The position numbers were made by a program, and so were the translations under genes. From positions 62,001 to 126,000 of the forward strand of contig NZ_VIRM01000008.1 in assembly GCF_006874475.1 (NCBI RefSeq): 64,000 nt of DNA, read 5' to 3'. The stretch comes from Microbispora hainanensis. Lineage in GTDB: Bacteria; Actinomycetota; Actinomycetes; Streptosporangiales; Streptosporangiaceae. This document shows positions 1-64,000 of this stretch, piece after piece. The notes under the pieces are model-generated. The model did not search any database. It had not been told where the DNA came from and was given only the letters and a program-made list of their open reading frames with translations. The first letter of the stretch is position 1, and every line of letters starts with the position of its first letter.

Positions 1-2
1 CG

Positions 3-56
3 GTGGCTACCGTGCAGGTCATGCCGCCGAGCCGTACGACCGGCTTCGGCACGTGA
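3..56 (+). CDS. 3' end of an unidentified gene (partial)
   Basis: An open frame enters from the left edge and stops with TGA at 54-56. Only 17 residues are visible (ending PSRTTGFGT), so no family can be named. The next gene starts about 28 bases later in the same direction, so the two could share a transcript. It may also be a chance open frame. Confidence 0.3.
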   Translation: MATVQVMPPSRTTGFGT

Positions 57-83
57 TTCGTGACGAACGCGCAAGGGACAGAC

Positions 84-1118
84 ATGACCGAGAACCCGAA
101 CGGGACCATGCCCGCCGTCGCCTACCGGCGCAGCCTGCCCATCGACGACCCGGAAAGCCTCCTCGACGTGGAGCTGCCGGTGCCCGTACCCGGACCGCGC
201 GACCTGCTGGTCCGGGTGGAGGCCGTCGCCGTGAACCCGGTGGACTACAAGGTCAGGCGCAACAGCGATCCGGGCGGCGAGCTCAAGGTGCTCGGCTGGG
301 ACGCCGCGGGCACCGTGGTCGCCGTGGGCGACGAGGTGGAGCTGTTCGAGGTCGGCGACGAGGTCTACTACGCCGGCGCGCTCGACCGGCCCGGCGCGAA
401 CTCCCGCTTCCACGCCGTGGACGAGCGTATTGTCGGCCGCAAGCCCGCCACGTTGTCCTTCACCGAGGCCGCCGCGCTGCCGCTGACCTCGCTCACGGCG
501 TGGGAGGGCCTGTTCGAGCGGCTGGGCCTGCGCGGCGACGCGCTCGACCAGACCGGGACGCTGCTGATCACCGCGGCCGCGGGCGGCGTCGGCTCCATCG
601 CCGTGCAGCTCGCCCGCGCCCTGACCGGGCTCACCGTGATCGGCACGGCCTCCCGGCCCGAAACGGTGGAGTTCGCCCGCCGGATGGGCGCCCACCACAT
701 CGTGGACCACCGGGCGCCGCTGGCGAAGCAACTGGCCGAGGTCGCGCCCGGCGGCGTCGACCACGTCTTCAGCACGATCGGCACCGACCGCAACCTCACG
801 GCCTACGCCGAGGCGCTCACCCCCTTCGGCGCGATCGTCGCCATCGACGACCACGACTCCCTCGACATCGGCGTGCTCAAGCCGAAGAGCATCGCGTTCC
901 ACTGGGAGCTCATGTTCACCCACTCGCTGTTCAAGACGCCGCACCAGGTGAACCAGCACCGCATCCTCGACCGGGTCGCCCGGCTCGTGGACTCCGGCGT
1001 CCTCACGACCACCGCCACCCGCGACCTCGGCCCGGTCAACGCCGCCAACCTGCGTGAGGCCCACCGGATCGTCGAATCGGGCACCGCGATCGGCAAGATC
1101 ACCCTCACGGGCTTCTGA
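84..1118 (+). CDS. Zinc-independent alcohol dehydrogenase / quinone oxidoreductase family protein
   Basis: A medium-chain dehydrogenase/reductase of 344 aa. It has an N-terminal GroES-like domain (VRVEAVAVNPVDYKVR) followed by a Rossmann fold with the nucleotide-binding run AAAGGVGSIAVQLAR. No structural zinc cysteine cluster is visible, which fits the NADPH:quinone oxidoreductase branch; the likely reaction is NAD(P)H-dependent reduction of a quinone or enone in the cytosol. The ATG at 84 is preferred over the in-frame GTG at 60 because AAGGGA lies about 5 bases before it. A second paralogue follows 86 bases downstream, so the pair may be co-transcribed. The substrate cannot be read from sequence. 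Confidence 0.85.
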   Translation: MTENPNGTMPAVAYRRSLPIDDPESLLDVELPVPVPGPRDLLVRVEAVAVNPVDYKVRRNSDPGGELKVLGWDAAGTVVAVGDEVELFEVGDEVYYAGALDRPGANSRFHAVDERIVGRKPATLSFTEAAALPLTSLTAWEGLFERLGLRGDALDQTGTLLITAAAGGVGSIAVQLARALTGLTVIGTASRPETVEFARRMGAHHIVDHRAPLAKQLAEVAPGGVDHVFSTIGTDRNLTAYAEALTPFGAIVAIDDHDSLDIGVLKPKSIAFHWELMFTHSLFKTPHQVNQHRILDRVARLVDSGVLTTTATRDLGPVNAANLREAHRIVESGTAIGKITLTGF

Positions 1119-1204
1119 ACAACCCTTCTCCGGCGGGAACAACGGATGCGGCGCGACCGGTTGGGGACGAGAGGAACCGAGCCCAAGAACACCAGGAGTC
1201 GCGC

Positions 1205-2167
1205 ATGCATGCCATCGTCGTCCCCACTTACGGTGATTCCTCCGTGCTGGAGTACGCCGAACGGCCCGACCCCGAGCCCGGTCCCGGGGAGGTGCTGGTC
1301 GACGTCGCGGCGACGGGCGTCAACTTCATCGACGTCTACCACCGCGAGGGCCGCTATCCGCTGCCGCTTCCGCTGATCCCGGGCTCGGAGACGGCCGGGA
1401 CCGTCACGGCCGTCGGGCCCGGCGTGACCGACATCGTGCCCGGCGACCGGGTCGGCTCCGCCGCCGCGGTCGGCGCGTACGCGAGCAAGGCCGTGATCCC
1501 GGCGGAGAAGGTGGTCCGGCTGCCCGACGGGCTGGCGCCCGATCTCGCGGCGGCGGTGCTGCTCCAGGGGCTGACCGCGCACTACCTGACCCACTCCACG
1601 TACGCGATCCGGTCGGGCGACGACGTGCTCGTGCACGCGGCGGCCGGGGGCATGGGCCTGCTGCTCGTCCAGATGGCCAAGCTCCGCGGCGCCCGCGTGA
1701 TCGGCACGGTCTCCAGCCACGAGAAGGAGAAGCTGGCCCGGCAGGCGGGGGCCGACGAGGTCGTCGGCTACGAGGGCTTCTCCGAGGCCGTCAAGGAGAT
1801 CACCGACGGCGCCGGGGTGCACGTCGTCTACGACGGGGTCGGCGCCGCCACGTTCGACGGGTCGCTCGCGTCGCTGCGGCCCCGCGGCATGATGGCGCTG
1901 TATGGCGCGGCCAGCGGTCCCGTCCCGCCGTTCGACCCGCAGCGGCTCAACGCGGGCGGCTCGCTGTTCCTCACCCGGCCCACGCTGGGGCACTACACGG
2001 CCACCCGCGAGGAGCTGCTGTCGCGGGCGAACGACCTGCTCGGCTGGGTCGCCTCCGGCGCCGTGAAGGTGCACATCTCGCAGCGCTACCCGCTCGCCGA
2101 GGCCCGGCGCGCCCACGACGACCTGGAAGGCAGGCGGACGACCGGCAAGCTGCTGCTCATCCCCTGA
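1205..2167 (+). CDS. NADPH:quinone oxidoreductase (QOR-like)
   Basis: A 320-aa MDR-superfamily protein of the classical quinone oxidoreductase type. Features in order: a GroES-like domain with GVNFIDVYHREGRYP, then IPGSETAGTV, and the Rossmann motif HAAAGGMGLLLVQMAK. It ends in the family-typical DLEGRRTTGKLLLIP. Length and motifs match QOR/zeta-crystallin enzymes that reduce quinones using NADPH. An AGGAG sequence lies just upstream of the ATG. It follows a related oxidoreductase in the same direction. A divergent block of leftward genes starts beyond its stop, so transcription must end in the short region after 2167. Confidence 0.88.
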   Translation: MHAIVVPTYGDSSVLEYAERPDPEPGPGEVLVDVAATGVNFIDVYHREGRYPLPLPLIPGSETAGTVTAVGPGVTDIVPGDRVGSAAAVGAYASKAVIPAEKVVRLPDGLAPDLAAAVLLQGLTAHYLTHSTYAIRSGDDVLVHAAAGGMGLLLVQMAKLRGARVIGTVSSHEKEKLARQAGADEVVGYEGFSEAVKEITDGAGVHVVYDGVGAATFDGSLASLRPRGMMALYGAASGPVPPFDPQRLNAGGSLFLTRPTLGHYTATREELLSRANDLLGWVASGAVKVHISQRYPLAEARRAHDDLEGRRTTGKLLLIP

Positions 2168-2185
2168 CCTGCCGATGAGCCGTCC

Positions 2186-2380
2186 TCAGGCGGCCATGCG
2201 GTCGATCAGGCGCTGCGCCGCGATCGCGGCGCCGTCGGTGCGCATCCCGCCCGCGAGGGACGCGGCGCGGGCCGCCACACGCCGGGGTGGAGAGCCCGGC
2301 CGAGAGCCTCGGCCAGCGACCCGGCGGTCGGCGCGGCGGTCGGGTGCGCCGGCGCCTGTCCCCAGACGGGCACGGGAGCA
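2186..2380 (-). pseudogene. Remnant of a glycosyltransferase (GT1/MGT-type) C-terminus
   Basis: Leftward translation ends in AARAASLAGGMRTDGAAIAA then QRLIDRMAA, which resembles the last helix of GT1 (UDP-sugar dependent, macrolide-type) glycosyltransferases. The preceding helix (TAGSLAEALGRALHP) is in a different reading frame, so a frameshift sits near 2285. There is no start codon and no upstream catalytic domain. I read this as the decayed 3' end of a lost gene. The assignment rests on a short motif. Confidence 0.45.
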
Positions 2381-2382
2381 GA

Positions 2383-3435
2383 TCAGGCGAGCGGGTGGGC
2401 CGGCCACTCCAGGAGGCGGGCCCCGAGCACGGCCGTTTCCAGCGTGAACCGCTGGGTGGGATCGCTCGGCGAGAAGCCGGTCAGCCTCCTGATCCGCTCC
2501 AGCCGGTAGGTGATCGCCCGGGTGCTGACGCCGAGCCTGCGCGCCGCCGCCGTGTGGTTGCCCTGCGAGGCGAAGATCGCCTCCAGCGTCTCCAGCAGCG
2601 GCTCGGGGCCGCCGCGGGCGGAGGTAAGCGGCCCGAGCACCGTCGAGACGAGGTCGACGATCGCGTCCCTGTCCCGCAGCAGAACCGGGAAGACCAGCAG
2701 ATCGGAGGCTTTGAGCACCTGGGCCCGCAGGCCGAGCCGCTCGCCGAGCTCGATCGCGTTGACCGCCTCGCGATAGGACGTGACGATGCCGCCGGGGCCC
2801 TGGTGGGGGCGGCCCACCCCGGCCCGCCAGTCCGTGAGCGCGGAGCGCACGTGGTGGGTGAACTCACCGCTCGCGGCGGTCAGCGCGCCCGGGGCCACGC
2901 ACACCAGCAGGCCGTCGCGGACGGTGACCAGGATGTTGTGCGAGCCGAACCTCGCCACCAGCGCCTGCTCGATCCTCCCGGCCAGCGGGTCCCCCGCCGC
3001 CACCGGGGTTCCGGGCCTGGCCACGGTCACGACGTACGCCCCGGCGAGCCGCAGGCCGAAGTGCTCGGCCCGTTCGGCGTCCGCCCTGCCCTGCAGCAGG
3101 TCGTCGACGAACAGGCGGCGGGCCTCCTCCTCCTGCCGGAGCGCGGCGCGCTGGGCCTCCTCGTATCCCTCGATGTAGGCGGCCATCCCGCGGCGTACGG
3201 CGCCAAAGGCCCCGCCTGCGGTGATCTCGGCGGCGTGCAGGCAGGCGTCGGCGAGCACCCGCAGCGGGATGCCGCGTTCGGCGGCGAGGGCGCCGCACTC
3301 GCGCAGGGCGTCCATGTCGGCGCGGGCGGGCAGCCTGCCGGTGGCGGCCGACGCGGCCAGAACCGACAGGAACCCGCCGAGTAAGTCGGCGGGCACCCCG
3401 GTCGCCTCGCTCACGCGAGCGAGAACGCTGTCCAT
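2383..3435 (-). CDS. PucR/CdaR-family transcriptional regulator
   Basis: A 350-aa protein with a GGDEF-like/CdaR central region and a C-terminal PucR helix-turn-helix (GNHTAAARRLGVSTRAITYR then LERIRRLTG, about residues 305-335). This C-terminal HTH_30 layout is diagnostic of PucR/CdaR regulators. Its ATG overlaps the stop of the upstream ABC permease by one base (TGATG), so it is translationally coupled to the transporter genes. It probably regulates that operon or senses its substrate. The ligand is unknown. Confidence 0.85.
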   Translation of the reverse strand: MDSVLARVSEATGVPADLLGGFLSVLAASAATGRLPARADMDALRECGALAAERGIPLRVLADACLHAAEITAGGAFGAVRRGMAAYIEGYEEAQRAALRQEEEARRLFVDDLLQGRADAERAEHFGLRLAGAYVVTVARPGTPVAAGDPLAGRIEQALVARFGSHNILVTVRDGLLVCVAPGALTAASGEFTHHVRSALTDWRAGVGRPHQGPGGIVTSYREAVNAIELGERLGLRAQVLKASDLLVFPVLLRDRDAIVDLVSTVLGPLTSARGGPEPLLETLEAIFASQGNHTAAARRLGVSTRAITYRLERIRRLTGFSPSDPTQRFTLETAVLGARLLEWPAHPLA

Positions 3436-4235
3436 CAGACTCCTACGTCACGCCGTTCGAAGGCGAGCAGCGCCGTCATGAGGAGGACGGCCGTCGCACC
3501 CAGCAGCACAAGGTAGTCACCGTACGGCCAGCCCTGATAGAGCGGCCTGCCGTCGAGGTAGTAATGGACGGGCGAGACCCAGCGCAGCCAGGAGATCGCG
3601 TCGAGGTTCCTGCCCATCGTCTCCACGATGTATCCGGCGACGCCCCACACGCCGGTCACGGCGAGCGCGACCTGCTTGCGCCCGAACGCCGCGCCCACGC
3701 ACAGCGTCAGCGTCCCGAAGAACAGCACGAGCAGGAAGAGCCCGGTGTGAGCGGCGAGGATGTCACCGAACGGCACCTCCATGTCGGCGGCGGACGACGC
3801 TCCGGCGACGAGTGCCAGCGTCACCAGCGCCACAGCGAGCAGGCCGAGCGCCAGCGCGGCCCACCGCTCCAGGAGCAGCCGCCTGCGGTCGATCGGCAGC
3901 GTCAGCGTGAGCTCCAGCGTCCTGGCCTCCTCCGGGCCGGCGATGGCCCGGTTGCCGAGGATCGCGGCGCACATGGTGAACAGCAGCGGGCCGAGGAGCT
4001 GGTAGGCGACCGCGTGCAGGTAGCCGCGCCCGGTCGCGATGTCGGACATGCCGCCCATCAGGTCCCGGAACGCGCCCGGATACTTGGCGATCGCCTGCGC
4101 GCTGAACGTCTCGGGGTCCTTCATCATGCTCGCGTAGATCGAGATGTACATGGTGAGGAACGCGCACAGCCCGACCGTCCACCCGATGAGGGCGCGGCGA
4201 TACTCTCCCAGGGTCTTACGCACCAGCGTGGGCAT
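3435..4235 (-). CDS. ABC-2 type transporter permease
   Basis: A 266-aa integral membrane protein with about six hydrophobic segments, for example ALIGWTVGLCAFLTMYISIY near the N-terminus and TGLFLLVLFFGTLTLCVGAA in the middle. The pattern fits the membrane partner of an ABC-2 exporter. Its start lies inside the 3' end of the ATPase gene (20-bp overlap), and its stop overlaps the PucR start. The three genes therefore form one leftward operon of ATPase, permease and regulator. The exported substrate cannot be deduced. Confidence 0.85.
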   Translation of the reverse strand: MPTLVRKTLGEYRRALIGWTVGLCAFLTMYISIYASMMKDPETFSAQAIAKYPGAFRDLMGGMSDIATGRGYLHAVAYQLLGPLLFTMCAAILGNRAIAGPEEARTLELTLTLPIDRRRLLLERWAALALGLLAVALVTLALVAGASSAADMEVPFGDILAAHTGLFLLVLFFGTLTLCVGAAFGRKQVALAVTGVWGVAGYIVETMGRNLDAISWLRWVSPVHYYLDGRPLYQGWPYGDYLVLLGATAVLLMTALLAFERRDVGV

Positions 4236-5124
4236 GACGGCCCTCCTCCTCGCTGTAGTAGGTCAGGAAGATCTCCTCCAGGTCCGGCTCCGCGCTGACC
4301 ATGTGGACCACGGTGTAGCGGGCCGCCGCCTTGATCAGCGCGTCGGGCCTGCCATCGATCGTGCAGCGCAGGCTCGCCCCCTGCACGACCAGGTCACGTA
4401 CGCCGGGGAGTCCCTCGAACGACTCCTTCGGGACGGGCGCGTCGAAGTGGAGCTCCACGTGGCGTACGGCCCGCTCGCGCAGCGCGGCGATGTCCTCGAC
4501 CGCGACGAGGCGGCCCGCCCGCACGATGCCCACCCGATCGGCCACGTGCTCCACCTCGGCGAGCACGTGCGACGACATGAGGATGGTGTGACCGGCCGTG
4601 CGCGCCTCCCTGACCATGGCCAGGAACTCCTGCTGCACCAGCGGGTCGAGCCCGCTCGTCGGCTCGTCCAGGATGAGCAGCTCGGGCTCGTGCATGAACG
4701 CCTGGATGAGCCCGACCTTCTGCTTGTTGCCCTTCGACAGCTCCCCCATCCTGACGGACAGGTCGGCGTCGAGCCGCTCGGCCAGGTCGTCGATCCTGCC
4801 GCGGCTCACCCCGCCGCGCACGTCGGCGAGGAACTGCAGGTAGTCGCGGGCCCGCTCCCTGCCCTCCAGGGCCAGCTCGCCCGGGAGGTAGCCGATCCGG
4901 GCGCGTACACGCGGATCGCGGGTGTCGGCGCCGAAGACGGTCGCCCGGCCGGACGTCGGCCGGATCACGCCGAGAAGCAGCCGGATCGTCGTCGTCTTGC
5001 CCGCGCCGTTGGGGCCCAGATAGCCGAAGACCTCGCCCGGCCGGATTTCGAGGGTGAGGTCTTCGAGACCCCGTCTCGCACCGTAGAACTTCGTCAGTCC
5101 TTCGGTCTCCACCACTGCTGTCAT
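4216..5124 (-). CDS. ABC transporter ATP-binding protein (exporter type)
   Basis: A 302-aa ATPase with Walker A GPNGAGKTT (about residue 38), signature LSKGNKQKV, Walker B LLILDEP and the H-loop SSHVLAE. The C-terminal extension (VRHVELHFDAPVPKESFEG onward) is typical of exporters of the CcmA/DrrA class. It is the first gene of the ATPase-permease-PucR operon and drives export with the 3435-4235 permease. The 92 bases upstream of its start hold the likely promoter, but no clear hexamers stand out. Confidence 0.9.
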   Translation of the reverse strand: MTAVVETEGLTKFYGARRGLEDLTLEIRPGEVFGYLGPNGAGKTTTIRLLLGVIRPTSGRATVFGADTRDPRVRARIGYLPGELALEGRERARDYLQFLADVRGGVSRGRIDDLAERLDADLSVRMGELSKGNKQKVGLIQAFMHEPELLILDEPTSGLDPLVQQEFLAMVREARTAGHTILMSSHVLAEVEHVADRVGIVRAGRLVAVEDIAALRERAVRHVELHFDAPVPKESFEGLPGVRDLVVQGASLRCTIDGRPDALIKAAARYTVVHMVSAEPDLEEIFLTYYSEEEGRHAHAGA

Positions 5125-5216
5125 GCCGCAATGGTGGCGCTCCCGTCAGGCGCGGGGTATGCCCGCTTCCGGACACTTGCCGGTCGTGTTCGTTCGCACC
5201 TTCGGCAAAGCGGGGG

Positions 5217-5597
5217 TCAAGTGCCGCAGTCGGCGGAGCCGGGCAGCAGGTGGCGGTAGCGCGAGACCAGCCGGTAGCCCGCCTCCGCCAGCCAGCTCAC
5301 CGGCGGCGTCAGCATCACCCGGCCGGCCGCGCGCCAGACCGCGCACGGCTGCAGGGCGAGGAGCAGCGCCACGGCGCGCGCACCGTGGGCGCGCAGCCCG
5401 TCGGGCCCGAGGAGCCGCACGGACGTCTCTGCCTCCTCGCGCGTCAGGCCGGCCGCGTGGAGGTCGACGCCCTGCCAGGTCCGCACCGAGGGCATGTACG
5501 GCAGGAACCGGTGCCCGGCGTCCACGCACGCCTGGCAGAAGGCGCAGTCGCCGTCGAAGACCAGCAGGACCCGGTTCTCTGCGTTTTCTTGGCCCAT
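5217..5597 (-). CDS. DCC-family thiol-disulfide oxidoreductase (DUF393)
   Basis: A small protein of 126 aa beginning MGQENAENRVLLVFDGDCAF and continuing CQACVD. The DGDCAFC motif gives the DCC (DUF393) family, which are predicted thioredoxin-like redox proteins with a CxxC active site (CAFC). The ATG at 5597 is 10 bases after the stop of the small membrane protein at 5608-5760. An upstream GTG at 5630 would extend the protein into that gene. It is the last gene of the leftward phosphotransferase-cobD run. The cellular role is unproven. Confidence 0.75.
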   Translation of the reverse strand: MGQENAENRVLLVFDGDCAFCQACVDAGHRFLPYMPSVRTWQGVDLHAAGLTREEAETSVRLLGPDGLRAHGARAVALLLALQPCAVWRAAGRVMLTPPVSWLAEAGYRLVSRYRHLLPGSADCGT

Positions 5598-5607
5598 GCT
5601 GTCGAAC

Positions 5608-5760
5608 CTACCGATCCTGGGACGGATCACTCCGGTCGCGTGGTGGTGGTGGTGGCGCGGGCCGTCGTGACGCGCGCACCGCCAGCACGACGAGCAGGAT
5701 CACCGCGACCGCGAAACTGAAGACGACCGCGACCGCCAGCAGCAGGATGAGCGCGCTCAT
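5608..5760 (-). CDS. 50-aa single-pass membrane protein coupled to cobD
   Basis: A short gene read directly from sequence. ATG at 5758-5760 overlaps the cobD stop (ATGA) and the reading frame ends with TAG at 5608-5610. The product starts MSALILLLAVAVVFSFAVAV, followed by more hydrophobic residues, a basic patch (VRASRRP), five consecutive prolines and a charged tail. This is one transmembrane helix, N-terminus probably outside, with a cytosolic tail of about 20 residues. The overlap with cobD and the tight spacing to the next gene argue that it is translated. Function unknown. Confidence 0.6.
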   Translation of the reverse strand: MSALILLLAVAVVFSFAVAVILLVVLAVRASRRPAPPPPPRDRSDPSQDR

Positions 5761-6779
5761 GGCCGATCCCTCCGGCGTGCCCGGCCGCTGACCAGGCGCG
5801 CCCGTCCTCTGATCAGGCGTGCGGCGACGGCCATGCCCACCGAGGCGTACGACACCGCGCGCGCGAGCCGTACGGACCTGGGGATGTCGGAGACGGCCGG
5901 GCGGGGGCCGTCGCCCAGCTCCGGACGGTGCTCCACCCTGCCGCCGTAGTCATTGGCCCCGCCGAGCCGTACGCCGAGAGCGCCGGCGAAGGCCGCCTCG
6001 CAGCGTCCGGAGTTGGGGCTGGGGTGGCGGTGCCCGTCCCTGATCCACACGGCGGCCGCGCGGCGGGGAGAGCCGCCCGCCAGACCGGCGAGACCCGTCG
6101 TGAGCAGCCCCGTCAGCCGGGCCGGCACGTAGTTGGCCACGTCGTCCAGCCGCGCCGAGGCCCAGCCGAACCTCGCGTAGCGCGGCGACCGGTGGCCCAC
6201 CATCGCGTCCAGCGTGTTCACCGCGCGATAGCCGAGCAGGCCGGGCACGCCGAAGATCGCGCCCCACACGAGCGGGGCCACGACGGCGTCCGAGGTGTTC
6301 TCCGCGATGGACTCGACCGTGCCCCGCGCCAGCTCCGCGGCGTCCAGGCCGGACGGGTCGCGTCCGCACAGGTGGGGCAGGCGGGCGCGGGCAGCGGCCA
6401 GGTCGCCCTCCTCCAGCGAGCGGGCCATCAGCATGCCCTCCCTGCCCAGCGTCGTGCCGCCGAGCACCGCCCACGTGGCGGCGGCGGTGACCGCGGCCCG
6501 TGCGATCGGGCTCGACCGGGTCACCCGCTCGGCGAGCAGCCCCGCGGCCGTCGCCGCGCCGACGCAGACGGCGGTGTAGGCCAGGCCCGCTAACCGCGAG
6601 TCGCGATATATGCGCTTTTCGAGGGCGGCGGCCCGGCTGCCGAACACCGCGACGGGATGGCCGCGCCGGGGATCTCCCACCGCCGCGTCGATCACGGCCC
6701 CGGCGAGCAGCCCCGCCGCCGTGGCACCGTCCATGATCCGGGTCACGCAGGCATTCTGCCGTACGTGCCCATCTGTCAT
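5757..6779 (-). CDS. cobD: Adenosylcobinamide-phosphate synthase CobD/CbiB
   Basis: A 340-aa membrane protein. The family signatures GDPRRGHPVAVFG (N-terminus), ESIAENTSDAVVAPLVWGA and YRAVNTLDAMVGHRSPRYAR are clear and identify CobD/CbiB, which attaches the aminopropanol arm to adenosylcobyric acid in cobalamin synthesis. The ATG at 6779 is chosen because it overlaps the upstream phosphotransferase stop (ATGA). Internal starts at 6746 and 6734 are possible. No other cobalamin genes and no recognisable B12 riboswitch are nearby. Confidence 0.92.
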   Translation of the reverse strand: MTDGHVRQNACVTRIMDGATAAGLLAGAVIDAAVGDPRRGHPVAVFGSRAAALEKRIYRDSRLAGLAYTAVCVGAATAAGLLAERVTRSSPIARAAVTAAATWAVLGGTTLGREGMLMARSLEEGDLAAARARLPHLCGRDPSGLDAAELARGTVESIAENTSDAVVAPLVWGAIFGVPGLLGYRAVNTLDAMVGHRSPRYARFGWASARLDDVANYVPARLTGLLTTGLAGLAGGSPRRAAAVWIRDGHRHPSPNSGRCEAAFAGALGVRLGGANDYGGRVEHRPELGDGPRPAVSDIPRSVRLARAVSYASVGMAVAARLIRGRARLVSGRARRRDRP

Positions 6780-7609
6780 GGGATGGGCTCGTAGCCCTCG
6801 TAGCCCTCGTAGCCGAGGAGGCGGCTCTGGATCGCGTCCTCGTTGGCGTCGAGCCAGGCGGCGGCGCGCCTGATCCGTCCGCCCGCGCCGTCGTCCCACA
6901 TGCGCGCCCAGCCGCCGCCGAGCGTCCTGGCCCGGTCGCGCATCAGTGTGTAGGAGCGGCCGAACCGCATCCTGGCCGTGTCCACCAGCCTGAGCCGGTC
7001 CCGCAGCGGCAGGCCGTACGCGTCGCAGAACGCCCGCACGCGGGCCGCCGCGTCCAGTGACCGCTGCGCAGGGTCGCGGTCAAGGGGATCGGCCAGCGGG
7101 GCCCAGTGCCGCAACGTGGTGACCACGTCGAACAGCCGCGTCGTCGGCCTGGCCATGTCGAAGTCGATCAGCGCGTACGGCAGGAGATCCCGCCCTGTCT
7201 TCCGGAAGACGACGTTGGCCGGGGTGACATCGCAGTGGCCCACGAGCTCGGCGGGGCCCTCCGGCGCCGAGCCGTTCTCCCAGACGGCGCCGGGAGGCGG
7301 GACGAACGAGGCCGCCGCATCGTGGAAGCGCCGCAGCAGCCGGGCGAGAGTTGTCAGCGCCTCGTCGCTCACCGCGTACGCCGGCAGGGGATGCCCCGGC
7401 ACCACGCCCTCGACGTACGTGAGGATCGCTCTGCCCCGCTCGTCGGTGCCGAGAACCCGCGGCGCCCGGTCGAACCCTGCGCCCTCCAGGTGCCGCAGCA
7501 GCGCGTGGACCGACGGCGACGTGGGACGCATCGGCCGCCGCACCGTCGCCCCCACCCGTACGACCCCCTCGGAGACGTCTCCGATGAGCGGGATCTCGCG
7601 TACGGACAT
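6776..7609 (-). CDS. Aminoglycoside phosphotransferase-family kinase
   Basis: A 277-aa protein of the APH/choline-kinase fold. The catalytic loop GHCDVTPANVVF and the metal-binding IDFDMARP identify the family, and an ATP-lobe motif is weak at the N-terminus. Such proteins phosphorylate small hydroxylated molecules; resistance cannot be assumed. It ends in the repeat GYEGYEGYEP, encoded by three 9-bp units. Its stop overlaps cobD, so it is the first gene of that operon, and the upstream region 7610-7904 holds the promoter. Confidence 0.8.
   Translation of the reverse strand: MSVREIPLIGDVSEGVVRVGATVRRPMRPTSPSVHALLRHLEGAGFDRAPRVLGTDERGRAILTYVEGVVPGHPLPAYAVSDEALTTLARLLRRFHDAAASFVPPPGAVWENGSAPEGPAELVGHCDVTPANVVFRKTGRDLLPYALIDFDMARPTTRLFDVVTTLRHWAPLADPLDRDPAQRSLDAAARVRAFCDAYGLPLRDRLRLVDTARMRFGRSYTLMRDRARTLGGGWARMWDDGAGGRIRRAAAWLDANEDAIQSRLLGYEGYEGYEPIP
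6788..6814. repeat. Three 9-bp tandem units inside the kinase gene end
   Basis: CTCGTAGCC occurs three times in a row and encodes the GYEGYEGYE tail of the leftward kinase. The in-frame length suggests slippage-prone expansion without loss of frame. Confidence 0.8.
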
Positions 7610-7904
7610 GGCGCAGGAGTTTAGCCCTGCAGGCGATCACATTTCCGCCGGAAAGCACGAAGAACAGGAAAACGTCTCGCCAGACGGACGATCGTCCACC
7701 TGACGAGAAGCCAGGCGATGTCGTGGCTTCCTGCACGTGAGGAGTGGTCGATCAAAGGAGGCACGGGCACGTGCCTGAGTGGCATCGACGCAGGCCGGGC
7801 GGCCCCGGTGACCAGGCCCGCAGGCCCGTACGAGGCATGCGCCAGCCCATGTCCGGGAAACCGGGTGTGTACCCGGTCCCCAGATCATGCAGAATTAGGC
7901 ACGA
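7610..7904. other. Intergenic region upstream of the kinase and tRNA-Arg genes
   Basis: No gene is apparent in these 295 bases. The left part is relatively AT-rich and should hold the leftward promoter for the kinase operon. A 6-bp inverted repeat (AGGCAC/GTGCCT, 7759-7776) lies in the middle. The tRNA promoter should lie just upstream of 7905, where an AT-rich CAGAATT is seen. Confidence 0.5.
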
Positions 7905-7978
7905 GCGCCCTTAGCTCAGCTGGATAGAGCATCGGACTTCTAATCCGACGGTCGGGGGTTCGAATCCCTCAGGGCGCG
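7905..7978 (+). tRNA. tRNA-Arg (anticodon TCT)
   Basis: A full cloverleaf can be folded: acceptor stem GCGCCCT/AGGGCGC, a D arm GCTC/GAGC, anticodon stem TCGGA/TCCGA with loop CTTCTAA (anticodon TCT), and a T arm with TTCGAAT. The discriminator base is G and no CCA is encoded. Its 3' part from 7936 is duplicated at 22810, so it is the integration target of the mobile element and is restored intact by the element's att sequence. Confidence 0.95.
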
Positions 7979-7982
7979 CTCC
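7936..7982. repeat. attL (47-bp core, 3' end of tRNA-Arg)
   Basis: These 47 bases run from the anticodon loop of tRNA-Arg to just beyond its 3' end and are identical to 22810-22856. This is the recombined left attachment site. Confidence 0.93.
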
Positions 7983-8083
7983 CCTCATCAGCCCATCTCC
8001 CCTCTGAGCTGGGCTTTCACATGATCGGGCTCTCGCCGAGGATGCAGCCGGACGCCACCAGATGCAGCCCCAGGCGGCCACTC

Positions 8084-8107
8084 CCGGAATATATCCGGAA
8101 TGATCTT
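8084..8107 (+). repeat. Candidate integrase arm-type site, left end
   Basis: This 24-bp sequence (starts CCGGAATATATCC, ends GGAATGATCTT) matches 22717-22740 at 21 of 24 positions in the same orientation. One copy lies inside each end of the element: 102 bp from attL and 70 bp from attR. That placement fits arm-type binding sites for Int or Xis; binding is inferred. Confidence 0.55.
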
Positions 8108-8219
8108 GGCCGAGTTTCCGCAGGTCGCCAGGCGGATTCCGCCGCTCTCCGGAACGATCCCGAGGCCCAGGCACGCCGAAGGGCCCGGCGGGGAACCGGG
8201 CCCGGAGTAATGTGTGATC

Positions 8220-8561
8220 ATGGGCGTCGACGCCGTGCTGATGCAGGTGGAACAACCAGGGTCCAGCCCCAAGAGCAGGAGGCTTACGCCTGCTGCCGTG
8301 GCGTTGGATCACAGTGATTCGTTCGTTCGCCTCGTCGATCAGATCCGTGGGCGCAGCGTGAATCCGATGCTGGAGAGGATCGACCCGTACGGGAGCGTGA
8401 TCCTGACATCGGCCGAGATGCCGCAGTTCATTGAAGAGCTTGCTCGGCTTCGAGCCTTCGCCGTGACAGCGGAAGACGTCCGGGTGATCCGGGAGTTCGA
8501 GGACCTTGCCCGAGAGTGCGTAGCAAATCCCGCGCTGGAGCTTCATCTGGACGGCGACTGA
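8220..8561 (+). CDS. Hypothetical protein between attL and int
   Basis: A 113-aa soluble, acidic protein beginning MGVDAVLMQVEQPGSS. The ATG at 8220 is preceded by GGAG about 11 bases upstream; a GTG two codons earlier is possible. It reads toward the integrase gene and converges with it (5-base gap). I do not recognise the family. The position at the element edge suggests an accessory or host-derived gene. It has no membrane segment or cysteine pair. Confidence 0.6.
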   Translation: MGVDAVLMQVEQPGSSPKSRRLTPAAVALDHSDSFVRLVDQIRGRSVNPMLERIDPYGSVILTSAEMPQFIEELARLRAFAVTAEDVRVIREFEDLARECVANPALELHLDGD

Positions 8562-8566
8562 CAGGG

Positions 8567-9949
8567 TCACCCGACGAGCGCGCTCTCTATGCGCTGGTTG
8601 GCGACGTCGCGTTGGCCGTCGATGCACTTGGCGTAGACCCTGAGCATCACGTCTATGCCATGGCCGGCCCGCTCGGCGGCTTCCGGCGCATGGACTCCTG
8701 CGTTCAGCCACAACGAGACGGCCGCGTGTCGCAGGTCGTACGGCCGAGCGGCCAGGGGCGAGGCGACCTGCTCGGGCGTGAAGGCGTAGCTCCGTGCCTC
8801 TTTCCAGACCTTCGAGTAGGCCGAGCCGGAGATGAGACCACCCGTCCTCGTACGGAAGAGCCGTCCGTCGTCACCGACGCCGTGCCGCTCGATGTGCTCG
8901 CGGAGGAAGGCGACCAGTTCGGGCGGGATCGGTACCTGCCGCGTGTCCTTCTCGCTGCGGTGCTTGAGCCCGCGATCGTCGTGGGTCTTGCCCGAGTCGG
9001 TGAAGCGCTTGTTGCTCTGCGGCTTGGTCTTCTCCAGGGTGAGCAGGCCCCAGCCGGATTCGGGAAGGCGACAGTCCTTCTCACGCAGCCCAGCCGCCTC
9101 AGCCGGTCGCAGGCCGCCGAAGTACATGCAGGCGAACATCGCGGCCAGCATCAGCCCCCGCGTCCGGCCGCAGTAGGTCACGGCCGTCAGCAGCTCGCGC
9201 GCCTGGGCGGGATTCACCACCGCGCGCCGATCGATTTCATCCGTCGACTTGGGACGGCGTAGCTTCACCCTGTCGAGCGGATTTGCCGAAAGCTCTTCCA
9301 GCTCTACGGCATAGTCCAGGGCGTGATGGAACACGGCCCGCTTGCGCCGGTAGGTCGAGGCCGCCGCCGCGGAGCCGTCGAGGAGGAGCGCAAGAGCCTC
9401 CAGGGCCGCCCGCGCGTGCTTCGCGTCCTCCAAGGCAGTGAGAGGCAACGAGGCCGCTTCCAGCCAGCGCAGCGCGCCCGCGATCTCAGGCGTAGGAGCC
9501 GGACGACGGTCGGCCGGCACGAACACGAACTCTCGGAGAGCGCGCCGCAGAGTCTCGTCATCGGGTCGGCCCGGCCGGTCGCTGGTGAGCACGGGCGTGA
9601 CGTTGGCCAGCGCGTCTGTCATGCCCTCCCGGCTCTTCGCCGCCGAGTGAGGCCAGCGGGTCTCAACGTAGGCGACGGCAAAGGCGAACCACGTGCGAGC
9701 GTTCTTCGCCTTGATCATGGATTCAGGGAGCCCGGTCTCCAGGTCGAAAGCTTCCCCGCGCTTCGCGGCCTGCCGCAGGTCCGACAGATAGCTCTCGGCC
9801 AGGCCCTTCGTTCGGAACGTCGAAGACTTCTCGCGGGTGTCCACTGTCCACCGCACGGTGTGCGAGACGACCCGCTTCGGCTTCCCTGGCCCCTGGGAGG
9901 TCTTGTTCGCGCGGATCTCCCAGAACTTCACGTTGTAGGTCGGGTTCAC
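8567..9949 (-). CDS. int: Tyrosine site-specific integrase of the AICE
   Basis: A 460-aa tyrosine recombinase. Catalytic features in order: Arg in GGLRPAEA (about residue 281), DLRH in PYDLRHAAVSLW (about 402), GHG in ERAGHGID, and the nucleophile Tyr in LRVYAK (about 437). The usual His before DLRH is Tyr. A long N-terminal arm- and core-binding region precedes the catalytic domain. The GTG start at 9949 overlaps the xis stop (GTGA). It lies next to attL and should recombine attP with the tRNA-Arg attB. Confidence 0.92.
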   Translation of the reverse strand: MNPTYNVKFWEIRANKTSQGPGKPKRVVSHTVRWTVDTREKSSTFRTKGLAESYLSDLRQAAKRGEAFDLETGLPESMIKAKNARTWFAFAVAYVETRWPHSAAKSREGMTDALANVTPVLTSDRPGRPDDETLRRALREFVFVPADRRPAPTPEIAGALRWLEAASLPLTALEDAKHARAALEALALLLDGSAAAASTYRRKRAVFHHALDYAVELEELSANPLDRVKLRRPKSTDEIDRRAVVNPAQARELLTAVTYCGRTRGLMLAAMFACMYFGGLRPAEAAGLREKDCRLPESGWGLLTLEKTKPQSNKRFTDSGKTHDDRGLKHRSEKDTRQVPIPPELVAFLREHIERHGVGDDGRLFRTRTGGLISGSAYSKVWKEARSYAFTPEQVASPLAARPYDLRHAAVSLWLNAGVHAPEAAERAGHGIDVMLRVYAKCIDGQRDVANQRIESALVG

Positions 9950-10134
9950 GCCGCCTCCCGGAGGCTTTCCAACCAGGCGGCGAACTCGCTGCGGTAGATG
10001 CGGATCTCGCCGTTGGGGAGCTTGAAGCCCTGGGGTGCCTTGCCGATCTCGCGCCACCGATAGAAGGTGCGGACGGACACGCCGAGTTCGTCGAGGATCT
10101 CGGGGACCGTCATCAGCTTGTCGTCCCTTCTCAT
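9946..10134 (-). CDS. xis: Excisionase (MerR-like HTH)
   Basis: A 62-aa winged-helix DNA-binding protein; its core is LMTVPEILDELGVSVRTFYR followed by WREIGKAP. Small basic HTH_17 proteins directly upstream of an AICE integrase act as directionality factors needed for excision. Start and stop overlap rep and int respectively, so the three are translated together. Confidence 0.88.
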   Translation of the reverse strand: MRRDDKLMTVPEILDELGVSVRTFYRWREIGKAPQGFKLPNGEIRIYRSEFAAWLESLREAA

Positions 10135-11747
10135 GCCGCCCTCCCTTCAGTTGCCGAAAGAACTTGTCCGTCCGCCTCGGCCTGGAGCCGGTCGAGGTGG
10201 TTGCGCCAGCGTTGGCGTTCGTGGATCGAGCGCAGGAGCCGTACGCCGATCGGGGCGAGGTCGGGATCACCGGGCTTGACGGGCTTCCAGAGGTAGCGGT
10301 GGGGGTCGACCGGCTCGTCTTCGACGCCGAGGGCTTCCAGGACCCAGGTGCGGCGGTCCTGCTTGTGCTCGGTCAGGGTCTTGTTGGACCACTTCCTTGA
10401 GACGAGGACGCGGCGGCCCGCGTAGCCGAGGTGGTCGGGCTTGTGCGCCTTGCCCTTGCACCGGCCCGGAGCCAACCCCGGTTTGGCGCCCTTGGGCTGC
10501 ACGCCGTAGCGGAGCCAGTTCGGGCAGGTCGGCGAGCAGGGCTCGAACCGCAGGGCGTCGAGGAGCCGTTCGGCGTGTGCCCTGCGGCGTGGGTCGTCGG
10601 TGCCGAGGGCGTCGCCGAGAGACTTGGTCAGATACTTCGACAGGTACCCGATGAGCTGGTCAGCGTCCGGAGTCCCAGCGAGCACGCCTTTGACGTCCAT
10701 CTGGTCGCCGAAGCGCAGCACATGCAGGGGTTCGGCCTCGTCGTCCTGGTCGAGAGCGTCGAGGGCCTGTTCCCAGGTCGGCAGCAGTTCGCCGGTGTCG
10801 GGGTCGAGGTAGCCGGCCCCGTTCTCCCAGACCGGCAGGTGGTCACCTTCGAACCGGATTGCGTCGGTCGAGGGCCACCACACCTGGTGGTAGGTGGCGG
10901 CGATGATCTGCCGCAGCTCCGCACGGGGCAGGGTGCCGCGGATCGCCATATGCAGGTGCGGCGCGAGCCGCTTCTGAGCCTCGACGGTGGCGAAGTACTG
11001 CACGTCATACCCGGCGACCCGGCGGAGGTTCTGCACGAAGCGATCGACGAGCTTGGAGAAGTGCAGCGCGTCGCGAGCCGCCCGGCCGTAGTCGTACCGA
11101 TCCGGGTCCAAGGGCGCACCCTCCAACACGCGCCCGTAGGACGGCAGGGTGAGCGTGACGAACATCGACGGCCGGTAGACCTTGCCGTCGGATCCGGTAA
11201 AGGTCCGCCCGAGCGTGGTCTTGGTCATCTGCCGCTTGGGCAGATCCGGGGCGTCCTGCCGCCGTTTGGTGGACCGCGTGCGCTTGCCGGAGGTTCGGCC
11301 GAGGACGTTGCCGCGCACGCCCGCCCGGTTGATCTCCTCCTCCAGGTCCTCGATCGCGGCGTCCAGGTCGGTGGTGTCGCCGCCGGCCACTTCGACCTCA
11401 TCCCGCCAGGCTTGGGCGTCGGCCCGCAGTTCCACGAGGTGGCGCTGATAGTCGTCGGCGTTGTCGGGCAGGTTCACGGGCTCGTGGTCGAGGTGCCAGC
11501 CCTCACGGCACTGCGCCCGCCGAAGCTGCCGATTGCGCTTGGCACATGGCGGGCACTTGCTCTCCAAGGTGGCCCCGCACGGGACGTCGATGACCTCAAC
11601 CTGACCGGTGAGGATGTCCTGCCGCCGGAGCGGAACCGGGCGGATGCACACCCCGTACTGCTTGGCGATCTCCTCGACGACGTCCCGGGCGAGTGGCATC
11701 GCCATGCGGACGGCGCGAGGGGTAGCCCTGTCGTTGGCGACTGTCAC
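10131..11747 (-). CDS. repSA: Replication initiator protein (RepSA-like, HUH)
   Basis: A 538-aa protein. An N-terminal cysteine pair region (CPPCAKRN) is followed by the HUH metal-binding motif APHLHMAIRG (about residue 264) and a Tyr-containing motif YLSKYLTK (about residue 367) that fits the YxxK rolling-circle nickase motif. A second cysteine cluster (CSPTCPNW) follows. RepSA of pSAM2 starts rolling-circle replication of the excised circle. The GTG start at 11747 overlaps the stop of the zinc-ribbon gene. Confidence 0.88.
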   Translation of the reverse strand: MTVANDRATPRAVRMAMPLARDVVEEIAKQYGVCIRPVPLRRQDILTGQVEVIDVPCGATLESKCPPCAKRNRQLRRAQCREGWHLDHEPVNLPDNADDYQRHLVELRADAQAWRDEVEVAGGDTTDLDAAIEDLEEEINRAGVRGNVLGRTSGKRTRSTKRRQDAPDLPKRQMTKTTLGRTFTGSDGKVYRPSMFVTLTLPSYGRVLEGAPLDPDRYDYGRAARDALHFSKLVDRFVQNLRRVAGYDVQYFATVEAQKRLAPHLHMAIRGTLPRAELRQIIAATYHQVWWPSTDAIRFEGDHLPVWENGAGYLDPDTGELLPTWEQALDALDQDDEAEPLHVLRFGDQMDVKGVLAGTPDADQLIGYLSKYLTKSLGDALGTDDPRRRAHAERLLDALRFEPCSPTCPNWLRYGVQPKGAKPGLAPGRCKGKAHKPDHLGYAGRRVLVSRKWSNKTLTEHKQDRRTWVLEALGVEDEPVDPHRYLWKPVKPGDPDLAPIGVRLLRSIHERQRWRNHLDRLQAEADGQVLSATEGRAA

Positions 11748-11899
11748 TGGTCACCGCCGGAGGGCTCGACGATCACGGTTGCCTTCTCGCCGCACTCGCG
11801 GCATTCGATGACGCCCCGGATTGGGTAGAGCCACAGCGCGTTGCGGGTGCCGCAGGCCGCGCAGGTGAGCTCGTCCAGGAGGTGGGAGATTTCAACCAC
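11744..11899 (-). CDS. 51-aa zinc-ribbon protein
   Basis: A short gene between traB and rep, starting GTG at 11899 (8-base overlap with the traB stop) and ending TGA at 11744-11746 inside the rep start. Two CxxC knuckles, CAAC and CREC, 18 residues apart, suggest one bound zinc. Small zinc-ribbon genes at this position are common in AICEs. The overlaps at both ends support real translation. The role is unknown. Confidence 0.7.
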   Translation of the reverse strand: MVEISHLLDELTCAACGTRNALWLYPIRGVIECRECGEKATVIVEPSGGDQ

Positions 11900-13331
11900 G
11901 GGCGCCCGCCCCCGTCCTGCCGGTCGAGAAGGTGGCGACCATGGCGCGGATGTCCTCGTCGGAGACGTACGCGGCGCGCACGCGGATCGGGGCGGGTGAG
12001 GTTTCGAGCCGGACGTAGCCGATGCCCGCGCCGAGTTCGGGGACTGGTGAGATGTGATCAGCGAGCGCGCCCCGGTCGCGTGCGCCGTCGCCGAGGACCA
12101 TGTCCACCTGCTCCGACTCGTCGAGCCGGAGCGCGATCTTGTCGGGGAACAGGTTGCGGATGTTCATGACCTCCTTGCGCGGGTCCTGGAGTGCGGCCAT
12201 GACACCGACCCCGACCGCCCGGCCCTGCGTGGTGAGCGTGGCGAGGGCCGCTTTGGTTCGCTCGCGGAGGCCTTTGTCGGACTGGTAGGCGGTCAGGAAG
12301 GCGACCTCGTCGACGACGACCAGGACGAACGGGTCCGCCACAGTGGGTGTGTGGGAGCGCTGATTGCCGCCGAACCGGTCGGCCCTCTCCTGCATCACCG
12401 AGACGGCCGCCTCCAGCAGGTCGACGCACTCGGCCGGGGTCGCCGCATAGCGGAGGCCGAACAGCGCCCGACCGAAGGACAGCTCCATCCGCTTCGGATC
12501 GAGCGCCCACACCTGCACCAGGCCCGCCCACATCGCGGGGAGCAGGCCGCGAATCGCCGACCACAGGTAGGAGCCCTTGCCCGCCCCGGTGGCCCCCGCG
12601 ATCAGCACATGCGTGCCGTGGACCTTGAGCCGGTACGGCGTGCCGTCCTCACACCTGCCGATCTCAACTGGCCCCGCCGAAGGCGTCTCGGGGATGGGAA
12701 CGGCCGGCAACGGCTCGGCGAGGGGGTCATGCCGGGGCAGGGTCAGCACGAGGCGACCGGCCCGCGCGATCGACACCCGGCAACTTCGGGCGCCGAAGCC
12801 GTGGGCGAGGTGGTCGGCCCGGTCGGTCCAGTCCTTGACCGCCTGCCCGTTGAGCATCTTCACGGTGACCAGGTCGGCCCACGAGGTGCACCGCACCTTG
12901 ACCAGGCGGGGCAGGTAGTCCCGGCCGCGCAGGTGCCGACCGAGACCGGAGACGATCATCACTGGTTGCCAGTGCCGCCGGTAGACCCATACCAGTCGCC
13001 ACCAGGCCAGCAGCGGCCAGCCGACCACGCGCAGGAACGAATCCCGCTCCAGCAGCACCCACGACAGGCCCACCGTGGGCAGGAAACCGGCCAGGACCAC
13101 GGCCATGCGCCAGCCGTAGACGAGGGTGACCACAGCCGGGGCCAGGGCGGCGGTGCAGGCGATCGGGTGCCGCCAGACCATCCGGACCAGCCCGCGCAGC
13201 AGGCGGGCCAGCCAGATCACGATGGTGACGATGGCGGGGGTTTGCATGACGGCCGGGCGGAAGACGACGGCCGTGTCCGGGGTGGTGGAGACGAGGTTAC
13301 GTGCCTCGTCTCCGGGCAGTCTTCTCAGCAT
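11892..13331 (-). CDS. traB: TraB-like FtsK/SpoIIIE DNA translocase
   Basis: A 479-aa protein with two or three hydrophobic segments near residues 30-115 (for example LAPAVVTLVYGWRMAVVLAG). The FtsK motor domain follows, with Walker A GATGAGKGS (about residue 246) and Walker B FVLVVVDEVAF. AICEs move double-stranded DNA between mycelia with a single FtsK-like protein of this kind. The ATG at 13331 lies 88 bases after the preceding gene, past a strong hairpin. Confidence 0.88.
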   Translation of the reverse strand: MLRRLPGDEARNLVSTTPDTAVVFRPAVMQTPAIVTIVIWLARLLRGLVRMVWRHPIACTAALAPAVVTLVYGWRMAVVLAGFLPTVGLSWVLLERDSFLRVVGWPLLAWWRLVWVYRRHWQPVMIVSGLGRHLRGRDYLPRLVKVRCTSWADLVTVKMLNGQAVKDWTDRADHLAHGFGARSCRVSIARAGRLVLTLPRHDPLAEPLPAVPIPETPSAGPVEIGRCEDGTPYRLKVHGTHVLIAGATGAGKGSYLWSAIRGLLPAMWAGLVQVWALDPKRMELSFGRALFGLRYAATPAECVDLLEAAVSVMQERADRFGGNQRSHTPTVADPFVLVVVDEVAFLTAYQSDKGLRERTKAALATLTTQGRAVGVGVMAALQDPRKEVMNIRNLFPDKIALRLDESEQVDMVLGDGARDRGALADHISPVPELGAGIGYVRLETSPAPIRVRAAYVSDEDIRAMVATFSTGRTGAGARG

Positions 13332-13376
13332 TAGGCTGGAGTCCTCTCAAGCATTCGGTGTGCGTGGGAGATCCGA

Positions 13377-13410
13377 GGGGCCGCCGGAAGTTCCCGCTTC
13401 CAGCGGCCCC
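13377..13410 (-). terminator. Hairpin between the 109-aa gene and traB
   Basis: GGGGCCGC and GCGGCCCC (8 bp, perfect) enclose a second short stem GGAAG/CTTCC with a 6-base loop. There is no T run, so it may be an attenuator or mRNA processing/stability element in the pra-traB transcript rather than a full terminator. Confidence 0.5.
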
Positions 13411-13419
13411 GCTTGCGTG

Positions 13420-13749
13420 TCAGGCCGCCGAGCCGTCGACGCCGGGAAGGGCGAGCTGGTCGGAGTCGGCCGGCTGCTGGGTGACCAGGCGTTCGCAGTC
13501 GGCGAGGTAGCGCGAGGCGGCCTGGAAAATCTGCCGGGCGATCTCGACGTCCCTGGGGGTGACCGGCCCGGCTGCGGTGGTCGAGACGGTCACGTCCACG
13601 CTCGGGCTGGTGATGGCGAAGTAGGGCCGCCCGGAGTCGAGCACCGAGGCCCCGGCCCGGAGCTCGGGCGAGTAGAACGAGATGCCGACGTTGGCCGGGT
13701 TGCCGGGGCTGAGCGAGAGCGTGACGTAGGTGTAGGGGTCGCGGAGCAT
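13420..13749 (-). CDS. Hypothetical AICE protein (109 aa)
   Basis: A soluble protein of 109 aa beginning MLRDPYTYVTLSLSPGNPAN. It is predicted mostly beta in the first half, with a helical tail (RDVEIARQIFQAASRYLADC). Its start overlaps the pra-like stop by one base (TGATG). I do not recognise a domain. Its place between pra and traB is typical for AICE accessory genes. Confidence 0.65.
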   Translation of the reverse strand: MLRDPYTYVTLSLSPGNPANVGISFYSPELRAGASVLDSGRPYFAITSPSVDVTVSTTAAGPVTPRDVEIARQIFQAASRYLADCERLVTQQPADSDQLALPGVDGSAA

Positions 13750-14180
13750 CAGGCCGCTACCTCCTTACCGGCCGCGCCGGTCTGCTTGGTCGAGGCGGCG
13801 ACGGTGCGGGGAGCGCGCATGCTCCTCGCCCGGAGGGAGTAGGCCAGGCGTCCGGTGGTCTGGTGGACATACGGCGTGACCGTCATCTGCTCGAACTCGA
13901 CCGGCGTGATGGGCAGGCCGGGCGTGGAGGGCGGCGGGACCGGCTGCACCGGAGCGATGATCTTCACCGCGACCGTCTTCTGGGCGAGCTTGGCGGCCGG
14001 GTCGGCGTCCATGACGGCGACCTGCCAGACCAGTTCGCCGGTGGTCTTGTCCTTGGCGAACACGGTGCGCCCGCCGGTCGAGGCGGTGAAGTCCTTGACC
14101 TGCTCCACCTCCCCCACCAGGTAGCAGCCGTGCGGGAAGACGTGCTCGAAGGCGATCGGGATGGGTCCTGCAATGGCCAT
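13749..14180 (-). CDS. pra: Pra-like activator of replication, integration and excision
   Basis: A 143-aa protein starting MAIAGPIPIAFEHVFPHGCY. The MAI-GPIP start, the FPHGCYLVGEVE segment and the KTVAVKI / PVEFEQMTVTPYV segments are the pattern I know from proteins annotated as plasmid replication, integration and excision activators (Pra of pSAM2). Pra switches on the rep-xis-int operon. It heads the leftward operon here, downstream of a promoter region carrying likely repressor sites. Confidence 0.75.
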   Translation of the reverse strand: MAIAGPIPIAFEHVFPHGCYLVGEVEQVKDFTASTGGRTVFAKDKTTGELVWQVAVMDADPAAKLAQKTVAVKIIAPVQPVPPPSTPGLPITPVEFEQMTVTPYVHQTTGRLAYSLRARSMRAPRTVAASTKQTGAAGKEVAA

Positions 14181-14226
14181 GAGGCGTGATCCTTACTCTC
14201 AGGACGAGCATCTCATGCGCTCGTCC

Positions 14227-14242
14227 ACTTGTCCGATTGAGT
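14227..14242. promoter_or_regulatory. Candidate GntR half-site upstream of pra
   Basis: ACTTGT-CCGA-TTGAGT keeps the left half of the ACTTGT-N4-ACAAGT pattern found at 14262 and 15045. It is 47 bases upstream of the pra start and could be a weak second operator. Confidence 0.4.
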
Positions 14243-14261
14243 TCTACTGTAAGTCTTGCCC

Positions 14262-14277
14262 ACTCGTCCGCACAAGT
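14262..14277. promoter_or_regulatory. Candidate GntR operator upstream of pra
   Basis: ACTCGT-CCGC-ACAAGT is a near-perfect inverted repeat (one mismatch) in the gap between pra and gntR. The same pattern occurs next to the gntR start, so the element's GntR protein is the likely binder, repressing pra as KorSA does in pSAM2. Confidence 0.55.
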
Positions 14278-14304
14278 AACCGAGCGAAACGAGCGGGGTA
14301 AGAC

Positions 14305-15021
14305 TTAGCTCACCTGATAGACATCCTCAAGCTCGTGCAGGTCACCGGGCAGGGCCACGCTCAGCACCAGGAGCACGCTCCCCGCCGGGTCATGGACGGT
14401 CGCCAGCACACCCAGCACCGGGGAGGAGGAGCCGAGGAGTTCGGCTTCCTCCTTGGTCGGCTTCCGTGCGGTCAGGCGCTCAGTGACGTGGTCGATCCGC
14501 AGATGCTTGACCGCTTGGAGGTGCTGACGCACGCCATGCCGAAGCGGATCGGGCTTGTCCAGGTCAGTGCCGAGGGCGATCTCCAAGGGGAACCACAGAG
14601 TCTCGGCCGCCGAGACCCGGTCGCCCTGTCTGGTCACGCGGTGACGAGCGATCACGGGGGTTCGCTCGTCGACGCCCATCAGCTTGGCGACATGCCGGGG
14701 GGCCGGCACCCGGGCAACGCTGACAATGTTCTCGGCGCTCTCGGGATGTTCAGCCGTCGACAGGCCGGGCCGCACGCGCTCGGCCGGGCTCTCCGGGCGG
14801 CCCTTCACGAACGACCCGCGGCCGTGTTCGCGCTCGATCCAGCCTTGCATGGCAAGGGTCTGAAGCGCGCGGACCACCGTTGTACGGCCGACGCCGAACT
14901 CCCGGACGAGCTGTGTCTCCGAGGGCAGCATGTCGCCGGGCGCGTACTCCCCGTCCCGGATACGCTGCTGAATCGCCGTCATCACCTGGGCGTACTTCGG
15001 CGGGGCGAAGTCCATGCTCAT
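14305..15021 (-). CDS. GntR-family repressor (KorSA-like)
   Basis: A 238-aa regulator with an N-terminal GntR winged helix (PSETQLVREFGVGRTTVVRA, then LQTLAMQGWIEREHGRGSFV) and a C-terminal UTRA ligand-binding domain. In pSAM2 the GntR protein KorSA represses pra and itself. Starts at 15021 or 15015 are both ATG; no strong ribosome site precedes either. Operators with the same ACTTGT pattern lie just upstream of this gene and upstream of pra. Confidence 0.85.
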   Translation of the reverse strand: MSMDFAPPKYAQVMTAIQQRIRDGEYAPGDMLPSETQLVREFGVGRTTVVRALQTLAMQGWIEREHGRGSFVKGRPESPAERVRPGLSTAEHPESAENIVSVARVPAPRHVAKLMGVDERTPVIARHRVTRQGDRVSAAETLWFPLEIALGTDLDKPDPLRHGVRQHLQAVKHLRIDHVTERLTARKPTKEEAELLGSSSPVLGVLATVHDPAGSVLLVLSVALPGDLHELEDVYQVS

Positions 15022-15044
15022 GTTAAGCGCCCAATCACTTTTCC

Positions 15045-15060
15045 ACTTGTCTGCATAAGC
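15045..15060. promoter_or_regulatory. Candidate autoregulatory operator of gntR
   Basis: ACTTGT-CTGC-ATAAGC matches the pra-side site at most positions and sits 24 bases upstream of the gntR start codon, a suitable place for autorepression. Confidence 0.5.
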
Positions 15061-15112
15061 ACAGTAGCGGCTAAGCACAGGCCTGTCAGGACCTCAGCCA
15101 CCAGCGGGAAGG

Positions 15113-15415
15113 CTATTGAGCTCGCCCAGACAGCAGCGCCAGCCACACCGCCCGCGCCTCGGCCACCCGCCAGGCATGGGTGTGCGCTACCTCCGGCTTC
15201 AACTCATCCCCCTTCAACCGGCGGATGTAGGCCAGGCCGCCGGCCGCGCACAACTCGTACCAGGTGTTGCGGTGCTCGTGGCAGGTCCAGGCCAGCACCC
15301 GCGACCAGGCGAACCGCCCCGGCTTGTGCCAGTCGAGCGGCTTGGCCCCGTTCTGCAACGGTGGGAGATGCGGGGATGGGCACGGTCCGCCCCATGCCGG
15401 GGTCCTGTTGCTCAC
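15113..15415 (-). CDS. Hypothetical AICE protein (100 aa)
   Basis: A 100-aa protein rich in Trp and His, with conserved-looking W/C content (WTCHEHRNTWYELCAAGG, then LAYIRRLKG). It overlaps the upstream gene by an ATGA, so the two are coupled. Similar small proteins are common in actinomycete elements, but I know of no function. It has no transmembrane segment. Confidence 0.6.
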   Translation of the reverse strand: MSNRTPAWGGPCPSPHLPPLQNGAKPLDWHKPGRFAWSRVLAWTCHEHRNTWYELCAAGGLAYIRRLKGDELKPEVAHTHAWRVAEARAVWLALLSGRAQ

Positions 15416-15822
15416 CGGTCTGTCCGTTCGAAGCGAACCTGTCCGGCCGCGTCGAGGATGGCGCGGAAGATGATCCGGCGGGACCAGTCATCCGGCACGG
15501 TGCCGAAGTCGTAGACCCGGTGCGTGATCCTCCCCCACGGCTGCCGTGCCGGGTCCATCCGGCGCAGCGCCTTGCGCAGCTCGTCCATCGAGGTGGCCTG
15601 TCCGGCGCTGGTCCCGCACGGCCCGAGCTCGTCGGTCCCGTCAGCGGTGACGAAGACCTCCCACTCGAACATCTCCACGAGCACCTGTCCGCCGTCGCAA
15701 TACAGGCAGTCCTCCCGTGAGGAGGTCTCCATGCCGAGCGCCACGGCGGCAACCTGCCCGCGTCGAGTGACGATCTTCCAGCCGCGACCGTCGCACGCGG
15801 TGCACTTAACTGGTGTGGTCAT
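15412..15822 (-). CDS. Cysteine-motif protein with DnaJ-like zinc knuckles
   Basis: A 136-aa protein. CTACDGRGW near residue 7 and CLYCDGG near residue 39 are two CxxCxG knuckles like those of DnaJ zinc domains, suggesting one zinc site. The rest (EWEVFVTADG, RITHRVYDFGTVPDDW) is not familiar. First gene of a leftward pair, divergent from the XRE-TPR gene. Role unknown. Confidence 0.6.
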   Translation of the reverse strand: MTTPVKCTACDGRGWKIVTRRGQVAAVALGMETSSREDCLYCDGGQVLVEMFEWEVFVTADGTDELGPCGTSAGQATSMDELRKALRRMDPARQPWGRITHRVYDFGTVPDDWSRRIIFRAILDAAGQVRFERTDR

Positions 15823-15869
15823 GCCGGAAAGAATGGATCGCAGACGAATCCAGTCCTATTCCCTCTGGA

Positions 15870-15888
15870 TATATCACTGTGAGATATA
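15870..15888. promoter_or_regulatory. AT-rich palindrome in the divergent promoter region
   Basis: TATATC-N7-GATATA is a perfect inverted repeat in an otherwise GC-rich window, between the leftward pair and the rightward XRE gene. It is a good candidate operator for the XRE protein or overlaps a -10 box. Confidence 0.5.
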
Positions 15889-15943
15889 GAGTTCTCAGCA
15901 GGAGCCATGCACCACCAGCCTGGGGAAACGACCGGAGGCCGGA

Positions 15944-17161
15944 ATGCACGGGAACGCTTTCGAACCGATCCAGATGCCCGCATGGGTGTGGGACCGCGAT
16001 GAAAGCCGCGAAATCCTAAAGAAGCGCGACATGGCGGGGTTGTTCAACCTCGCTGTCAAGTACGCCGGAGCTAGCCAGGTCCGCCTCAGCGCCGCCACCG
16101 GCATCGCCCAGGGCCGCATCAGCCAGCACATTCGCGGCCAACGCCAGGTCAGCGACCTTGAAGTCTACGAGCGCATCGCCGCCGGCCTGGCCCTGCCCGA
16201 CCACGCCCGCATGCTGCTCGGCCTGGCCCCGCTCGACATCGCCTCGCCCACTGGCGACCACGGCGACGAGCACCAGGAGCAAACCGAGGAACTCACCGCC
16301 CGCATCGAGGCCGCCGCCGCCATCGACCCCACGATGGTGATGATCCTCAACACCGACACCAACAATCTGCGCCTACTGGACCGCCGACTCGGCAGCGCCG
16401 CCATCGCCGACAAAATGCGCGCCCAAATCACCCAAATAGAACGCGCACAGCGTCATGCCGTACGGCCCGGCATACGCGCGCAGCTCGCCCACGTCCTCGC
16501 GCAAACGGAGTCACTGGCCGGATGGCAGGCTATCAACACCGGCGCCCTCAACGACGCCTGGAACCACTACGAGAACGCCAAGGCCGCCGCCCGCGAAGCC
16601 GATGACCCGGCCGTCATTGCCCACGTCTCCGCCGAACAGGCATATGTCCTCATGGACCTGGGACAGCCCGCGCAGGCGACCGAACTCCTTCAGTACGTCC
16701 ATGCCACCCACCGCGACCGCATCCCCGGCCGGCTGCGTTCGTGGCTGTCAGCGGCCGAAGCCGAAGCCGCCGCAGTCCTCGGCGACGAGGCGACCTGCCG
16801 GGCCGCACTCGACCAGGCCGCCGCGCTACTCCCGGACGGGAATAGCGACCCGGACATGCCGTATCTGTCGCTCGACATTCACCACTTGGCCCGGTGGCGC
16901 GGCAACTGCCTCGTCCGCTTCGGTGACCCCGGCACCATCGAGGACCTACGGTCAGCACTGGCCGGGATGGACGGCACGTACAACCGCGCCGAAGCCGCAC
17001 TTCGCTGCGATCTGGGGCATGCCCTGCTGGCCCTGGGCGACCCGGAGGCCGCCCAACCACACATCCAGCGCGCGAAGCACCTGGCGACGATGACCGGCTC
17101 ACGCCGCCAGCGCAAGCGCATCGACGAACTCAGCCGACGACTTACCCGCGCTCTGCGTTGA
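15944..17161 (+). CDS. XRE-type HTH regulator with TPR-like C-terminus
   Basis: A 405-aa protein. An XRE helix-turn-helix lies near residues 45-80 (SQVRLSAATGIAQGRISQHI, then RGQRQVSD). The rest is helical and repeat-like (AINTGALNDAWNHYENAKAA, AEQAYVLMDLGQPAQATELL), as in TPR-containing actinomycete regulators. Such proteins often sense peptides or regulate nearby hydrolase genes. GGAGG lies 5-6 bases before the ATG at 15944. Its 3' end overlaps the convergent Nudix gene by 20 bases, a possible antisense interaction. Confidence 0.8.
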   Translation: MHGNAFEPIQMPAWVWDRDESREILKKRDMAGLFNLAVKYAGASQVRLSAATGIAQGRISQHIRGQRQVSDLEVYERIAAGLALPDHARMLLGLAPLDIASPTGDHGDEHQEQTEELTARIEAAAAIDPTMVMILNTDTNNLRLLDRRLGSAAIADKMRAQITQIERAQRHAVRPGIRAQLAHVLAQTESLAGWQAINTGALNDAWNHYENAKAAAREADDPAVIAHVSAEQAYVLMDLGQPAQATELLQYVHATHRDRIPGRLRSWLSAAEAEAAAVLGDEATCRAALDQAAALLPDGNSDPDMPYLSLDIHHLARWRGNCLVRFGDPGTIEDLRSALAGMDGTYNRAEAALRCDLGHALLALGDPEAAQPHIQRAKHLATMTGSRRQRKRIDELSRRLTRALR

Positions 17162-17702
17162 GGCGATCTCGGGCTGCGTACAGACCGACCAAGGTTCCCG
17201 AGGTCCAGATGTCACCTCGGGCGATCATGTCCGGGATCTCCTTCATCGGGACCCACTCGATCAGGTCTGCCTCGATCTCCCCGCTGGGCTCCTTCACCAG
17301 CTCGGCACCGCGGGCAAGAAACAAGTTGTGCTCGGAGTCGACCATGCCGGCCATCGGCTGATATGTCACCAGGTGCTCGATCTCCTTCACTCGATACCCG
17401 GTCTCCTCCTCCACCTCACGGGCCGCCGTCTCCATCGGGTCCTCCCCCGCGTCGACCAGGCCGCCAGGCAGCTCCCAACCCCACCGGTCGAACAGGAACC
17501 GGTGCCGCCACATCATCAGCACCCGCTGGTGCTCGTCGACCACCACAGCGATGGCCGCCCGGTCCAGATGCACCGCGTGATGCTCGAACCGCTCCCCGTC
17601 CGGGATCTCGACGTCCACCAAGCCCAGCCGAATCCACCGGTTGTCATAGATCAGCCGCTCACCATGCACGACCCACCGCGACCGCTCTTCGTTGGTAGCC
17701 AC
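17142..17702 (-). CDS. Nudix hydrolase (Pif-like)
   Basis: A 186-aa protein with a full Nudix box: G-x5-E-x7-REVEEETGY (GLVDAGEDPMETAAREVEEE). The family cleaves nucleoside diphosphates linked to another group, often ADP-ribose or similar. In pSAM2 the immunity factor Pif carries a Nudix motif and blocks redundant transfer between donors, so an entry-exclusion role is possible here. It is transcribed toward the XRE gene and overlaps its end. Confidence 0.82.
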   Translation of the reverse strand: MATNEERSRWVVHGERLIYDNRWIRLGLVDVEIPDGERFEHHAVHLDRAAIAVVVDEHQRVLMMWRHRFLFDRWGWELPGGLVDAGEDPMETAAREVEEETGYRVKEIEHLVTYQPMAGMVDSEHNLFLARGAELVKEPSGEIEADLIEWVPMKEIPDMIARGDIWTSGTLVGLYAARDRLNAERG

Positions 17703-17828
17703 ACAGCGAAGCTACCGCCCAACATCACCCACGTACACGGGAACCTCGCGGTCATCCGGGCTCTCCGGTGCATAACCGAGACCTGAGCGCGATGTCGTCA
17801 AGCCGCTTACCTGCGCTTGGCGTGATAG

Positions 17829-20800
17829 ATGTCTGGGGTGGCGTCTGATTCAGTGATCGAGAACCAGCTTGAGGATCTCCTCGGCCGACTTGCCAACCGC
17901 GATCGAGTGCGAAGCGAGGCAACCCTCCAATCCGACATCCGGCAACTACTGCTCACTGGGGGCCTTGGACTCGCCGATCACGATCTTGATGTCGAACTGG
18001 AAACCCAGGTCGGTGACCGTCGCCGCATAGACATCGAGCTCGGCTTCACCGTCATCGAAGTCAAGAAGGACCTCCGCAGCGCCACAGTCCTCAAGACCGC
18101 CGAAAAGCAGCTCGCCGGCTATGTCAGGACCCGAAGCCAGCAGACTGGACAGCGCTACGTCGGTGTCCTCACAGACGGTGCCGTATGGCATGCCTACCAC
18201 CTGCACAACGACGAACTGAACGAAGCCACACGTTTCGAGTTAAAGCCCTCCCGTCCTGACCTGATCTCATTGTTGGCCTGGCTCGAAGGTGTGCTCGCCA
18301 CCCGCAAGGGCGTTCCTCCAACCCCCAGCGAGATCGCCGCTCGCCTCGGCGCTGATAGCGCTTCATATGCCCTCGATCGGGCGGTACTGGGGGCGCTGTA
18401 TGCCGAGAACCGGGATGCGCCCACAGTTCAGCTCAAGCGTGAGCTTTGGTCCAAGTTGTTGCGCAGCGCCCTCGGAACGCAGTTCGCCGACGATGACGAA
18501 CTGTTCCTTGAACACACCTTGCTCGTCAACAGTGCGGAGGTGATCGCGCATCTCGTCCTCGGCCTCGATGTCACCGACATGCAGCCCGCCAGCCTTCTTG
18601 GCGGCCAGCGCTTCGACCTTGCCCAGATCTATGGTGTGGTCGAAGCGGACTTCTTCGACTGGGTTCTAGAGGTTCCCGATGGGGACTCCTTTATCCGGAC
18701 CCTCGCTCGTCGTCTCGCCCGGTTCAACTGGGCCGACGTGGAACACGACGTTCTCAAGGTACTGTACGAGTCTGTCATCGGGACCGAGACTCGGAAGAAG
18801 CTCGGCGAGTACTACACCCCTGATTGGCTTGCTGATCAAGTCGTTGCTGAGGCCGTAACCGACCCGCTTAATCAGCGTGTCCTTGACCCATCATGCGGTT
18901 CCGGAACCTTCCTGTTCCACGCGGTCCGCCGCCATCTCTCAGCAGCCGATGAGGCCGGTGTCCCACTCGCCACCGCACTGTCCGGCCTAACCAACCACGT
19001 CCTAGGCATCGATTTGCACCCGGTGGCGGTCGCGCTTGCCAGGGTCACCTACTTACTTGCCATAGGCCGAGACCGACTCATTGATTCGCGGCGAGGCCCG
19101 ATTACGGTCCCGGTCTACCTTGGCGATAGCGTCCAATGGACCCAACGAGTCGACCTCTTCACCGAAGGTCATCTACTCATCTCCACCGGAACCGGTAGTC
19201 AGCTCTTTGAAGACGAACTACGCTTCCCGGACCACCTTCTTTCCAACGCTGCACGCTTCGACCGGCTCATTTCCGAATTGGCTTCCCTGGCCAGCAGGGA
19301 CCGCGCCCCTGGCACAGTCCCACCCCTCACAGCCTTGTTCAAGCGACTTGCCATCGCTGAGGCCGACCAGCCAGCGATCAAAGATAGTTTCGACGTGCTC
19401 TGCCGCTTGCAGGACGAAGAACGGAACCATATCTGGAGCTACTACATCCGCAACCTCGTGCGGCCCGTCTGGCTCGGGCGTGGGGAAAACCGTGTTGACG
19501 TCTTGGTGGGTAACCCACCGTGGCTCTCCTATCGACACATGCCCGCCGAAATGCAAGACGTCTTCCGCGAAATGTCCGAGGCGCGTGGGCTGTGGCATGG
19601 AAAGACCGTTGCTACCCATCAGGACCTGTCCGGTCTATTCGTTGCCAGGGCAGTTCAGCAATACCTCAAGCTCGGCGGAACGTTTGCATTCGTCCTACCC
19701 AACGCTGCGCTTGATCGTGGTTACTTCGCCGGATTCCGATCAGGCAAATTCTCCGATGGCTCAGAGGAGGTTACGGCGACGTTTACCGGATCGTGGGATC
19801 TGCGCCGCATCCGGCCGCACTTCTTCCCACGAGGTGGAGCCGTAGTATTCGGCCAACGAACCGAAAATGCCCCCCATGCACTCTCCTCTGAGACGATTCG
19901 CTGGACGGGGACTCTTCCGCGTACTGCTCACTCCTGGGAATCCGCTGCACCTCATCTCAATCGCGAACCGGCCGTCTTGGCAATCAGCAACATCGAAGCT
20001 GAGGGACCGTCGCCCTATGGACCTCGCTTCTCCGCTGGCGCAACAATCTTCCCGAAGGTCCTGTTCTTTGTTGAGTCGCAGCCCTCTAGCCCGTTGGGGT
20101 TCGGCGCGGGACGGCGCGCTCTTCAATCGAAGCGCAGCAGCACTGAGAAAAAACCCTGGAAGAATCTTCCCGACATGACTGGAGTTGTAGAAAGCGAATT
20201 CGTGCGACCCGTGCTGCTCGGTGAAAGCATCCTTCCTTACCGAGTCCTCCCCGCATGTGAAGCCGTCCTGCCGATTGAGGGAAATCAGCTGCTGGACTCG
20301 GCGAATCCGCGACTTGACCTATATCCCGGAGTCGCAGAGTGGTGGAGAGGTGTGGAACAGCAGTGGGAACAACATCGATCCAGTGAACGGATGACTCTGC
20401 GAGAGCGGATTGACTTCCGCAGAGGATTGACTGGGCAACTTCCGCCTTCTCCGCTCCGTCTCGTCTATGGAGCTTCAGGTATGCATGTGGTAGCGGCTCT
20501 TGTAGAGGACCAATTCGCCGTATGCGAACACAAGCTCTACTGGGCCGCAGTTGCCAGTAAAGCAGAGGGCTTTTATCTGTGCGCAATACTTAACAGCCCA
20601 GTACTTACGCAGCTAGTAAGGCCCTTGATGTCTTATGGCAAAGACGAACGGGACATCGACAAGCATCTATGGAAGCTACCCATCCCGCTCTACAACGCTG
20701 ATAACCCTATTCATCAACGCCTTACAGAACTGGGGAGAGCGGAAGCGAACTTGGTTGCTGGCCTGGATCTTGACGAGAAGAGCAACTTTGTCACTCTTCG

Positions 20801-20882
20801 AAGGAAGGCCCGCGAAGCTCTTGCCTCTGGAAGCTACGCCGAGGAAATCGCTAGCATCGTAACGGAGATGCTTGGCGAATAG
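17829..20882 (+). CDS. Single-polypeptide restriction-modification enzyme (type IIG/IIL-like)
   Basis: A 1017-aa protein. The N-terminus has a PD-(D/E)xK-like nuclease core (D68, E77, K79 in RRIDIELGFTVIEVKKD). The middle has N6-adenine methylase motif I DPSCGSGTF (about residue 355) and motif IV NPPW (about 561). The C-terminus (about 600-1000) is a probable target-recognition region. This order fits enzymes that cut and methylate in one chain; no separate S subunit is seen. The gene uses many A/T-ending codons, unlike its neighbours, suggesting recent acquisition as element cargo. A GTG at 17838 is an alternative start. Confidence 0.85.
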   Translation: MSGVASDSVIENQLEDLLGRLANRDRVRSEATLQSDIRQLLLTGGLGLADHDLDVELETQVGDRRRIDIELGFTVIEVKKDLRSATVLKTAEKQLAGYVRTRSQQTGQRYVGVLTDGAVWHAYHLHNDELNEATRFELKPSRPDLISLLAWLEGVLATRKGVPPTPSEIAARLGADSASYALDRAVLGALYAENRDAPTVQLKRELWSKLLRSALGTQFADDDELFLEHTLLVNSAEVIAHLVLGLDVTDMQPASLLGGQRFDLAQIYGVVEADFFDWVLEVPDGDSFIRTLARRLARFNWADVEHDVLKVLYESVIGTETRKKLGEYYTPDWLADQVVAEAVTDPLNQRVLDPSCGSGTFLFHAVRRHLSAADEAGVPLATALSGLTNHVLGIDLHPVAVALARVTYLLAIGRDRLIDSRRGPITVPVYLGDSVQWTQRVDLFTEGHLLISTGTGSQLFEDELRFPDHLLSNAARFDRLISELASLASRDRAPGTVPPLTALFKRLAIAEADQPAIKDSFDVLCRLQDEERNHIWSYYIRNLVRPVWLGRGENRVDVLVGNPPWLSYRHMPAEMQDVFREMSEARGLWHGKTVATHQDLSGLFVARAVQQYLKLGGTFAFVLPNAALDRGYFAGFRSGKFSDGSEEVTATFTGSWDLRRIRPHFFPRGGAVVFGQRTENAPHALSSETIRWTGTLPRTAHSWESAAPHLNREPAVLAISNIEAEGPSPYGPRFSAGATIFPKVLFFVESQPSSPLGFGAGRRALQSKRSSTEKKPWKNLPDMTGVVESEFVRPVLLGESILPYRVLPACEAVLPIEGNQLLDSANPRLDLYPGVAEWWRGVEQQWEQHRSSERMTLRERIDFRRGLTGQLPPSPLRLVYGASGMHVVAALVEDQFAVCEHKLYWAAVASKAEGFYLCAILNSPVLTQLVRPLMSYGKDERDIDKHLWKLPIPLYNADNPIHQRLTELGRAEANLVAGLDLDEKSNFVTLRRKAREALASGSYAEEIASIVTEMLGE

Positions 20883-21168
20883 CTTCTGTTGCTGAATTGG
20901 TCTCATAGGGATCAAGCGGCGGCGCGGCGCGCCGCCGTACCCGGCCCTCTGCCGCACGCCGGCCGGGCGTGCGGCGTGGGCGCCGGTCCCGGCCGACGGC
21001 GACCCGGGCCGTTCACCGACCGGCATGGCCGCCGTACTCATCGCACTCGCCGTCGTCAGCGACGCGCCACCGCTCCTGCAGCCTCTTCGGAGATAGACAT
21101 CCTCCGGAGGGGGCTCGGACTCCGGGATGATCCCCAACAGCTTCGGTCCGCGTCGGCTGGGGTGGGGA

Positions 21169-21319
21169 CCTGATCGTCCCGCCGCCATCGCCCAGGACAA
21201 AGCCCTAGCAGACCGTGAGGAGGGCGCCAAGGTCGTTCGTCCAGTAGGGCGCTCCACCTTGGCGCCCTCCTCACGGCCCGCTTTCCCTTCGGGTGGGCGA
21301 CGACGACGGGACGATCAGG
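21169..21319. repeat. Long imperfect palindrome with a 21-bp perfect core
   Basis: Arms 21213-21233 and 21256-21276 are perfect reverse complements (21 bp, containing GGGCGCCAAGGT) around a 22-base loop. Outer parts 21169-21212 and 21277-21319 also pair, most clearly CCTGATCGTCCCG (21169) with CGGGACGATCAGG (21307). Each arm is therefore about 65 bp. It lies between the methylase and the RelA/SpoT gene. It could form a very stable hairpin or cruciform, be a MITE-like relic, or act as a terminator for the methylase gene. Confidence 0.85.
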
Positions 21320-21379
21320 CGAGGTGGCATGCCCTGACGGGCCGAGTTGGTCAGGGAGCAAAATCCGGAACGATCATGA

Positions 21380-21411
21380 TTGACCAAACCGTCGGTGGGG
21401 TCCGATACGGT
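21380..21411 (+). promoter_or_regulatory. Possible promoter giving a leaderless RelA/SpoT mRNA
   Basis: TTGACC (21380-21385) and TACGGT (21406-21411; GATACG at 21404 gives an 18-base spacer) precede the ATG at 21418 by only 6 bases. The transcript would start at or next to the start codon, and no ribosome site is seen. Confidence 0.45.
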
Positions 21412-21417
21412 CACGCC

Positions 21418-22488
21418 ATGAAGACATGGGTGATCCCGGAGCACTCCAATAAGGCGGTCCAGCGGGCGAGTCGGACGATCGGCAAGGGAACGGGCTCGCC
21501 CGAAGAGATCCAGGCGGCGCGGGACATCCTGAGTAACTACCGCCTCGCGCATGCCTTCCCCCTGAATGCCGTGACCGTGACCGTGCGGCAGCGCGCGCTC
21601 AATGTGAACCCGAACGCCGTCGTCGCTGAGCGGCGCAAGCGACTTCCTACCATCCTCGACAAACTCAGGCGCCACCCCACGATGAGCGTTACGACCATGC
21701 AGGACCTTGGAGGGTGCCGCGTGGTCCTCGAGAGTGTTGCTGAAGTCGAGGAGTTGGTTAGCATCCTGCGTGACCTCCCGAGGAGCAAGAACCGTGTCAA
21801 GCGGGTCTACGACTACCTGCGCGACGAGCCGGGACCGCGCAACTCCGGCTATCGGGGTATCCATCTGGTGTACGAGTACGGGGCCTCGAAGATGGAGTAC
21901 CAGGGCCTCCGGATCGAACTGCAGGTGCGCACGCTGCTGCAGCACGCCTGGGCGACCGCAGTCGAGACGATGGACCTGTTCTCGGGGAGCGAGTTGAAGT
22001 ACGGCAAGGGCGACCCAGATGTTCTCCGGTTCTTCGTCCTGGTCGGCTCTCTCATGGCCTACGAGGAGGAGACCGCCCCGGTGCCTGGCGCCCACGGGTC
22101 AGCCGAGGAGCTAGCCGATGAGCTGCGACGGCTGGAGGCCAGCGTTGGCGTCCTAGATCGGCTGCGCGGCTACGCCTCGATCGTTAGCGAGCACTCCAAG
22201 ACGGACCGCCGCAACACCCTGACGCTAGAACTCCGGCGGAGTGAAGGCCTTCTGACGGTGACGGTCCACGAGACGCTGGCCGAGGCCGAAGCACGGCTGA
22301 CCGAGTTGGAAGCCCAGGACGACGACAACCTAGACGCGGTGCTCATCAACATCGCGCGGATCAGCCAGCTGCGCGACGCGTACCCGAACTACTTCGCGGA
22401 CACGGGCCGGTTCACCGACTTTGTGGCTTCGCGGATCTCCGAACCGGAGGCCAGTGGTGTGTCGCCGAACCTTGCTCTCGGTGGATGA
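21418..22488 (+). CDS. RelA/SpoT-domain nucleotide pyrophosphokinase-like protein
   Basis: A 356-aa protein beginning MKTWVIPEHSNKAVQRASRT. Synthetase-domain motifs are in order: the basic RRKRLPTILDKLRR, DLGGCRVV (about residue 97), SGYRGIHLVYEY (about 143), IELQVRT (about 167) and HAWATAVE. No HD hydrolase domain is present, so it is a small-alarmone-synthetase-like protein with a helical C-terminal extension (about 200-356). Stand-alone RelA/SpoT domains in mobile elements include toxins and phage-defence factors. No antitoxin-like partner is seen next to it. Upstream in-frame starts exist but run through the palindrome. Confidence 0.8.
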   Translation: MKTWVIPEHSNKAVQRASRTIGKGTGSPEEIQAARDILSNYRLAHAFPLNAVTVTVRQRALNVNPNAVVAERRKRLPTILDKLRRHPTMSVTTMQDLGGCRVVLESVAEVEELVSILRDLPRSKNRVKRVYDYLRDEPGPRNSGYRGIHLVYEYGASKMEYQGLRIELQVRTLLQHAWATAVETMDLFSGSELKYGKGDPDVLRFFVLVGSLMAYEEETAPVPGAHGSAEELADELRRLEASVGVLDRLRGYASIVSEHSKTDRRNTLTLELRRSEGLLTVTVHETLAEAEARLTELEAQDDDNLDAVLINIARISQLRDAYPNYFADTGRFTDFVASRISEPEASGVSPNLALGG

Positions 22489-22809
22489 GCGCGTCAGCCT
22501 GGTCCTGGAGCAGCCTCCTGCTTCGACGAGCGTGCCGTAGATCATCACGACGGTGATCACCCTGCCGCCGAGCGACGGTTGCAGTCCACGTTGCAGTACC
22601 AGGCCGTGCCGCCCTGTTCAGGACGGGTCACAGACAATGGAACCCAGGGCGGACCTTGGATCGTGAGCGCGGCTGGGGTAGACGTGATCCTTCCCTGATG
22701 TCGTTCAGGAGAAGATCCGGAACATACTCGGAATGATCTTCCCTCTGACGGCGAGAACCGAGAGATCAGCAGCAGGTCAGCGTGCCATCGAGTCAAGAAA
22801 CGGCGATCC
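22489..22809. other. Right-end noncoding region of the AICE
   Basis: About 320 bases without a convincing gene between the RelA/SpoT stop and attR. The only clear feature is the 24-bp repeat at 22717-22740 shared with the left end of the element. Confidence 0.6.
22717..22740 (+). repeat. Candidate integrase arm-type site, right end
   Basis: This copy (starts CCGGAACATACTC, ends GGAATGATCTT) matches 8084-8107 at 21 of 24 bases, same orientation, 70 bp from attR. In the excised circle the two copies would flank attP. Confidence 0.55.
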
Positions 22810-22856
22810 ACTTCTAATCCGACGGTCGGGGGTTCGAATCCCTCAGGGCGCGCTCC
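22810..22856. repeat. attR (47-bp copy of the tRNA-Arg 3' end)
   Basis: Identical to 7936-7982. It holds the anticodon-loop-to-3'-end part of tRNA-Arg without the 5' half, so it is not a tRNA gene but the right attachment site. Confidence 0.93.
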
Positions 22857-23185
22857 TCTCCTCAGCCTCTTCGGCCTCTGACCTGGGCTTCTCCTTGATC
22901 GCGCTGTAATCGCATGCGCAGCCGTACGCCGCCGCGAGCCGCCGCTTGTCGCCAGTCACGGGATGTACGCGCCATGACGTTGGTCGCGTTTGCCAAGGTC
23001 GCGCTGCGGTTCCGGCGCCAGTGCATGACGTGGAAGATCACCGTCTGGCAGCCGTGCGTGATCACCCCGAGTGTCCACCGGTGATCGTCAGGCCGAGGCT
23101 GATCATGACCGCAGCCCGCCGTCACGGGCCACCTATCTGCCTTTCCCCGGCACGGTTTCGTGAGGCGCGGACCAGGAGAGTCCCC
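22857..23185. other. Noncoding flank right of attR with echo of the element's left end
   Basis: No gene is convincing. The first 60-80 bases (22857-22935) align without gaps to 7983-8060, just right of attL, at roughly two thirds identity (shared TCAGCC, CCTCTGA, CTGGGCTT, TGATCG, GCAGCCG). Both, read leftward, end in similar peptides (AQLRGEMG and AQVRGRRG). Confidence 0.5.
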
Positions 23186-24382
23186 ATGCTGTTCGACGGA
23201 CCCGGACCTCGCACATGCGTGATCACTCCAGGCGCATGCGGCGCGGGACCGTCGTCTCCCTCGCCGGAGGGAGGCCATGCGTGGCCTCGTCGGCTACCGT
23301 CGATCCTCGTGCAAGGCCGTTTCGCTCGCGCCGTCAAGGCCGGGGTCTACCTACTGCTGGGCGCCGCGCTGCTGACCCCGGCGGCTGTGGCCCTTGGCCT
23401 GCTGATCCTGGCCGAGCCGACCCCGGCGCGCGTGCTCGTGCTGTGGGCCACCTGCCTGCCCGCCTCCGTCCTGCTGGCCGCGATGCCGCTGATGCGGCGT
23501 CTGGAGAAGGCCGCACTGTCCGAACTGCTCGGCATCGAGGTGCCCGCGCGGGCCGATCGGCTCTACCTGATCGTGCTGACAAGCCTCCATCTGCACGGCG
23601 GCGCCACCCTCGGCGCCGGCGTGCTTCTGCTGTCTCCTGGGCTGGTCCGGCTGGGTGACGCGGCCCGCTGGCGGGCGGCTCCCGGCGAGCTGGTCGAGGT
23701 GGCTGTCCTCACGGTGGCCGTGCTCACCGCAATGGTCGCGGGCGGGTTGGGCCAGCGCTGGGCGGCGCGCCGGCTGCTGCGGGCCGAGCCGTCCCGGGTG
23801 ATCGAGAAGTTCGGCCACCGCCAAAGCCTGGTGCTGGAGTTGCACGACTCGGTCGGCCACGCTCTCAGCGTGGTCCTGGTGCAGGCGATGGCCGCGCAGG
23901 CGGCGTTGCGGGCATCGCGCGCGCCCGAGGCCGACGCGTCGCTCGGCCATCTGGTGAGCACGGCCCGGGACGCGCAGCAGGACCTTGACGTGTTGCTCCG
24001 GGTGCTCGACGACGACGGCGCGGCCCAGGCCCCCACCCTCGACTCGCTCGGCGCGCTGATCGGCGGCCTCGACGTGCGCGCGAGCGTCGGCCGCCTGCAC
24101 CGGGTCCCGGCCGCCTCCTCGCGGGCGGCCTTCGCGATCACCAGGGAGGCGCTGACCAACGCACTGCGCCATGGGGAAGGGCCGATCACCATCGACATCG
24201 CCACCGGCGACGACCTGGTGGTCACCGTGGAGAACAGAACGGTGACCGGCGTCGCCTCGCGCCCCGGCGCGGAGGGGCGTGGCCTGGCCGGAATGCGTAT
24301 GCGGGCCCGCCTGGCCGGCGGGAAGTGCGTACAGAAGGAGGTGGACGGCCGGTGGTGCGTCCAGGCCACGCTGCCGCTGTGA
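23186..24382 (+). CDS. Sensor histidine kinase (HisKA_3, NarL-type)
   Basis: A 398-aa membrane kinase. Four or five hydrophobic segments span about residues 50-200 (for example AGVYLLLGAALLTPAAVALG). The HisKA_3 phospho-acceptor motif is ELHDSVGHALSVVL and an HATPase region follows (ITREALTNALRHG, GRGLAGMRMRA). The ATG at 23186 has AGGAG 7 bases upstream; a GTG at 23309, right before the first helix, is a possible shorter start. Its stop overlaps the response-regulator GTG (GTGA). It senses an unknown signal at the membrane and phosphorylates the partner encoded next. Confidence 0.85.
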   Translation: MLFDGPGPRTCVITPGACGAGPSSPSPEGGHAWPRRLPSILVQGRFARAVKAGVYLLLGAALLTPAAVALGLLILAEPTPARVLVLWATCLPASVLLAAMPLMRRLEKAALSELLGIEVPARADRLYLIVLTSLHLHGGATLGAGVLLLSPGLVRLGDAARWRAAPGELVEVAVLTVAVLTAMVAGGLGQRWAARRLLRAEPSRVIEKFGHRQSLVLELHDSVGHALSVVLVQAMAAQAALRASRAPEADASLGHLVSTARDAQQDLDVLLRVLDDDGAAQAPTLDSLGALIGGLDVRASVGRLHRVPAASSRAAFAITREALTNALRHGEGPITIDIATGDDLVVTVENRTVTGVASRPGAEGRGLAGMRMRARLAGGKCVQKEVDGRWCVQATLPL

Positions 24383-25050
24383 TCCGCGTCGTCCTGGCCG
24401 ACGACGAGCAGCTCATCCGCTCGGGGTGGACGACGGTGCTCTCCTTGCACGACGACATCGAGGTCGTGGGCGAGGCGGCCGACGGCCGCGAAGCCGTGGC
24501 GGCCGGCGTGGGCGCGGACGTCGTACTCATGGACATCCGCATGCCCCGGCTGGACGGCCTGGCCGCCACCCAGGAGCTGGCCCGCCGGTCCCCCGCGACG
24601 CGGGTCGTCGTGGTGACGACGTTCGAGAACGACCAGCTGGTCTGGGGCGCGCTGCGCGCGGGCGCCGCGGGGTACGTGCTCAAACGCGCGCCCGCCGATG
24701 AATTGGTGGACGCCGTACGGCTCGTGCACTCCCGCGACGCGGTGCTCTTCCCCGATGCGCTGCGTCGTATCGCCGGCCCCCATCACGGCGTCTCGAAGCC
24801 GCGCATACCGATCGAGCTGACCGCGCGCGAGCTGGACGTGCTGCGGCACATCGCGTACGGGCAGAGCAACGCCGAGATCGCGGCGAGCCTCTACGTGTCG
24901 ATCGAGACGGTCAAGACGCACGTTCGTCACGTGCTCGACAAGCTGGGTGCCCGTGACCGCACCCAGGCCGCGGTCCGCGCCTACGAGCTCGGCCTGCTGT
25001 TCCCCGGCGCCGGAGGGCCTGTCATGCCGGCGGGCCCTTGTCCTTGGTGA
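24379..25050 (+). CDS. NarL/LuxR-family response regulator
   Basis: A 223-aa protein: receiver domain with acidic pair DD in VVLADDEQ, phospho-Asp in VVLMDIRMPRLDG and Lys in GYVLKRAP, followed by a LuxR helix-turn-helix (LTARELDVLRHIAYGQSNAE, then IAASLYVSIETVKTHV). The start overlaps the kinase stop, making a cognate pair. Target genes are not evident; the adjacent membrane-protein gene at 25540 is one candidate. Confidence 0.93.
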   Translation: MIRVVLADDEQLIRSGWTTVLSLHDDIEVVGEAADGREAVAAGVGADVVLMDIRMPRLDGLAATQELARRSPATRVVVVTTFENDQLVWGALRAGAAGYVLKRAPADELVDAVRLVHSRDAVLFPDALRRIAGPHHGVSKPRIPIELTARELDVLRHIAYGQSNAEIAASLYVSIETVKTHVRHVLDKLGARDRTQAAVRAYELGLLFPGAGGPVMPAGPCPW

Positions 25051-25445
25051 CCTGACCGTCGCGCATCATGGGCGCGGCGATGGCCATGCCGCGCTGTCGG
25101 CGCGCCCGTGGTCAGGGACAGCGGTGTGCGTCCGAGCAGGCCGCGTGCCGTCCTGGTCAGACGGGCCTGATCGGCGAAGCCCGCGTCGGCCGCGGCCACG
25201 GCCACCGACCGGCCGGGCTGGACGGTGATCGCCGCCCACAACCGCCCCCATCGACGCAGCCGGGCCGGCGGCACCCCCACCGACGTGCGGACCAAGGTGC
25301 GTAGCCGCGCCGCCGACAGGCCCACCTCGGCGGCGATGGCCGGGACGGGGAGATCGGGTCCGGCAAGCGTGCCCCGGCGCACGGCATGCGCCACTCGGCT
25401 ACATCGGCTGGGCCGTCGCGGTGGGCGCTCAGCGCCGGGACTCAT
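24981..25445 (-). pseudogene. AraC-type HTH fragment (truncated regulator)
   Basis: Leftward translation contains a complete AraC double helix-turn-helix (AIAAEVGLSAARLRTLVRTS, then VAAADAGFADQARLTRTARG LLGRTP). It lacks an N-terminal sensor domain: only about 18 residues precede it from an ATG at 25445. The C-terminal tail runs unnaturally on into the 3' end of the response-regulator gene on the other strand. Most likely a decayed AraC regulator of the divergent 25540 gene; a functional minimal regulator is possible. Confidence 0.45.
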
Positions 25446-25539
25446 GGGGCCGGCTCCCTCTTCGGAGTGATGTTCGGGTCCGACGACCGCGCGATCCTCG
25501 TCCTGGTCAAGCTCCCCCACCCCGACTCGGAGAATCACC

Positions 25540-26142
25540 ATGATGAGCTTCGCGGACACCTCTCCCGCCACCAGCCGGCTGCGGGCCGCATGGACGGCCG
25601 CGCACGCGCCCGTTCCCGGTGTGCCGCGGTGGGCGCGGTGGGCGGCCTACGCCGTCCCGCTCACCGCGCTGCCGGCGAGCCTCTGGCGGATCGCGGGAGT
25701 GACCTTCCACCTGCCGATCACCCGGGGCGGGCACGGCAGCGGGGAGGTGCCGCCGTGGCTTCCGATGGAGCTCTACGTGGTGCTGCTGTCGATCCTCTCG
25801 GAGGTGGCGGCGTTCACCGCCATCGGCCTGATAGCCAGGTGGGGCGAGGTGTTCCCGCGCTGGATACCGGGCCTGCGTGGCCGTAGGGTGCCGACGCCGT
25901 CCGCCGTCATCCCCGCGGCGCTCGGGGCGATCGTGCTGACGCTCATGTGCACATGGGCCGGACTCTCCGTAGCCCGCGGTCGCACGATCCACGGGCACGC
26001 CTTGCCCGCCGACTTCCCTCTGGGATTCGGCGACTGGACTGGCGTGCTGGCCATCGCCGCCTACGCGCCACTGCTGCTGTGGGGGCCCTTGCTCGGAGCT
26101 CTCACCCTCTCCTACTGGCGGCGGAGACGCGTCTCCGCATGA
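25540..26142 (+). CDS. Hypothetical four-helix membrane protein
   Basis: A 200-aa protein with about four transmembrane segments (around residues 30-50, 75-100, 118-140 and 168-190) and a basic C-terminus (YWRRRRVSA). GGAG precedes the ATG at 25540 by 7 bases; a second ATG follows immediately. It is divergent from the AraC-like fragment. I do not recognise the family. Confidence 0.7.
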   Translation: MMSFADTSPATSRLRAAWTAAHAPVPGVPRWARWAAYAVPLTALPASLWRIAGVTFHLPITRGGHGSGEVPPWLPMELYVVLLSILSEVAAFTAIGLIARWGEVFPRWIPGLRGRRVPTPSAVIPAALGAIVLTLMCTWAGLSVARGRTIHGHALPADFPLGFGDWTGVLAIAAYAPLLLWGPLLGALTLSYWRRRRVSA

Positions 26143-26184
26143 GCAGGCCTGCCGCAGGCCCCGGGCCGGCGGCAGCGGAGGCGC

Positions 26185-26643
26185 TTGCGGCCGTCACTCG
26201 TCCAGCCGCTACAGCGTACGAGCAGCGATACGTCGTACGACGAGGAGCAGTCATGTATCCCCTGCAACGGCAGCGTCCGCCTGACCCGCCCGACGAGGCG
26301 ACCGAGCTGGGCCGCGCCGCCGGGGAGAGAGATCATCTCCGCTCGTGGACGACGTGAACCGACTCCCGAGGAAGTCCAGCGGGGTATTGAGACGTTCGAG
26401 GAGTACGTCGAAGTCGGCGCCAACCGCTCGGTACACGCTCCGGAAGGAAGCGGTCCTCACGCCTGTCCCTGCTGCGGATATCTCACGCTCGACTCGCGCG
26501 GCTGGTATCAGATCTGCCCCGTCTGCTTCTGGGAGGACGACGGGCAGGACGACCACGATGCCGACGAGATCCGGCGCGGCGGCCCCAACCATGGACTGAG
26601 CCTCACCCAGGCCCGCCTCAACTTCCAGCAGATCGGCGCTTAG
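26185..26643 (+). CDS. CPCC-family cysteine-rich protein (start uncertain)
   Basis: The C-terminal part is the cysteine-rich CPCC domain: CPCCGYLTLDSRGWYQICPV, CFWEDDGQDDHDADE. Two CxxC-type pairs probably bind zinc. The only in-frame start upstream is a TTG at 26185 with no good ribosome site, and the first 50 residues look noncoding. The true start may lie near 26320, or the gene may be 5'-truncated. The function of this family is unknown. Confidence 0.6.
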   Translation: MRPSLVQPLQRTSSDTSYDEEQSCIPCNGSVRLTRPTRRPSWAAPPGREIISARGRREPTPEEVQRGIETFEEYVEVGANRSVHAPEGSGPHACPCCGYLTLDSRGWYQICPVCFWEDDGQDDHDADEIRRGGPNHGLSLTQARLNFQQIGA

Positions 26644-26758
26644 CGCGAGCGAGCCGCCCCATGTGCGCCCCGCACGGCGAGGAACTCCCCACCGACACAG
26701 ACCCAGGGCCGCCTACCTGCGATACTTGATCAAGCGCACTCCCTGAGAAAATCGCCGG

Positions 26759-27301
26759 GTGACGAGCCCCCTGATCCGTCCGAGAACCATCGAGGATCTG
26801 CCTGCCTGCGTCGATGCTCTCGCCACCGTGCATGCTTCCGATCGCTACCCGGTGAACTGGCCCGCCGATCCCGGGCGATGGCTCACACCTTCCAACCTTG
26901 TTGCAGCCTGGGTGGTGGTCAACGGCGCTGACGTCCTCGGACACGTGGGACTCTCACAGCCGGACGCGGCAACGCTGGAACCACTCCTCGCCCAGGCCAT
27001 CGGCATGCCGGCCGGTCCGGTCGGATCGCTCACCCGGCTCTTCGTCACTCCTCCGGGGCGAGGCCACGGCCACGCCACCCGCCTCCTCGACGTGGTCGCG
27101 AAGAAGGCCGCCGATCTGGGAATACCTCTCGTGCTCGACGTGTCCGACGACGACCACGGGGCCATCACCCTCTACGAACGCGCCGGATGGCAACGTGTGG
27201 CAACCACCCGCGCCGAGTGGCTGAACGCAGCAGGCGAAAACGCTTTGCTGCACCACTACGTGAGTCCCGAGACAATGCGGAAGCCGGCTCAGAGCGAATA
27301 G
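26759..27301 (+). CDS. GNAT-family N-acetyltransferase
   Basis: A 180-aa protein with the GNAT acetyl-CoA site: SLTRLFVTPPGRGHGHATRL (R/Q-x-x-G-x-G/A form) and the late YERAGWQRV motif. It starts RPRTIEDLPACVDALATVHA, as many small GNAT enzymes do. The GTG at 26759 is used. The substrate is not predictable. Confidence 0.82.
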   Translation: MTSPLIRPRTIEDLPACVDALATVHASDRYPVNWPADPGRWLTPSNLVAAWVVVNGADVLGHVGLSQPDAATLEPLLAQAIGMPAGPVGSLTRLFVTPPGRGHGHATRLLDVVAKKAADLGIPLVLDVSDDDHGAITLYERAGWQRVATTRAEWLNAAGENALLHHYVSPETMRKPAQSE

Positions 27302-27348
27302 ACGCCTGGTTTAAGGGCGAACGTCGAGTCGAGGTCGTCCCCGCCATC

Positions 27349-27603
27349 ATGGAGCGAGTAGAGCAAGCAGCCGAGAGCAGGCCTACCATCGCAGAGCACG
27401 ACGCACAGGCACGGAGACTGGTTCGGGAACTGCTCAGCAGCCTCGACCGAGGGTGGACCGTGCGAGGAGTAGCAGAGGGCCGCCGTAGATTCACCGCAAT
27501 GCCCCAGCCCGGCCGTGAAGCGTTTTATGCCATAGGTGTGCTCCCGCTCAGGAACGCCAAAGCCACGCGAAGCCTACATATCGCGTGTATGAATGAATCG
27601 TGA
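27349..27603 (+). CDS. Small hypothetical protein coupled to a methyltransferase
   Basis: An 84-aa protein from ATG at 27349, helical in its first half (MERVEQAAESRPTIAEHDAQ) then RGWTVRGVAEGRRRFTAMPQ. Its stop overlaps the methyltransferase GTG (GTGA at 27600-27603), which supports translation. No family is recognised. Confidence 0.5.
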   Translation: MERVEQAAESRPTIAEHDAQARRLVRELLSSLDRGWTVRGVAEGRRRFTAMPQPGREAFYAIGVLPLRNAKATRSLHIACMNES

Positions 27604-28286
27604 CCGCCCGATATGACGGCCAGGCCGAATGGTACGACGACTACATCGGGCCCAGCGCCAGCACCAACATCTCCTGGATCGTCGATCTTCTCGGGCCTGG
27701 GGACGGTCTGTGCCTGGACATCGGTTGCGGTACCGGCCTGTATCTTCAGGCCATCCGCTCCACCGGCCGCACCGTCATCGGCCTGGACCGCTCGGCCGAC
27801 CAGCTACGCCGAGCCCGCAACAGGGACCACGCTCCACTTCTACAGGCCGACGCCACGGTGCTCCCGTTCGCCCCAGGCACCTTCGCCACGGTAACCGCGC
27901 TGTGGGTCTCCACCGACATCGATGACTTCGCAGGCCTGGTGAAGGAAGCCGCGCGGGTGCTGCTGCCAGGTGGGATGCTGCTGTTCTACGGCGTGCACCC
28001 GTGCTTCAACGGCCCTCACATCGAGCCGCGCCCGGACGGAGCGGTGATCATTCACCCCACATACCGTCTGGGCGGCTGGCACAAGCGCTCCCCATGGTGG
28101 CGCGAGGGCGGAGTCCGCGACCGGGTCGGCATGAGCCACGTGCCACTGCCCGACCTGATCAACGCGTTCATCGGCGCAGGACTGGACATCGACCGGGTGA
28201 CCGAGCCGCTCAGGAACCCGATTCCCTCAGTCCTGGCGGTCAGAGCCTTCCGGGCCGAACGTTCAGCCAGTCGCAGGTGCGGGTGA
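27600..28286 (+). CDS. Class I SAM-dependent methyltransferase
   Basis: A 228-aa methyltransferase with motif I LDIGCGTGLYLQAI, acidic motif II GLDRS, motif III LQADATVLPFAPGTF and the post-motif VLLPGGMLLFYG. It is a Methyltransf_11-type enzyme acting on a small molecule. The start overlaps the preceding small gene. Substrate unknown. Confidence 0.85.
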   Translation: MTARYDGQAEWYDDYIGPSASTNISWIVDLLGPGDGLCLDIGCGTGLYLQAIRSTGRTVIGLDRSADQLRRARNRDHAPLLQADATVLPFAPGTFATVTALWVSTDIDDFAGLVKEAARVLLPGGMLLFYGVHPCFNGPHIEPRPDGAVIIHPTYRLGGWHKRSPWWREGGVRDRVGMSHVPLPDLINAFIGAGLDIDRVTEPLRNPIPSVLAVRAFRAERSASRRCG

Positions 28287-28363
28287 ACTCGTCGCACCGC
28301 TTCCGTGACTCTGCGGGATGAGAGCCGCCCCGAGAGCGCCGGCCGCCCCCGGTCATGCGGCGA

Positions 28364-28880
28364 TCAGTGGCAACGGATGTCCCATCCAGGGGCAGTGCTG
28401 TCGAGGATCTCGATGATGAAATCGATAGGCCAGCCGCCATCATTGAACCGGCTCAGGTGCTTGGGGAAGTAGATCCTCACGTAGGCGTGGTGCCCGTCAA
28501 CACAGGCAGGGCAAGGCAAATGTGGCAGTGACTTTGTGCGGCAACTCCTCGATCGAGGTATGTGCGGGCCGCATGACCGGTGGAATAACCGCCAATCAGA
28601 AGCGGACCATCTTGGATCGTCTGCGCGGCATTCCGGAAGTAGTCGCCGTCTACCTTGAAGATCGCGCACACGCGCTGGAAGCTGCGATGCATCACTGGCC
28701 AGAAAGCGCGGGAAGCGCAGTCTTCATGGCCGACCAAATAGGCGAGAGCTTCCGGCCCCCAGTCGAGATGTGTGGGCAGCACGACGACGCCCTCCACCAG
28801 CCCGGTGAGCTCTTCCAGAGTCGCGGAAACGGCGTAAGGGCGGAGCGCCCCATATCCCTCGCATACATGCCTCCAGCGTG
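28364..28880 (-). pseudogene. Frameshifted hypothetical protein relic
   Basis: Leftward translation gives a plausible protein spread over two frames. One frame reads LEELTGLVEGVVVLPTHLDW and on to ARTYLDRG, with no usable start upstream. A second frame then continues CPACVDGHHAYVRIYFPKHL and ends in DSTAPGWDIRCH. A shift near 28520-28560 would join them. The lack of an upstream start and the frame change argue for a pseudogene. I cannot name the family. Confidence 0.4.
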
Positions 28881-28885
28881 ACCGG

Positions 28886-29041
28886 TTCGATGCTGATCGT
28901 CAGGGCGATCACGCCAACGCGGTCGACAGCACTGTCGCGTTCGTGGCCGCCGTCGGCGGCTCGCACAACCTGATCGCGATCGCCGTCCGCCGGAAGGAGG
29001 ACGCCCTTGACCCCGAACCCGGCGACCGGGCCCGCGCCTGA
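28886..29041 (+). pseudogene. Possible AsnC/Lrp effector-domain remnant
   Basis: A 51-residue open stretch (VDSTVAFVAAVGGSHNLIAI, then AVRRKEDAL) resembles the ligand-binding half of AsnC/Lrp regulators. No start codon or HTH is present. Low confidence because the match is short. Confidence 0.25.
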
Positions 29042-29089
29042 TCGTGACGCGCGTCACAGGACCTTGCCCCATTCGTGTACGTCTCCTAC

Positions 29090-29114
29090 TATTCCTACAG
29101 AGTTACTAGGAATA
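29090..29114. promoter_or_regulatory. Palindromic operator upstream of the organosulfur operon
   Basis: TATTCCTA-N9-TAGGAATA is a perfect 8-bp inverted repeat in an AT-rich island about 40 bases before the first gene, a strong candidate binding site for the operon's regulator, which is not encoded nearby. Confidence 0.6.
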
Positions 29115-29140
29115 CGCACCGTTTCGCTGGAGACGGTGCG
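29115..29140 (+). promoter_or_regulatory. Leader hairpin before the first organosulfur gene
   Basis: CGCACCGT and ACGGTGCG (8 bp, perfect) with a 10-base loop lie directly upstream of the ribosome site AAAGGGGCGGAG of the 29155 gene. The hairpin abuts the operator and could affect translation or mRNA stability. Confidence 0.45.
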
Positions 29141-29154
29141 GAAAGGGGCGGAGC

Positions 29155-30195
29155 ATGCCCGCGACGGCCGAGTCCGTGGACACCATCTGGTTCACCCGTT
29201 GTCCCGTCCCGACGGCCAGTGGGCTCGCCTACGCGCTCGGCCGGCTGGCCACGCGGTACGCGGACCTGGGCGTCGAGATCGGAATCCTCCAGGACGCACC
29301 GCTGGAGATCGCCCGGCACCACTACGACCACGACCTCGTCGGCCTGATCCGCGAAGGGGGCAATGTGCCCGCCATCGCGGCACGGGCCGAGGGCGCCAGG
29401 ACCCGCCTGGTAGGGCTCACCTGGATCGACGAGGGACAGTCGATCGTGGTCCGCCCCGACTCGCCGATCACGTCGCCGGCCGCCCTGCGGGGTGCGCGGA
29501 TCGCCGTACCCGGCTGGGCCGCCACGAGGGACACCAGCCACGCGCGCGCCATGGCCCTGCACGGGTTCAAGGGCGCGCTCGGGCTCGCCGGGCTGACTCT
29601 CGACGACGTGGAGTTCGTCGAGGTGCCGCTCGACGAACTCCGCGTCGTGCCCCCGGGCCGCGTACGCGCCGAGCGCGCCGCGCCACGGTTCCGCGAGCTG
29701 GACGCGCTGGCGGCCGGACGGGTCGACGCGGTCTACGCCAAGGGCGCCGCGGCGCTGGAGGCCGCCCGCGCCCGCGATCTGGTGGTCGGCATCGACCTGG
29801 ACGCGGTGCCCTGGCGGCGGTCCAGGGTCAACAACGGAACCCCGCGGCCGATCACCGTGCACGAGGAGCTGCTGCGGTCGCACCCCGAACTGGTGGTCGA
29901 GTTCCTGGTCGAGACGCTGCGCGCGGCCGACTGGGCGGCGGGCGACCTCGACGGCGTACGCAAGGTGCTGGCGGCCGAGACCGGCTCTGGCGCGGAGGGC
30001 GTGCTCCTCGCCTACCGGGAGGGATTCCACCGCACGCTCCACCCCACGCTGGACGAGGAGCGGGTGGACCTGCTGCGCGTCCAGAAGGCGTTCCTGCTGC
30101 GCTACGGCTTCCTGAGCGCCGACTTCGACCTCGATTCGTGGATCGACCCCGAGCCGCTGCGGCTCGCGTACGAGCGGCTGGCCGCGCGGCGCTGA
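29155..30195 (+). CDS. DszB-like sulfinate desulfinase / NMT1-SBP fold enzyme
   Basis: A 346-aa protein without signal peptide, of the NMT1/SBP-like fold. It aligns by eye with DszB (2'-hydroxybiphenyl-2-sulfinate desulfinase): FTRCPVPTASG matches the DszB Cys27 region (NCPVPN), REGGNVPA the Arg70 region (RFGGEIPP) and RPDSPITSPAALRG the following segment. A His-rich stretch ARHHYDH sits where DszB has His60. It is thus more likely a cytosolic C-S bond-cleaving enzyme than a transporter subunit. First gene of the operon, with AAAGGGGCGGAG before the ATG. The substrate is unknown. Confidence 0.65.
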   Translation: MPATAESVDTIWFTRCPVPTASGLAYALGRLATRYADLGVEIGILQDAPLEIARHHYDHDLVGLIREGGNVPAIAARAEGARTRLVGLTWIDEGQSIVVRPDSPITSPAALRGARIAVPGWAATRDTSHARAMALHGFKGALGLAGLTLDDVEFVEVPLDELRVVPPGRVRAERAAPRFRELDALAAGRVDAVYAKGAAALEAARARDLVVGIDLDAVPWRRSRVNNGTPRPITVHEELLRSHPELVVEFLVETLRAADWAAGDLDGVRKVLAAETGSGAEGVLLAYREGFHRTLHPTLDEERVDLLRVQKAFLLRYGFLSADFDLDSWIDPEPLRLAYERLAARR

Positions 30196-30265
30196 CCCCC
30201 GGCCGCCCGTCGTTTCTCATCACCACGCCCGCGTGAGCCGTCCGTGCCCGCAGGCCCCCCTTGCC

Positions 30266-31369
30266 ATGTCGAAAGGCCCTGAGTTGATCAGCACATCCCC
30301 CTCCGGCGGCCGCGGCCCCTCGGCCCGGCCCGCCGGTCGTGCTCGCGTCCGCCGTCCGTTGTTCCTGACCGCGGTCGCCGCCGTCGGCGCGCTGCTGCTG
30401 GCCGCCTGCGGCACATCGGCGGCGTCGTCGGAGGACGAGTCCGGCGCGCAGGGCGTGGACACCGTCCGCGTCGGCGTCATCGCAGGTTCGCCCCCGGGTG
30501 TCTACTCCGCGATCGAGAACGGGTTCTTCGACAAGCAGCGGATCAAGGTCGAGCTCGTGACGCTCAGCGGTGGCCCCGCGCTCGTCGCGGCCACCGAGGG
30601 CGGCTCCATCGACATCGCGTGGGCCGACATCTTCGCCTGGGCGGCCGCGATCGAGCAGGGCTTCAAGCTGACGATCATCAACCCGGCCAACGCGTTGAAG
30701 CCCGGGCAGCCGGTCAACGTCATCGTGACGAAGCCGGGCAGCGGCATCACCTCGGCGAAGGACCTCGCCGGCAAGAAGCTCGGGGTGCCGGCGCAGGCGC
30801 TGACCACCGTACAGATCAAGAAGTGGCTCGCCGACCAGGGCCTCGACCCGAACGGCCCGAACTACACCACCGTGCAGGACCGCACCACCTCCGGCGGCCT
30901 GGTGGCGCAGGGCACGCTCGACGCCGCGGCCACCAGCGGCGCGTACGTCACCGCGTGGGAGGCGCAGTATGGCCTCACCGTGGCCGGCACCTTCGACTCC
31001 GGCGTGCCCGAGGGCGCGGCGACGTCCGGCTACGGCGCGCTGCGCAGCTGGGCCGAGGCGCACCCGGACCTGGTCCAGCGCTTCGTCCGGGCCGTACGGC
31101 AGGGCGTGACCGTGTTCCAGTCGGCCACTCCGCTGGAGCAGAACACGCTGCTGGTGAAGTACGGCGGCGCTGACGTCACGAAGCTGGAGGCCAAATACCC
31201 CGGCGCGCTCGACAAGGCGTCGGCGGCGACCAGCGGCGAGCTGAGCGGCCCGTTCGACGTGGCCGCCGAGAACGCGTGGATCGAGACGGGCGCACGGTTC
31301 GGCGCGCTGAAGAAGCCCTTCGACCTCACGCCCTACCTGTGGCCCACCGCCACGACCGCCAACCCCTGA
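30266..31369 (+). CDS. ssuA: Sulfonate/nitrate-type ABC substrate-binding lipoprotein
   Basis: A 367-aa SBP with an N-terminal signal ending in a lipobox (LLLAACGTS, Cys about residue 49). The mature part has the NMT1/SsuA pattern (RVGVIAGSPPGVYSAIENGF, then FDKQRIKVELV). It would capture an organosulfur compound outside the membrane for the ATPase and permease encoded next. Start choice is uncertain: ATG at 30266, or TTG at 30284 with AAAGG 8 bases upstream. The ligand cannot be read from sequence. Confidence 0.82.
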   Translation: MSKGPELISTSPSGGRGPSARPAGRARVRRPLFLTAVAAVGALLLAACGTSAASSEDESGAQGVDTVRVGVIAGSPPGVYSAIENGFFDKQRIKVELVTLSGGPALVAATEGGSIDIAWADIFAWAAAIEQGFKLTIINPANALKPGQPVNVIVTKPGSGITSAKDLAGKKLGVPAQALTTVQIKKWLADQGLDPNGPNYTTVQDRTTSGGLVAQGTLDAAATSGAYVTAWEAQYGLTVAGTFDSGVPEGAATSGYGALRSWAEAHPDLVQRFVRAVRQGVTVFQSATPLEQNTLLVKYGGADVTKLEAKYPGALDKASAATSGELSGPFDVAAENAWIETGARFGALKKPFDLTPYLWPTATTANP

Positions 31370-31392
31370 CCTCACGAACGCCGGGAGCCTCG

Positions 31393-32217
31393 ATGGCGAC
31401 ATCAGCCGCGCCCACCGCGGCCGGGACCGAGCACAGCGCGACCGGAAGCGCCGCGACCCTGCTGACGGCGGACGACGTCGCGATGACCTACCGCACCCGC
31501 CGGCGGGAGGTGACCGCCCTGCGCGGGCTGTCCCTGGACATCGGCGCCGGGGAGTTCGTCGCCCTCGTCGGGCGGTCCGGATGCGGCAAGTCCACGCTGC
31601 TGCGGCTGCTCAGCGGTCTCCTCCCCGCCACGGCGGGGCAGATCCGGGTGGCCGGGCAGCCGATCGACGGGCCGCCGCGCCAGGCGCGCTGCGTCTTCCA
31701 GGACTACGCCCAGTCGTTGCTGCCGTGGAAGACGGTGGCGGGCAACGTCCGGTTCGGGCTGCGGCACGCGTACGAACCGGCCGAGGGCGGTCACGACGAG
31801 CGGGTGGCGCACTACCTCGACCTGGTGGGCCTCGGCCACGCGGCCGACCGATACCCGTGGGAGCTGTCCGGCGGCATGCAGCAGCGCGCTGCCATCGCCC
31901 GCGCGCTGGCCGCGCGGCCGCAACTGCTGTTCATGGACGAGGCGTTCAGCGGCGTCGACGCCCTGAGCCGAGCCAAACTGCAGGACGTCCTCCTGCACGC
32001 CTGGGCCGAGGAGGGGCTGACCGTGGTGTTCGTGACCCACGACATCGACGAGGCGGTCTACCTGGCCGACCGGGTCGTGGTGCTGCATCCCGAAGGACGC
32101 GGCGTGCTCGCCGACGTACGGACCGGCCTGCCCCGCCCGCGCGGCCAGGTGACGACGCGGGAGCTGCCGGAGTTCCTGCACCACCGGCGTGAACTGCTGC
32201 AGCTGGTCCTGGACTGA
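31393..32217 (+). CDS. ssuB: Sulfonate-type ABC transporter ATPase
   Basis: A 274-aa ATPase with Walker A GRSGCGKST, Q-loop QDYAQSLLPWKTV, signature ELSGGMQQR, Walker B LLFMDEAFSGVD and H-loop VTHDIDEA. The LLPWKTV after the Q-loop is typical of nitrate/sulfonate/taurine importers. It is 23 bases after the binding protein and 14 before the permease, in one operon. Confidence 0.92.
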   Translation: MATSAAPTAAGTEHSATGSAATLLTADDVAMTYRTRRREVTALRGLSLDIGAGEFVALVGRSGCGKSTLLRLLSGLLPATAGQIRVAGQPIDGPPRQARCVFQDYAQSLLPWKTVAGNVRFGLRHAYEPAEGGHDERVAHYLDLVGLGHAADRYPWELSGGMQQRAAIARALAARPQLLFMDEAFSGVDALSRAKLQDVLLHAWAEEGLTVVFVTHDIDEAVYLADRVVVLHPEGRGVLADVRTGLPRPRGQVTTRELPEFLHHRRELLQLVLD

Positions 32218-32231
32218 GAGGACTCCGGCGA

Positions 32232-33119
32232 ATGACCACCAACCCCACAGTGACGAGGACCACCGGCGCGGTGCCGCTCCCCGCGACACCCGATGCGATC
32301 TCCAACGAGAGTTCCAGGACGGCGGGGGCGCCGAAGCGCCGCCCGTGGATCCTGCGCGCGCTGCGCAGCAGGGCCTTCGGCTGGCTGGTGTTCGCCGCCG
32401 CCCTGGTCGCCTGGCAGCGGTACGCCACGGCGAACCCCTCGCCCAGGTATGCCACCGTGACCGACGTCGCCGTCCAGTGGTGGGACCAGATCCTCGGCGG
32501 GCCGCTGCTGACGGCGACCCTGCAGACCCTGCGCACGATGCTGATCGGCTACGGCGTCGCCGCCGTGCTGGCCGTGGTGATCGGCGTGCTCATGGCCCGT
32601 GTGCGGCTCGTCTACGTGCTGCTCGAACCACCGCTCGAACTGCTGCGGCCGATGCCGATCTCGGCGGTGATCCCCCTGCTGATCCTCTACCTCGGCATCG
32701 ACGACGCGATGAAGATCAGCGTGGTGGCGCTGGCGGCGTTCTTCCACATCCTGCTCAACGCCTACTCGGGCGCGGGCTCCACGCACCGCACGATGATGGA
32801 CACCGCGCGCACCTTCGGGCTGACCTGGCGGCAGACGATGGCCGAGATCGTCATCCCGGCCGCCGCGCCCTCGATCTTCGTGGGGCTCCGCTCGGCGCTC
32901 GCCGCCTCGCTGGTGATCTCGGTCGTCGTCGGCATGATCGCCGGCAACGACGGCCTCGGACACCTCCTGATGATCCAGCAGCAGAGCTTCCAGGTGACCG
33001 ACCTGATCGTCGGCGCGGTCACCATCGCGATGCTCGGCTACGCCCTCAACGCCGCGTTCCTGTTCGTCGAACGGCGGGTCCTGCACTGGCACTTCGGCGC
33101 GACCCGCACCCACGACTGA
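32232..33119 (+). CDS. ssuC: Sulfonate-type ABC transporter permease
   Basis: A 295-aa inner-membrane protein with about six helices and the EAA-like cytoplasmic loop DTARTFGLTWRQTMAEIVIP. A charged, Thr-rich N-terminal tail of about 45 residues precedes the first helix. Together with the preceding ATPase and lipoprotein it makes a complete importer. Confidence 0.9.
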   Translation: MTTNPTVTRTTGAVPLPATPDAISNESSRTAGAPKRRPWILRALRSRAFGWLVFAAALVAWQRYATANPSPRYATVTDVAVQWWDQILGGPLLTATLQTLRTMLIGYGVAAVLAVVIGVLMARVRLVYVLLEPPLELLRPMPISAVIPLLILYLGIDDAMKISVVALAAFFHILLNAYSGAGSTHRTMMDTARTFGLTWRQTMAEIVIPAAAPSIFVGLRSALAASLVISVVVGMIAGNDGLGHLLMIQQQSFQVTDLIVGAVTIAMLGYALNAAFLFVERRVLHWHFGATRTHD

Positions 33120-33183
33120 TCCCCTCCTCCTCCCGACTGACCCCGACTCACGACTTGCCCGACCTGCGAGACGAAGGAAGACC

Positions 33184-33867
33184 ATGACCTCGACCCTGAC
33201 CGCCCCCGTACGCGAGGGCGAGTGGCTGAAGGCCGGTGAGCCCGTTCTGACCCCTGCCGACGCGGCCGTACGTGCCGAGCTCGTCCAGGCGGTGCGCGTG
33301 CTGCACCAGCTGGGCGCGCTGCAGAATCCCTACTCGGCGAACGCGAGCGTCCGGCTGCCGGACTCCCCCGGCCACCTGCTGATCAACGCCAAGGGGCTGC
33401 CCGCAGACATCGGCGAGCAGGACTTCGGGGTGATCACCCTGGACGGCGACCTGGTCGCGGGCAGGCTCGGCCCCGGGGTGCGGCAGGTGCTCCAGATGCA
33501 CATCCTCGCCTACACCCGTCCGGAGGTGAACGCCGTCATCCACACGCATTCGACGCACGCGACCGCGTTCGCCCTGGCCCACCGGCCGATCCCGGCCAAC
33601 TACGAGCCCCTGGTCAACCGCGGGCAGACCCGCGACATCCCCTGCGCGCCCTACCGCGCGCGCAACAACGGCGAGCTCGGCGCGTCCATCGCCGGCCTGC
33701 TGGCCGAGCACCCCGACACCAAGGCCGTCCTGCTGGCCAACCACGGGCTGCTCGCCTTCGACGACGGCCCGATGAGCACCGCCCGCCTCGTCGCCACGAT
33801 CGAGGAGGCGGCCACCCTCGAGATCCACGCCGCCGCCCTGGGCGGATCGAAGCCGATCGTCCCGTGA
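33184..33867 (+). CDS. Class II aldolase/adducin-family protein (catalytic Glu apparently missing)
   Basis: A 227-aa protein of the class II aldolase fold. Zinc ligands are visible as HTH in AVIHTHSTHATAF and His in LLANHGLLAF. In fuculose-phosphate aldolase the catalytic Glu lies four residues before the conserved His (SSEWRFH); here the equivalent stretch is QVLQMH with Val at that place, so normal aldol cleavage is doubtful. It may be a decarboxylase, isomerase or dehydratase-like member. Its place between importer and SsuD-like monooxygenase ties it to organosulfur breakdown. Confidence 0.8.
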   Translation: MTSTLTAPVREGEWLKAGEPVLTPADAAVRAELVQAVRVLHQLGALQNPYSANASVRLPDSPGHLLINAKGLPADIGEQDFGVITLDGDLVAGRLGPGVRQVLQMHILAYTRPEVNAVIHTHSTHATAFALAHRPIPANYEPLVNRGQTRDIPCAPYRARNNGELGASIAGLLAEHPDTKAVLLANHGLLAFDDGPMSTARLVATIEEAATLEIHAAALGGSKPIVP

Positions 33868-33913
33868 GAACGACGACGACCATGAGCATGAGTACGACCG
33901 ACGGAGCGCGCCG

Positions 33914-35110
33914 ATGACCGAGACCGACCTTCTCCCGCCGCTCCCGGAACGCAGGCTGGAAATCCTCTGGTATCTGGTCGCCAACGACGGCAGATATCCG
34001 TGGGACCCGAAATGGAAGCGGCCGGTCGACTTCGAGTACGTCCAGGCATGGGCGAAGTCGATCGACGTCAACGGCTTCTACGGCGCGCTGCTCGCCACCC
34101 AGCCGACCGGCGGCATGGACCCCTGGATCACGGCGGCCTCACTGGTGCCCACCACCCGCCGGATGAAGTTCGTGATCGCGGTGCACCCCGCGGTGTACAC
34201 GCCGACGTCGCTGGTGAAGCTCGCGACGACGCTCGACCAGAACTCCGGCGGCCGGGTCATCCTGAACATCGTGAGCGGCCACATCGGGCTCGAGGCCGCC
34301 GGCGTGCACCTCAAGCACGAGGAGCGGTATGAGCACACCGACGAGTTCCTCACCGCCTACCGGGCGCTGATGCGCGGGGAACGCGTCGACTTCGACGGCA
34401 AGCACCTCAAGGTGCGGGGGGCGGAGGCCGCGTTCCTGTCGCGGCAGGATCCGTACCCGCCGCTGTGGTTCGGCGGCGCCTCGCCGATCGCCCGCGACGT
34501 GGCGGCCAAGCACATCGACAACTACCTCACGTGGGGCGAGCCGCCCGCCGAGACCGCGGAGCTGATCGCGGACGTACGCGCCCGGGCCGCGAGGCACGGC
34601 CGCTCGATCCGTTTCGGGATCCGGCTGAACCTGATCGTCCGCGACACCGACGAGCAGGCCTGGGCGGCGGCGCAGGACATGCTCGACCACGTGGACGACA
34701 GCGTCGTCGCGCGGGTGCAGGCCGAGTCGGCGAAGCAGGAGTCCGTGGGGCAGGCGCGGCAGCTCGCCTTCCACAAGGGCGTCAAGCCGCGCTTCGCCCA
34801 GGAGCTCGAGGTCTACCCGAACGTCTGGTCGGGCTTCGGCCTTATCCGCGGAGGCCCCGGCATCGCGCTGGTCGGCAGCCCCGAGTCGGTCGCCGCGCGC
34901 ATCCGCGAGTATCACGCCCTGGGGATCGACTCGTTCATCGTCTCGGGCAATCCCCTGCTGGAGGAGACGTACCGGTTCGGCGAGCAGGTGATGCCGCTGC
35001 TGCCGGTGACGCACGACGACCCCGGCCCGCTGCGGCCCGCCGGCTACACCCGGCCGCGGGCCGCCGCGCCGTCGCCGGCCGCGGCCTCTCCGCTCGTCGC
35101 CGCCGGCTGA
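33914..35110 (+). CDS. ssuD: SsuD-like FMNH2-dependent alkanesulfonate monooxygenase
   Basis: A 398-aa luciferase-family (LLM) enzyme very like SsuD over its length: FDGKHLKVRGAE, YPPLWFGGASP, YLTWGEPP, RFGIRLNLIVRDTD, RGGPGIALVGSPESVAARI. SsuD uses reduced flavin and O2 to release sulfite from sulfonates. Compared with E. coli SsuD the active-site Cys54 position reads TGG and His228 is Asn (RLNLIVR), so the substrate may differ. No flavin reductase is encoded here. Last gene of the operon, followed by a hairpin. Confidence 0.88.
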   Translation: MTETDLLPPLPERRLEILWYLVANDGRYPWDPKWKRPVDFEYVQAWAKSIDVNGFYGALLATQPTGGMDPWITAASLVPTTRRMKFVIAVHPAVYTPTSLVKLATTLDQNSGGRVILNIVSGHIGLEAAGVHLKHEERYEHTDEFLTAYRALMRGERVDFDGKHLKVRGAEAAFLSRQDPYPPLWFGGASPIARDVAAKHIDNYLTWGEPPAETAELIADVRARAARHGRSIRFGIRLNLIVRDTDEQAWAAAQDMLDHVDDSVVARVQAESAKQESVGQARQLAFHKGVKPRFAQELEVYPNVWSGFGLIRGGPGIALVGSPESVAARIREYHALGIDSFIVSGNPLLEETYRFGEQVMPLLPVTHDDPGPLRPAGYTRPRAAAPSPAAASPLVAAG

Positions 35111-35122
35111 GCGGCGCGACGC

Positions 35123-35168
35123 GGTGACCACCTCGCCGGAGCATGGCCGCACTCCGGCGAGGTCACCG
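35123..35168 (+). terminator. Terminator-like hairpin after the organosulfur operon
   Basis: ACCTCGCCGGAG and CTCCGGCGAGGT are perfect 12-bp arms around a 10-base loop, with outer bases GGTG/CACC also pairing. Located 13 bases after the SsuD-like stop. Confidence 0.6.
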
Positions 35169-35281
35169 GCCCCTCCCCATGGGGGCCTGACGGAAGCGGG
35201 GCGACGGCCGAGCCCTCCGTGCCGAACGCCGAGGAGTCGGGCGTTCCTCACAACCGGACCGCGGGGGCCACACTTGCGGGC

Positions 35282-35884
35282 ATGACAATCGCCCCCCAGG
35301 CGGCGACGTGGACCACCGCCGCACGGCGCCACCGTTTCGCCGCTTTCCTTGTCGACAACCTGATCCTTCTCGCGGCCAACGCGCTGATCGGGCTGGTGCT
35401 GAAGCCGCCTGCTCAGCCCCGGGCCGACGATCCGGGTTACCTCACCACTCTGCTCAATCCGTACGCGGACACCGACTGGCCGCTGCAGATCGCGATCGCC
35501 GTCGTGGGCGCCGCCTACTTCTGGGTGCAACACGCGCTGTGGGGCCAGACGCTCGGTAAGCGGCTGTATCGCCTGAAGGTGGTGTCGGCCGCGACGGGAG
35601 CGATGCCCACCCGCCGTCAGGTCGGGGTCCGGACGCTCGTGCACCCCTTCCTGAGCTCGGCGGTCCCGTATCTCGGATCGGTTCTCTACCTCGTCGACGC
35701 CCTGTGGATCTTTGCTGATCCCCGGCGACGGTGCCTGCACGACGTCGTCGCCGGGACCGTCGTGGTGGACGTGTCCGCCCCCGGCATGAAGGCGCCGGGA
35801 ATGTCCCGGTTCCTGACCGGGCTCGTGGTCGTCGTCGCCGCCTTCGCCGCCTTCGTGCTGATCACCACGCTGCTGGCGGCGTAG
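35282..35884 (+). CDS. RDD-family membrane protein
   Basis: A 200-aa protein of the RDD family: an Arg at the first helix (ARRHRFAAFLVDNLILLAAN, R..F..D), the GQTLGKRLYRLKVV loop and DPRRRCLHDVVAGTVVV. About four transmembrane helices, the last near the C-terminus. RDD proteins are poorly understood and some act in ion transport. A monocistronic gene; ATG at 35282. Confidence 0.85.
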   Translation: MTIAPQAATWTTAARRHRFAAFLVDNLILLAANALIGLVLKPPAQPRADDPGYLTTLLNPYADTDWPLQIAIAVVGAAYFWVQHALWGQTLGKRLYRLKVVSAATGAMPTRRQVGVRTLVHPFLSSAVPYLGSVLYLVDALWIFADPRRRCLHDVVAGTVVVDVSAPGMKAPGMSRFLTGLVVVVAAFAAFVLITTLLAA

Positions 35885-36032
35885 TACTCGCTGAACACGG
35901 TCACCCCAAGCCGTGACATCGGGATCGGAGGGGCCAAGGCGCTTTTCCGGTCCCGGGAGGCGAGGGGGACCTGCCGCGTACGGAGGTGAGCCGGCGCATA
36001 TCGTCGTGTCCGAGGAGCAGGAAGGCCAGGAC

Positions 36033-36767
36033 ATGAAGATCGCCGTCATCGGGGGAACCGGCCTCATCGGATCCCGGCTGGTCAGGATTCTGAACGCGCG
36101 CGGGCACGAGGCGGTGCCCCATTCGAGGTCCACCGGCGTGGACCTGCTCACCGGCCAGGGCCTGCCCGAGGCGCTGGCAGGCGCCGACGTGGTCGTCAAC
36201 CTGACCAAGCCGCAGCGCTTCGACGACGCCTCGCCCGCCTTCTTCCGCAGGACGATGGACACCCTGCTGACCGGCGCCGAGGCGGCCGGCGTCGGGCACG
36301 TGGTCATCCTGTCGATCGTGGGCGCCGATCTGGTGCCCGGCCTGGTCTACTACCAGGCGAAGGTGCTGCAGGAGGACCTGCTCAAGGCGGGCCCGGTGCC
36401 CTACTCGATCGTGCGTTCCACGCAGTTCTTCGAGTTCGTCGACACGGTGCTGTCCTGGACCTCCGGCGAGCACACCGTCCGCCTGCCCTCCACTCTCATG
36501 CAGCCCATGGCGGCCGACGACGTCGCCCGGGCCGTGGCCGACGTCAGCGTGGGCGTCCCGCTGGGCGGCACCCTCGACATCGCGGGCCCCGAGGTCTTCG
36601 CGCTCGACGAGCTGGGCAGGATCACCCTCGCCGCCCGCGGCGACCACCGTACGGTCGTCACCGACGACGGCGCGGGCATGTACGCGGCGGCGCCGGGCCG
36701 CGCCCTCCTTGCCAAGGACGGCGCCGTCATCGCCACGACCACCTATCGGGAGTGGCTCGCGCGCTGA
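36033..36767 (+). CDS. NmrA-like SDR/NAD(P)-binding protein
   Basis: A 244-aa atypical SDR. It begins MKIAVIGGTGLIGSRLVRIL (Rossmann G-x-x-G-x-x-G) and contains VPYSIVRSTQFFEF, a signature of the NmrA/NAD(P)-binding family. A paralogue lies at 38203. GGAGCAGGAAGG precedes the ATG. The reaction is unknown; such proteins can be reductases or redox sensors. Confidence 0.85.
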   Translation: MKIAVIGGTGLIGSRLVRILNARGHEAVPHSRSTGVDLLTGQGLPEALAGADVVVNLTKPQRFDDASPAFFRRTMDTLLTGAEAAGVGHVVILSIVGADLVPGLVYYQAKVLQEDLLKAGPVPYSIVRSTQFFEFVDTVLSWTSGEHTVRLPSTLMQPMAADDVARAVADVSVGVPLGGTLDIAGPEVFALDELGRITLAARGDHRTVVTDDGAGMYAAAPGRALLAKDGAVIATTTYREWLAR

Positions 36768-36795
36768 CCCGCCGGCGCGCGCTTCTGCCCCGCGT

Positions 36796-36826
36796 TGTCA
36801 CAGATCGAATACTCTGCCCTGTCTTC
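36796..36826 (+). promoter_or_regulatory. ECF-type promoter candidate upstream of ltrA-like gene
   Basis: TGTCACA (36796) and GTCTTC (36821) with an 18-base gap. The pattern recurs at 38122, 40863 and, on the other strand, 43137. This copy is the most divergent of the four in the spacer. Confidence 0.4.
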
Positions 36827-36863
36827 GAGGCGACCGTACGTTGCCAGCGACAGGAGCAGGACC

Positions 36864-38108
36864 TTGCCACCATCAGGCACCACGATCCGGATCCGGGTCC
36901 GGATGAGCGCCCGTGCCATCGACGAGCCGCACCGCGTTTCGAGTCAGCTGGAGCTGCTGTTCGACCTCACCTTCGTGGTCGCGGTCGCGGCCGTCACCGC
37001 GCAGTTCGCCCACGACATCGCCGAGGGTCACGGCCTTGCCGGGCTTGTGCCGTTCCTCCAGGTGTTCTTCGCGATCTGGTGGGCGTGGATGAACTTCACG
37101 TGGTTCGCCTCGTCCTACGACACCGACGACGTCGCCTACCGGCTGTTGACAATGGTGCAGATGGCCGGCGTGCTGGTGCTCGCCGCCGGGGTGCCGGCCG
37201 CGGCGAGCCGCTCCGAATATGGCGTCATCACCCTGGGTTACCTCGTGATGAGGATCGGCCTCGTCGCCCAATGGCTGCGGGCCGGTCTCGAAGACCCGGC
37301 GCGGCGGCGCACCGCGTTCCGCTACGCCGGTGGCATCGCCGCCCTGCAGCTGGGCTGGCTGTCGCGGCTCGTCCTCGTGGAGACGGGAGTGCTGCCCTCG
37401 TCCTCCGGCCTGCCGTACTTCGTCTGCCTGGCCGCCCTGGAACTCGCCGTGCCGTGGTGGGCGGAGCGGGCCAGGGCCACCAACTGGCACCCGCACCACA
37501 TCGCCGAGCGGTACGGCCTGTTCACGATCATCCTGCTCGGGGAGAGCGTGCTGGCCGCGAGCAGAGGGGTCGGACGAGCACTGGAGGCGGACGCCGTCGG
37601 CGGCTCCTTCGTCGTGATCGCCATCGCCGGTCTCATCCTGCTGTTCGCTCTGTGGTGGCTCTATTTCCTCGGGCCTGCCGGGGACGGTCTCACCGACCGC
37701 CGCCATCGGTCCTACCTGTGGGGATATGGCCACTACGGAATTTTCGCGGCCCTGGCGGCCCTCGGCGCCGGGCTCGAGGTGGCCGTGGAGCAGAACGGGC
37801 ACGGCCTCGCGGCGTCGTCGCCGGCACTCGGCTACGCGGTCGCCGTCCCGGTAGGGGTCTGTCTCGCCCTGCTGTGGGCGGTGCACGTGCTCGTCGTCCG
37901 AGAGCGCGTCATGTCCCCCGCCGCGGTTGTGGCGTCCATCGTCATCGTCCTGTCGGTGCCGCTCGCGACGCCCTGGATCGGCGTGGCCGGCACGGTCGCG
38001 GCCATCGCGGCCGTCTGCGTCGTGCTGGTCGCGGTCACGATCTGGACGGCGGCCCTCAGGTCCCGCTCGCGTGACATGAGTCACGTGGCCGGTGACGAAT
38101 CGAATTGA
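36864..38108 (+). CDS. ltrA: Low temperature requirement protein A (LtrA) family
   Basis: A 414-aa polytopic membrane protein of about ten to eleven helices. The LtrA pattern VSSQLELLFDLTFVVAVAAV at the start, then FFAIWWAWMNFTWFASSYDT, and WWLYFL later identify the family. The role of LtrA in bacteria is poorly known. The TTG at 36864 has AGGAG 7 bases upstream; an ATG at 36903 is the main alternative. It lies between the two NmrA-like genes. Confidence 0.85.
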   Translation: MPPSGTTIRIRVRMSARAIDEPHRVSSQLELLFDLTFVVAVAAVTAQFAHDIAEGHGLAGLVPFLQVFFAIWWAWMNFTWFASSYDTDDVAYRLLTMVQMAGVLVLAAGVPAAASRSEYGVITLGYLVMRIGLVAQWLRAGLEDPARRRTAFRYAGGIAALQLGWLSRLVLVETGVLPSSSGLPYFVCLAALELAVPWWAERARATNWHPHHIAERYGLFTIILLGESVLAASRGVGRALEADAVGGSFVVIAIAGLILLFALWWLYFLGPAGDGLTDRRHRSYLWGYGHYGIFAALAALGAGLEVAVEQNGHGLAASSPALGYAVAVPVGVCLALLWAVHVLVVRERVMSPAAVVASIVIVLSVPLATPWIGVAGTVAAIAAVCVVLVAVTIWTAALRSRSRDMSHVAGDESN

Positions 38109-38121
38109 ACTTCGCCGCCGC

Positions 38122-38151
38122 CGTCACAACCCCGGAGGCTGTCCGGTCTTA
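38122..38151 (+). promoter_or_regulatory. ECF-type promoter candidate upstream of second NmrA-like gene
   Basis: CGTCACA (38122) then GTCTTA (38146), gap 17, with GGAGGCTGTC in the spacer. Nearly the same 30 bases occur at 40863-40892. It starts 14 bases after the ltrA stop and 51 bases before the next ATG. Confidence 0.55.
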
Positions 38152-38202
38152 GCTGGCGACCGGGCGGCGACCAGGTGGCCCGGCGGACAGAAAGAGAGCG
38201 CG

Positions 38203-38958
38203 ATGAAGATCGTGGTTATCGGCGGCACCGGCCTGATCGGGTCGAAGCTGGTGAAGAAGCTGGGCGAGCACGGCCACGAGGCGGTGGCGGCCTCGCCGAA
38301 CACCGGCGTCAACACCCTGACCGGCGAGGGGCTGGCCGAGGTGCTGGAGGGTGCGCACGTGGTGGTCGACGTGTCGAACTCGCCGTCGTTCGAGCGGGCC
38401 GCGGTGCTGAATTTCTTCGAGACCTCCACGGGCAACCTGCTCGCGGCCGAGGCCGACGCGGGCGTGGGTCACCACGTCGCGGTATCGATCGTGGGAACCG
38501 AGCGGATGCCGGAGAACGGCTACTTCGCGGCGAAGATCGCCCAGGAGCAGCTTATCGAGAAGTCGGGCATCCCGTTCTCGCTCGTGCACTCGACCCAGTT
38601 CTTCGAGTTCGCCCGCGGCATCGCGGACGACGCCACGGTGGACGGCAAGGTGCACATGGCGCCCGTGCTCTTCCAGCCCATTGCGGGTGACGACGTCGCC
38701 GCGGCGGTCGGCCGGGCCGCGACGGGATCGCCGCTGAACGGCAGGGTCGAGATCGCCGGGCCCGAGCAGGTCCGGATGGACGAGTTCTTCCGGAAGGCGC
38801 TGACCGCCTGGGGCGACCCGCGCGAGGTGGTCGTCGACCCGCACGCGCGTTACTTCGGCAGCGAGCTGAGCGAGCACTCCCTGGTTCCGATCGGCGACGC
38901 CTCCCTCGGCACCATTCGCTACCTCGACTGGCTCGGCGACGCCGCCACCGGCAAGTAG
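38203..38958 (+). CDS. NmrA-like SDR/NAD(P)-binding protein (paralogue)
   Basis: A 251-aa protein beginning MKIVVIGGTGLIGSKLVKKL, closely related to the 36033 product (both have STQFFEF). NAD(P)-binding Rossmann fold without a clear SDR catalytic Tyr-x3-Lys. Its promoter carries the TGTCAC/GTCT pattern typical of ECF41-group sigma targets, which are often such oxidoreductases. Confidence 0.85.
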   Translation: MKIVVIGGTGLIGSKLVKKLGEHGHEAVAASPNTGVNTLTGEGLAEVLEGAHVVVDVSNSPSFERAAVLNFFETSTGNLLAAEADAGVGHHVAVSIVGTERMPENGYFAAKIAQEQLIEKSGIPFSLVHSTQFFEFARGIADDATVDGKVHMAPVLFQPIAGDDVAAAVGRAATGSPLNGRVEIAGPEQVRMDEFFRKALTAWGDPREVVVDPHARYFGSELSEHSLVPIGDASLGTIRYLDWLGDAATGK

Positions 38959-39123
38959 GCCGGCGAGGCCGTTCATCCCCCGGGCGCGTACGCGATGACC
39001 ACCGTCACCGGCATGGCCGCGCCGGTGTCCGCCCTCGCCGCGGGCCCGCGGCGCGCGGGTCGGCGCGGCCATCGCGTCCCGCCCCGGCCGGGCCGTCCCC
39101 CCCACGACACGGAGAGAAGAACG

Positions 39124-39354
39124 ATGATCGCTCCTGGCGACGACAACGAATTCCTGCACGAGCTCGAAATCGAGGTCGAGGCGGAGGTGGTCCAGGTCGA
39201 GCTCAGCCGTCCCGAGGACGCCGCCGACCTGCCGGTCACCGAGTGGCTGTTCGACCCGGCGGACGCCGAGCGCGAGGAAATCGGCCTGCGGGGTCTGCTC
39301 GCCGCGGTCGAGGTGCTGGAGGACGACCTCCGGCCCGGCGACCCCGCCGCGTAG
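39124..39354 (+). CDS. Small acidic protein, unknown
   Basis: A 76-aa strongly acidic protein (MIAPGDDNEFLHELEIEVEA then EVVQVELSRPEDAADLPVTE). The ribosome site GAGAGAAGA lies just before the ATG. It has no cysteine and no membrane segment. It sits between the NmrA-like gene and the convergent P450. It could be a small protein partner or a peptide precursor, but no modifying enzyme is adjacent. Confidence 0.5.
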   Translation: MIAPGDDNEFLHELEIEVEAEVVQVELSRPEDAADLPVTEWLFDPADAEREEIGLRGLLAAVEVLEDDLRPGDPAA

Positions 39355-39465
39355 CAGGGCCGCGGACTGACGGGCGACACCGGCGGCCGGCAGTTCTTCC
39401 AGTTCGGCGAGGTCGCCGGTCTGCGGAGAGGAACGTCCGTACGAGGCGCCGGTGCCCGGTCGTGC

Positions 39466-40737
39466 TCACCCGGGTGCGGCGGCCGGCGGCGAGGTGGTCA
39501 CGGGCGCCGAGGTGACGTGCAGGGCGACCGGCCGGAGGACCAGGCCGTCGGTCCAGGCCACCGACTCGGGCGAACCGGTCAGGCGGAGCGCGGGACGGCG
39601 GGTGACCAGAGCTCTGACGGCCTCGGTGAGCTCGACCCTGGCGAGACTGGCGGCCAGGCAGCGGTGCGCGCCATAACCGAACGCCACATGCGGGTTGGGC
39701 GGGTGGTCGGTGAAACGGTGGATGTCGAACCGGCCGGGGTCGGGGAACGCCTCCGGGTCGTGGTTGGCCGCGTTGAGGTTCGGCATGACGACCGTCCCCG
39801 CGCGCAGCGAGCCGCCGGGCAGGTCAGTGTCCTCGGTGATGCGGCGCATGAAGGCGCTGGCGGGCGGCCCGTCGAAGCGCAGGACCTCCTCGACGGCGAC
39901 GGCCGTCAGGCTCGGGTCCGCGACCAGCTCGTCCCACTGGCGTGGGTGGAGGAGCAGCCGGAACACGCCACGCGCGATCATCGAAGCGGTCGTCTCATAA
40001 CCGGCCGTGATCAGTGAGAAGACCGTGTTGACCAGCTCGCCCTCCGTCAGCCGGTCGTCGGCGTCCCTGGCCTGGATGAGCAGGTCGATGAGGTCGTCGC
40101 CGGGCGAACGGCGATGCTGGGCGACCAGCTCGGCGGCGTAGGCCAAGAAGTCGCCGTAGCCCTCGTAGCGCGCCTGCTCGGTGGCCGTCGAGGTGGTCAG
40201 GAACATGTCCGTCCACTGGACGAACCGCTCGTAGTCGTCCACCGGCACGCCGAGCATCTCGCAGATGACGTGGGCCGGCAGCCGCAGCGCGTAATCCTCG
40301 ACCAGCTCGAAGCGGTCGCCCAGGCCGTCGAGGAGATCGCCGGCGATCGCCGCGATGCGCGGACGCCACGGCTCTGTCTGGCGCGGGGTGAAGGTGCCCT
40401 GCATGATCCGCCGGTAGCGCGTGTGCTCCGGCGGATCCTGGTTGATCAGCGCGTCCGGGTCGTCGTCGATGCCGACGCCGCTCACGAAGCGCGGCAGTCC
40501 GGGAAGGCGCAGGTTGCGGCTGGACGTGGGCGAGGCCAGCAGGGCCCGGACGTCCTCATATCGGACGGCCATCGGGACGCGGTCGCCGCTGGGCATGGTC
40601 GCCGGATCCAGCGGCCCGCACTCGCGTCTGCGGGCGAACTCCGGTGGTGGCGTGCCCAGCGGACCCGGCACGATATCCGGCCCTATGACGGGCTCGGCGG
40701 TCGGCTCGGTCCCGTTCGGATCCAGCTCGGCGGTCAC
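39466..40737 (-). CDS. Cytochrome P450
   Basis: A 423-aa soluble bacterial P450. I-helix AGYETTASM (Glu before Thr-Thr), K-helix EEVLRF with later Arg, and heme ligand loop FGYGAHRCLAASLARVEL (Cys about residue 372). The GTG at 40737 is used. It is divergent from the ferritin-like gene at 41020, and the 282-base gap between them holds an ECF-like promoter reading toward the latter. Substrate unknown; a role with the ferritin-like protein in one pathway is possible. Confidence 0.92.
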   Translation of the reverse strand: MTAELDPNGTEPTAEPVIGPDIVPGPLGTPPPEFARRRECGPLDPATMPSGDRVPMAVRYEDVRALLASPTSSRNLRLPGLPRFVSGVGIDDDPDALINQDPPEHTRYRRIMQGTFTPRQTEPWRPRIAAIAGDLLDGLGDRFELVEDYALRLPAHVICEMLGVPVDDYERFVQWTDMFLTTSTATEQARYEGYGDFLAYAAELVAQHRRSPGDDLIDLLIQARDADDRLTEGELVNTVFSLITAGYETTASMIARGVFRLLLHPRQWDELVADPSLTAVAVEEVLRFDGPPASAFMRRITEDTDLPGGSLRAGTVVMPNLNAANHDPEAFPDPGRFDIHRFTDHPPNPHVAFGYGAHRCLAASLARVELTEAVRALVTRRPALRLTGSPESVAWTDGLVLRPVALHVTSAPVTTSPPAAAPG

Positions 40738-40862
40738 TGCAACCCCTTCCGGTCCGGGTCGCCCGGGGTGCGGCCTACGCGGAACGTACGAAATGTGGCA
40801 CGGTCCGTCAACGGGTCGATCGGATGCGGAGTTGTGTGGATCGCGCGGAGACTCCCGGCGGC

Positions 40863-40892
40863 TGTCACAAGCCCGGTGGCTGTCCGGTCTTA
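40863..40892 (+). promoter_or_regulatory. ECF-type promoter candidate upstream of ferritin-like gene
   Basis: TGTCACA (40863) then GTCTTA (40887), gap 17, spacer GGTGGCTGTC. It matches 38122-38151 at most positions. Confidence 0.55.
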
Positions 40893-40957
40893 CCGTGCGA
40901 CCGGCCGGCACGAGGGGTTCGACCATCGCTCCTGCCCTGAGCCGCCGGGCGGTCGTC

Positions 40958-41009
40958 GACGCGAACAGCATGGTCGCCGGAGGCGACGCGAACAGCACGG
41001 TCGCCGGAG
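40958..41009. repeat. Two 25-bp tandem units in the 5' leader of the ferritin-like gene
   Basis: GACGCGAACAGCA-T/C-GGTCGCCGGAG occurs at 40958-40982 and 40985-41009, differing at one base, with a period of 27. It lies between the promoter and the TTG start at 41020, so it would be in the transcript. Confidence 0.75.
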
Positions 41010-41019
41010 AGGTAGGACT

Positions 41020-42084
41020 TTGACGAAGGAATCGGAACCGCAGGGAACCGTCGCCGCGCCCGGGCCGGCGCCGATCGACACCCTCGACAGCCTGCGTGAG
41101 CACCTTCAGTGGGCGGTCGAACTGGAACACGCGACGTTGCCTCCATACCTGTGCGCGCTGTACTCCCTGGATCCTGAGCGCAACCCTGAGGCCGTGGAGG
41201 TGGTGGGCAGCGTCTTCGCCGAGGAGATGCTGCACCTGGCGCTGGCCGCGAACCTGCTCAACGCCGTCGGCGGCCGGCCGCGCCTCGACGCGCCGGAGAT
41301 GTTGCCGCCGTACCCCCGGCGGCTGCCCCACAGCGATCTGGAGCTGTCGTTGCTCCCGTTCGGCCCGCAGGCCCTGGAGATGTTCCTGCGCCTGGAACGG
41401 CCGGCCCCGCCCGGCGCCCCGGCGGAGGGCGACGGCTACGAGACGATCGGGCAGTTCTACGCCGCGATCGAGCAGGGCCTGCGCCACCTGTGCGAGCGGC
41501 TCGGCGAGCGGGAGGTCTTCTGCGGCGACCCCGCACGGCAGGTGAGCGGCGGTCATTTCCGGCACACCGCGGGGTGGTTGTTCGCGGTGGAGGATCTGGA
41601 GTCGGCGCTGGGGGCGCTGAAGGAGATCGTCGAGCAGGGCGAGGGCACGGCCCGGGGCGAGGTCTGGGACGGCGACCAGGATGTCTTCCATCCCGATCGG
41701 GACGAGGTCGCCCACTACTACCGCTTCCGGGAGCTCCAGCTCGGCCGGCGTTACCGGCGCGGCGACACCCCGCAGTCCGGGCCGACCGGCGAGCCGGTCT
41801 CGGTGGACCCGGCCGCCGTACGCCCGATGCGCCCCAATCCGCGGCTGTCCGATCACGCGCCGGGCAGCGCCATCCGCACGGCGCAGGACGAGTTCAACCG
41901 CACCTACTGCATGCTGTTGAACCAGCTGGAGCAGGCCTTCGACGGCGAGCCGAAACTGCTCGGGGCCGCCGTCGGCACGATGTACGCGGTCAAGGCCCAG
42001 GCGGACGCCCTGCTGCTGATGCCCGACGGGGACGGCACCACGGCCGGCCCCACCTTCGCATACGTGCCGCCCGAGTCACGCTGA
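41020..42084 (+). CDS. Ferritin-like protein (PF12902-type; VioB/RebD C-terminal-like)
   Basis: A 354-aa protein with a ferritin-like four-helix region near the N-terminus (LREHLQWAVELEHATLPPYL, then FAEEMLHLALAANLLNAVGG). It has E-x(n)-E and E-x-x-H spacing expected for a non-heme metal site. The same domain occurs in iminophenylpyruvate dimer synthases (VioB, RebD/StaD type), which join two amino-acid-derived imines. TTG start at 41020 with GGAGAGGTAGG upstream. No tryptophan oxidase (VioA/RebO) is nearby, so a full bisindole pathway is not shown. Confidence 0.75.
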   Translation: MTKESEPQGTVAAPGPAPIDTLDSLREHLQWAVELEHATLPPYLCALYSLDPERNPEAVEVVGSVFAEEMLHLALAANLLNAVGGRPRLDAPEMLPPYPRRLPHSDLELSLLPFGPQALEMFLRLERPAPPGAPAEGDGYETIGQFYAAIEQGLRHLCERLGEREVFCGDPARQVSGGHFRHTAGWLFAVEDLESALGALKEIVEQGEGTARGEVWDGDQDVFHPDRDEVAHYYRFRELQLGRRYRRGDTPQSGPTGEPVSVDPAAVRPMRPNPRLSDHAPGSAIRTAQDEFNRTYCMLLNQLEQAFDGEPKLLGAAVGTMYAVKAQADALLLMPDGDGTTAGPTFAYVPPESR

Positions 42085-42260
42085 CGAGCGCCTCTGCACG
42101 GCCGCGCCCACGACTGGGGAGGCAGCGCGCACATCGCTTGGCCCGGCTCATGGGTGTACGGCGGCTCGCGGCGGCCCGAGACCGCCGAGTCGGCGAAGCG
42201 GGAGCCCGGCGAGGCGAGCGGGCACGGCAAGGCAAGGCGGGCGAGGCGGGCGCCAAGGCC

Positions 42261-42292
42261 GAAGGCGGGAACCGAAGCCGGTTCCCGCCTTC
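42261..42292. terminator. Bidirectional terminator hairpin
   Basis: GAAGGCGGGAACC and GGTTCCCGCCTTC are perfect 13-bp arms around GAAGCC. It lies between the convergent ferritin-like and cupin genes. Confidence 0.7.
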
Positions 42293-42299
42293 CTCGCTC

Positions 42300-42620
42300 T
42301 CACCGAGCGGTGGTGAACAGGAACGCGCAGTCCTGTACGGCCTCCATGCGGTGGCGGCGTTCCGGCATGACCAGCAGGTCGCCGGGCTGCCCTTCCCACA
42401 TGTCGCGCCCGGCGACGAGCCGCAGCCGCCCGTGCAGCACGTGCACGGTGACCTCACCGGGATGCTCGTGGATGTGCTCGCCCTGCCGCAGAGCCATGAG
42501 GGTCTGCCGCAGCGAACGGTCACACCCGCCGTGCACGGTGGTGGCGATGCGACCGGTGTCCGCGGCGCGGGCGAGCGCGAGCAGGTCACGGGCGAGCGCG
42601 GCCAGTGAGACCCTGGTCAT
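42300..42620 (-). CDS. Small cupin-domain protein
   Basis: A 106-aa single cupin: HIHEHPGEVTVHVLHGRLRL gives motif 1 (H-x-H, Glu, Gly) and PGDLLVMPERRHRMEA motif 2 with its His. It probably binds one metal. The start overlaps the stop of the 42617 cupin (ATGA), so both are made together. Role unknown. Confidence 0.8.
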   Translation of the reverse strand: MTRVSLAALARDLLALARAADTGRIATTVHGGCDRSLRQTLMALRQGEHIHEHPGEVTVHVLHGRLRLVAGRDMWEGQPGDLLVMPERRHRMEAVQDCAFLFTTAR

Positions 42621-43057
42621 GACCGCGGCGCCCGCCGGTCTCTCCGGGCTTCCAGTTCCTCCGGGCTGACCACGGTCAACATCGGCTGCCCGGGTGCGCA
42701 GAACATCGTCACGACGAACGCCGACTCCTCGTCGGCGAGGTGGTTGCCGTCCTGGTAGTGGATCACGTCCCCGCCGGGCTCCCAGAACGTCTCACCGGCC
42801 CGGACGACCCGTGCGGGCTCGCCCTCGAGTTCGAAGTCGATGGCTCCCTTGATCACGTACCCGTACGCGGGCCCGGAGTGCCGGTGCGGGGGCGCGCCAG
42901 GGCTGTTCGGCGGCAACGTGACCAGGATCGTCATCGCCTCGGCCCCCTCCGGCGCGAGCGGGGCCCCCGGCACGGAGCCCACCAGGTCGATCTTCGGCGG
43001 CGGGCCGCTCTTGTCGGCGTTGTCCAGGTGGTGGACGTGCGCGTGATCGGTGCTCAT
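42617..43057 (-). CDS. Cupin-domain protein
   Basis: A 146-aa cupin: PPHRHSGPAYGYVIKGAIDF (motif 1) and EPGGDVIHYQDGNHLA (motif 2). The N-terminal stretch HAHVHHLD is His-rich. AAGGAA lies 7 bases before the ATG at 43057. It is the first gene of the cupin pair and is preceded by a TGTCAC/GTCT promoter, linking it to the other genes with that pattern. Confidence 0.82.
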   Translation of the reverse strand: MSTDHAHVHHLDNADKSGPPPKIDLVGSVPGAPLAPEGAEAMTILVTLPPNSPGAPPHRHSGPAYGYVIKGAIDFELEGEPARVVRAGETFWEPGGDVIHYQDGNHLADEESAFVVTMFCAPGQPMLTVVSPEELEARRDRRAPRS

Positions 43058-43107
43058 CGGCTTTCCTTCGTGAGACGGTGGCCGGCTCGATCCGGCCGTA
43101 CACCAGC

Positions 43108-43137
43108 TCAGACAAGACAGCCTCCCGATGCGTGACA
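43108..43137 (-). promoter_or_regulatory. ECF-type promoter candidate upstream of the cupin pair
   Basis: On the minus strand TGTCACG (43137-43131) and GTCT (43113-43110) have a 17-base gap with GGAGGCTGTC in the spacer, as at 38122. Transcription would start about 45 bases before the cupin ATG. Confidence 0.55.
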
Positions 43138-43196
43138 GCACGGTCGCACCCGATGCGGCCGCCGGAACCCTCAAGCGCGGCCGTGACACCCGGGGG

Positions 43197-44030
43197 CTAT
43201 TGCCAGGTGGCGGAGTCCGGGTCGACGCCGTGCGCCTCGGTGTTCGCCCGGATCGTGTCGCGCAGCCAGTCGGCCAGGCCCGGCTCGATCGCGTCGTAGT
43301 GGGCGGCGAACCGGGGGTCGGCGGCGAACATCCTCGCGATGCAGGCGTGCATCGCGTGGGTGCAGTCGAAATATCTCGATATCGACGCGCGATGCCGCTC
43401 CGCCAGGGCGTTCGCGCCGGCGGACCCGGGCATGACGCCGTCCCGCTTCGCGGCGGCGAGGTCGGCGTTCAGGGCCTCGGTCTCGGCCGCGATCCTCTTC
43501 CAATCGTCCGGCGTCATCTCGGCGGCCCGCTCGGCGTACTGCGCCCACTGCGCGCTGTCGCCCCAGCGCTCCTCGGCCTCGTCGACCCAGTCGGGGTGCC
43601 AGTCGTCGCCGAAGATCTCGACCTGTTCCTCCGGGGTCAACCGTATGCCGGTGCTCGACACGCCCAGCATGCGGTCGACCGCGTCGACCATCGTGCGCAG
43701 GCGGGAGATGCGCTCCACGAGCAGCTTTCGCTGCCTGCGCAGATGATCGTGCGCGTCGACGCGGGGGTCGTCGAGGATCCGGCCGATCTCGGCGAGCGGA
43801 AACCCGAGCTCCCGGTAGACGAGGACGCGGTGGATCCGCGCGACGTCGTCGCTCGAATAGACCCGATATCCGGCCCAGGTGCGCTCGCTCGGGCATACGA
43901 GGCCGATGGCGTCCCAGTGATGCAGCGTCTTCACGCTGACGCCGACGAGCGCTGCGGCCCGGCCGACCGTGAGGCCGTCGGAGCCGTCCGGTCCCATGGC
44001 GGCCGGTTCGCGTTCGGGGGCGCTCGTCAC
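43197..44030 (-). CDS. MerR-family regulator with TipAS-like domain
   Basis: A 277-aa protein: N-terminal MerR helix-turn-helix (GRAAALVGVSVKTLHHWDAI, then GLVCPSERTWAGYRVYSSDD), coiled-coil, and a C-terminal TipAS-type antibiotic-recognition domain (ISRYFDCTHAMHACIARMFA, then ADPRFAAHYDAI). TipA regulators bind thiopeptides or other drugs. It follows the VOC gene in the same direction. GTG at 44030 or ATG at 43997 may be the start. Confidence 0.87.
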   Translation of the reverse strand: MTSAPEREPAAMGPDGSDGLTVGRAAALVGVSVKTLHHWDAIGLVCPSERTWAGYRVYSSDDVARIHRVLVYRELGFPLAEIGRILDDPRVDAHDHLRRQRKLLVERISRLRTMVDAVDRMLGVSSTGIRLTPEEQVEIFGDDWHPDWVDEAEERWGDSAQWAQYAERAAEMTPDDWKRIAAETEALNADLAAAKRDGVMPGSAGANALAERHRASISRYFDCTHAMHACIARMFAADPRFAAHYDAIEPGLADWLRDTIRANTEAHGVDPDSATWQ

Positions 44031-44090
44031 CGGCCCAGTATCGCCGATCGGGCCGGGAGGCCCACGGTCTGAGACCGGCGTACGGGGTCG

Positions 44091-44582
44091 TCACCCGGCG
44101 GGGATCTCGATGCCGATCGCCCGCAGGTCGTCCGCCCGCGCACTGTGCGGATCGAGCGGCTGGGCGGCCGTCATCACGACCCGGGCGTTCTCGGGCGTGA
44201 CCACCGTCAGCTCGATGGAGTTCCACGGCATCTCTCGCGGGCCGGTGGTGCATCCCGGCACGAGTTCCTCGCACCGGGCGGCGACCTGGTCGATCTGGCT
44301 GAGGACGCAGGCGAAGCTGACGCTCATCGCCGGGACCTCGCCCACGTGTTCCGCGGGCACGAGCAGGACGTCCTGGAAGGCCCAGCGGCGAAGATGGACC
44401 AGGCGATCCGGCACGGAGAACAGGTCGACGAAGCCGAGCCCGCGGGTCCAGAAGTCCGTCGACGCCGCGAGATCCCGGGTGGGGATGGTGACGAACATCG
44501 GCATGCCGTAGTAGTCCCGGTAGATCTCCGGGGCGGTCGCGTCGAGCGCGGGCATGGGAACGGGACTGATGTACTCGCTCAT
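44091..44582 (-). CDS. VOC-family (glyoxalase/bleomycin-resistance-like) protein
   Basis: A 163-aa protein of the vicinal-oxygen-chelate fold: MPMFVTIPTRDLAASTDFWT then RGLGFVDLFSVPDRLVHLRR, ending with VVMTAAQPLDP. It probably binds a metal or a small molecule such as an antibiotic. It lies upstream of the MerR/TipA gene with a 60-base gap, likely as a regulator-target pair. Confidence 0.78.
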   Translation of the reverse strand: MSEYISPVPMPALDATAPEIYRDYYGMPMFVTIPTRDLAASTDFWTRGLGFVDLFSVPDRLVHLRRWAFQDVLLVPAEHVGEVPAMSVSFACVLSQIDQVAARCEELVPGCTTGPREMPWNSIELTVVTPENARVVMTAAQPLDPHSARADDLRAIGIEIPAG

Positions 44583-44616
44583 GCCCCCGATCGTCGAGCC
44601 TCCCGCAGCGTCAGGG

Positions 44617-45507
44617 TCAAGGCCGGGCCTCGTCCGCGGCTCCGTAGCCGGAGGCGCGGAAGAGGAAGGAGGCCCAGGAACGGTAGGGCCGCCACGCCTC
44701 GGCCACCTTCCGGTAGACGGCGGGCGAGGCGTCCTCCGGCAGGCCGTATGCCTTGCGCAGGATCGCGAACAGGCGCGGCTCGTCGCCCGGGAACGCGTCC
44801 GGCGCGCCCGCGCCGCGGATCAGGATCAGGCCGGCGGAGAACGGCCCCACGCCGGGCAGCGCCCGGAGCTCCGCCAACGCCTCCTGGGGGTCGAGCGCGC
44901 GCAGGTGCTCGGCGGTGAGCACGCCGTCGAGCGCCGCCTGGGCCAGCCCGCGGAGCCACTCCTCCTTCTGCGCGGGCAGACCGAGACCGCCGGCCTGCAG
45001 CAGCGTCATGGGCGGAGGGAAGGCGGCGTAGGTCTCCCCGTCAACGACGACCTTCGCGCCGTATCGCTCCGCGATGCGCTGTTTGATCCGCGCGGCGATG
45101 AGCATCGACGACCGCTGCACGATCACCGCCCAGCACGCCGCCTCCCAGGGGCTCCAGAAGCAGAGCGGGCGCAGGCCGGGACTCTTCCGCTGCAGGTCGC
45201 CGAGCACCGGGTCGGCCTCCCCGGCCGCGGCGAAGCCGGAGCCGTCCACGTCGAGGGACAGGATGCGCGCCACCTCGGCCCGGATCCGCGGCCCCGCGGC
45301 CCGCGTCGTGGCGACGGCGACCCCGTCAGGCGCGGCGGTCACGGTCACGCCGATCGGCAGCCAGTCGGACTCCGCGCAGTAGGCGAAGCGCAGCGCCCTC
45401 CCATCGGAGGGCAGCCCGCCGGTGACGGGCCAGTCCTCGACGAAGCGCAACGTGGCGCCGAAGTCGAACGGGCCTTCCGCCGTGATTGTGAAGCCGTGCC
45501 TGGTCAT
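44617..45507 (-). CDS. DNA-3-methyladenine glycosylase 2 (AlkA-like)
   Basis: A 296-aa HhH-GPD-superfamily glycosylase. The HhH motif LRALPGVGPFSAGLILIRG is followed by GAPDAFPGDEPRL, whose Asp is the likely catalytic residue. The N-terminal AlkA_N-like domain is present (FDFGATLRFVEDW). It removes alkylated purines from DNA. The ATG at 45507 is used; another ATG is three codons upstream. Confidence 0.85.
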   Translation of the reverse strand: MTRHGFTITAEGPFDFGATLRFVEDWPVTGGLPSDGRALRFAYCAESDWLPIGVTVTAAPDGVAVATTRAAGPRIRAEVARILSLDVDGSGFAAAGEADPVLGDLQRKSPGLRPLCFWSPWEAACWAVIVQRSSMLIAARIKQRIAERYGAKVVVDGETYAAFPPPMTLLQAGGLGLPAQKEEWLRGLAQAALDGVLTAEHLRALDPQEALAELRALPGVGPFSAGLILIRGAGAPDAFPGDEPRLFAILRKAYGLPEDASPAVYRKVAEAWRPYRSWASFLFRASGYGAADEARP

Positions 45508-45826
45508 GGGCCTCATCGTACGAGGCAGAACCGACAGACGATCTTCTGCGGGCCGCACCGGAGCCCGGGAACGAGGGCACCCGAAGCACGGCCGGGAGTC
45601 ATGCGGATGCCGGGCGCCGCCTCTCCGCGGACAAGGCTGCTTCTCCGCGGGCACGAGGGAGGCCGGCGCTTCGCCCGAAACGCGTCGAAAGCTTTCGGCA
45701 GGAGACTTTAGACTTTCACTGTCGCCCGTCGACTCTCGTTGCCTATTCTTCCGTTGCACGGCGACTTTCCGGCGTGACCAAAACCGGACCAACTGGCATT
45801 TCTGTGCCGATCATGGAGCGAGCATC
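45508..45826. other. Divergent promoter region between AlkA-like and condensation genes
   Basis: About 320 bases with no convincing gene. The right part (45700-45800) is more AT-rich and should hold the rightward promoter; no exact hexamers or palindromes stand out. Confidence 0.5.
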
Positions 45827-45907
45827 GTGTCGAAACCTTTCGGTGACAGTGGGGAGATCCGCCTCGGTGACGAGCCGGCCTTCCGAGGGACGACGCGCTC
45901 ATGGTGA
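45827..45907 (+). CDS. 26-aa reading frame overlapping the condensation-gene start
   Basis: A GTG at 45827, with GGAG about 10 bases upstream, opens a 26-codon frame (MSKPFGDSGEIRLGDEPAFR then GTTRSW) whose TGA at 45905-45907 lies just inside the next gene (ATG at 45901). This could be a leader peptide giving translational coupling, or a peptide product. It could also be chance. Confidence 0.35.
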   Translation: MSKPFGDSGEIRLGDEPAFRGTTRSW

Positions 45908-47280
45908 CGGTGACGTTCAGCGGCAGGCGGGAGGGCCGGGCGCCGCTGACCTGGGGACAGCGGCTCATGTGGCGCGCGGTCCACCTGATGGGCGACAGCC
46001 AGACGTTCCTGAGCTGCCCGTGGGTGCTCCCGGTGTACGGCAGACGCGACCTCGGCAGCGTCCTTCACGCGCTGCGCGTGCTGCTCGAACGCCACGAGAG
46101 CCTGCGTACGACCTTCGCCCCCACTCCGGAGGGGCCGGTGCAGCGGGTCGGCCGCGGCGGCGAGCTGACCGTGGACCTGGTGGAGGCGGGAGAAGAACGG
46201 GCGCTGCGGGTCGCCGAACGGGTCGCGGGCGAGCTGGGCCGGACGGCCTTCGTCCACGACCGCGACCTGCCGCTGCGATGCGCCGTCGTCCTCAAGAACG
46301 GCCGCCCGACGGCGCTGGCGCTCGCCTTCTCCCATCTGGCGGTGGACTTCCAGGCATTGAACACGCTGTCGGAGGAGTGGAAGGCCCTGCTGCGCGGCGA
46401 GAAGCTGCCGCCCGCCGAGTGGCAGCCGATGGACCAGGCCGCCGCGGAGCGCGAGGAGCCCTACCCCGCCCGCTCGGCCAAGTCCGTCCGCTACTGGCAC
46501 TCCGTGCTGGCGGACGGACCACTGGACGTGTTCGACCATCCGCCGCATGAGGCGGAGGACCCCCGGTTCATCGAGGTCGGCATGGAGTCGGTGGCGCTCG
46601 CCGTCGCGGCGGAGCGGCTTGCGGAGCGCTGGACGATGCGGACGACCAACGTGCTGCTCGCCGCCTGCGCCACCGTGCTGGCCGTCGCGAGCGGCCGCCC
46701 GCGCGCGGTCATGCAGCTCGTGCACAGCAACCGCCGTGATGCGCGCACCCGCGCGATGGTCGGCACCGTGGAACAGGACGGCCTGTTCGTGCTGGACCTG
46801 CCCGACACGGACTTCGCCGCCGCCTGCCGGGCCTCGCAGCGCGGGGCACTCAGGGCGTACCGCAACGCGCACTACGACCCGTTCGAGATGCAGGCCATGC
46901 GCGAGGAGATCGGCCGCCGCCGCGGCCAGGAGCCGGACCTCGACGCGTTCTTCAACGACAGGCGGACCTCCGGCACCTGGCCGGGCCTGCCTCCCGTCGG
47001 CCGCGACGAGGATGTGGCCCCCCTCACCGAAAAGACCAGGACGTACGTGACGAACGCCTGGCCGGGTGTCCGGTTCAAGGCGTTCTTCACGGTCGTCTCG
47101 GCGCCCGACACCGGAAAGCTCAGCCTCATCGTCGACACCGCCTACCTGCCGTCCGGGATCGCGGAGGCGATGTTGCGCGGCGTCGAGGCCCTGCTGGTCC
47201 GCGCCCTCACCGAGGACGTCCCGATGAGCGCCGTCCCCGAGGTGTGCGGGATCGGCCACTACACCGGGCGCCCGGATTAG
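45901..47280 (+). CDS. Stand-alone condensation-domain protein
   Basis: A 459-aa protein of the NRPS condensation/CoA-dependent acyltransferase fold. The catalytic motif is FSHLAVDF: the first His of HHxxxDG is Ser, but the catalytic second His and the Asp remain. Other family segments are LTWGQRLMW at the start, LLERHESLRTTF, and TTNVLLAACATVLA. There is no adenylation or carrier domain in the window, so it is an orphan that may act in trans on a carrier protein or as a free acyltransferase. Confidence 0.8.
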   Translation: MVTVTFSGRREGRAPLTWGQRLMWRAVHLMGDSQTFLSCPWVLPVYGRRDLGSVLHALRVLLERHESLRTTFAPTPEGPVQRVGRGGELTVDLVEAGEERALRVAERVAGELGRTAFVHDRDLPLRCAVVLKNGRPTALALAFSHLAVDFQALNTLSEEWKALLRGEKLPPAEWQPMDQAAAEREEPYPARSAKSVRYWHSVLADGPLDVFDHPPHEAEDPRFIEVGMESVALAVAAERLAERWTMRTTNVLLAACATVLAVASGRPRAVMQLVHSNRRDARTRAMVGTVEQDGLFVLDLPDTDFAAACRASQRGALRAYRNAHYDPFEMQAMREEIGRRRGQEPDLDAFFNDRRTSGTWPGLPPVGRDEDVAPLTEKTRTYVTNAWPGVRFKAFFTVVSAPDTGKLSLIVDTAYLPSGIAEAMLRGVEALLVRALTEDVPMSAVPEVCGIGHYTGRPD

Positions 47281-47316
47281 AGAGCATCTGCGTCGGCGAC
47301 CGATTCGAGGGGGCGG

Positions 47317-47958
47317 TCAGGACTGCTGGACCGCCAGGCGCAGACCGAAGCCGATGACGATGACGCCGGTGAGCCGGTCGAGGGCGCGCCTGACCGACGG
47401 CCTGCGCAGCCAGCCGCGCAAGATCCCGGTGAACCCGATGAGCACGGCGCTCCACACCAGCCCCTCGCAGACGTGGACGCCCGCGAGCAGCACGCCCATC
47501 AGCGCGTGCGACACCCCCTGTGGCATGAACTGGGGCAGCACCGCGACATAGAAGGCGCCCACCTTGGGGTTGAGCAGGTTGGTCAGCAGGCCCCGCCGGA
47601 ACGCCCGCCCCCACCCGCTGTCCGCCGGGTCGGGCGGCACCGCGTCGTCCGCCCCGCTCGTACGGCTGTGCCAGAGCATCCTGCCGCCCATCCAGATCAG
47701 GTAGGCCACACCGGCCCACCGCACCACCTCGTACGCCACCTGGGAGGCGGTGAGGAGAGCCGACAGTCCGGCGGCCGTGAGCAGGCCCCACAGCAGGGTG
47801 CCGAGCTGGATGCCGAGCACCACGGCCCAGGCCGGCCTCCGGCCGGCGAGCAGCGACGTACGCAGGATCAGCGCCGTGTCCAGACCGGGCGTGAGCGTGA
47901 GCAGCAGCACGATGGCGGCGAATGAGGCGATGGCGCCATAGACATCCACAACGGCCAC
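47317..47958 (-). CDS. LysE/RhtB-family amino-acid exporter
   Basis: A 213-aa membrane protein of six helices with the LysE signature TPGLDTALILRTSLLAGRRP in the first loop and LLNPKVGAFYVAVLPQF later. It exports amino acids or related small molecules. The GTG at 47958 is preferred, a short distance before the first helix; a longer N-terminus is possible. It is convergent with the condensation gene. Confidence 0.87.
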   Translation of the reverse strand: MAVVDVYGAIASFAAIVLLLTLTPGLDTALILRTSLLAGRRPAWAVVLGIQLGTLLWGLLTAAGLSALLTASQVAYEVVRWAGVAYLIWMGGRMLWHSRTSGADDAVPPDPADSGWGRAFRRGLLTNLLNPKVGAFYVAVLPQFMPQGVSHALMGVLLAGVHVCEGLVWSAVLIGFTGILRGWLRRPSVRRALDRLTGVIVIGFGLRLAVQQS

Positions 47959-48029
47959 CGTAACGGCCGTTCGACCCGGTCGATCACCGGAACGACCACA
48001 CCCGATCAAACCCGCCTAGCATCGAAGTC

Positions 48030-48227
48030 ATGGACGAGCCACAGCCGGTCGCGCTCCCCAACGGCCGCAACCTGAAATGCGACACGTGCGAGAACGAGCT
48101 GTTCGAGATGCGCCGGTGGAAACTCCAGACCACGGGCATGACGTTCATGAATCTCGACTGGGCCAACCGCGACGCCACCTGCTTCGTGTGCAGCGGTTGC
48201 CGGCGCATTCACTGGTTCCACTGGTGA
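48030..48227 (+). CDS. Small zinc-ribbon protein
   Basis: A 65-aa protein with CDTCENELFEMRRWKLQTTG and CFVCSGCRRIHWFHW: two CxxC pairs about 35 residues apart form a zinc ribbon. It is divergent from lysE and convergent with the sulfotransferase (7 bases between stops). Function unknown. Confidence 0.75.
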   Translation: MDEPQPVALPNGRNLKCDTCENELFEMRRWKLQTTGMTFMNLDWANRDATCFVCSGCRRIHWFHW

Positions 48228-48234
48228 TCGGAAA

Positions 48235-49089
48235 TCACAGGTAGCCCCAGGCGGCCGCGATCTCGCGCAGCGCCTCGGGCACCTCGTCGGGGGCGGGCAG
48301 CGGACGGCCCGGCTGCACCCGCCCGCTCCGGATCTTGTCACGCCAGTCGCCGATGCCCTTCACGAAGTCGCCGTGGTCCTTGTCGCCATAGCGGACCATC
48401 GCGGGCTCATACTCCACGCCGAGCCAGGCGCACACCCGCCGCAGCTCGCCTTCGGTGTCGTCGACGAGCCGCTCATAGCGGACGTCGATGCCCTCGTGGC
48501 GGCGCCTGGCCTCCTCCAGGTGGCGCATGTACTGCAGCGTGTGCCGTACGGCCTCGTCCATCGGCCGCGCCTGCGGATCCGCCTCGTGCCACGACCGCGC
48601 GATCGACGCGGGGTGACGCAGGAGGAAGACGAACCGGGCGTCCGGCCAGCAGGTCGTGATGCGGCGGTGGGCGAAGACGTTGCTGGGCGTCTTGTCCACG
48701 ATGACCTCCTTGCCGCTCCGGACCAGCTCCCGGTGCAGCAGGCGGTCCCACAGGATGTGCTCGATGTCGCTCGTACGGTGTCCTGCCGCCTCCATGGCCT
48801 GCCGTACGGGATCGGTGGTGAAGATCACGGCGATCCGCCGGACGTGCAGCTCGTGCGGCGCGTGGATCCTGCTGTGGCTGTTCAGCAGCACGCGCAGGAG
48901 CGTGGAGCCCGACCTGACGGGTGAGAGCACGAAGACGGGTGCGCGCAGCAGGCGGTCGGCGGCGGGATCGGTGGGCGGGCGCGGCTCGTCTCTCGGCCCC
49001 GCGGCCGATGCGGCCGATGGCCTGGCTCGTGTGATGACGTAACCGGTCATCCCTTCCACGGCGGCGTTGACCCTGCTCTTCCATGCCAT
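48235..49089 (-). CDS. Sulfotransferase-family protein
   Basis: A 284-aa protein with the 5'-PSB loop PVFVLSPVRSGSTLLRVLLN, the 3'-PB region RFVFLLRHPASIARSWHEAD and EVIVDKTPSN. These bind the sulfate donor PAPS. It transfers sulfate to a hydroxyl or amine of an unknown small molecule or glycan. Its first 45 residues are low-complexity and may not be needed. Confidence 0.83.
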   Translation of the reverse strand: MAWKSRVNAAVEGMTGYVITRARPSAASAAGPRDEPRPPTDPAADRLLRAPVFVLSPVRSGSTLLRVLLNSHSRIHAPHELHVRRIAVIFTTDPVRQAMEAAGHRTSDIEHILWDRLLHRELVRSGKEVIVDKTPSNVFAHRRITTCWPDARFVFLLRHPASIARSWHEADPQARPMDEAVRHTLQYMRHLEEARRRHEGIDVRYERLVDDTEGELRRVCAWLGVEYEPAMVRYGDKDHGDFVKGIGDWRDKIRSGRVQPGRPLPAPDEVPEALREIAAAWGYL

Positions 49090-49160
49090 GGCCGCGACCG
49101 TAGGCAGGCGTGGTGGCCTCGCGGTTAACGGAGGCTGGGGATTTCCGAAGTCGAAACGGA

Positions 49161-49208
49161 CACGCCGGGCGCATCGGCCGAGGTCACGCCGGGCGCACCG
49201 GGCGGGGT
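49161..49208. repeat. Two 24-bp tandem units upstream of the sulfotransferase
   Basis: CACGCCGGGCGCAYCGGSCG-RGGT occurs twice in direct succession (49161 and 49185), with three differences. It lies in the 5' region of the sulfotransferase gene. Confidence 0.6.
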
Positions 49209-49230
49209 CACGACTGCGCGCGGGCTTGGG

Positions 49231-49791
49231 TCACGCCGGCGACAGGACCAGGACCGCGTGGTCGGGCGCCACGCTCGCGAGCCGCAGGCGGATGCCGCCG
49301 ATCCTGCCGGGCCGTCCCATGGCCAGCGTCAGCCCGCCCTCCGTGTGGCAGCGGCCGTTGAAGCAGCTCTGGCTGACGCCGGTGTTCATGCCCTCGACGT
49401 GGAAGGCGCCCGCGCCCGCTTCGAAGCGCACCCGCACCTCGCCCTGGTCGAGCCCTGCGATCGTGATCTCGTCGAGGCCGGTCTTCGGGTCGAGCCGCAG
49501 CCGGTCTCCCTGGCGGACCGCCACCTCGCAGTCGGCGTTCCGGCACGCGTCCGGATGGTCGAAGGCCGAGACGACAGACGGGCTGGGCGAGGGCGATGCG
49601 AAGACGGTGGCCGCCGGATCGGCGACGGGGTTCAGCGTGGACGCCGGGCCGCCCGTGGCCACCGACCCCGCCGGCGTCTGCGGCTGCGTCTCCGGCTGGG
49701 GCGACCCGCACGCCGCGAGCAGCACGGCCACCGGTACGGCGACGAGGCCCGCCCGGCCGATCAAGCGGGACGCGTACGGTCCTCGACGCAT
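49231..49791 (-). CDS. Secreted lipoprotein of unknown function
   Basis: A 186-aa protein from ATG at 49791. The signal peptide ends in a lipobox (VAVLLAACGSP), followed by a Pro/Thr/Ala-rich linker of about 45 residues. The C-terminal domain has three or four cysteines (DACRNADCEV, SQSCFNGRCHTEG) that could form disulfides outside the membrane. The family is not recognised. Confidence 0.75.
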   Translation of the reverse strand: MRRGPYASRLIGRAGLVAVPVAVLLAACGSPQPETQPQTPAGSVATGGPASTLNPVADPAATVFASPSPSPSVVSAFDHPDACRNADCEVAVRQGDRLRLDPKTGLDEITIAGLDQGEVRVRFEAGAGAFHVEGMNTGVSQSCFNGRCHTEGGLTLAMGRPGRIGGIRLRLASVAPDHAVLVLSPA

Positions 49792-49849
49792 GACTCTCCC
49801 CGAGACCACGACGGCTGCGCCGGTCCGACGCACCGGCGGCCCGAGCGGC

Positions 49850-49945
49850 TCAGGCCCAAGCACAAGCCAAGGCACGGGCCCAAGTTCAAGCCCAGGCACA
49901 CAGCACAGGCCAAGCCCGAACACAGGCACACGCACAGGCCCCGCC
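49850..49945. repeat. Low-complexity CAAGCCCAGGCAC-like repeat region
   Basis: A run of degenerate units of about 6-12 bases (CAAGCC, CACAGG, CAGGCAC) upstream of the lipoprotein gene. There are no regular spacers or repeats of CRISPR length. Confidence 0.6.
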
Positions 49946-50001
49946 GCTCGGCTCCGTCAGGCCTTCCCCGAGCCCGGCGACTCCAATCCCCTGATCGGGG
50001 G

Positions 50002-50820
50002 TCACAGGAGGAGAGCGCCGGTGATCTGGCGGGCGGTCCTGCGCACGGCCGCGCCCAGGCGGGGCAGCGCCGCCGCCCCCACCGGCGCGGCGACCCCGAC
50101 GGCCATGCACACTCCGCCGTCCGGGCCGAAGACGGGCGCGGCGACGCAGCACACCCCCTCGGCGAACTCCTCCCGCGCGTACCCCGCGCCCTCGCCGCGG
50201 ATGGCCGCGAGCTCGCGTTCCAGCGCGACCGGCGCAGTGACCGTACGGCCGGTCACCCGCCGCAGGGCCGGGGCGGCGAGGAACGCGGCGCGCAGACCGG
50301 CGTCGTGGGCGAGCAGCACCTTGCCCGTGGCCGTGCAGTGCAGCGGCGCCCGGTCGACGCCGTCCGACGGCGACGTGACCCGGTTGTGTCCGTACAACCG
50401 CTCGACGTACGCGACCTCGGACCCGTCCGGCACGGCCAGGTTGACCGTCTGCCGGGTCAGTTCGTAGAGCTGGAGCAGGTGCGGCAGGACCACCCTGCGC
50501 GAGCCGGGGAGCCGGCGGCCCTGCACCGCCCAGCCGCGCGGCGCCACGAGCTCGGCGAGGCGCCCGCCGACGGTGTAGTCGCCGCCCGTACGCGTGACCA
50601 GGCCCCGCCGCTGCAGGGTCCCGAGCAGGCGATGCGTGGTGGTCTTGGAGAACCCGGTCGACCTGTGCACCTGGGTCAGGTTCATCGGCCGCATGCCGGC
50701 GGCGAGGCACAGGAGGATCTCTATCCCGCGTTCCAGGCTGCCCAGGGCGGAGGCCGCCTCCGCTCGGCGGGCGCGATCCAACGGTACGAACAACCCCACC
50801 CCGCGACGCTCGAAGCACAT
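50002..50820 (-). CDS. IclR-family transcriptional regulator
   Basis: A 272-aa protein: N-terminal winged helix (SLERGIEILLCLAAGMRPMN, then LTQVHRSTGFSKTTTHRLLG) and a C-terminal IclR effector domain (LHCTATGKVLLAHD, then EEFAEGVCCVAAPVF). It senses a small metabolite. The target genes are not evident; neighbours are in opposite or unrelated units. Confidence 0.88.
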   Translation of the reverse strand: MCFERRGVGLFVPLDRARRAEAASALGSLERGIEILLCLAAGMRPMNLTQVHRSTGFSKTTTHRLLGTLQRRGLVTRTGGDYTVGGRLAELVAPRGWAVQGRRLPGSRRVVLPHLLQLYELTRQTVNLAVPDGSEVAYVERLYGHNRVTSPSDGVDRAPLHCTATGKVLLAHDAGLRAAFLAAPALRRVTGRTVTAPVALERELAAIRGEGAGYAREEFAEGVCCVAAPVFGPDGGVCMAVGVAAPVGAAALPRLGAAVRRTARQITGALLL

Positions 50821-50881
50821 CTTGATCGGCCAGCGGTCACCTTAGCCGCGCCGCGCCGCGTATGCAGGGAGAACGCCGTTG

Positions 50882-51226
50882 CTACGCCGAGGCCGCCAGC
50901 TCGACCTGGCGGCCGACTCCGTCGCAGTCGGCCGCGGCCAGCACGGGGGCGAGCAGGCCGGGAAAGCGGGTCTCCAGGTCGTCGCGGCGGAGCACGACGA
51001 AGCAGCGGGTGCCCTCCTGGCGGGTGCGGGTGATCCCGGCGTCGCGCAGGACGCGCAGGTGATGGCTGAGCGTCGACTTGGCGACGGGGGCCCGTAGCTC
51101 CCCCCACCCACGCTCCCGCCCGTCGGCCAGCAGCCGGACCAGGCCGACCCGGATCGGATCGCTGAGTGCCCCCATGACCGCGGTGAGCGAGATCTCGTCC
51201 AGTTCGGGGTGGTGCGCCTGCTTCAT
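50882..51226 (-). CDS. ArsR-family transcriptional regulator
   Basis: A 114-aa ArsR winged-helix protein: ALSDPIRVGLVRLLADGRER, then KSTLSHHLRVLRDAGITRTR and QEGTRCFVVLRR. No metal-binding CxC is present, so it probably senses something other than metal. It is divergent from the SDR gene, with a palindrome between them (51249-51261) as the likely operator. Confidence 0.88.
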   Translation of the reverse strand: MKQAHHPELDEISLTAVMGALSDPIRVGLVRLLADGRERGWGELRAPVAKSTLSHHLRVLRDAGITRTRQEGTRCFVVLRRDDLETRFPGLLAPVLAAADCDGVGRQVELAASA

Positions 51227-51248
51227 GGGCACATGATAGCTTGTTCGG

Positions 51249-51261
51249 TGTTCATCGAACA
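51249..51261. promoter_or_regulatory. ArsR operator candidate
   Basis: TGTTC-ATC-GAACA is a perfect inverted repeat in the gap between the ArsR and SDR starts, and the flanking ATCGAAC is repeated. It would let ArsR control itself and the SDR gene. Confidence 0.6.
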
Positions 51262-51280
51262 TCGAACATTGGGAGTCGCG

Positions 51281-52045
51281 TTGACCGGACAGGATGGTGG
51301 CCGCTTCACCGACCGGGTCGTCGTCGTCACCGGTGCGGGCTCGGGCATCGGACGCGCCACCGCCCTCGCCTTCGCCCGGGCGGGAGCGCGGGTCCTCGGG
51401 GTGGGCCGCCGCGCACACGCCCTTGAGGAGACCGCCCGGCAGCACCCGGGCATCGCCGCGCTCGCCGCCGACCTGCGCGCCGCCGATTCGCCCGAGACGA
51501 TCGTCCGTACGGCGGTCGACCGCTGGGGCCGGGTGGACGTGCTGGTCAACAACGCCGGCGCGACCATGATGATGCCGCTGGCCGAGACGACGGCGGCACG
51601 TGTCACCGATCTGTTCGCCCTCAACGTCACCGCGCCCAGCCTTCTCGCCCGGGCGGTGCTGCCCCACCTTCGCCGGACGCACGGGTCGATCGTCAACGTC
51701 TCGAGCACGTACGGGCACCGGCCGCTGCCCGGCGCGGCGCACTACGCCGCGTCGAAGGCCGCGATCGAGCAGCTCACCCGCAGCTGGGCGCTGGAGCTCG
51801 CCGGGGACGGGATCCGGGTCAACGCGCTGGCGCCCGGGCCGACCGAGAGTGAGGCGCTCGCCTCTGCCGGCCTGCCCGACGCCGTCGTCGAGCAAGTGAA
51901 GCAGGACGAGGCACGCAGCATCCCCCTCGGCAGGCGTGGCGAACCCGGAGAGGTGGCCGAGTGGATCCTCCGCCTCGCCGATCCCGGCGCCACGTGGCTC
52001 ACCGGTCAGGTCCTCACCCTCGACGGGGGCCTGGAGCTCACCTGA
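51281..52045 (+). CDS. Short-chain dehydrogenase/reductase
   Basis: A 254-aa classical SDR: cofactor motif TGAGSGIGRATALAFARAGA, NNAGA, catalytic Ser in VNVSSTYG and YAASK (Tyr-x3-Lys), and the ending GQVLTLDGGLEL. The TTG at 51281 has GGGAG 5 bases upstream. It probably oxidises or reduces a hydroxyl or keto group with NAD(P) under control of the divergent ArsR protein. Confidence 0.88.
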   Translation: MTGQDGGRFTDRVVVVTGAGSGIGRATALAFARAGARVLGVGRRAHALEETARQHPGIAALAADLRAADSPETIVRTAVDRWGRVDVLVNNAGATMMMPLAETTAARVTDLFALNVTAPSLLARAVLPHLRRTHGSIVNVSSTYGHRPLPGAAHYAASKAAIEQLTRSWALELAGDGIRVNALAPGPTESEALASAGLPDAVVEQVKQDEARSIPLGRRGEPGEVAEWILRLADPGATWLTGQVLTLDGGLELT

Positions 52046-52057
52046 CCCGGGGAAACC

Positions 52058-52098
52058 GCCTGCGGCCGGGGGCCCTCGGGGAGCCTCCGGCCGCAGGC
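52058..52098. terminator. Bidirectional terminator between SDR and encapsulin genes
   Basis: GCCTGCGGCCGG and CCGGCCGCAGGC are perfect 12-bp arms. It lies between the rightward SDR stop and the leftward shell gene stop. A short GACTCAGT repeat follows. Confidence 0.65.
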
Positions 52099-52119
52099 GC
52101 GCCTCAGTGACTCAGTGAC

Positions 52120-57028
<4,909 letters not shown>

Positions 57029-57285
57029 AGCACATCACCCCATCTGTGGTCGGCACGGCGGCCGGTTGTTCGGTGACTGGTCACGCTCGTCGCCGAGCGG
57101 CGGAGGGGGAGGGAGAGGTCAGGGTCCTACCGGCCCACACGGGGCCACACCGCATCGCCGGCCGCCCGTACGGCAGCGTGCGGAGGCGGCCGGAGCGGGT
57201 TCCCCGGCCACGGGAGTCGCAGGAAAGGCGGGAACCGGCAGAGAAGCGGGAGTCGTGAGAGAGGCGGGCGTAACGGTCGCGCGCC
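57029..57285. other. Gap between shell gene 2 and prenyl synthase gene
   Basis: No gene is seen. GTGAC-TG-GTCAC (57073-57084) is a short palindrome 45 bases upstream of the shell start, and a purine-rich GGGAG/GCGGGA stretch lies near 57220-57265. A separate promoter for the shell-cyclase-shell unit could lie here. Confidence 0.5.
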
Positions 57286-58428
57286 TCACCGGACGCGGCG
57301 GGTGAGCCGCTCGGTGAGCATCGTGAGCGCCTGTGCCGCCTCCGGGGCGATCGCGCAGTCGCGCAGCGCGTCGAGCGCCTGCCCGGCCCGCAGGGCGATG
57401 AGGCCCTCGACCTCGCCGAGGGCGCCGGTGCCCACGATGATCCGGCGGAGCTCGGCCGCCCGGCGTTCGTCCAGGTCGGGTGCGCCGTGCCAGGTCCGCA
57501 GCAGGTCGCGTTCGGGCCCGCGCGCCCGCGCGTACGCGTACGCCATGAGCACGGTGCGTTTTCCCTCGCGCAGGTCGTCGAGCACCGGCTTGCCGGTGAC
57601 GGCGGGGTCGCCGAAGACGCCGAGGACGTCGTCGCGCAGCTGGAACGCCTCTCCGAGCGGCAGGCCGAACCGGGAGTACGCCTCCAGCAGGGCGGGCGGG
57701 GCCCCGGCGAGCGCCGCGCCGATCTGCAGCGGGCGCTCCACGGTGTATCGGGCCGTCTTGTAGCGGATGACCGTCAGGGCCCGCTCGACGTCCGCGTCGG
57801 CGCGGGCGTGCGCCAGGATGTCGAGGTACTGCCCGGTGACGACCTCCGTGCGCATCCGGTTGAACAGCTCGCGGGCCGCCCGCCCCCGCGCGTCGCCGGC
57901 TGCGGCGTCCGCGAGCAGTTCGTCCGCCCACGCCTGCGCGAGCACGCCGAGCAGGATGGCGGCGGACCGGCCGAACGCCTCCGCGCCCGTCCACCGCGAA
58001 GTCCCGGCCAGCCCCCGGTGGATGGTCGGGCGCCCGCGGCGCAGCTCGCTGCCGTCCATGACGTCGTCGTGGATCAGCAGACCGGCGTGGTAGAGCTCCA
58101 GCGCCGCGCCGGTGACGACGGCCCGGTCGTCGGCGGCACGGTCGTCGGCGGCGCGGTCGTCGTGCGGCTCCTCGCCGCCCGCGCCCCGCCAGCCCCAGTA
58201 GCACAGCAGCGGCCGGATGCGCTTGCCGCCGTCGACGACGAACTCGCGCAGCAGCCGGTAGCCCTCGGCGACGTCCGGATCGCCGACCGGGGGACGCCGG
58301 GCGTCGAGGAAACCGGCGAGCAGCTCGTCGACCCGTCCCCGGACGGCGCTGGTGACGGCGGCGACGCCGCCGGTCTCACCGACGCCGGTGATCCCCTTGA
58401 TGGACGTGTCCACGGTGTCCGCGGTCAT
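57286..58428 (-). CDS. Polyprenyl (probably farnesyl) diphosphate synthase
   Basis: A 380-aa trans-prenyltransferase: first Asp-rich motif LLIHDDVMDGS, second motif FQLRDDVLGVFGD, and GGKRIRPLL. It condenses DMAPP/IPP to a prenyl diphosphate, most simply FPP for the geosmin synthase. An inserted DDRAADDRAADDRAV micro-repeat (about residues 90-104) and an N-terminal extension of about 25 residues are unusual. Prenyl synthases are known genetic partners or cargo of family 2 encapsulins. A 17-bp palindrome lies 76 bases upstream. Confidence 0.88.
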   Translation of the reverse strand: MTADTVDTSIKGITGVGETGGVAAVTSAVRGRVDELLAGFLDARRPPVGDPDVAEGYRLLREFVVDGGKRIRPLLCYWGWRGAGGEEPHDDRAADDRAADDRAVVTGAALELYHAGLLIHDDVMDGSELRRGRPTIHRGLAGTSRWTGAEAFGRSAAILLGVLAQAWADELLADAAAGDARGRAARELFNRMRTEVVTGQYLDILAHARADADVERALTVIRYKTARYTVERPLQIGAALAGAPPALLEAYSRFGLPLGEAFQLRDDVLGVFGDPAVTGKPVLDDLREGKRTVLMAYAYARARGPERDLLRTWHGAPDLDERRAAELRRIIVGTGALGEVEGLIALRAGQALDALRDCAIAPEAAQALTMLTERLTRRVR

Positions 58429-58503
58429 GCACGGCCTCCTCGCTCGGCGCGCCGATCTCCCTTGCGGAAAGTTACTTAATGAACACGCAAAGTAGAACCG
58501 GTC

Positions 58504-58520
58504 GTTCCGATAGTCGGAAC
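58504..58520. promoter_or_regulatory. Palindromic operator upstream of the encapsulin-geosmin operon
   Basis: GTTCCGA-TAG-TCGGAAC is a perfect 7-bp inverted repeat. An AT-rich stretch with likely -10 sequence (TTAAGT on the minus strand, near 58470-58480) lies between it and the prenyl synthase start. Confidence 0.55.
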
Positions 58521-58543
58521 TTCTCGCCGAGCCGCAGGATGCG

Positions 58544-58623
58544 GCGCTCCTCAGTCGGCCTTGCCGACGGCGCTCCCTAGTCGGCCTTGCCGAACTGCGC
58601 TCCCTAGTCGGCTTTGCCGAATT
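58544..58623. repeat. Three tandem 27-bp units at the end of the ABC permease gene
   Basis: GCGCTCCCTAGTCGGCCTTG-CCGAAYT repeats at 58544, 58570 and 58597 with few changes. Each unit contains the last codons and stop (FGKAD-stop) of the leftward permease, so the stop has been duplicated twice downstream of the working one. Confidence 0.8.
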
Positions 58624-59458
58624 GGGCGATCGCGGTGGCGAGCAGGGCGAGCCCGAGGACCGCGAGGACCCCCACCTCGACGGCGACGGGCACGTGCCAC
58701 CCGCCCCACGTCAGCCCCGGCGCGAGCCGGGCCTGTACGGCGGGCGCCAGGTCGAGGTGCGAGAAGACGAGCCGCCTGATGGGGTCCACGGCGTACGAGA
58801 GCGGGTCGATCCGGTTGAGCACGGTCAGCCACGCGGGCAGGTTCGACGCGGGGAACATCGCGCCCGACATGAAGTACAACGGCATGATCAGCAGCTGGTT
58901 GAGCGCCATGAACGACTGCATCTGCCTGACCCGCACCGACATCGCCACCCCGAAGGCCGTGATGGTGAAGGCCAGCAGCACCTGGATGCCGAACACGCCG
59001 AGCATCAGCCCCGGCGCGTACGGCACGCCCACGGGACCCGCGATGCAGATGACGACGAGGCCCTGGAAGGCCGCGACGGTGGCCCCGCCCAGGCACTTGC
59101 CGAGCACGATGGACCCCCGGGACACCGGCGCGACCAGCATCTCGCGCAGGAAGCCGAACTCCCGGTCCCAGACGATCGAGGCGGCCGACGACATGGCGGT
59201 GAAGAGGACGGCCATGGCGAGGATGCCCGGATAGAGGAAGGTCCGCAGGCCGAGCCCGCCGGTGCCGCCCGAGGTGAGCTGGGACAGGCCGGTGCCGAGG
59301 ACGAACAGGAACAGGAACGGCTGCACGAGCGAGGTGAGGATGCGCAGCGGGCCGTTGAAGAACCGGATGATCTCGCGCTGCCAGACCACCTTGACGGCGC
59401 GCAGCTCGCTCATCGCGCTGCGCCCCGGCACCCGGACCGCCGTGACGGGCAGCGTCAT
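58604..59458 (-). CDS. ABC-2 type drug exporter permease (DrrB-like)
   Basis: A 284-aa membrane protein with six helices and the ABC-2 hallmark SSAASIVWDREFGFLREMLV, then APVSRGSIVLGKCLGG. It pairs with the ATPase whose stop overlaps its start (ATGA). In DrrAB-type exporters this pair pumps hydrophobic drugs or lipids. A TetR protein with two operators next to the operon probably controls it. Confidence 0.88.
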   Translation of the reverse strand: MTLPVTAVRVPGRSAMSELRAVKVVWQREIIRFFNGPLRILTSLVQPFLFLFVLGTGLSQLTSGGTGGLGLRTFLYPGILAMAVLFTAMSSAASIVWDREFGFLREMLVAPVSRGSIVLGKCLGGATVAAFQGLVVICIAGPVGVPYAPGLMLGVFGIQVLLAFTITAFGVAMSVRVRQMQSFMALNQLLIMPLYFMSGAMFPASNLPAWLTVLNRIDPLSYAVDPIRRLVFSHLDLAPAVQARLAPGLTWGGWHVPVAVEVGVLAVLGLALLATAIAQFGKAD

Positions 59459-60441
59459 CGCCGGCCTCCTCGCGCCGCGGCGAGCGCGGCCGCACCGCGC
59501 GCGCCGCCGGCCGATTCCGAGTCACGGATCGACCGGCCGGTATAGGACATGAAGACGTCGTCCAGGCTGGGCCTGGCCACGCTGACGGACCGGATCGGCA
59601 GCCCCGACCGGCTGAACAGCTCCGGCACGAACCGCTCCCCCTCCTCCACCTGGAAGACGACGACGTCGCGGGACGCGACGGCCTTGATGCCGAACCGCTC
59701 GTCCAGGGCGGCGACGGCCGCCGCGCCGTCGTCGGTCTGGATCTGGATGCGGTCCTTGCCGACGCCGGCCTTCAGCGCGGCGGGGGTGTCGAGCGCGATG
59801 ATCCGGCCGCCGTCCATGATGGCGATGCGGTCGCAGTGCTCGGCCTCGTCCATGTAGTGGGTGGTCAGGAAGACCGTGATGTCCTCGGCCTCCTTCAGCT
59901 CCCGGATGTAGGACCAGATGGAGCTCCTGGTCTGCGGGTCCAGGCCCACGGTGGGCTCGTCGAGGAACAGCACCCGCGGCGAGTGCAGCAGGCCACGGGC
60001 GATCTCCAGCCGTCGTCTCATGCCGCCCGAGAACGTCGCGACCCTGGCCGCGCGCCTGTCCCACAGCCCCACCATTTCGAGCACCCCCCGCAGCCGCGGA
60101 CCGATGTCCGCGCGGGGCACGCCGTACAGCTCGGCGTGGAAGCGCAGGTTGCGCTCCGCCGTCAGATAGCCGTCGAGCGTCGGGTCCTGGAACACCAGCC
60201 CGATCGAGCGCCGCACGCTGTCGCGTTCGCGCACCACGTCGTGGCCGGCCACGCGCGCCGTGCCGGCCGTGGGCGTGGTCAGGGTGCAGAGCATGCTGAT
60301 CGTCGTGGACTTCCCGGCGCCGTTGGGGCCGAGGAAGCCGAAGATCTCCCCTCTGTGCACGGTCAGGTCGATGCCGCGTACGGCCTCGACGTCGCCGTAG
60401 TTCTTGGTCAGGCCGGTGGTTTCCACCGCCGGATGCGTCAT
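59455..60441 (-). CDS. ABC exporter ATPase (DrrA-like)
   Basis: A 328-aa ATPase: Walker A GPNGAGKST, signature FSGGMRRRLEIARGLL, Walker B VLFLDEPTVGLD, H-loop TTHYMDEAEHCD, plus the DrrA C-terminal domain (SLDDVFMSYTGRSIRD). First gene of the exporter operon. It starts 18 bases from the nearer TetR operator. Substrate unknown. Confidence 0.92.
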   Translation of the reverse strand: MTHPAVETTGLTKNYGDVEAVRGIDLTVHRGEIFGFLGPNGAGKSTTISMLCTLTTPTAGTARVAGHDVVRERDSVRRSIGLVFQDPTLDGYLTAERNLRFHAELYGVPRADIGPRLRGVLEMVGLWDRRAARVATFSGGMRRRLEIARGLLHSPRVLFLDEPTVGLDPQTRSSIWSYIRELKEAEDITVFLTTHYMDEAEHCDRIAIMDGGRIIALDTPAALKAGVGKDRIQIQTDDGAAAVAALDERFGIKAVASRDVVVFQVEEGERFVPELFSRSGLPIRSVSVARPSLDDVFMSYTGRSIRDSESAGGARGAAALAAARGGRR

Positions 60442-60458
60442 CCCGCCTCCCCCATAAC

Positions 60459-60489
60459 TTACACTTGGTGTAACAGTACACCAGGTGTA
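60459..60489. promoter_or_regulatory. Two TetR operator palindromes
   Basis: TTACAC-TTG-GTGTAA (60459-60473) and TACACC-A-GGTGTA (60477-60489) are both perfect inverted repeats between the divergent exporter operon and tetR. They would control both directions. Confidence 0.75.
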
Positions 60490-60517
60490 ACAAAGGAAAG
60501 GCCGATACGCTGTGCCC

Positions 60518-61153
60518 ATGAGAGCGGGCGGACTGCGGGAGCTGAAGAAGAACCAGACCCGGCAGCTCATCGCCGACACCGCGAACGCGCTCTTCCGGGC
60601 CCGGGGGTTCGACGAGGTCACCGTCGACGAGATCGCGGCGGCCGCCCAGGTGTCGAAGAAAACGGTGTTCAACCACTTCCCGACCAAGGAGGACCTGGTC
60701 TTCTACCGGGCCGAGGACCGGGAGGCCATGTCGCTGGCGGCGGTCACCGACCGCCCGGCCGGGTTCTCGATCCTCGACTCCTTCCGCGCGATGTGCCTGG
60801 CGCAGACCAGGTTCATCCCGGGCATGCGGCGCGACCTCGACCATCCGCGCAGCTTCTTCGACCTCGTCAGCGGCAACCCCTCGCTGGAGCGGAAGATGCA
60901 CGAGGTCAACGAGCGGATCGTCCGGGTGCTCGCCGACGCGCTGGCGGCCGAGGCGGGCGCGGAGCCCGGTGACCCACTGCCGCACGTCGTCGCCTCGACG
61001 CTGGTCTCCGCGCAGCGGGCGCTCTACCGGCGGCTGCGGCAGCGGGTGCGGGAGGGCGGGCCCGACGAGGAGATCGGGCGCGCCCACCGCGCGGACGTCG
61101 AACGGGTCTTCGACCTGCTCGGCACGGGCCTCGGCGGCTACCCGCCGGTCTGA
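60518..61153 (+). CDS. TetR-family transcriptional regulator
   Basis: A 211-aa TetR regulator: the helix-turn-helix region is FDEVTVDEIAAAAQVSKKTV, then FNHFPTKEDLVF. A GTG at 60512 is an alternative start. It is divergent from the DrrAB-like exporter, with two palindromic operators between, the classic layout for substrate-inducible efflux. Its stop is 3 bases from the convergent MFS stop. Confidence 0.9.
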   Translation: MRAGGLRELKKNQTRQLIADTANALFRARGFDEVTVDEIAAAAQVSKKTVFNHFPTKEDLVFYRAEDREAMSLAAVTDRPAGFSILDSFRAMCLAQTRFIPGMRRDLDHPRSFFDLVSGNPSLERKMHEVNERIVRVLADALAAEAGAEPGDPLPHVVASTLVSAQRALYRRLRQRVREGGPDEEIGRAHRADVERVFDLLGTGLGGYPPV

Positions 61154-61156
61154 CCG

Positions 61157-62476
61157 CTATTCGGCCACCGCGACCCTGGCCTCCTGGCCGTCCATCGCGG
61201 CGCGCTCGCGCCGCCAGGGGCCGTGGAACAGGAAGACGGCGGGCGCGAACAGCGCCAGGCACACCAGCGAGACCACCAGCCAGGTCTGCCAGCTCGTGGC
61301 CTCGACCACGCGCGGGATGACCAGCAGGCCGACCACGGCGATCGCCTTCGTGAGGAAGCCGAACAGGCCCCACGCCGTGCCCTGCAGCCGAGGGTCGACG
61401 TCCTCGGCGTCCTCCGAGTAGTTGGCCATCCAGGGGGCGTACGCCACGCCGAGCGAGCCGCCGAGCAGCGCACCGACGATCATGAGCGCGCCGCTGGAGA
61501 CGCCTTCGCCGCCGAGGATGTACGCCAGATAGGCGGTGACCAGCACGGCCGCGACGGTGCCGGCGAGCGTGATCGGCTTGCGGAGCTGGGTGCGGTCGGA
61601 GACGCGGCCGGCGACGATCAGCGTGATCAGGTTGAGGCTCCAGAAGCAGGCCATGATCGTGGACGCCTCGGCCGCCGTGATGCCCAGAGCGCCGACCAGC
61701 ATGGTCTGACCGAAGAGCGTGAGCGTGATGTAGAGCACCAGCCACAGCGAGATGCCGATCACGTGGGCCCAGATGTTGGGCCGTACGAACAGCGAGGAGA
61801 CCTTGGCCGGCCTGGTCAGGTCGACGACGTCCCTGGCCTGGCGCTCGGTGTGCTGGATCTGCGCGCGCAGCTCGGGTGACAGGTCGGCGATGTTGAAGGC
61901 GATGACGATCGAGATGACCAGCGAGAAGCAGCCCATGATGACGAACTGCGACCGCCAGGAGTCATTGAAGATCGGCAACGTCCAGCCCGCGACGGCGGCG
62001 GCGAGGAAGTTGGCCCCCACCGGACCCCAGGTCCAGAAGCCGAACGCCTGGGCCCTGCCGAGGCGCGGCGAGAAGTCGCGGACCAGCGGAGCCGTGCTCG
62101 CCATCGCCACTCCGTCGACGAAGGCCAGCACGATCCTGGCGATCAGCAGGTCGCGTGGGCTGTGGACGAGCGTCATGGCGAAGCAGCACACGGCGGTCAG
62201 CAGCATCAGCGGGACCAGCAGGCGCACCCGGCCGAGCCGGTCGGTGAGCCTGCCGCCGAGCGCCGACGCGATGGCCCCCGCGAGCGCCGCCGCCCCGGAC
62301 ACCGCGCCGTACGTCGCGAGGGACATGTCGAGGTCCTTGAGGAGCAGCGGGACCACGGGGGCGATCTGCGCCTCATAGGAGCCGATGAGGACGGCCAGCA
62401 CGGCCATCGTGAGGATCTTCATACGACGCGCACCTGTGGGGTACTCGTCGAGCTCGCGTACGTAGGACAGGCCCAT
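61157..62476 (-). CDS. MFS transporter
   Basis: A 439-aa protein with 12 helices and the MFS loop motif GGRLTDRLGRVRL after helix 2. It probably imports an acid or acyl compound, since its promoter shares the ATTCTAG pattern with neighbouring acyl-CoA genes (62654, 63242). ATG at 62476 with GAAAGG 8 bases upstream. Confidence 0.88.
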   Translation of the reverse strand: MGLSYVRELDEYPTGARRMKILTMAVLAVLIGSYEAQIAPVVPLLLKDLDMSLATYGAVSGAAALAGAIASALGGRLTDRLGRVRLLVPLMLLTAVCCFAMTLVHSPRDLLIARIVLAFVDGVAMASTAPLVRDFSPRLGRAQAFGFWTWGPVGANFLAAAVAGWTLPIFNDSWRSQFVIMGCFSLVISIVIAFNIADLSPELRAQIQHTERQARDVVDLTRPAKVSSLFVRPNIWAHVIGISLWLVLYITLTLFGQTMLVGALGITAAEASTIMACFWSLNLITLIVAGRVSDRTQLRKPITLAGTVAAVLVTAYLAYILGGEGVSSGALMIVGALLGGSLGVAYAPWMANYSEDAEDVDPRLQGTAWGLFGFLTKAIAVVGLLVIPRVVEATSWQTWLVVSLVCLALFAPAVFLFHGPWRRERAAMDGQEARVAVAE

Positions 62477-62510
62477 TGACACGCCTTTCTCGTCAGCCCC
62501 CGTCCCAGCG

Positions 62511-62541
62511 ATGAGTTCTAGAAGTAAGCTCTAGAATTCAT
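62511..62541. promoter_or_regulatory. ATTCTAG-type operator upstream of the MFS gene
   Basis: Arms ATGAGTTCTAGA and TCTAGAATTCAT (11 of 12 complementary) are separated by 7 bases. The same TTCTAGA/TCTAGAA half-sites occur at 62615 and 63197. Confidence 0.6.
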
Positions 62542-62614
62542 TTCCACGAATGCTCCGCCACCTCACGCCCGGAGTCAAGGGGCTGTGAGGATGTGTCTCT
62601 TTGGCATCGGATGA

Positions 62615-62631
62615 CTAGAATGAGATTCTAG
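62615..62631. promoter_or_regulatory. ATTCTAG-type operator upstream of the VOC gene
   Basis: CTAGAAT-GAG-ATTCTAG is a perfect 7-bp inverted repeat, 23 bases upstream of the VOC start. Confidence 0.65.
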
Positions 62632-62653
62632 GATTTCGATCGAAGGAGGACGG

Positions 62654-63166
62654 GTGGACATCGCCGAGGAGCTGGCCGGACTGGACGCGGCCTTCGACCA
62701 CACGGCCGTCGCCGCGCCGCGCATCAGGGACCTGCTGCCGATCTACCGCGACCTGCTGGGAGGCGCCTACCTCGGCGGGGGCGACAACGTGGTGAACGGC
62801 TACCGGACGCTCCAGCTCGGGTACGCCAACGGGAGCAAGATCGAGCTGATGGAGCCGCTGGCCGGGTCCACGTTCTTCGACAGCTTCTTCGCTCTCACGC
62901 GCGGCAGAGGCGGGGTGCACCACCTCAACTTCCACGTCACCGACATCGAGGCCGCCGTGGCGGCGCTGCGCGAGCGCGGCTATCGGCTGTTCGGCCTCAA
63001 CCTCGCCGAACCCCGCTGGCGCGAGGTCTTCCTCCACCCGAAGGAGGCGCACGGCGTCCTGGTCCAGCTCGCCCAGCGCGGGCCGCGCAAGCCCGAGCCG
63101 GTGCCGTCGCTCGACGACGTGCTGGCCGGTCGCGGCCGGCGCGGCAACGGCGTCCCCAGCCCGTGA
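62654..63166 (+). CDS. VOC-family protein (methylmalonyl-CoA epimerase-like)
   Basis: A 170-aa VOC protein: FDHTAVAAPRIRDLLPIYRD, KIELMEPLAGSTFFDSFF, HHLNFHVTDIEAAVAAL. The layout (His, Glu, His metal ligands) is like methylmalonyl-CoA epimerase and relatives. GAAGGAGGA precedes the GTG at 62654. It probably acts on an acyl-CoA together with the OB-fold and thiolase proteins that follow. Confidence 0.78.
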   Translation: MDIAEELAGLDAAFDHTAVAAPRIRDLLPIYRDLLGGAYLGGGDNVVNGYRTLQLGYANGSKIELMEPLAGSTFFDSFFALTRGRGGVHHLNFHVTDIEAAVAALRERGYRLFGLNLAEPRWREVFLHPKEAHGVLVQLAQRGPRKPEPVPSLDDVLAGRGRRGNGVPSP

Positions 63167-63183
63167 CAACGGACCCTCGCCAT

Positions 63184-63207
63184 CTCTAGATTGGAGTTCT
63201 AGAATCC
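63184..63207. promoter_or_regulatory. ATTCTAG-type operator upstream of the OB-fold gene
   Basis: CTCTAGATT and TTCTAGAAT half-sites (63184 and 63197), resembling the sites at 62511 and 62615. Confidence 0.5.
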
Positions 63208-63241
63208 GACTCTAAGACTTCCTCCGCCTCGTAGGAGAACG

Positions 63242-63676
63242 ATGACCGCATCGCACAAACCCGTCCCGAAGCCGACACCGGACACCCAGCCGTTCTGGGA
63301 CGGCACGGCGGAGGGAGAGCTGCGGATCCAGCGCTGCCGCGCCTGCTCGCGGCACTACTTCTATCCACGGCCCGCCTGCCCGCACTGCGGCTCCGACGAC
63401 GTCACCTGGGTGACGGCCGGCGGCAGGGCCACCCTCTACTCGTACGTGATCAGCCACCGCCCCGCTCCCGGCTTCGAGCAGGACGGGCCGTACGCCATCG
63501 CGGTCGTGGAGCTGGAGGAGGGCGTGCGGATGATGACCAACATCGTGGGCGTCGAGATCACCCCGGAGAACCTGCCCCTCGACATGGAGCTGCGCGTGGT
63601 GTTCGAACAGCGCGGCGACGTGTACGTACCCCTCTTCGAGCCCGCCGGAGAGCCCGCCGGAGGTTCCGCCCGATGA
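63242..63676 (+). CDS. Zn-ribbon OB-fold protein (DUF35/ChsH2-like)
   Basis: A 144-aa protein with a rubredoxin-like zinc ribbon (CRACSRHYFYPRPACPHCGS) and a C-terminal OB-fold (ATLYSYVISHRP, YAIAVVELEEGVRMMTNIVG). Members of this family are small partners of thiolase-like or hydratase enzymes acting on CoA esters. Its stop overlaps the thiolase start (ATGA). Confidence 0.85.
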   Translation: MTASHKPVPKPTPDTQPFWDGTAEGELRIQRCRACSRHYFYPRPACPHCGSDDVTWVTAGGRATLYSYVISHRPAPGFEQDGPYAIAVVELEEGVRMMTNIVGVEITPENLPLDMELRVVFEQRGDVYVPLFEPAGEPAGGSAR

Positions 63677-64000
63677 ACATCGTCATCGCGGGCGCGGCCG
63701 AGACCGACGAGCTCGGCAAGCTGCCCCACATGTCCACCACGCAGCTCCACCTCCAGGCCGCGCGCAATGCGCTCGCCGACGCCGGGATGACCAAGGACGA
63801 CATCGACGGCGTCGCCACCGTCGGCGTGCCCGGCCCGATCCAGATCGCCCACGCGCTCGGGATCGCCCCGGCCTGGCTCGACGGCACCGGGGTGGGCGGC
63901 TCGTCCTTCCTCTTCCACGTACGGCACGCCGCGGCGGCCATCCGGGCCGGGCTGTGCACCACCGTGCTCATCACGCACGGCGAGTCGGGGCGGTCGCGGG
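63673..64000 (+). CDS. Thiolase-family protein, 5' part (SCP-2/lipid-transfer type)
   Basis: The first about 109 residues begin MNIVIAGAAETDELGKLPHM and continue SSFLFHVRHAAAAIRAGLCT then TVLITHGESGRSR. This is the N-terminal part of a non-condensing-type thiolase, usually paired with a DUF35 protein. The gene runs beyond the window, so its full length and active Cys cannot be checked. Confidence 0.85.
   Translation, partial: MNIVIAGAAETDELGKLPHMSTTQLHLQAARNALADAGMTKDDIDGVATVGVPGPIQIAHALGIAPAWLDGTGVGGSSFLFHVRHAAAAIRAGLCTTVLITHGESGRSR

Follow-up and report, generated by a model that had tools for sequence, protein, structure and literature searches.

The closest described relatives of the promoters reported here are those of ECF41 sigma factors, whose mapped promoters read TGTCACA-N16-CGTC, with TGTT as the -10 box in B. 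licheniformis; that study found a single target operon and concluded that the members of this widespread family as a rule govern a single gene or operon apiece (PMC3426412). Here we describe a cluster in Microbispora hainanensis, within a stretch of 64,000 nucleotides (the window), for which the original prediction had proposed four ECF41-like promoters forming one regulon under a sigma factor encoded outside the window. From sequence comparison we consider it probable that all four sites serve as promoters within a single ECF41-type regulon, whose sigma factor is most likely a full-length, SnoaL-fused ECF41 at G000:C227:22448-23353 (hereafter C227). The cluster comprises the following features:

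35913..36767, + strand: NmrA1, a second NmrA-like gene, upstream of ltrA (PF13460)
36796..36824, + strand: predicted ECF41-type promoter of ltrA, TGTCACA-N17-TGTCT with inner CTGCC, TGTCACAGATCGAATACTCTGCCCTGTCT
36864..38108, + strand: ltrA, low-temperature-requirement A membrane protein (PF06772, E 1.4e-93)
38122..38149, + strand: predicted ECF41-type promoter of NmrA2 (NmrA-type gene), CGTCACA-N16-GGTCT with inner CTGTC, CGTCACAACCCCGGAGGCTGTCCGGTCT
38203..38958, + strand: NmrA2, NAD(P)-binding oxidoreductase/epimerase-like, COE type (PF13460, PF05368, PF01370)
39124..39354, + strand: small acidic protein of 76 aa, conserved in the cluster (no Pfam family at E 0.001)
39370..39505, - strand: frameshifted relic of a short, SnoaL-less ECF41 sigma gene, overlapping the end of the P450 frame
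39466..40740, - strand: cytochrome P450 gene, putative start (PF00067, E 1.6e-33)
40863..40890, + strand: predicted ECF41-type promoter of the ferritin-like gene, TGTCACA-N16-GGTCT with inner CTGTC, TGTCACAAGCCCGGTGGCTGTCCGGTCT
41020..42084, + strand: ferritin-like protein, proposed regulon gene (PF12902, E 1e-65)
42300..42620, - strand: cupin B, second gene of the cupin operon (PF07883, E 1.1e-5, 25.5 bits, just under the curated cut-off of 27.2)
42617..43057, - strand: cupin A, proposed regulon gene (PF07883, E 1.7e-10)
43110..43137, - strand: predicted ECF41-type promoter of the two-cupin operon, TGTCACG-N16-TGTCT with inner CTGTC, TGTCACGCATCGGGAGGCTGTCTTGTCT

Direct reading upheld most of the pattern originally proposed: TGTCAC[A/G] together with GTCT is present at 36796, 40863 and 43137 but not at 38122, which reads CGTCACA, so that the TGTCAC claimed for it is wrong at its first base. 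The proposed gap of 17-18 bases to GTCT is found (17, 17, 17 and 18 from the heptamer, the 18 at site 36796), as is GG-A/T-GGCTGTC in three sites (38122, 40863 and 43137), and the feature coordinates place the sites before ltrA, the NmrA-like oxidoreductase gene, the ferritin-like gene and the cupin pair, as described. The distance from GTCT to the start codon is 39 nt for ltrA, 53 for NmrA2, 129 for the ferritin-like gene and 52 for the cupin operon, assuming TTG starts at 36864 (ltrA) and 41020 (ferritin-like gene); TTG is the probable start of ltrA, the aligned position in the G006 orthologue being ATG. The small acidic gene is probably co-transcribed with NmrA2. A matrix scan of the window gave no site before NmrA1, and no motif of its own was found for the cytochrome P450 gene, though it lies in the cluster.

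The ECF41-like character of these sites is supported by comparative evidence and by their match to the mapped ECF41 promoters (PMC3426412). The -35 TGTCACA is exact at 36796 and 40863 and one base off at 43137 and 38122; the spacer from heptamer to KGTC is 16, 16, 16 and 17, within the 16 +/- 1 of ECF41 promoters; and the -10 of all four sites is GTC preceded by G or T, where the ECF41 consensus is CGTC. ECF41 promoters are further associated with COE-type genes: NmrA2 is of this type, as is an SDR gene that an ECF41 gene adjoins in the same genome, and in other genera an ECF41 gene lies inside the cluster. Near NmrA2 in the window there is only a sigma relic and no intact ECF41 gene.

The window contains 3 occurrences of TGTCACN{16,20}GTCT where 0.43 would be expected, a number reached by 1 of 100 shuffles. 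Scanning the whole 8.7-Mb genome with the full motif (up to 3 mismatches), a check proposed at the outset, gave 5 matches, and the reversed control 6; three of the 5 were window sites with 0, 0 and 1 mismatches, the two others having 2 and 3. An off-register motif with one extra base between the -35 and the spacer block (up to 2 mismatches) serves as a negative control for spacing: it gave 64 matches against 68 in the control, none perfect and none in the window. A matrix built from 27 distinct sites of relatives, with the genome itself and its closest relative G009 excluded, ranked exactly the four sites at the top of the window (39.4, 36.6, 35.6 and 32.5; next best 15.0), the best score in 40 synthetic windows being 19.9; one training site (from G003) is identical to the site at 38122, and since most training sites are orthologous promoters, the scores reflect conservation and are not free of the influence of descent.

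Across the genus, the motif matched 48 times, in 13 of 15 genomes, and its reversed control 5 times; 92 of 200 genomes of the family had a match. Within promoters, conservation is 0.94-0.98 for the -35 heptamer, 0.90-0.97 for CTGTC and 0.96-1.00 for GTCT; the motif itself served to find most rows, which inflates these columns. The upstream flank lacks such conservation (0.48-0.65), and the 15 downstream bases come close to the boxes (0.78-0.99). Footprints are kept in five different promoters across 6-10 genomes. All 13 NmrA2 orthologues found in Microbispora (protein search, E <= 1e-70) have a site, the -35 beginning 80-92 nt before the start codon, and 9 of 10 ltrA orthologues inspected have their own upstream site, those of G002 and G014 having been missed by the first pattern and found by reading the stretches. 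The G008 ltrA has just a -35-like TGTCAC running into the leader in place of a complete site, and in the G009 stretch read, the ferritin-like gene and its site are both missing.

Which sigma factor reads these promoters? A genome scan with TIGR02957 returned 18 strong ECF41-type matches, none on the window's contig, C230 (nor any there among the 50 matches listed), in keeping with a factor encoded outside the window. The C227 protein scores 355.8 bits against the curated TIGR02957 cut-off of 323.25 and consists of sigma2, a WLPEP linker, sigma4 and a SnoaL-like extension with DGGG at 216 and NPAKI (a variant of NPDKL) at 291; Pfam SnoaL_2 gives only 17.0 bits, under its cut-off of 27. The adjoining SDR gene (PF00106) carries the same promoter, and regulon cluster and sigma gene lie on different contigs in this species. 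The patterns used found no promoter copy upstream of the sigma gene itself, so autoregulation is not supported. At full-length C227 orthologue loci in the genus, an SDR gene has a site in 8 of 13, CTGTC being replaced by CCGTC or TCGTC in 3 of those 8; ltrA and the ferritin-like gene adjoin the sigma gene in G006, ltrA does so in G008, and in G004 a site lies just downstream, while the G005 locus has none of these and that of G011 one loose match within about 1.5 kb. Two of 15 genomes lack the sigma gene (E <= 1e-95), and the same two lack NmrA2 (E <= 1e-70); one of them is 92% complete in 810 contigs.

The association extends beyond the genus, where C227 orthologues lie inside the same gene cluster. 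Among 18 regions of other genera, chosen because they held sites, 12 encode a full-length ECF41 at 61-80% identity, and 11 of these 12 hold at least one of the LtrA, NmrA2, ferritin-like and cupin genes (L199 being the clearest); in the other 6 no full-length ECF41 was seen. The idea of one regulon is backed by comparative evidence, and the motif, its conservation, the gene neighbourhood and the co-occurrence are observed directly.

Alternatively, the reader of these ECF41-type promoters might be a different one of the roughly 18 ECF41 paralogues, or several with overlapping specificity might share them, C227 being only one reader. Some 17 further ECF41-type factors in the genome could cross-read, several of their loci have similar TGTCACA or CTCACA ... 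TGTC-N2-GTC sites (L055 even with T or G before GTC), and CTGTC also occurs outside this regulon. We nevertheless think this unlikely: it is the C227 orthologue, rather than another paralogue, that accompanies these target genes in other genera and is missing together with NmrA2, and G or T precedes GTC in 27 of 27 training sites, whereas most other ECF41 loci of this genome with a recognisable site have CGTC. A further TGTCACA...CGTCT site directly precedes the C198 ECF41 gene; its spacer differs, and we assign it to that paralogue. A separate site group, GTCACACATGGAGGGGCTGTCTCGTCC (L156, L162, L163), precedes yet another ECF41 gene, followed at L156 by a carboxymuconolactone decarboxylase gene (PF02627), the classical arrangement.

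Less probable by far is that the shared block is the operator of a dimeric transcription factor before ordinary promoters, either the direct repeat GCTGTC-N12-GCTGTC or the inverted repeat CCGGTC-N9-GACCGG around the -10. The direct repeat does occur at 40860/40878 and at 43137, the NmrA2 and ferritin-like promoters have kept the downstream GACCGG half, and the bases 3' of the -10 are almost as conserved as the boxes; yet the ltrA site has no direct repeat and the cupin site no inverted repeat, and what stays constant is the ECF41 -35 and -10, spaced as in ECF41 promoters, with an ECF41 gene recurring among the target genes. Chance resemblance, or copies of a recent repeat, has a negligible likelihood despite the long spacer block and 5' leader common to three sites, given the NmrA2-orthologue sites, the multi-genome footprints and the family-wide matches; chance was rejected on these sites and matches together with the genus scan against its reversed control and the matrix ranking.

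Under the preferred reading, a single regulon of C227, the sigma factor would recognize TGTCACA at -35, an extended CTGTC-like spacer element and a G/TGTCT -10 box, and would switch on five units. Four of these lie in the window, namely ltrA, NmrA2 together with the small acidic gene, the ferritin-like gene and the cupin pair; the fifth is the SDR gene that adjoins the sigma gene. We presume that the sigma factor is gated directly by its fused NTF2/SnoaL-like domain, which would respond to a small molecule. The regulon, whose promoter signature is kept across related species and genera, thus appears to tie genes without obvious common role to one self-gated ECF41-type factor, apparently encoded elsewhere in the genome; we infer a redox or detoxification role.

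A new element, judging from the remnant at 39370..39505 (one block of 28 aa with 82% identity, another of 21 aa with 76%), is that the cluster formerly held a second, SnoaL-less ECF41, which has decayed in the window although the promoters stayed. Its intact orthologue in G002 (L097:8345-9076(-)) has no SnoaL match, and the short gene is retained in five relatives under purifying selection; the five genus proteins, when aligned, stop before DGGG, and the paralogue is ECF41-derived but not classed as a full ECF41. L209 bears a short label in the tree on account of a negative tail but is full-length by tblastn and is left out of the short count; L240 and L243 are doubtful as short ECF41 on similar grounds. 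Other genera encode a sigma4-less sigma2-SnoaL (or SnoaL-only) paralogue derived from ECF41, which stands behind a regulon-type promoter in five loci of one genus; in Microbispora no standalone SnoaL or sigma2-SnoaL partner was found as such, the search (E <= 1e-20) giving none in the M. hainanensis genome and, in 3 of 15 genomes, matches confined to the C-terminal part of frames 320-534 aa long. Tentatively, we speculate that these proteins form a split ECF41 kit on one regulon, in which the full-length factor would be self-gated, the SnoaL-less paralogue would be permanently competent at these same promoters, and the sigma4-less paralogue of other genera would inhibit in trans as negative feedback; the window would then preserve such a cluster after it had lost the short sigma gene, its promoters intact.

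A conserved multi-promoter regulon with a likely sigma factor offers a natural system for finding what ECF41 senses, and the naturally SnoaL-less paralogues permit autoinhibition to be tested with evolved proteins instead of engineered cuts. The CTGTC element and the G/T base of the -10 may be what allows some 18 paralogues within a single cell to keep their promoters separate. A literature search turned up no paper combining three or more of low temperature requirement, sigma factor, NmrA and Streptosporangiaceae.

Compared with the promoters of Bacillus licheniformis ydfG and Rhodobacter sphaeroides RSP_0606 (PMC3426412), those described here share TGTCACA, a spacer of about 16 nt, GTC/GTT in the -10 and a position upstream of a COE-type gene, but they differ in the G/T that replaces the consensus C before GTC, in the conserved CTGTC-like spacer element and in serving at least five units at two loci rather than one. 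C227 resembles Ecf41Bli and SigJ of M. tuberculosis (TIGR02957) in sigma2, WLPEP, sigma4, and DGGG and NPAKI in the SnoaL-like extension, whereas its regulon cluster is unlinked from the sigma gene in this species. SigG1-RsfG (ECF56, PMC7730460) is likewise a SnoaL-fused ECF with a separate partner protein encoded adjacent, although RsfG is described there as lacking a conserved Pfam domain and the sigma4-less protein of other genera is ECF41-derived and not known to bind ECF41. The engineered truncations Ecf41Bli-204 and Ecf41Rsp-206 keep 37 residues beyond inactive core versions and are hyperactive, and a slightly shorter cut (192) is less active (PMC3426412), so that the exact end matters. 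In the short ECF41, sigma2 and sigma4 are retained along with some 40 residues of the extension, the rest being absent; the protein ends about where these truncations turn hyperactive, as judged by lengths rather than aligned positions; unlike them it is natural, conserved in several genera and often encoded beside the regulon.

The four predicted ECF41-type promoters, each with a -35 heptamer, a CTGTC-like spacer element and a -10 GTCT, precede genes across the window as follows.

36796, plus strand: site; ltrA behind it starts at 36864
38122, plus strand: site; NmrA2, an NmrA-type oxidoreductase gene, starts at 38203
40863, plus strand: site; the ferritin-like gene starts at 41020
43137, minus strand: site; the two-gene operon cupin A-cupin B runs from 43057 downward

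The original prediction had all four sharing TGTCAC; all four are present and three read TGTCAC, but the site at 38122 reads CGTCACA, and with this one base corrected the overall idea stands. The proposed spacer block GG-A/T-GGCTGTC was found at 38122, 40863 and 43137.

Could such a pattern arise by chance? In the 8.72-Mb genome, where the window occupies contig C230:62001-126000, the full motif with up to three mismatches has 5 matches against 6 for the motif written backwards, and the best of them are three window copies (0, 0 and 1 mismatches). A scoring matrix trained on 27 distinct sites in relatives, excluding our genome and its closest relative G009, gave the four sites the top ranks in the window (39.4, 36.6, 35.6 and 32.5; next best 15.0), whereas on 40 synthetic windows the mean best score was 9.2 and the highest 19.9; since the training sites are mostly orthologous promoters and one is identical to our 38122 site, this ranking is a measure of conservation. 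Over five promoters compared in 6-10 genomes each, per-promoter conservation was 0.94-0.98 in the -35 heptamer, 0.90-0.97 in CTGTC and 0.96-1.00 in GTCT (values inflated by the majority of rows having been located through the motif itself), against 0.48-0.65 upstream and 0.78-0.99 in the 15 bases directly downstream. NmrA2 escapes this bias, as a protein search (E <= 1e-70) located its orthologues, in 13 of 15 Microbispora genomes: all 13 carry the site 5' of the gene, with variants in G011 (ending GTCA) and M. oryzae (G006; GCCATC for GCTGTC). Across the genus, GTCACRN{8,11}CTGYCNNGTCY matches 48 times, in 13 of the 15 genomes (reversed pattern, 5 times); the variant ending GTCT is present in 92 of 200 Streptosporangiaceae genomes and 37 of 68 genera, a hand count giving 197 matches against 17 reversed.

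Non-orthologous regulon promoters also have in common a second conserved block right after the -10 (TAGCTGGCGACCGG or similar; 38150-38165, 40891-40906 and 43109-43094), which in the NmrA2 and ferritin-like promoters forms with the -10 an inverted repeat, CCGGTC-N9-GACCGG. The ferritin-like gene has a long 5' leader, in which 40957-41009 is a near-perfect direct repeat of ~26 bases (cgacgcgaacagca-t/c-ggtcgccggag). Elsewhere in the genome, C178:34076-34230 (L028-L030) is a short array whose 19-base step includes GTCACTCCCAGCGGCCGGTGTC.

The remaining targets are arranged more variably. ltrA has its own site in 9 of 10 orthologues inspected, those of M. amethystogenes (G001), M. bryophytorum (G002), M. 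oryzae and G014 being detected solely with looser patterns; in G008, ltrA sits downstream of NmrA2 and is preceded by just a -35-like TGTCAC. The corresponding stretch of G009 has neither the ferritin-like gene nor its site. Because several relatives string NmrA2, cupin, small acidic and ferritin-like genes after one site, some target genes have none of their own. At G003:C11:482205-482231 (L110), a site precedes a methyltransferase gene (PF08241) followed by small acidic and ferritin-like homologues; this locus reads as a partial second copy of the regulon.

A sigma factor outside the window had been proposed, and the survey agrees: with TIGR02957, nine proteins exceed the cut-off and another nine score 199-319 bits, and none of the 50 matches listed lies on contig C230. 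The candidate is a full-length, SnoaL-fused ECF41 at C227:22448-23353. One of six exact TGTCACA-N13-20-GTCT sites genome-wide, C227:21356 (TGTCACAGATGACGTTTCTGTCCTGTCT), lies outside the window before an SDR gene (PF00106) that adjoins this ECF41 gene. Orthologues of the factor (E <= 1e-95) occur in 13 of 15 genus genomes and are absent from G012 and G013, the same two without an NmrA2 match, a joint absence with a chance of 1/105 under independence, phylogeny ignored (the G012 assembly is 92% complete, in 810 contigs). An SDR gene with a site is found at 8 of the 13 orthologous loci, CCGTC or TCGTC replacing CTGTC in three of them (G001, G007 and G014). The M. oryzae sigma gene is flanked by ltrA (loosely matching site) and by small and ferritin-like genes (site); in G008 it adjoins ltrA, and a site precedes NmrA2; in M. 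corallina (G004) a site lies just downstream. Within ~1.5 kb of the sigma gene, no site was found in G005, and G011 has one loose match lacking CTGTC. Motif, conservation, neighbourhood and co-occurrence agree with the predicted single regulon of ECF41-type promoters, and we infer that the C227 factor, itself probably ligand-gated, would recognise all four.

The association extends to other genera. In 18 regions, a non-random sample because they were fetched for holding sites, a full-length ECF41 (61-80% identity) occurs in 12, from seven genera, and in 11 of these there are also homologues of LtrA, NmrA2, the ferritin-like protein or the cupins; no full-length ECF41 was found in the other six, two of which have partial ECF41 matches. 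The order in L199 (site-LtrA, ECF41, site-NmrA2, ferritin-like, cupins-site) corresponds to the window's own cluster with the sigma gene present. Ten of the 18 regions encode a separate ECF41-derived protein with SnoaL-like motifs and no adjoining sigma4:

L200-L204, L207, L208, L213-L215: SnoaL, either alone or joined to a degenerate sigma2, within the same cluster

Of four compared with Pfam, three match SnoaL_2 and, weakly and below cut-off, sigma2, but not sigma4, and the fourth matches SnoaL_2 below cut-off with no sigma regions; those of L200 and L213 may be frameshifted. A regulon-type site precedes the protein in L200-L204 (five genomes, one genus). A search of our genome found no such protein. 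One could speculate that it acts in trans as a feedback inhibitor.

The converse form, a shorter ECF41 lacking SnoaL, occurs in five genus genomes (G001, G002, G004, G006 and G013) and has left a relic in the window:

39370-39505, minus strand: short ECF41 relic, two frameshifted blocks (28 aa at 82%, 21 aa at 76%)

Longer remnants persist in G009 and G003. The intact genes encode sigma2, a linker (WLPEx in 4 of 5) and sigma4, with a stop near the expected position of the SYSDGGG motif; their pairwise dN/dS is 0.27-0.40 over 190 codons. Of 197 related loci in named genomes, the best 80 include 25 classed as short by the rule used, L240 of Streptomyces carpinensis being a doubtful one. They come from Microbispora, Streptosporangium, Nonomuraea (counting [Actinomadura] parvosata), Sphaerisporangium, Planotetraspora, Jiangella and Actinoplanes; two Nonomuraea/[Actinomadura] parvosata genomes have three copies each, and 14 of the 25 have a homologue of LtrA, NmrA2, the ferritin-like protein or a cupin encoded within 4 kb. 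At 8 of 25 short loci versus 3 of 53 others, a regulon-type site is found no more than 4 kb away (Fisher P 0.004, relatedness ignored; L235 and L243, of unclear frame, excluded, L243 having a site). Near short genes, such sites precede an alpha/beta hydrolase gene at L218:3758(-) in Streptosporangium carneum and L225:2193(-) in Nonomuraea solani (PF07859 for L225). In a 77-row tree, 27 short rows and one Jiangella row of unclear frame form one branch (100/99; row L209, tagged short by a labelling artefact, falls outside the 27), neighbouring a full-length Amycolatopsis row and nested in a clade common to the full-length C227 group (97/86). M. oryzae has a second short ECF41 (G006:C65, L313:2255-2917(+); 220 aa long, with 51% identity to the short form of G002) that stops just after LLAADVISS, so truncation may have occurred more than once.

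PMC3426412 describes two engineered truncations, Ecf41Bli-204 and Ecf41Rsp-206, that exceed the dead core versions by 37 residues; they surpass the full-length proteins in activity ~20-fold and ~120-fold, and Ecf41Bli-192 is less active than Ecf41Bli-204. Since the natural short form retains ~40 residues past sigma4, it would, judged by length rather than aligned positions, be permanently competent. A literature search, with major ECF41 papers outside its coverage, found neither a natural SnoaL-less ECF41 nor a comparable regulon.

How do these promoters compare with those already mapped? PMC3426412 maps TGTCACA with CGTC or TGTT, gives a spacing of 16 +/- 1, counts 13 ECF41 factors in S. coelicolor, and comes to the view that an ECF41 factor generally has one gene or operon as its target. 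Our sites resemble those promoters in the -35, the spacing (16, 16, 16, 17) and GTC, but differ in the base before GTC, the CTGTC element and the several units served. TGTC-N2-GTC also occurs at other ECF41 loci of our genome, and CTGYC-N2-GTCT across the family, so the arrangement is a wider feature of such promoters and not regulon-specific. At C223:8703-8731 (L038, L158), TGTCACACGAAAAGCGCCCTGTCTCGTCC, identical in G009, precedes an alpha/beta hydrolase gene (PF00561) that is possibly the target of another ECF41 paralogue. Wider ECF41 regulons are not entirely unprecedented, since a review names an A. brasilense ECF41 and cites work on how it controls motility (PMC8999054).
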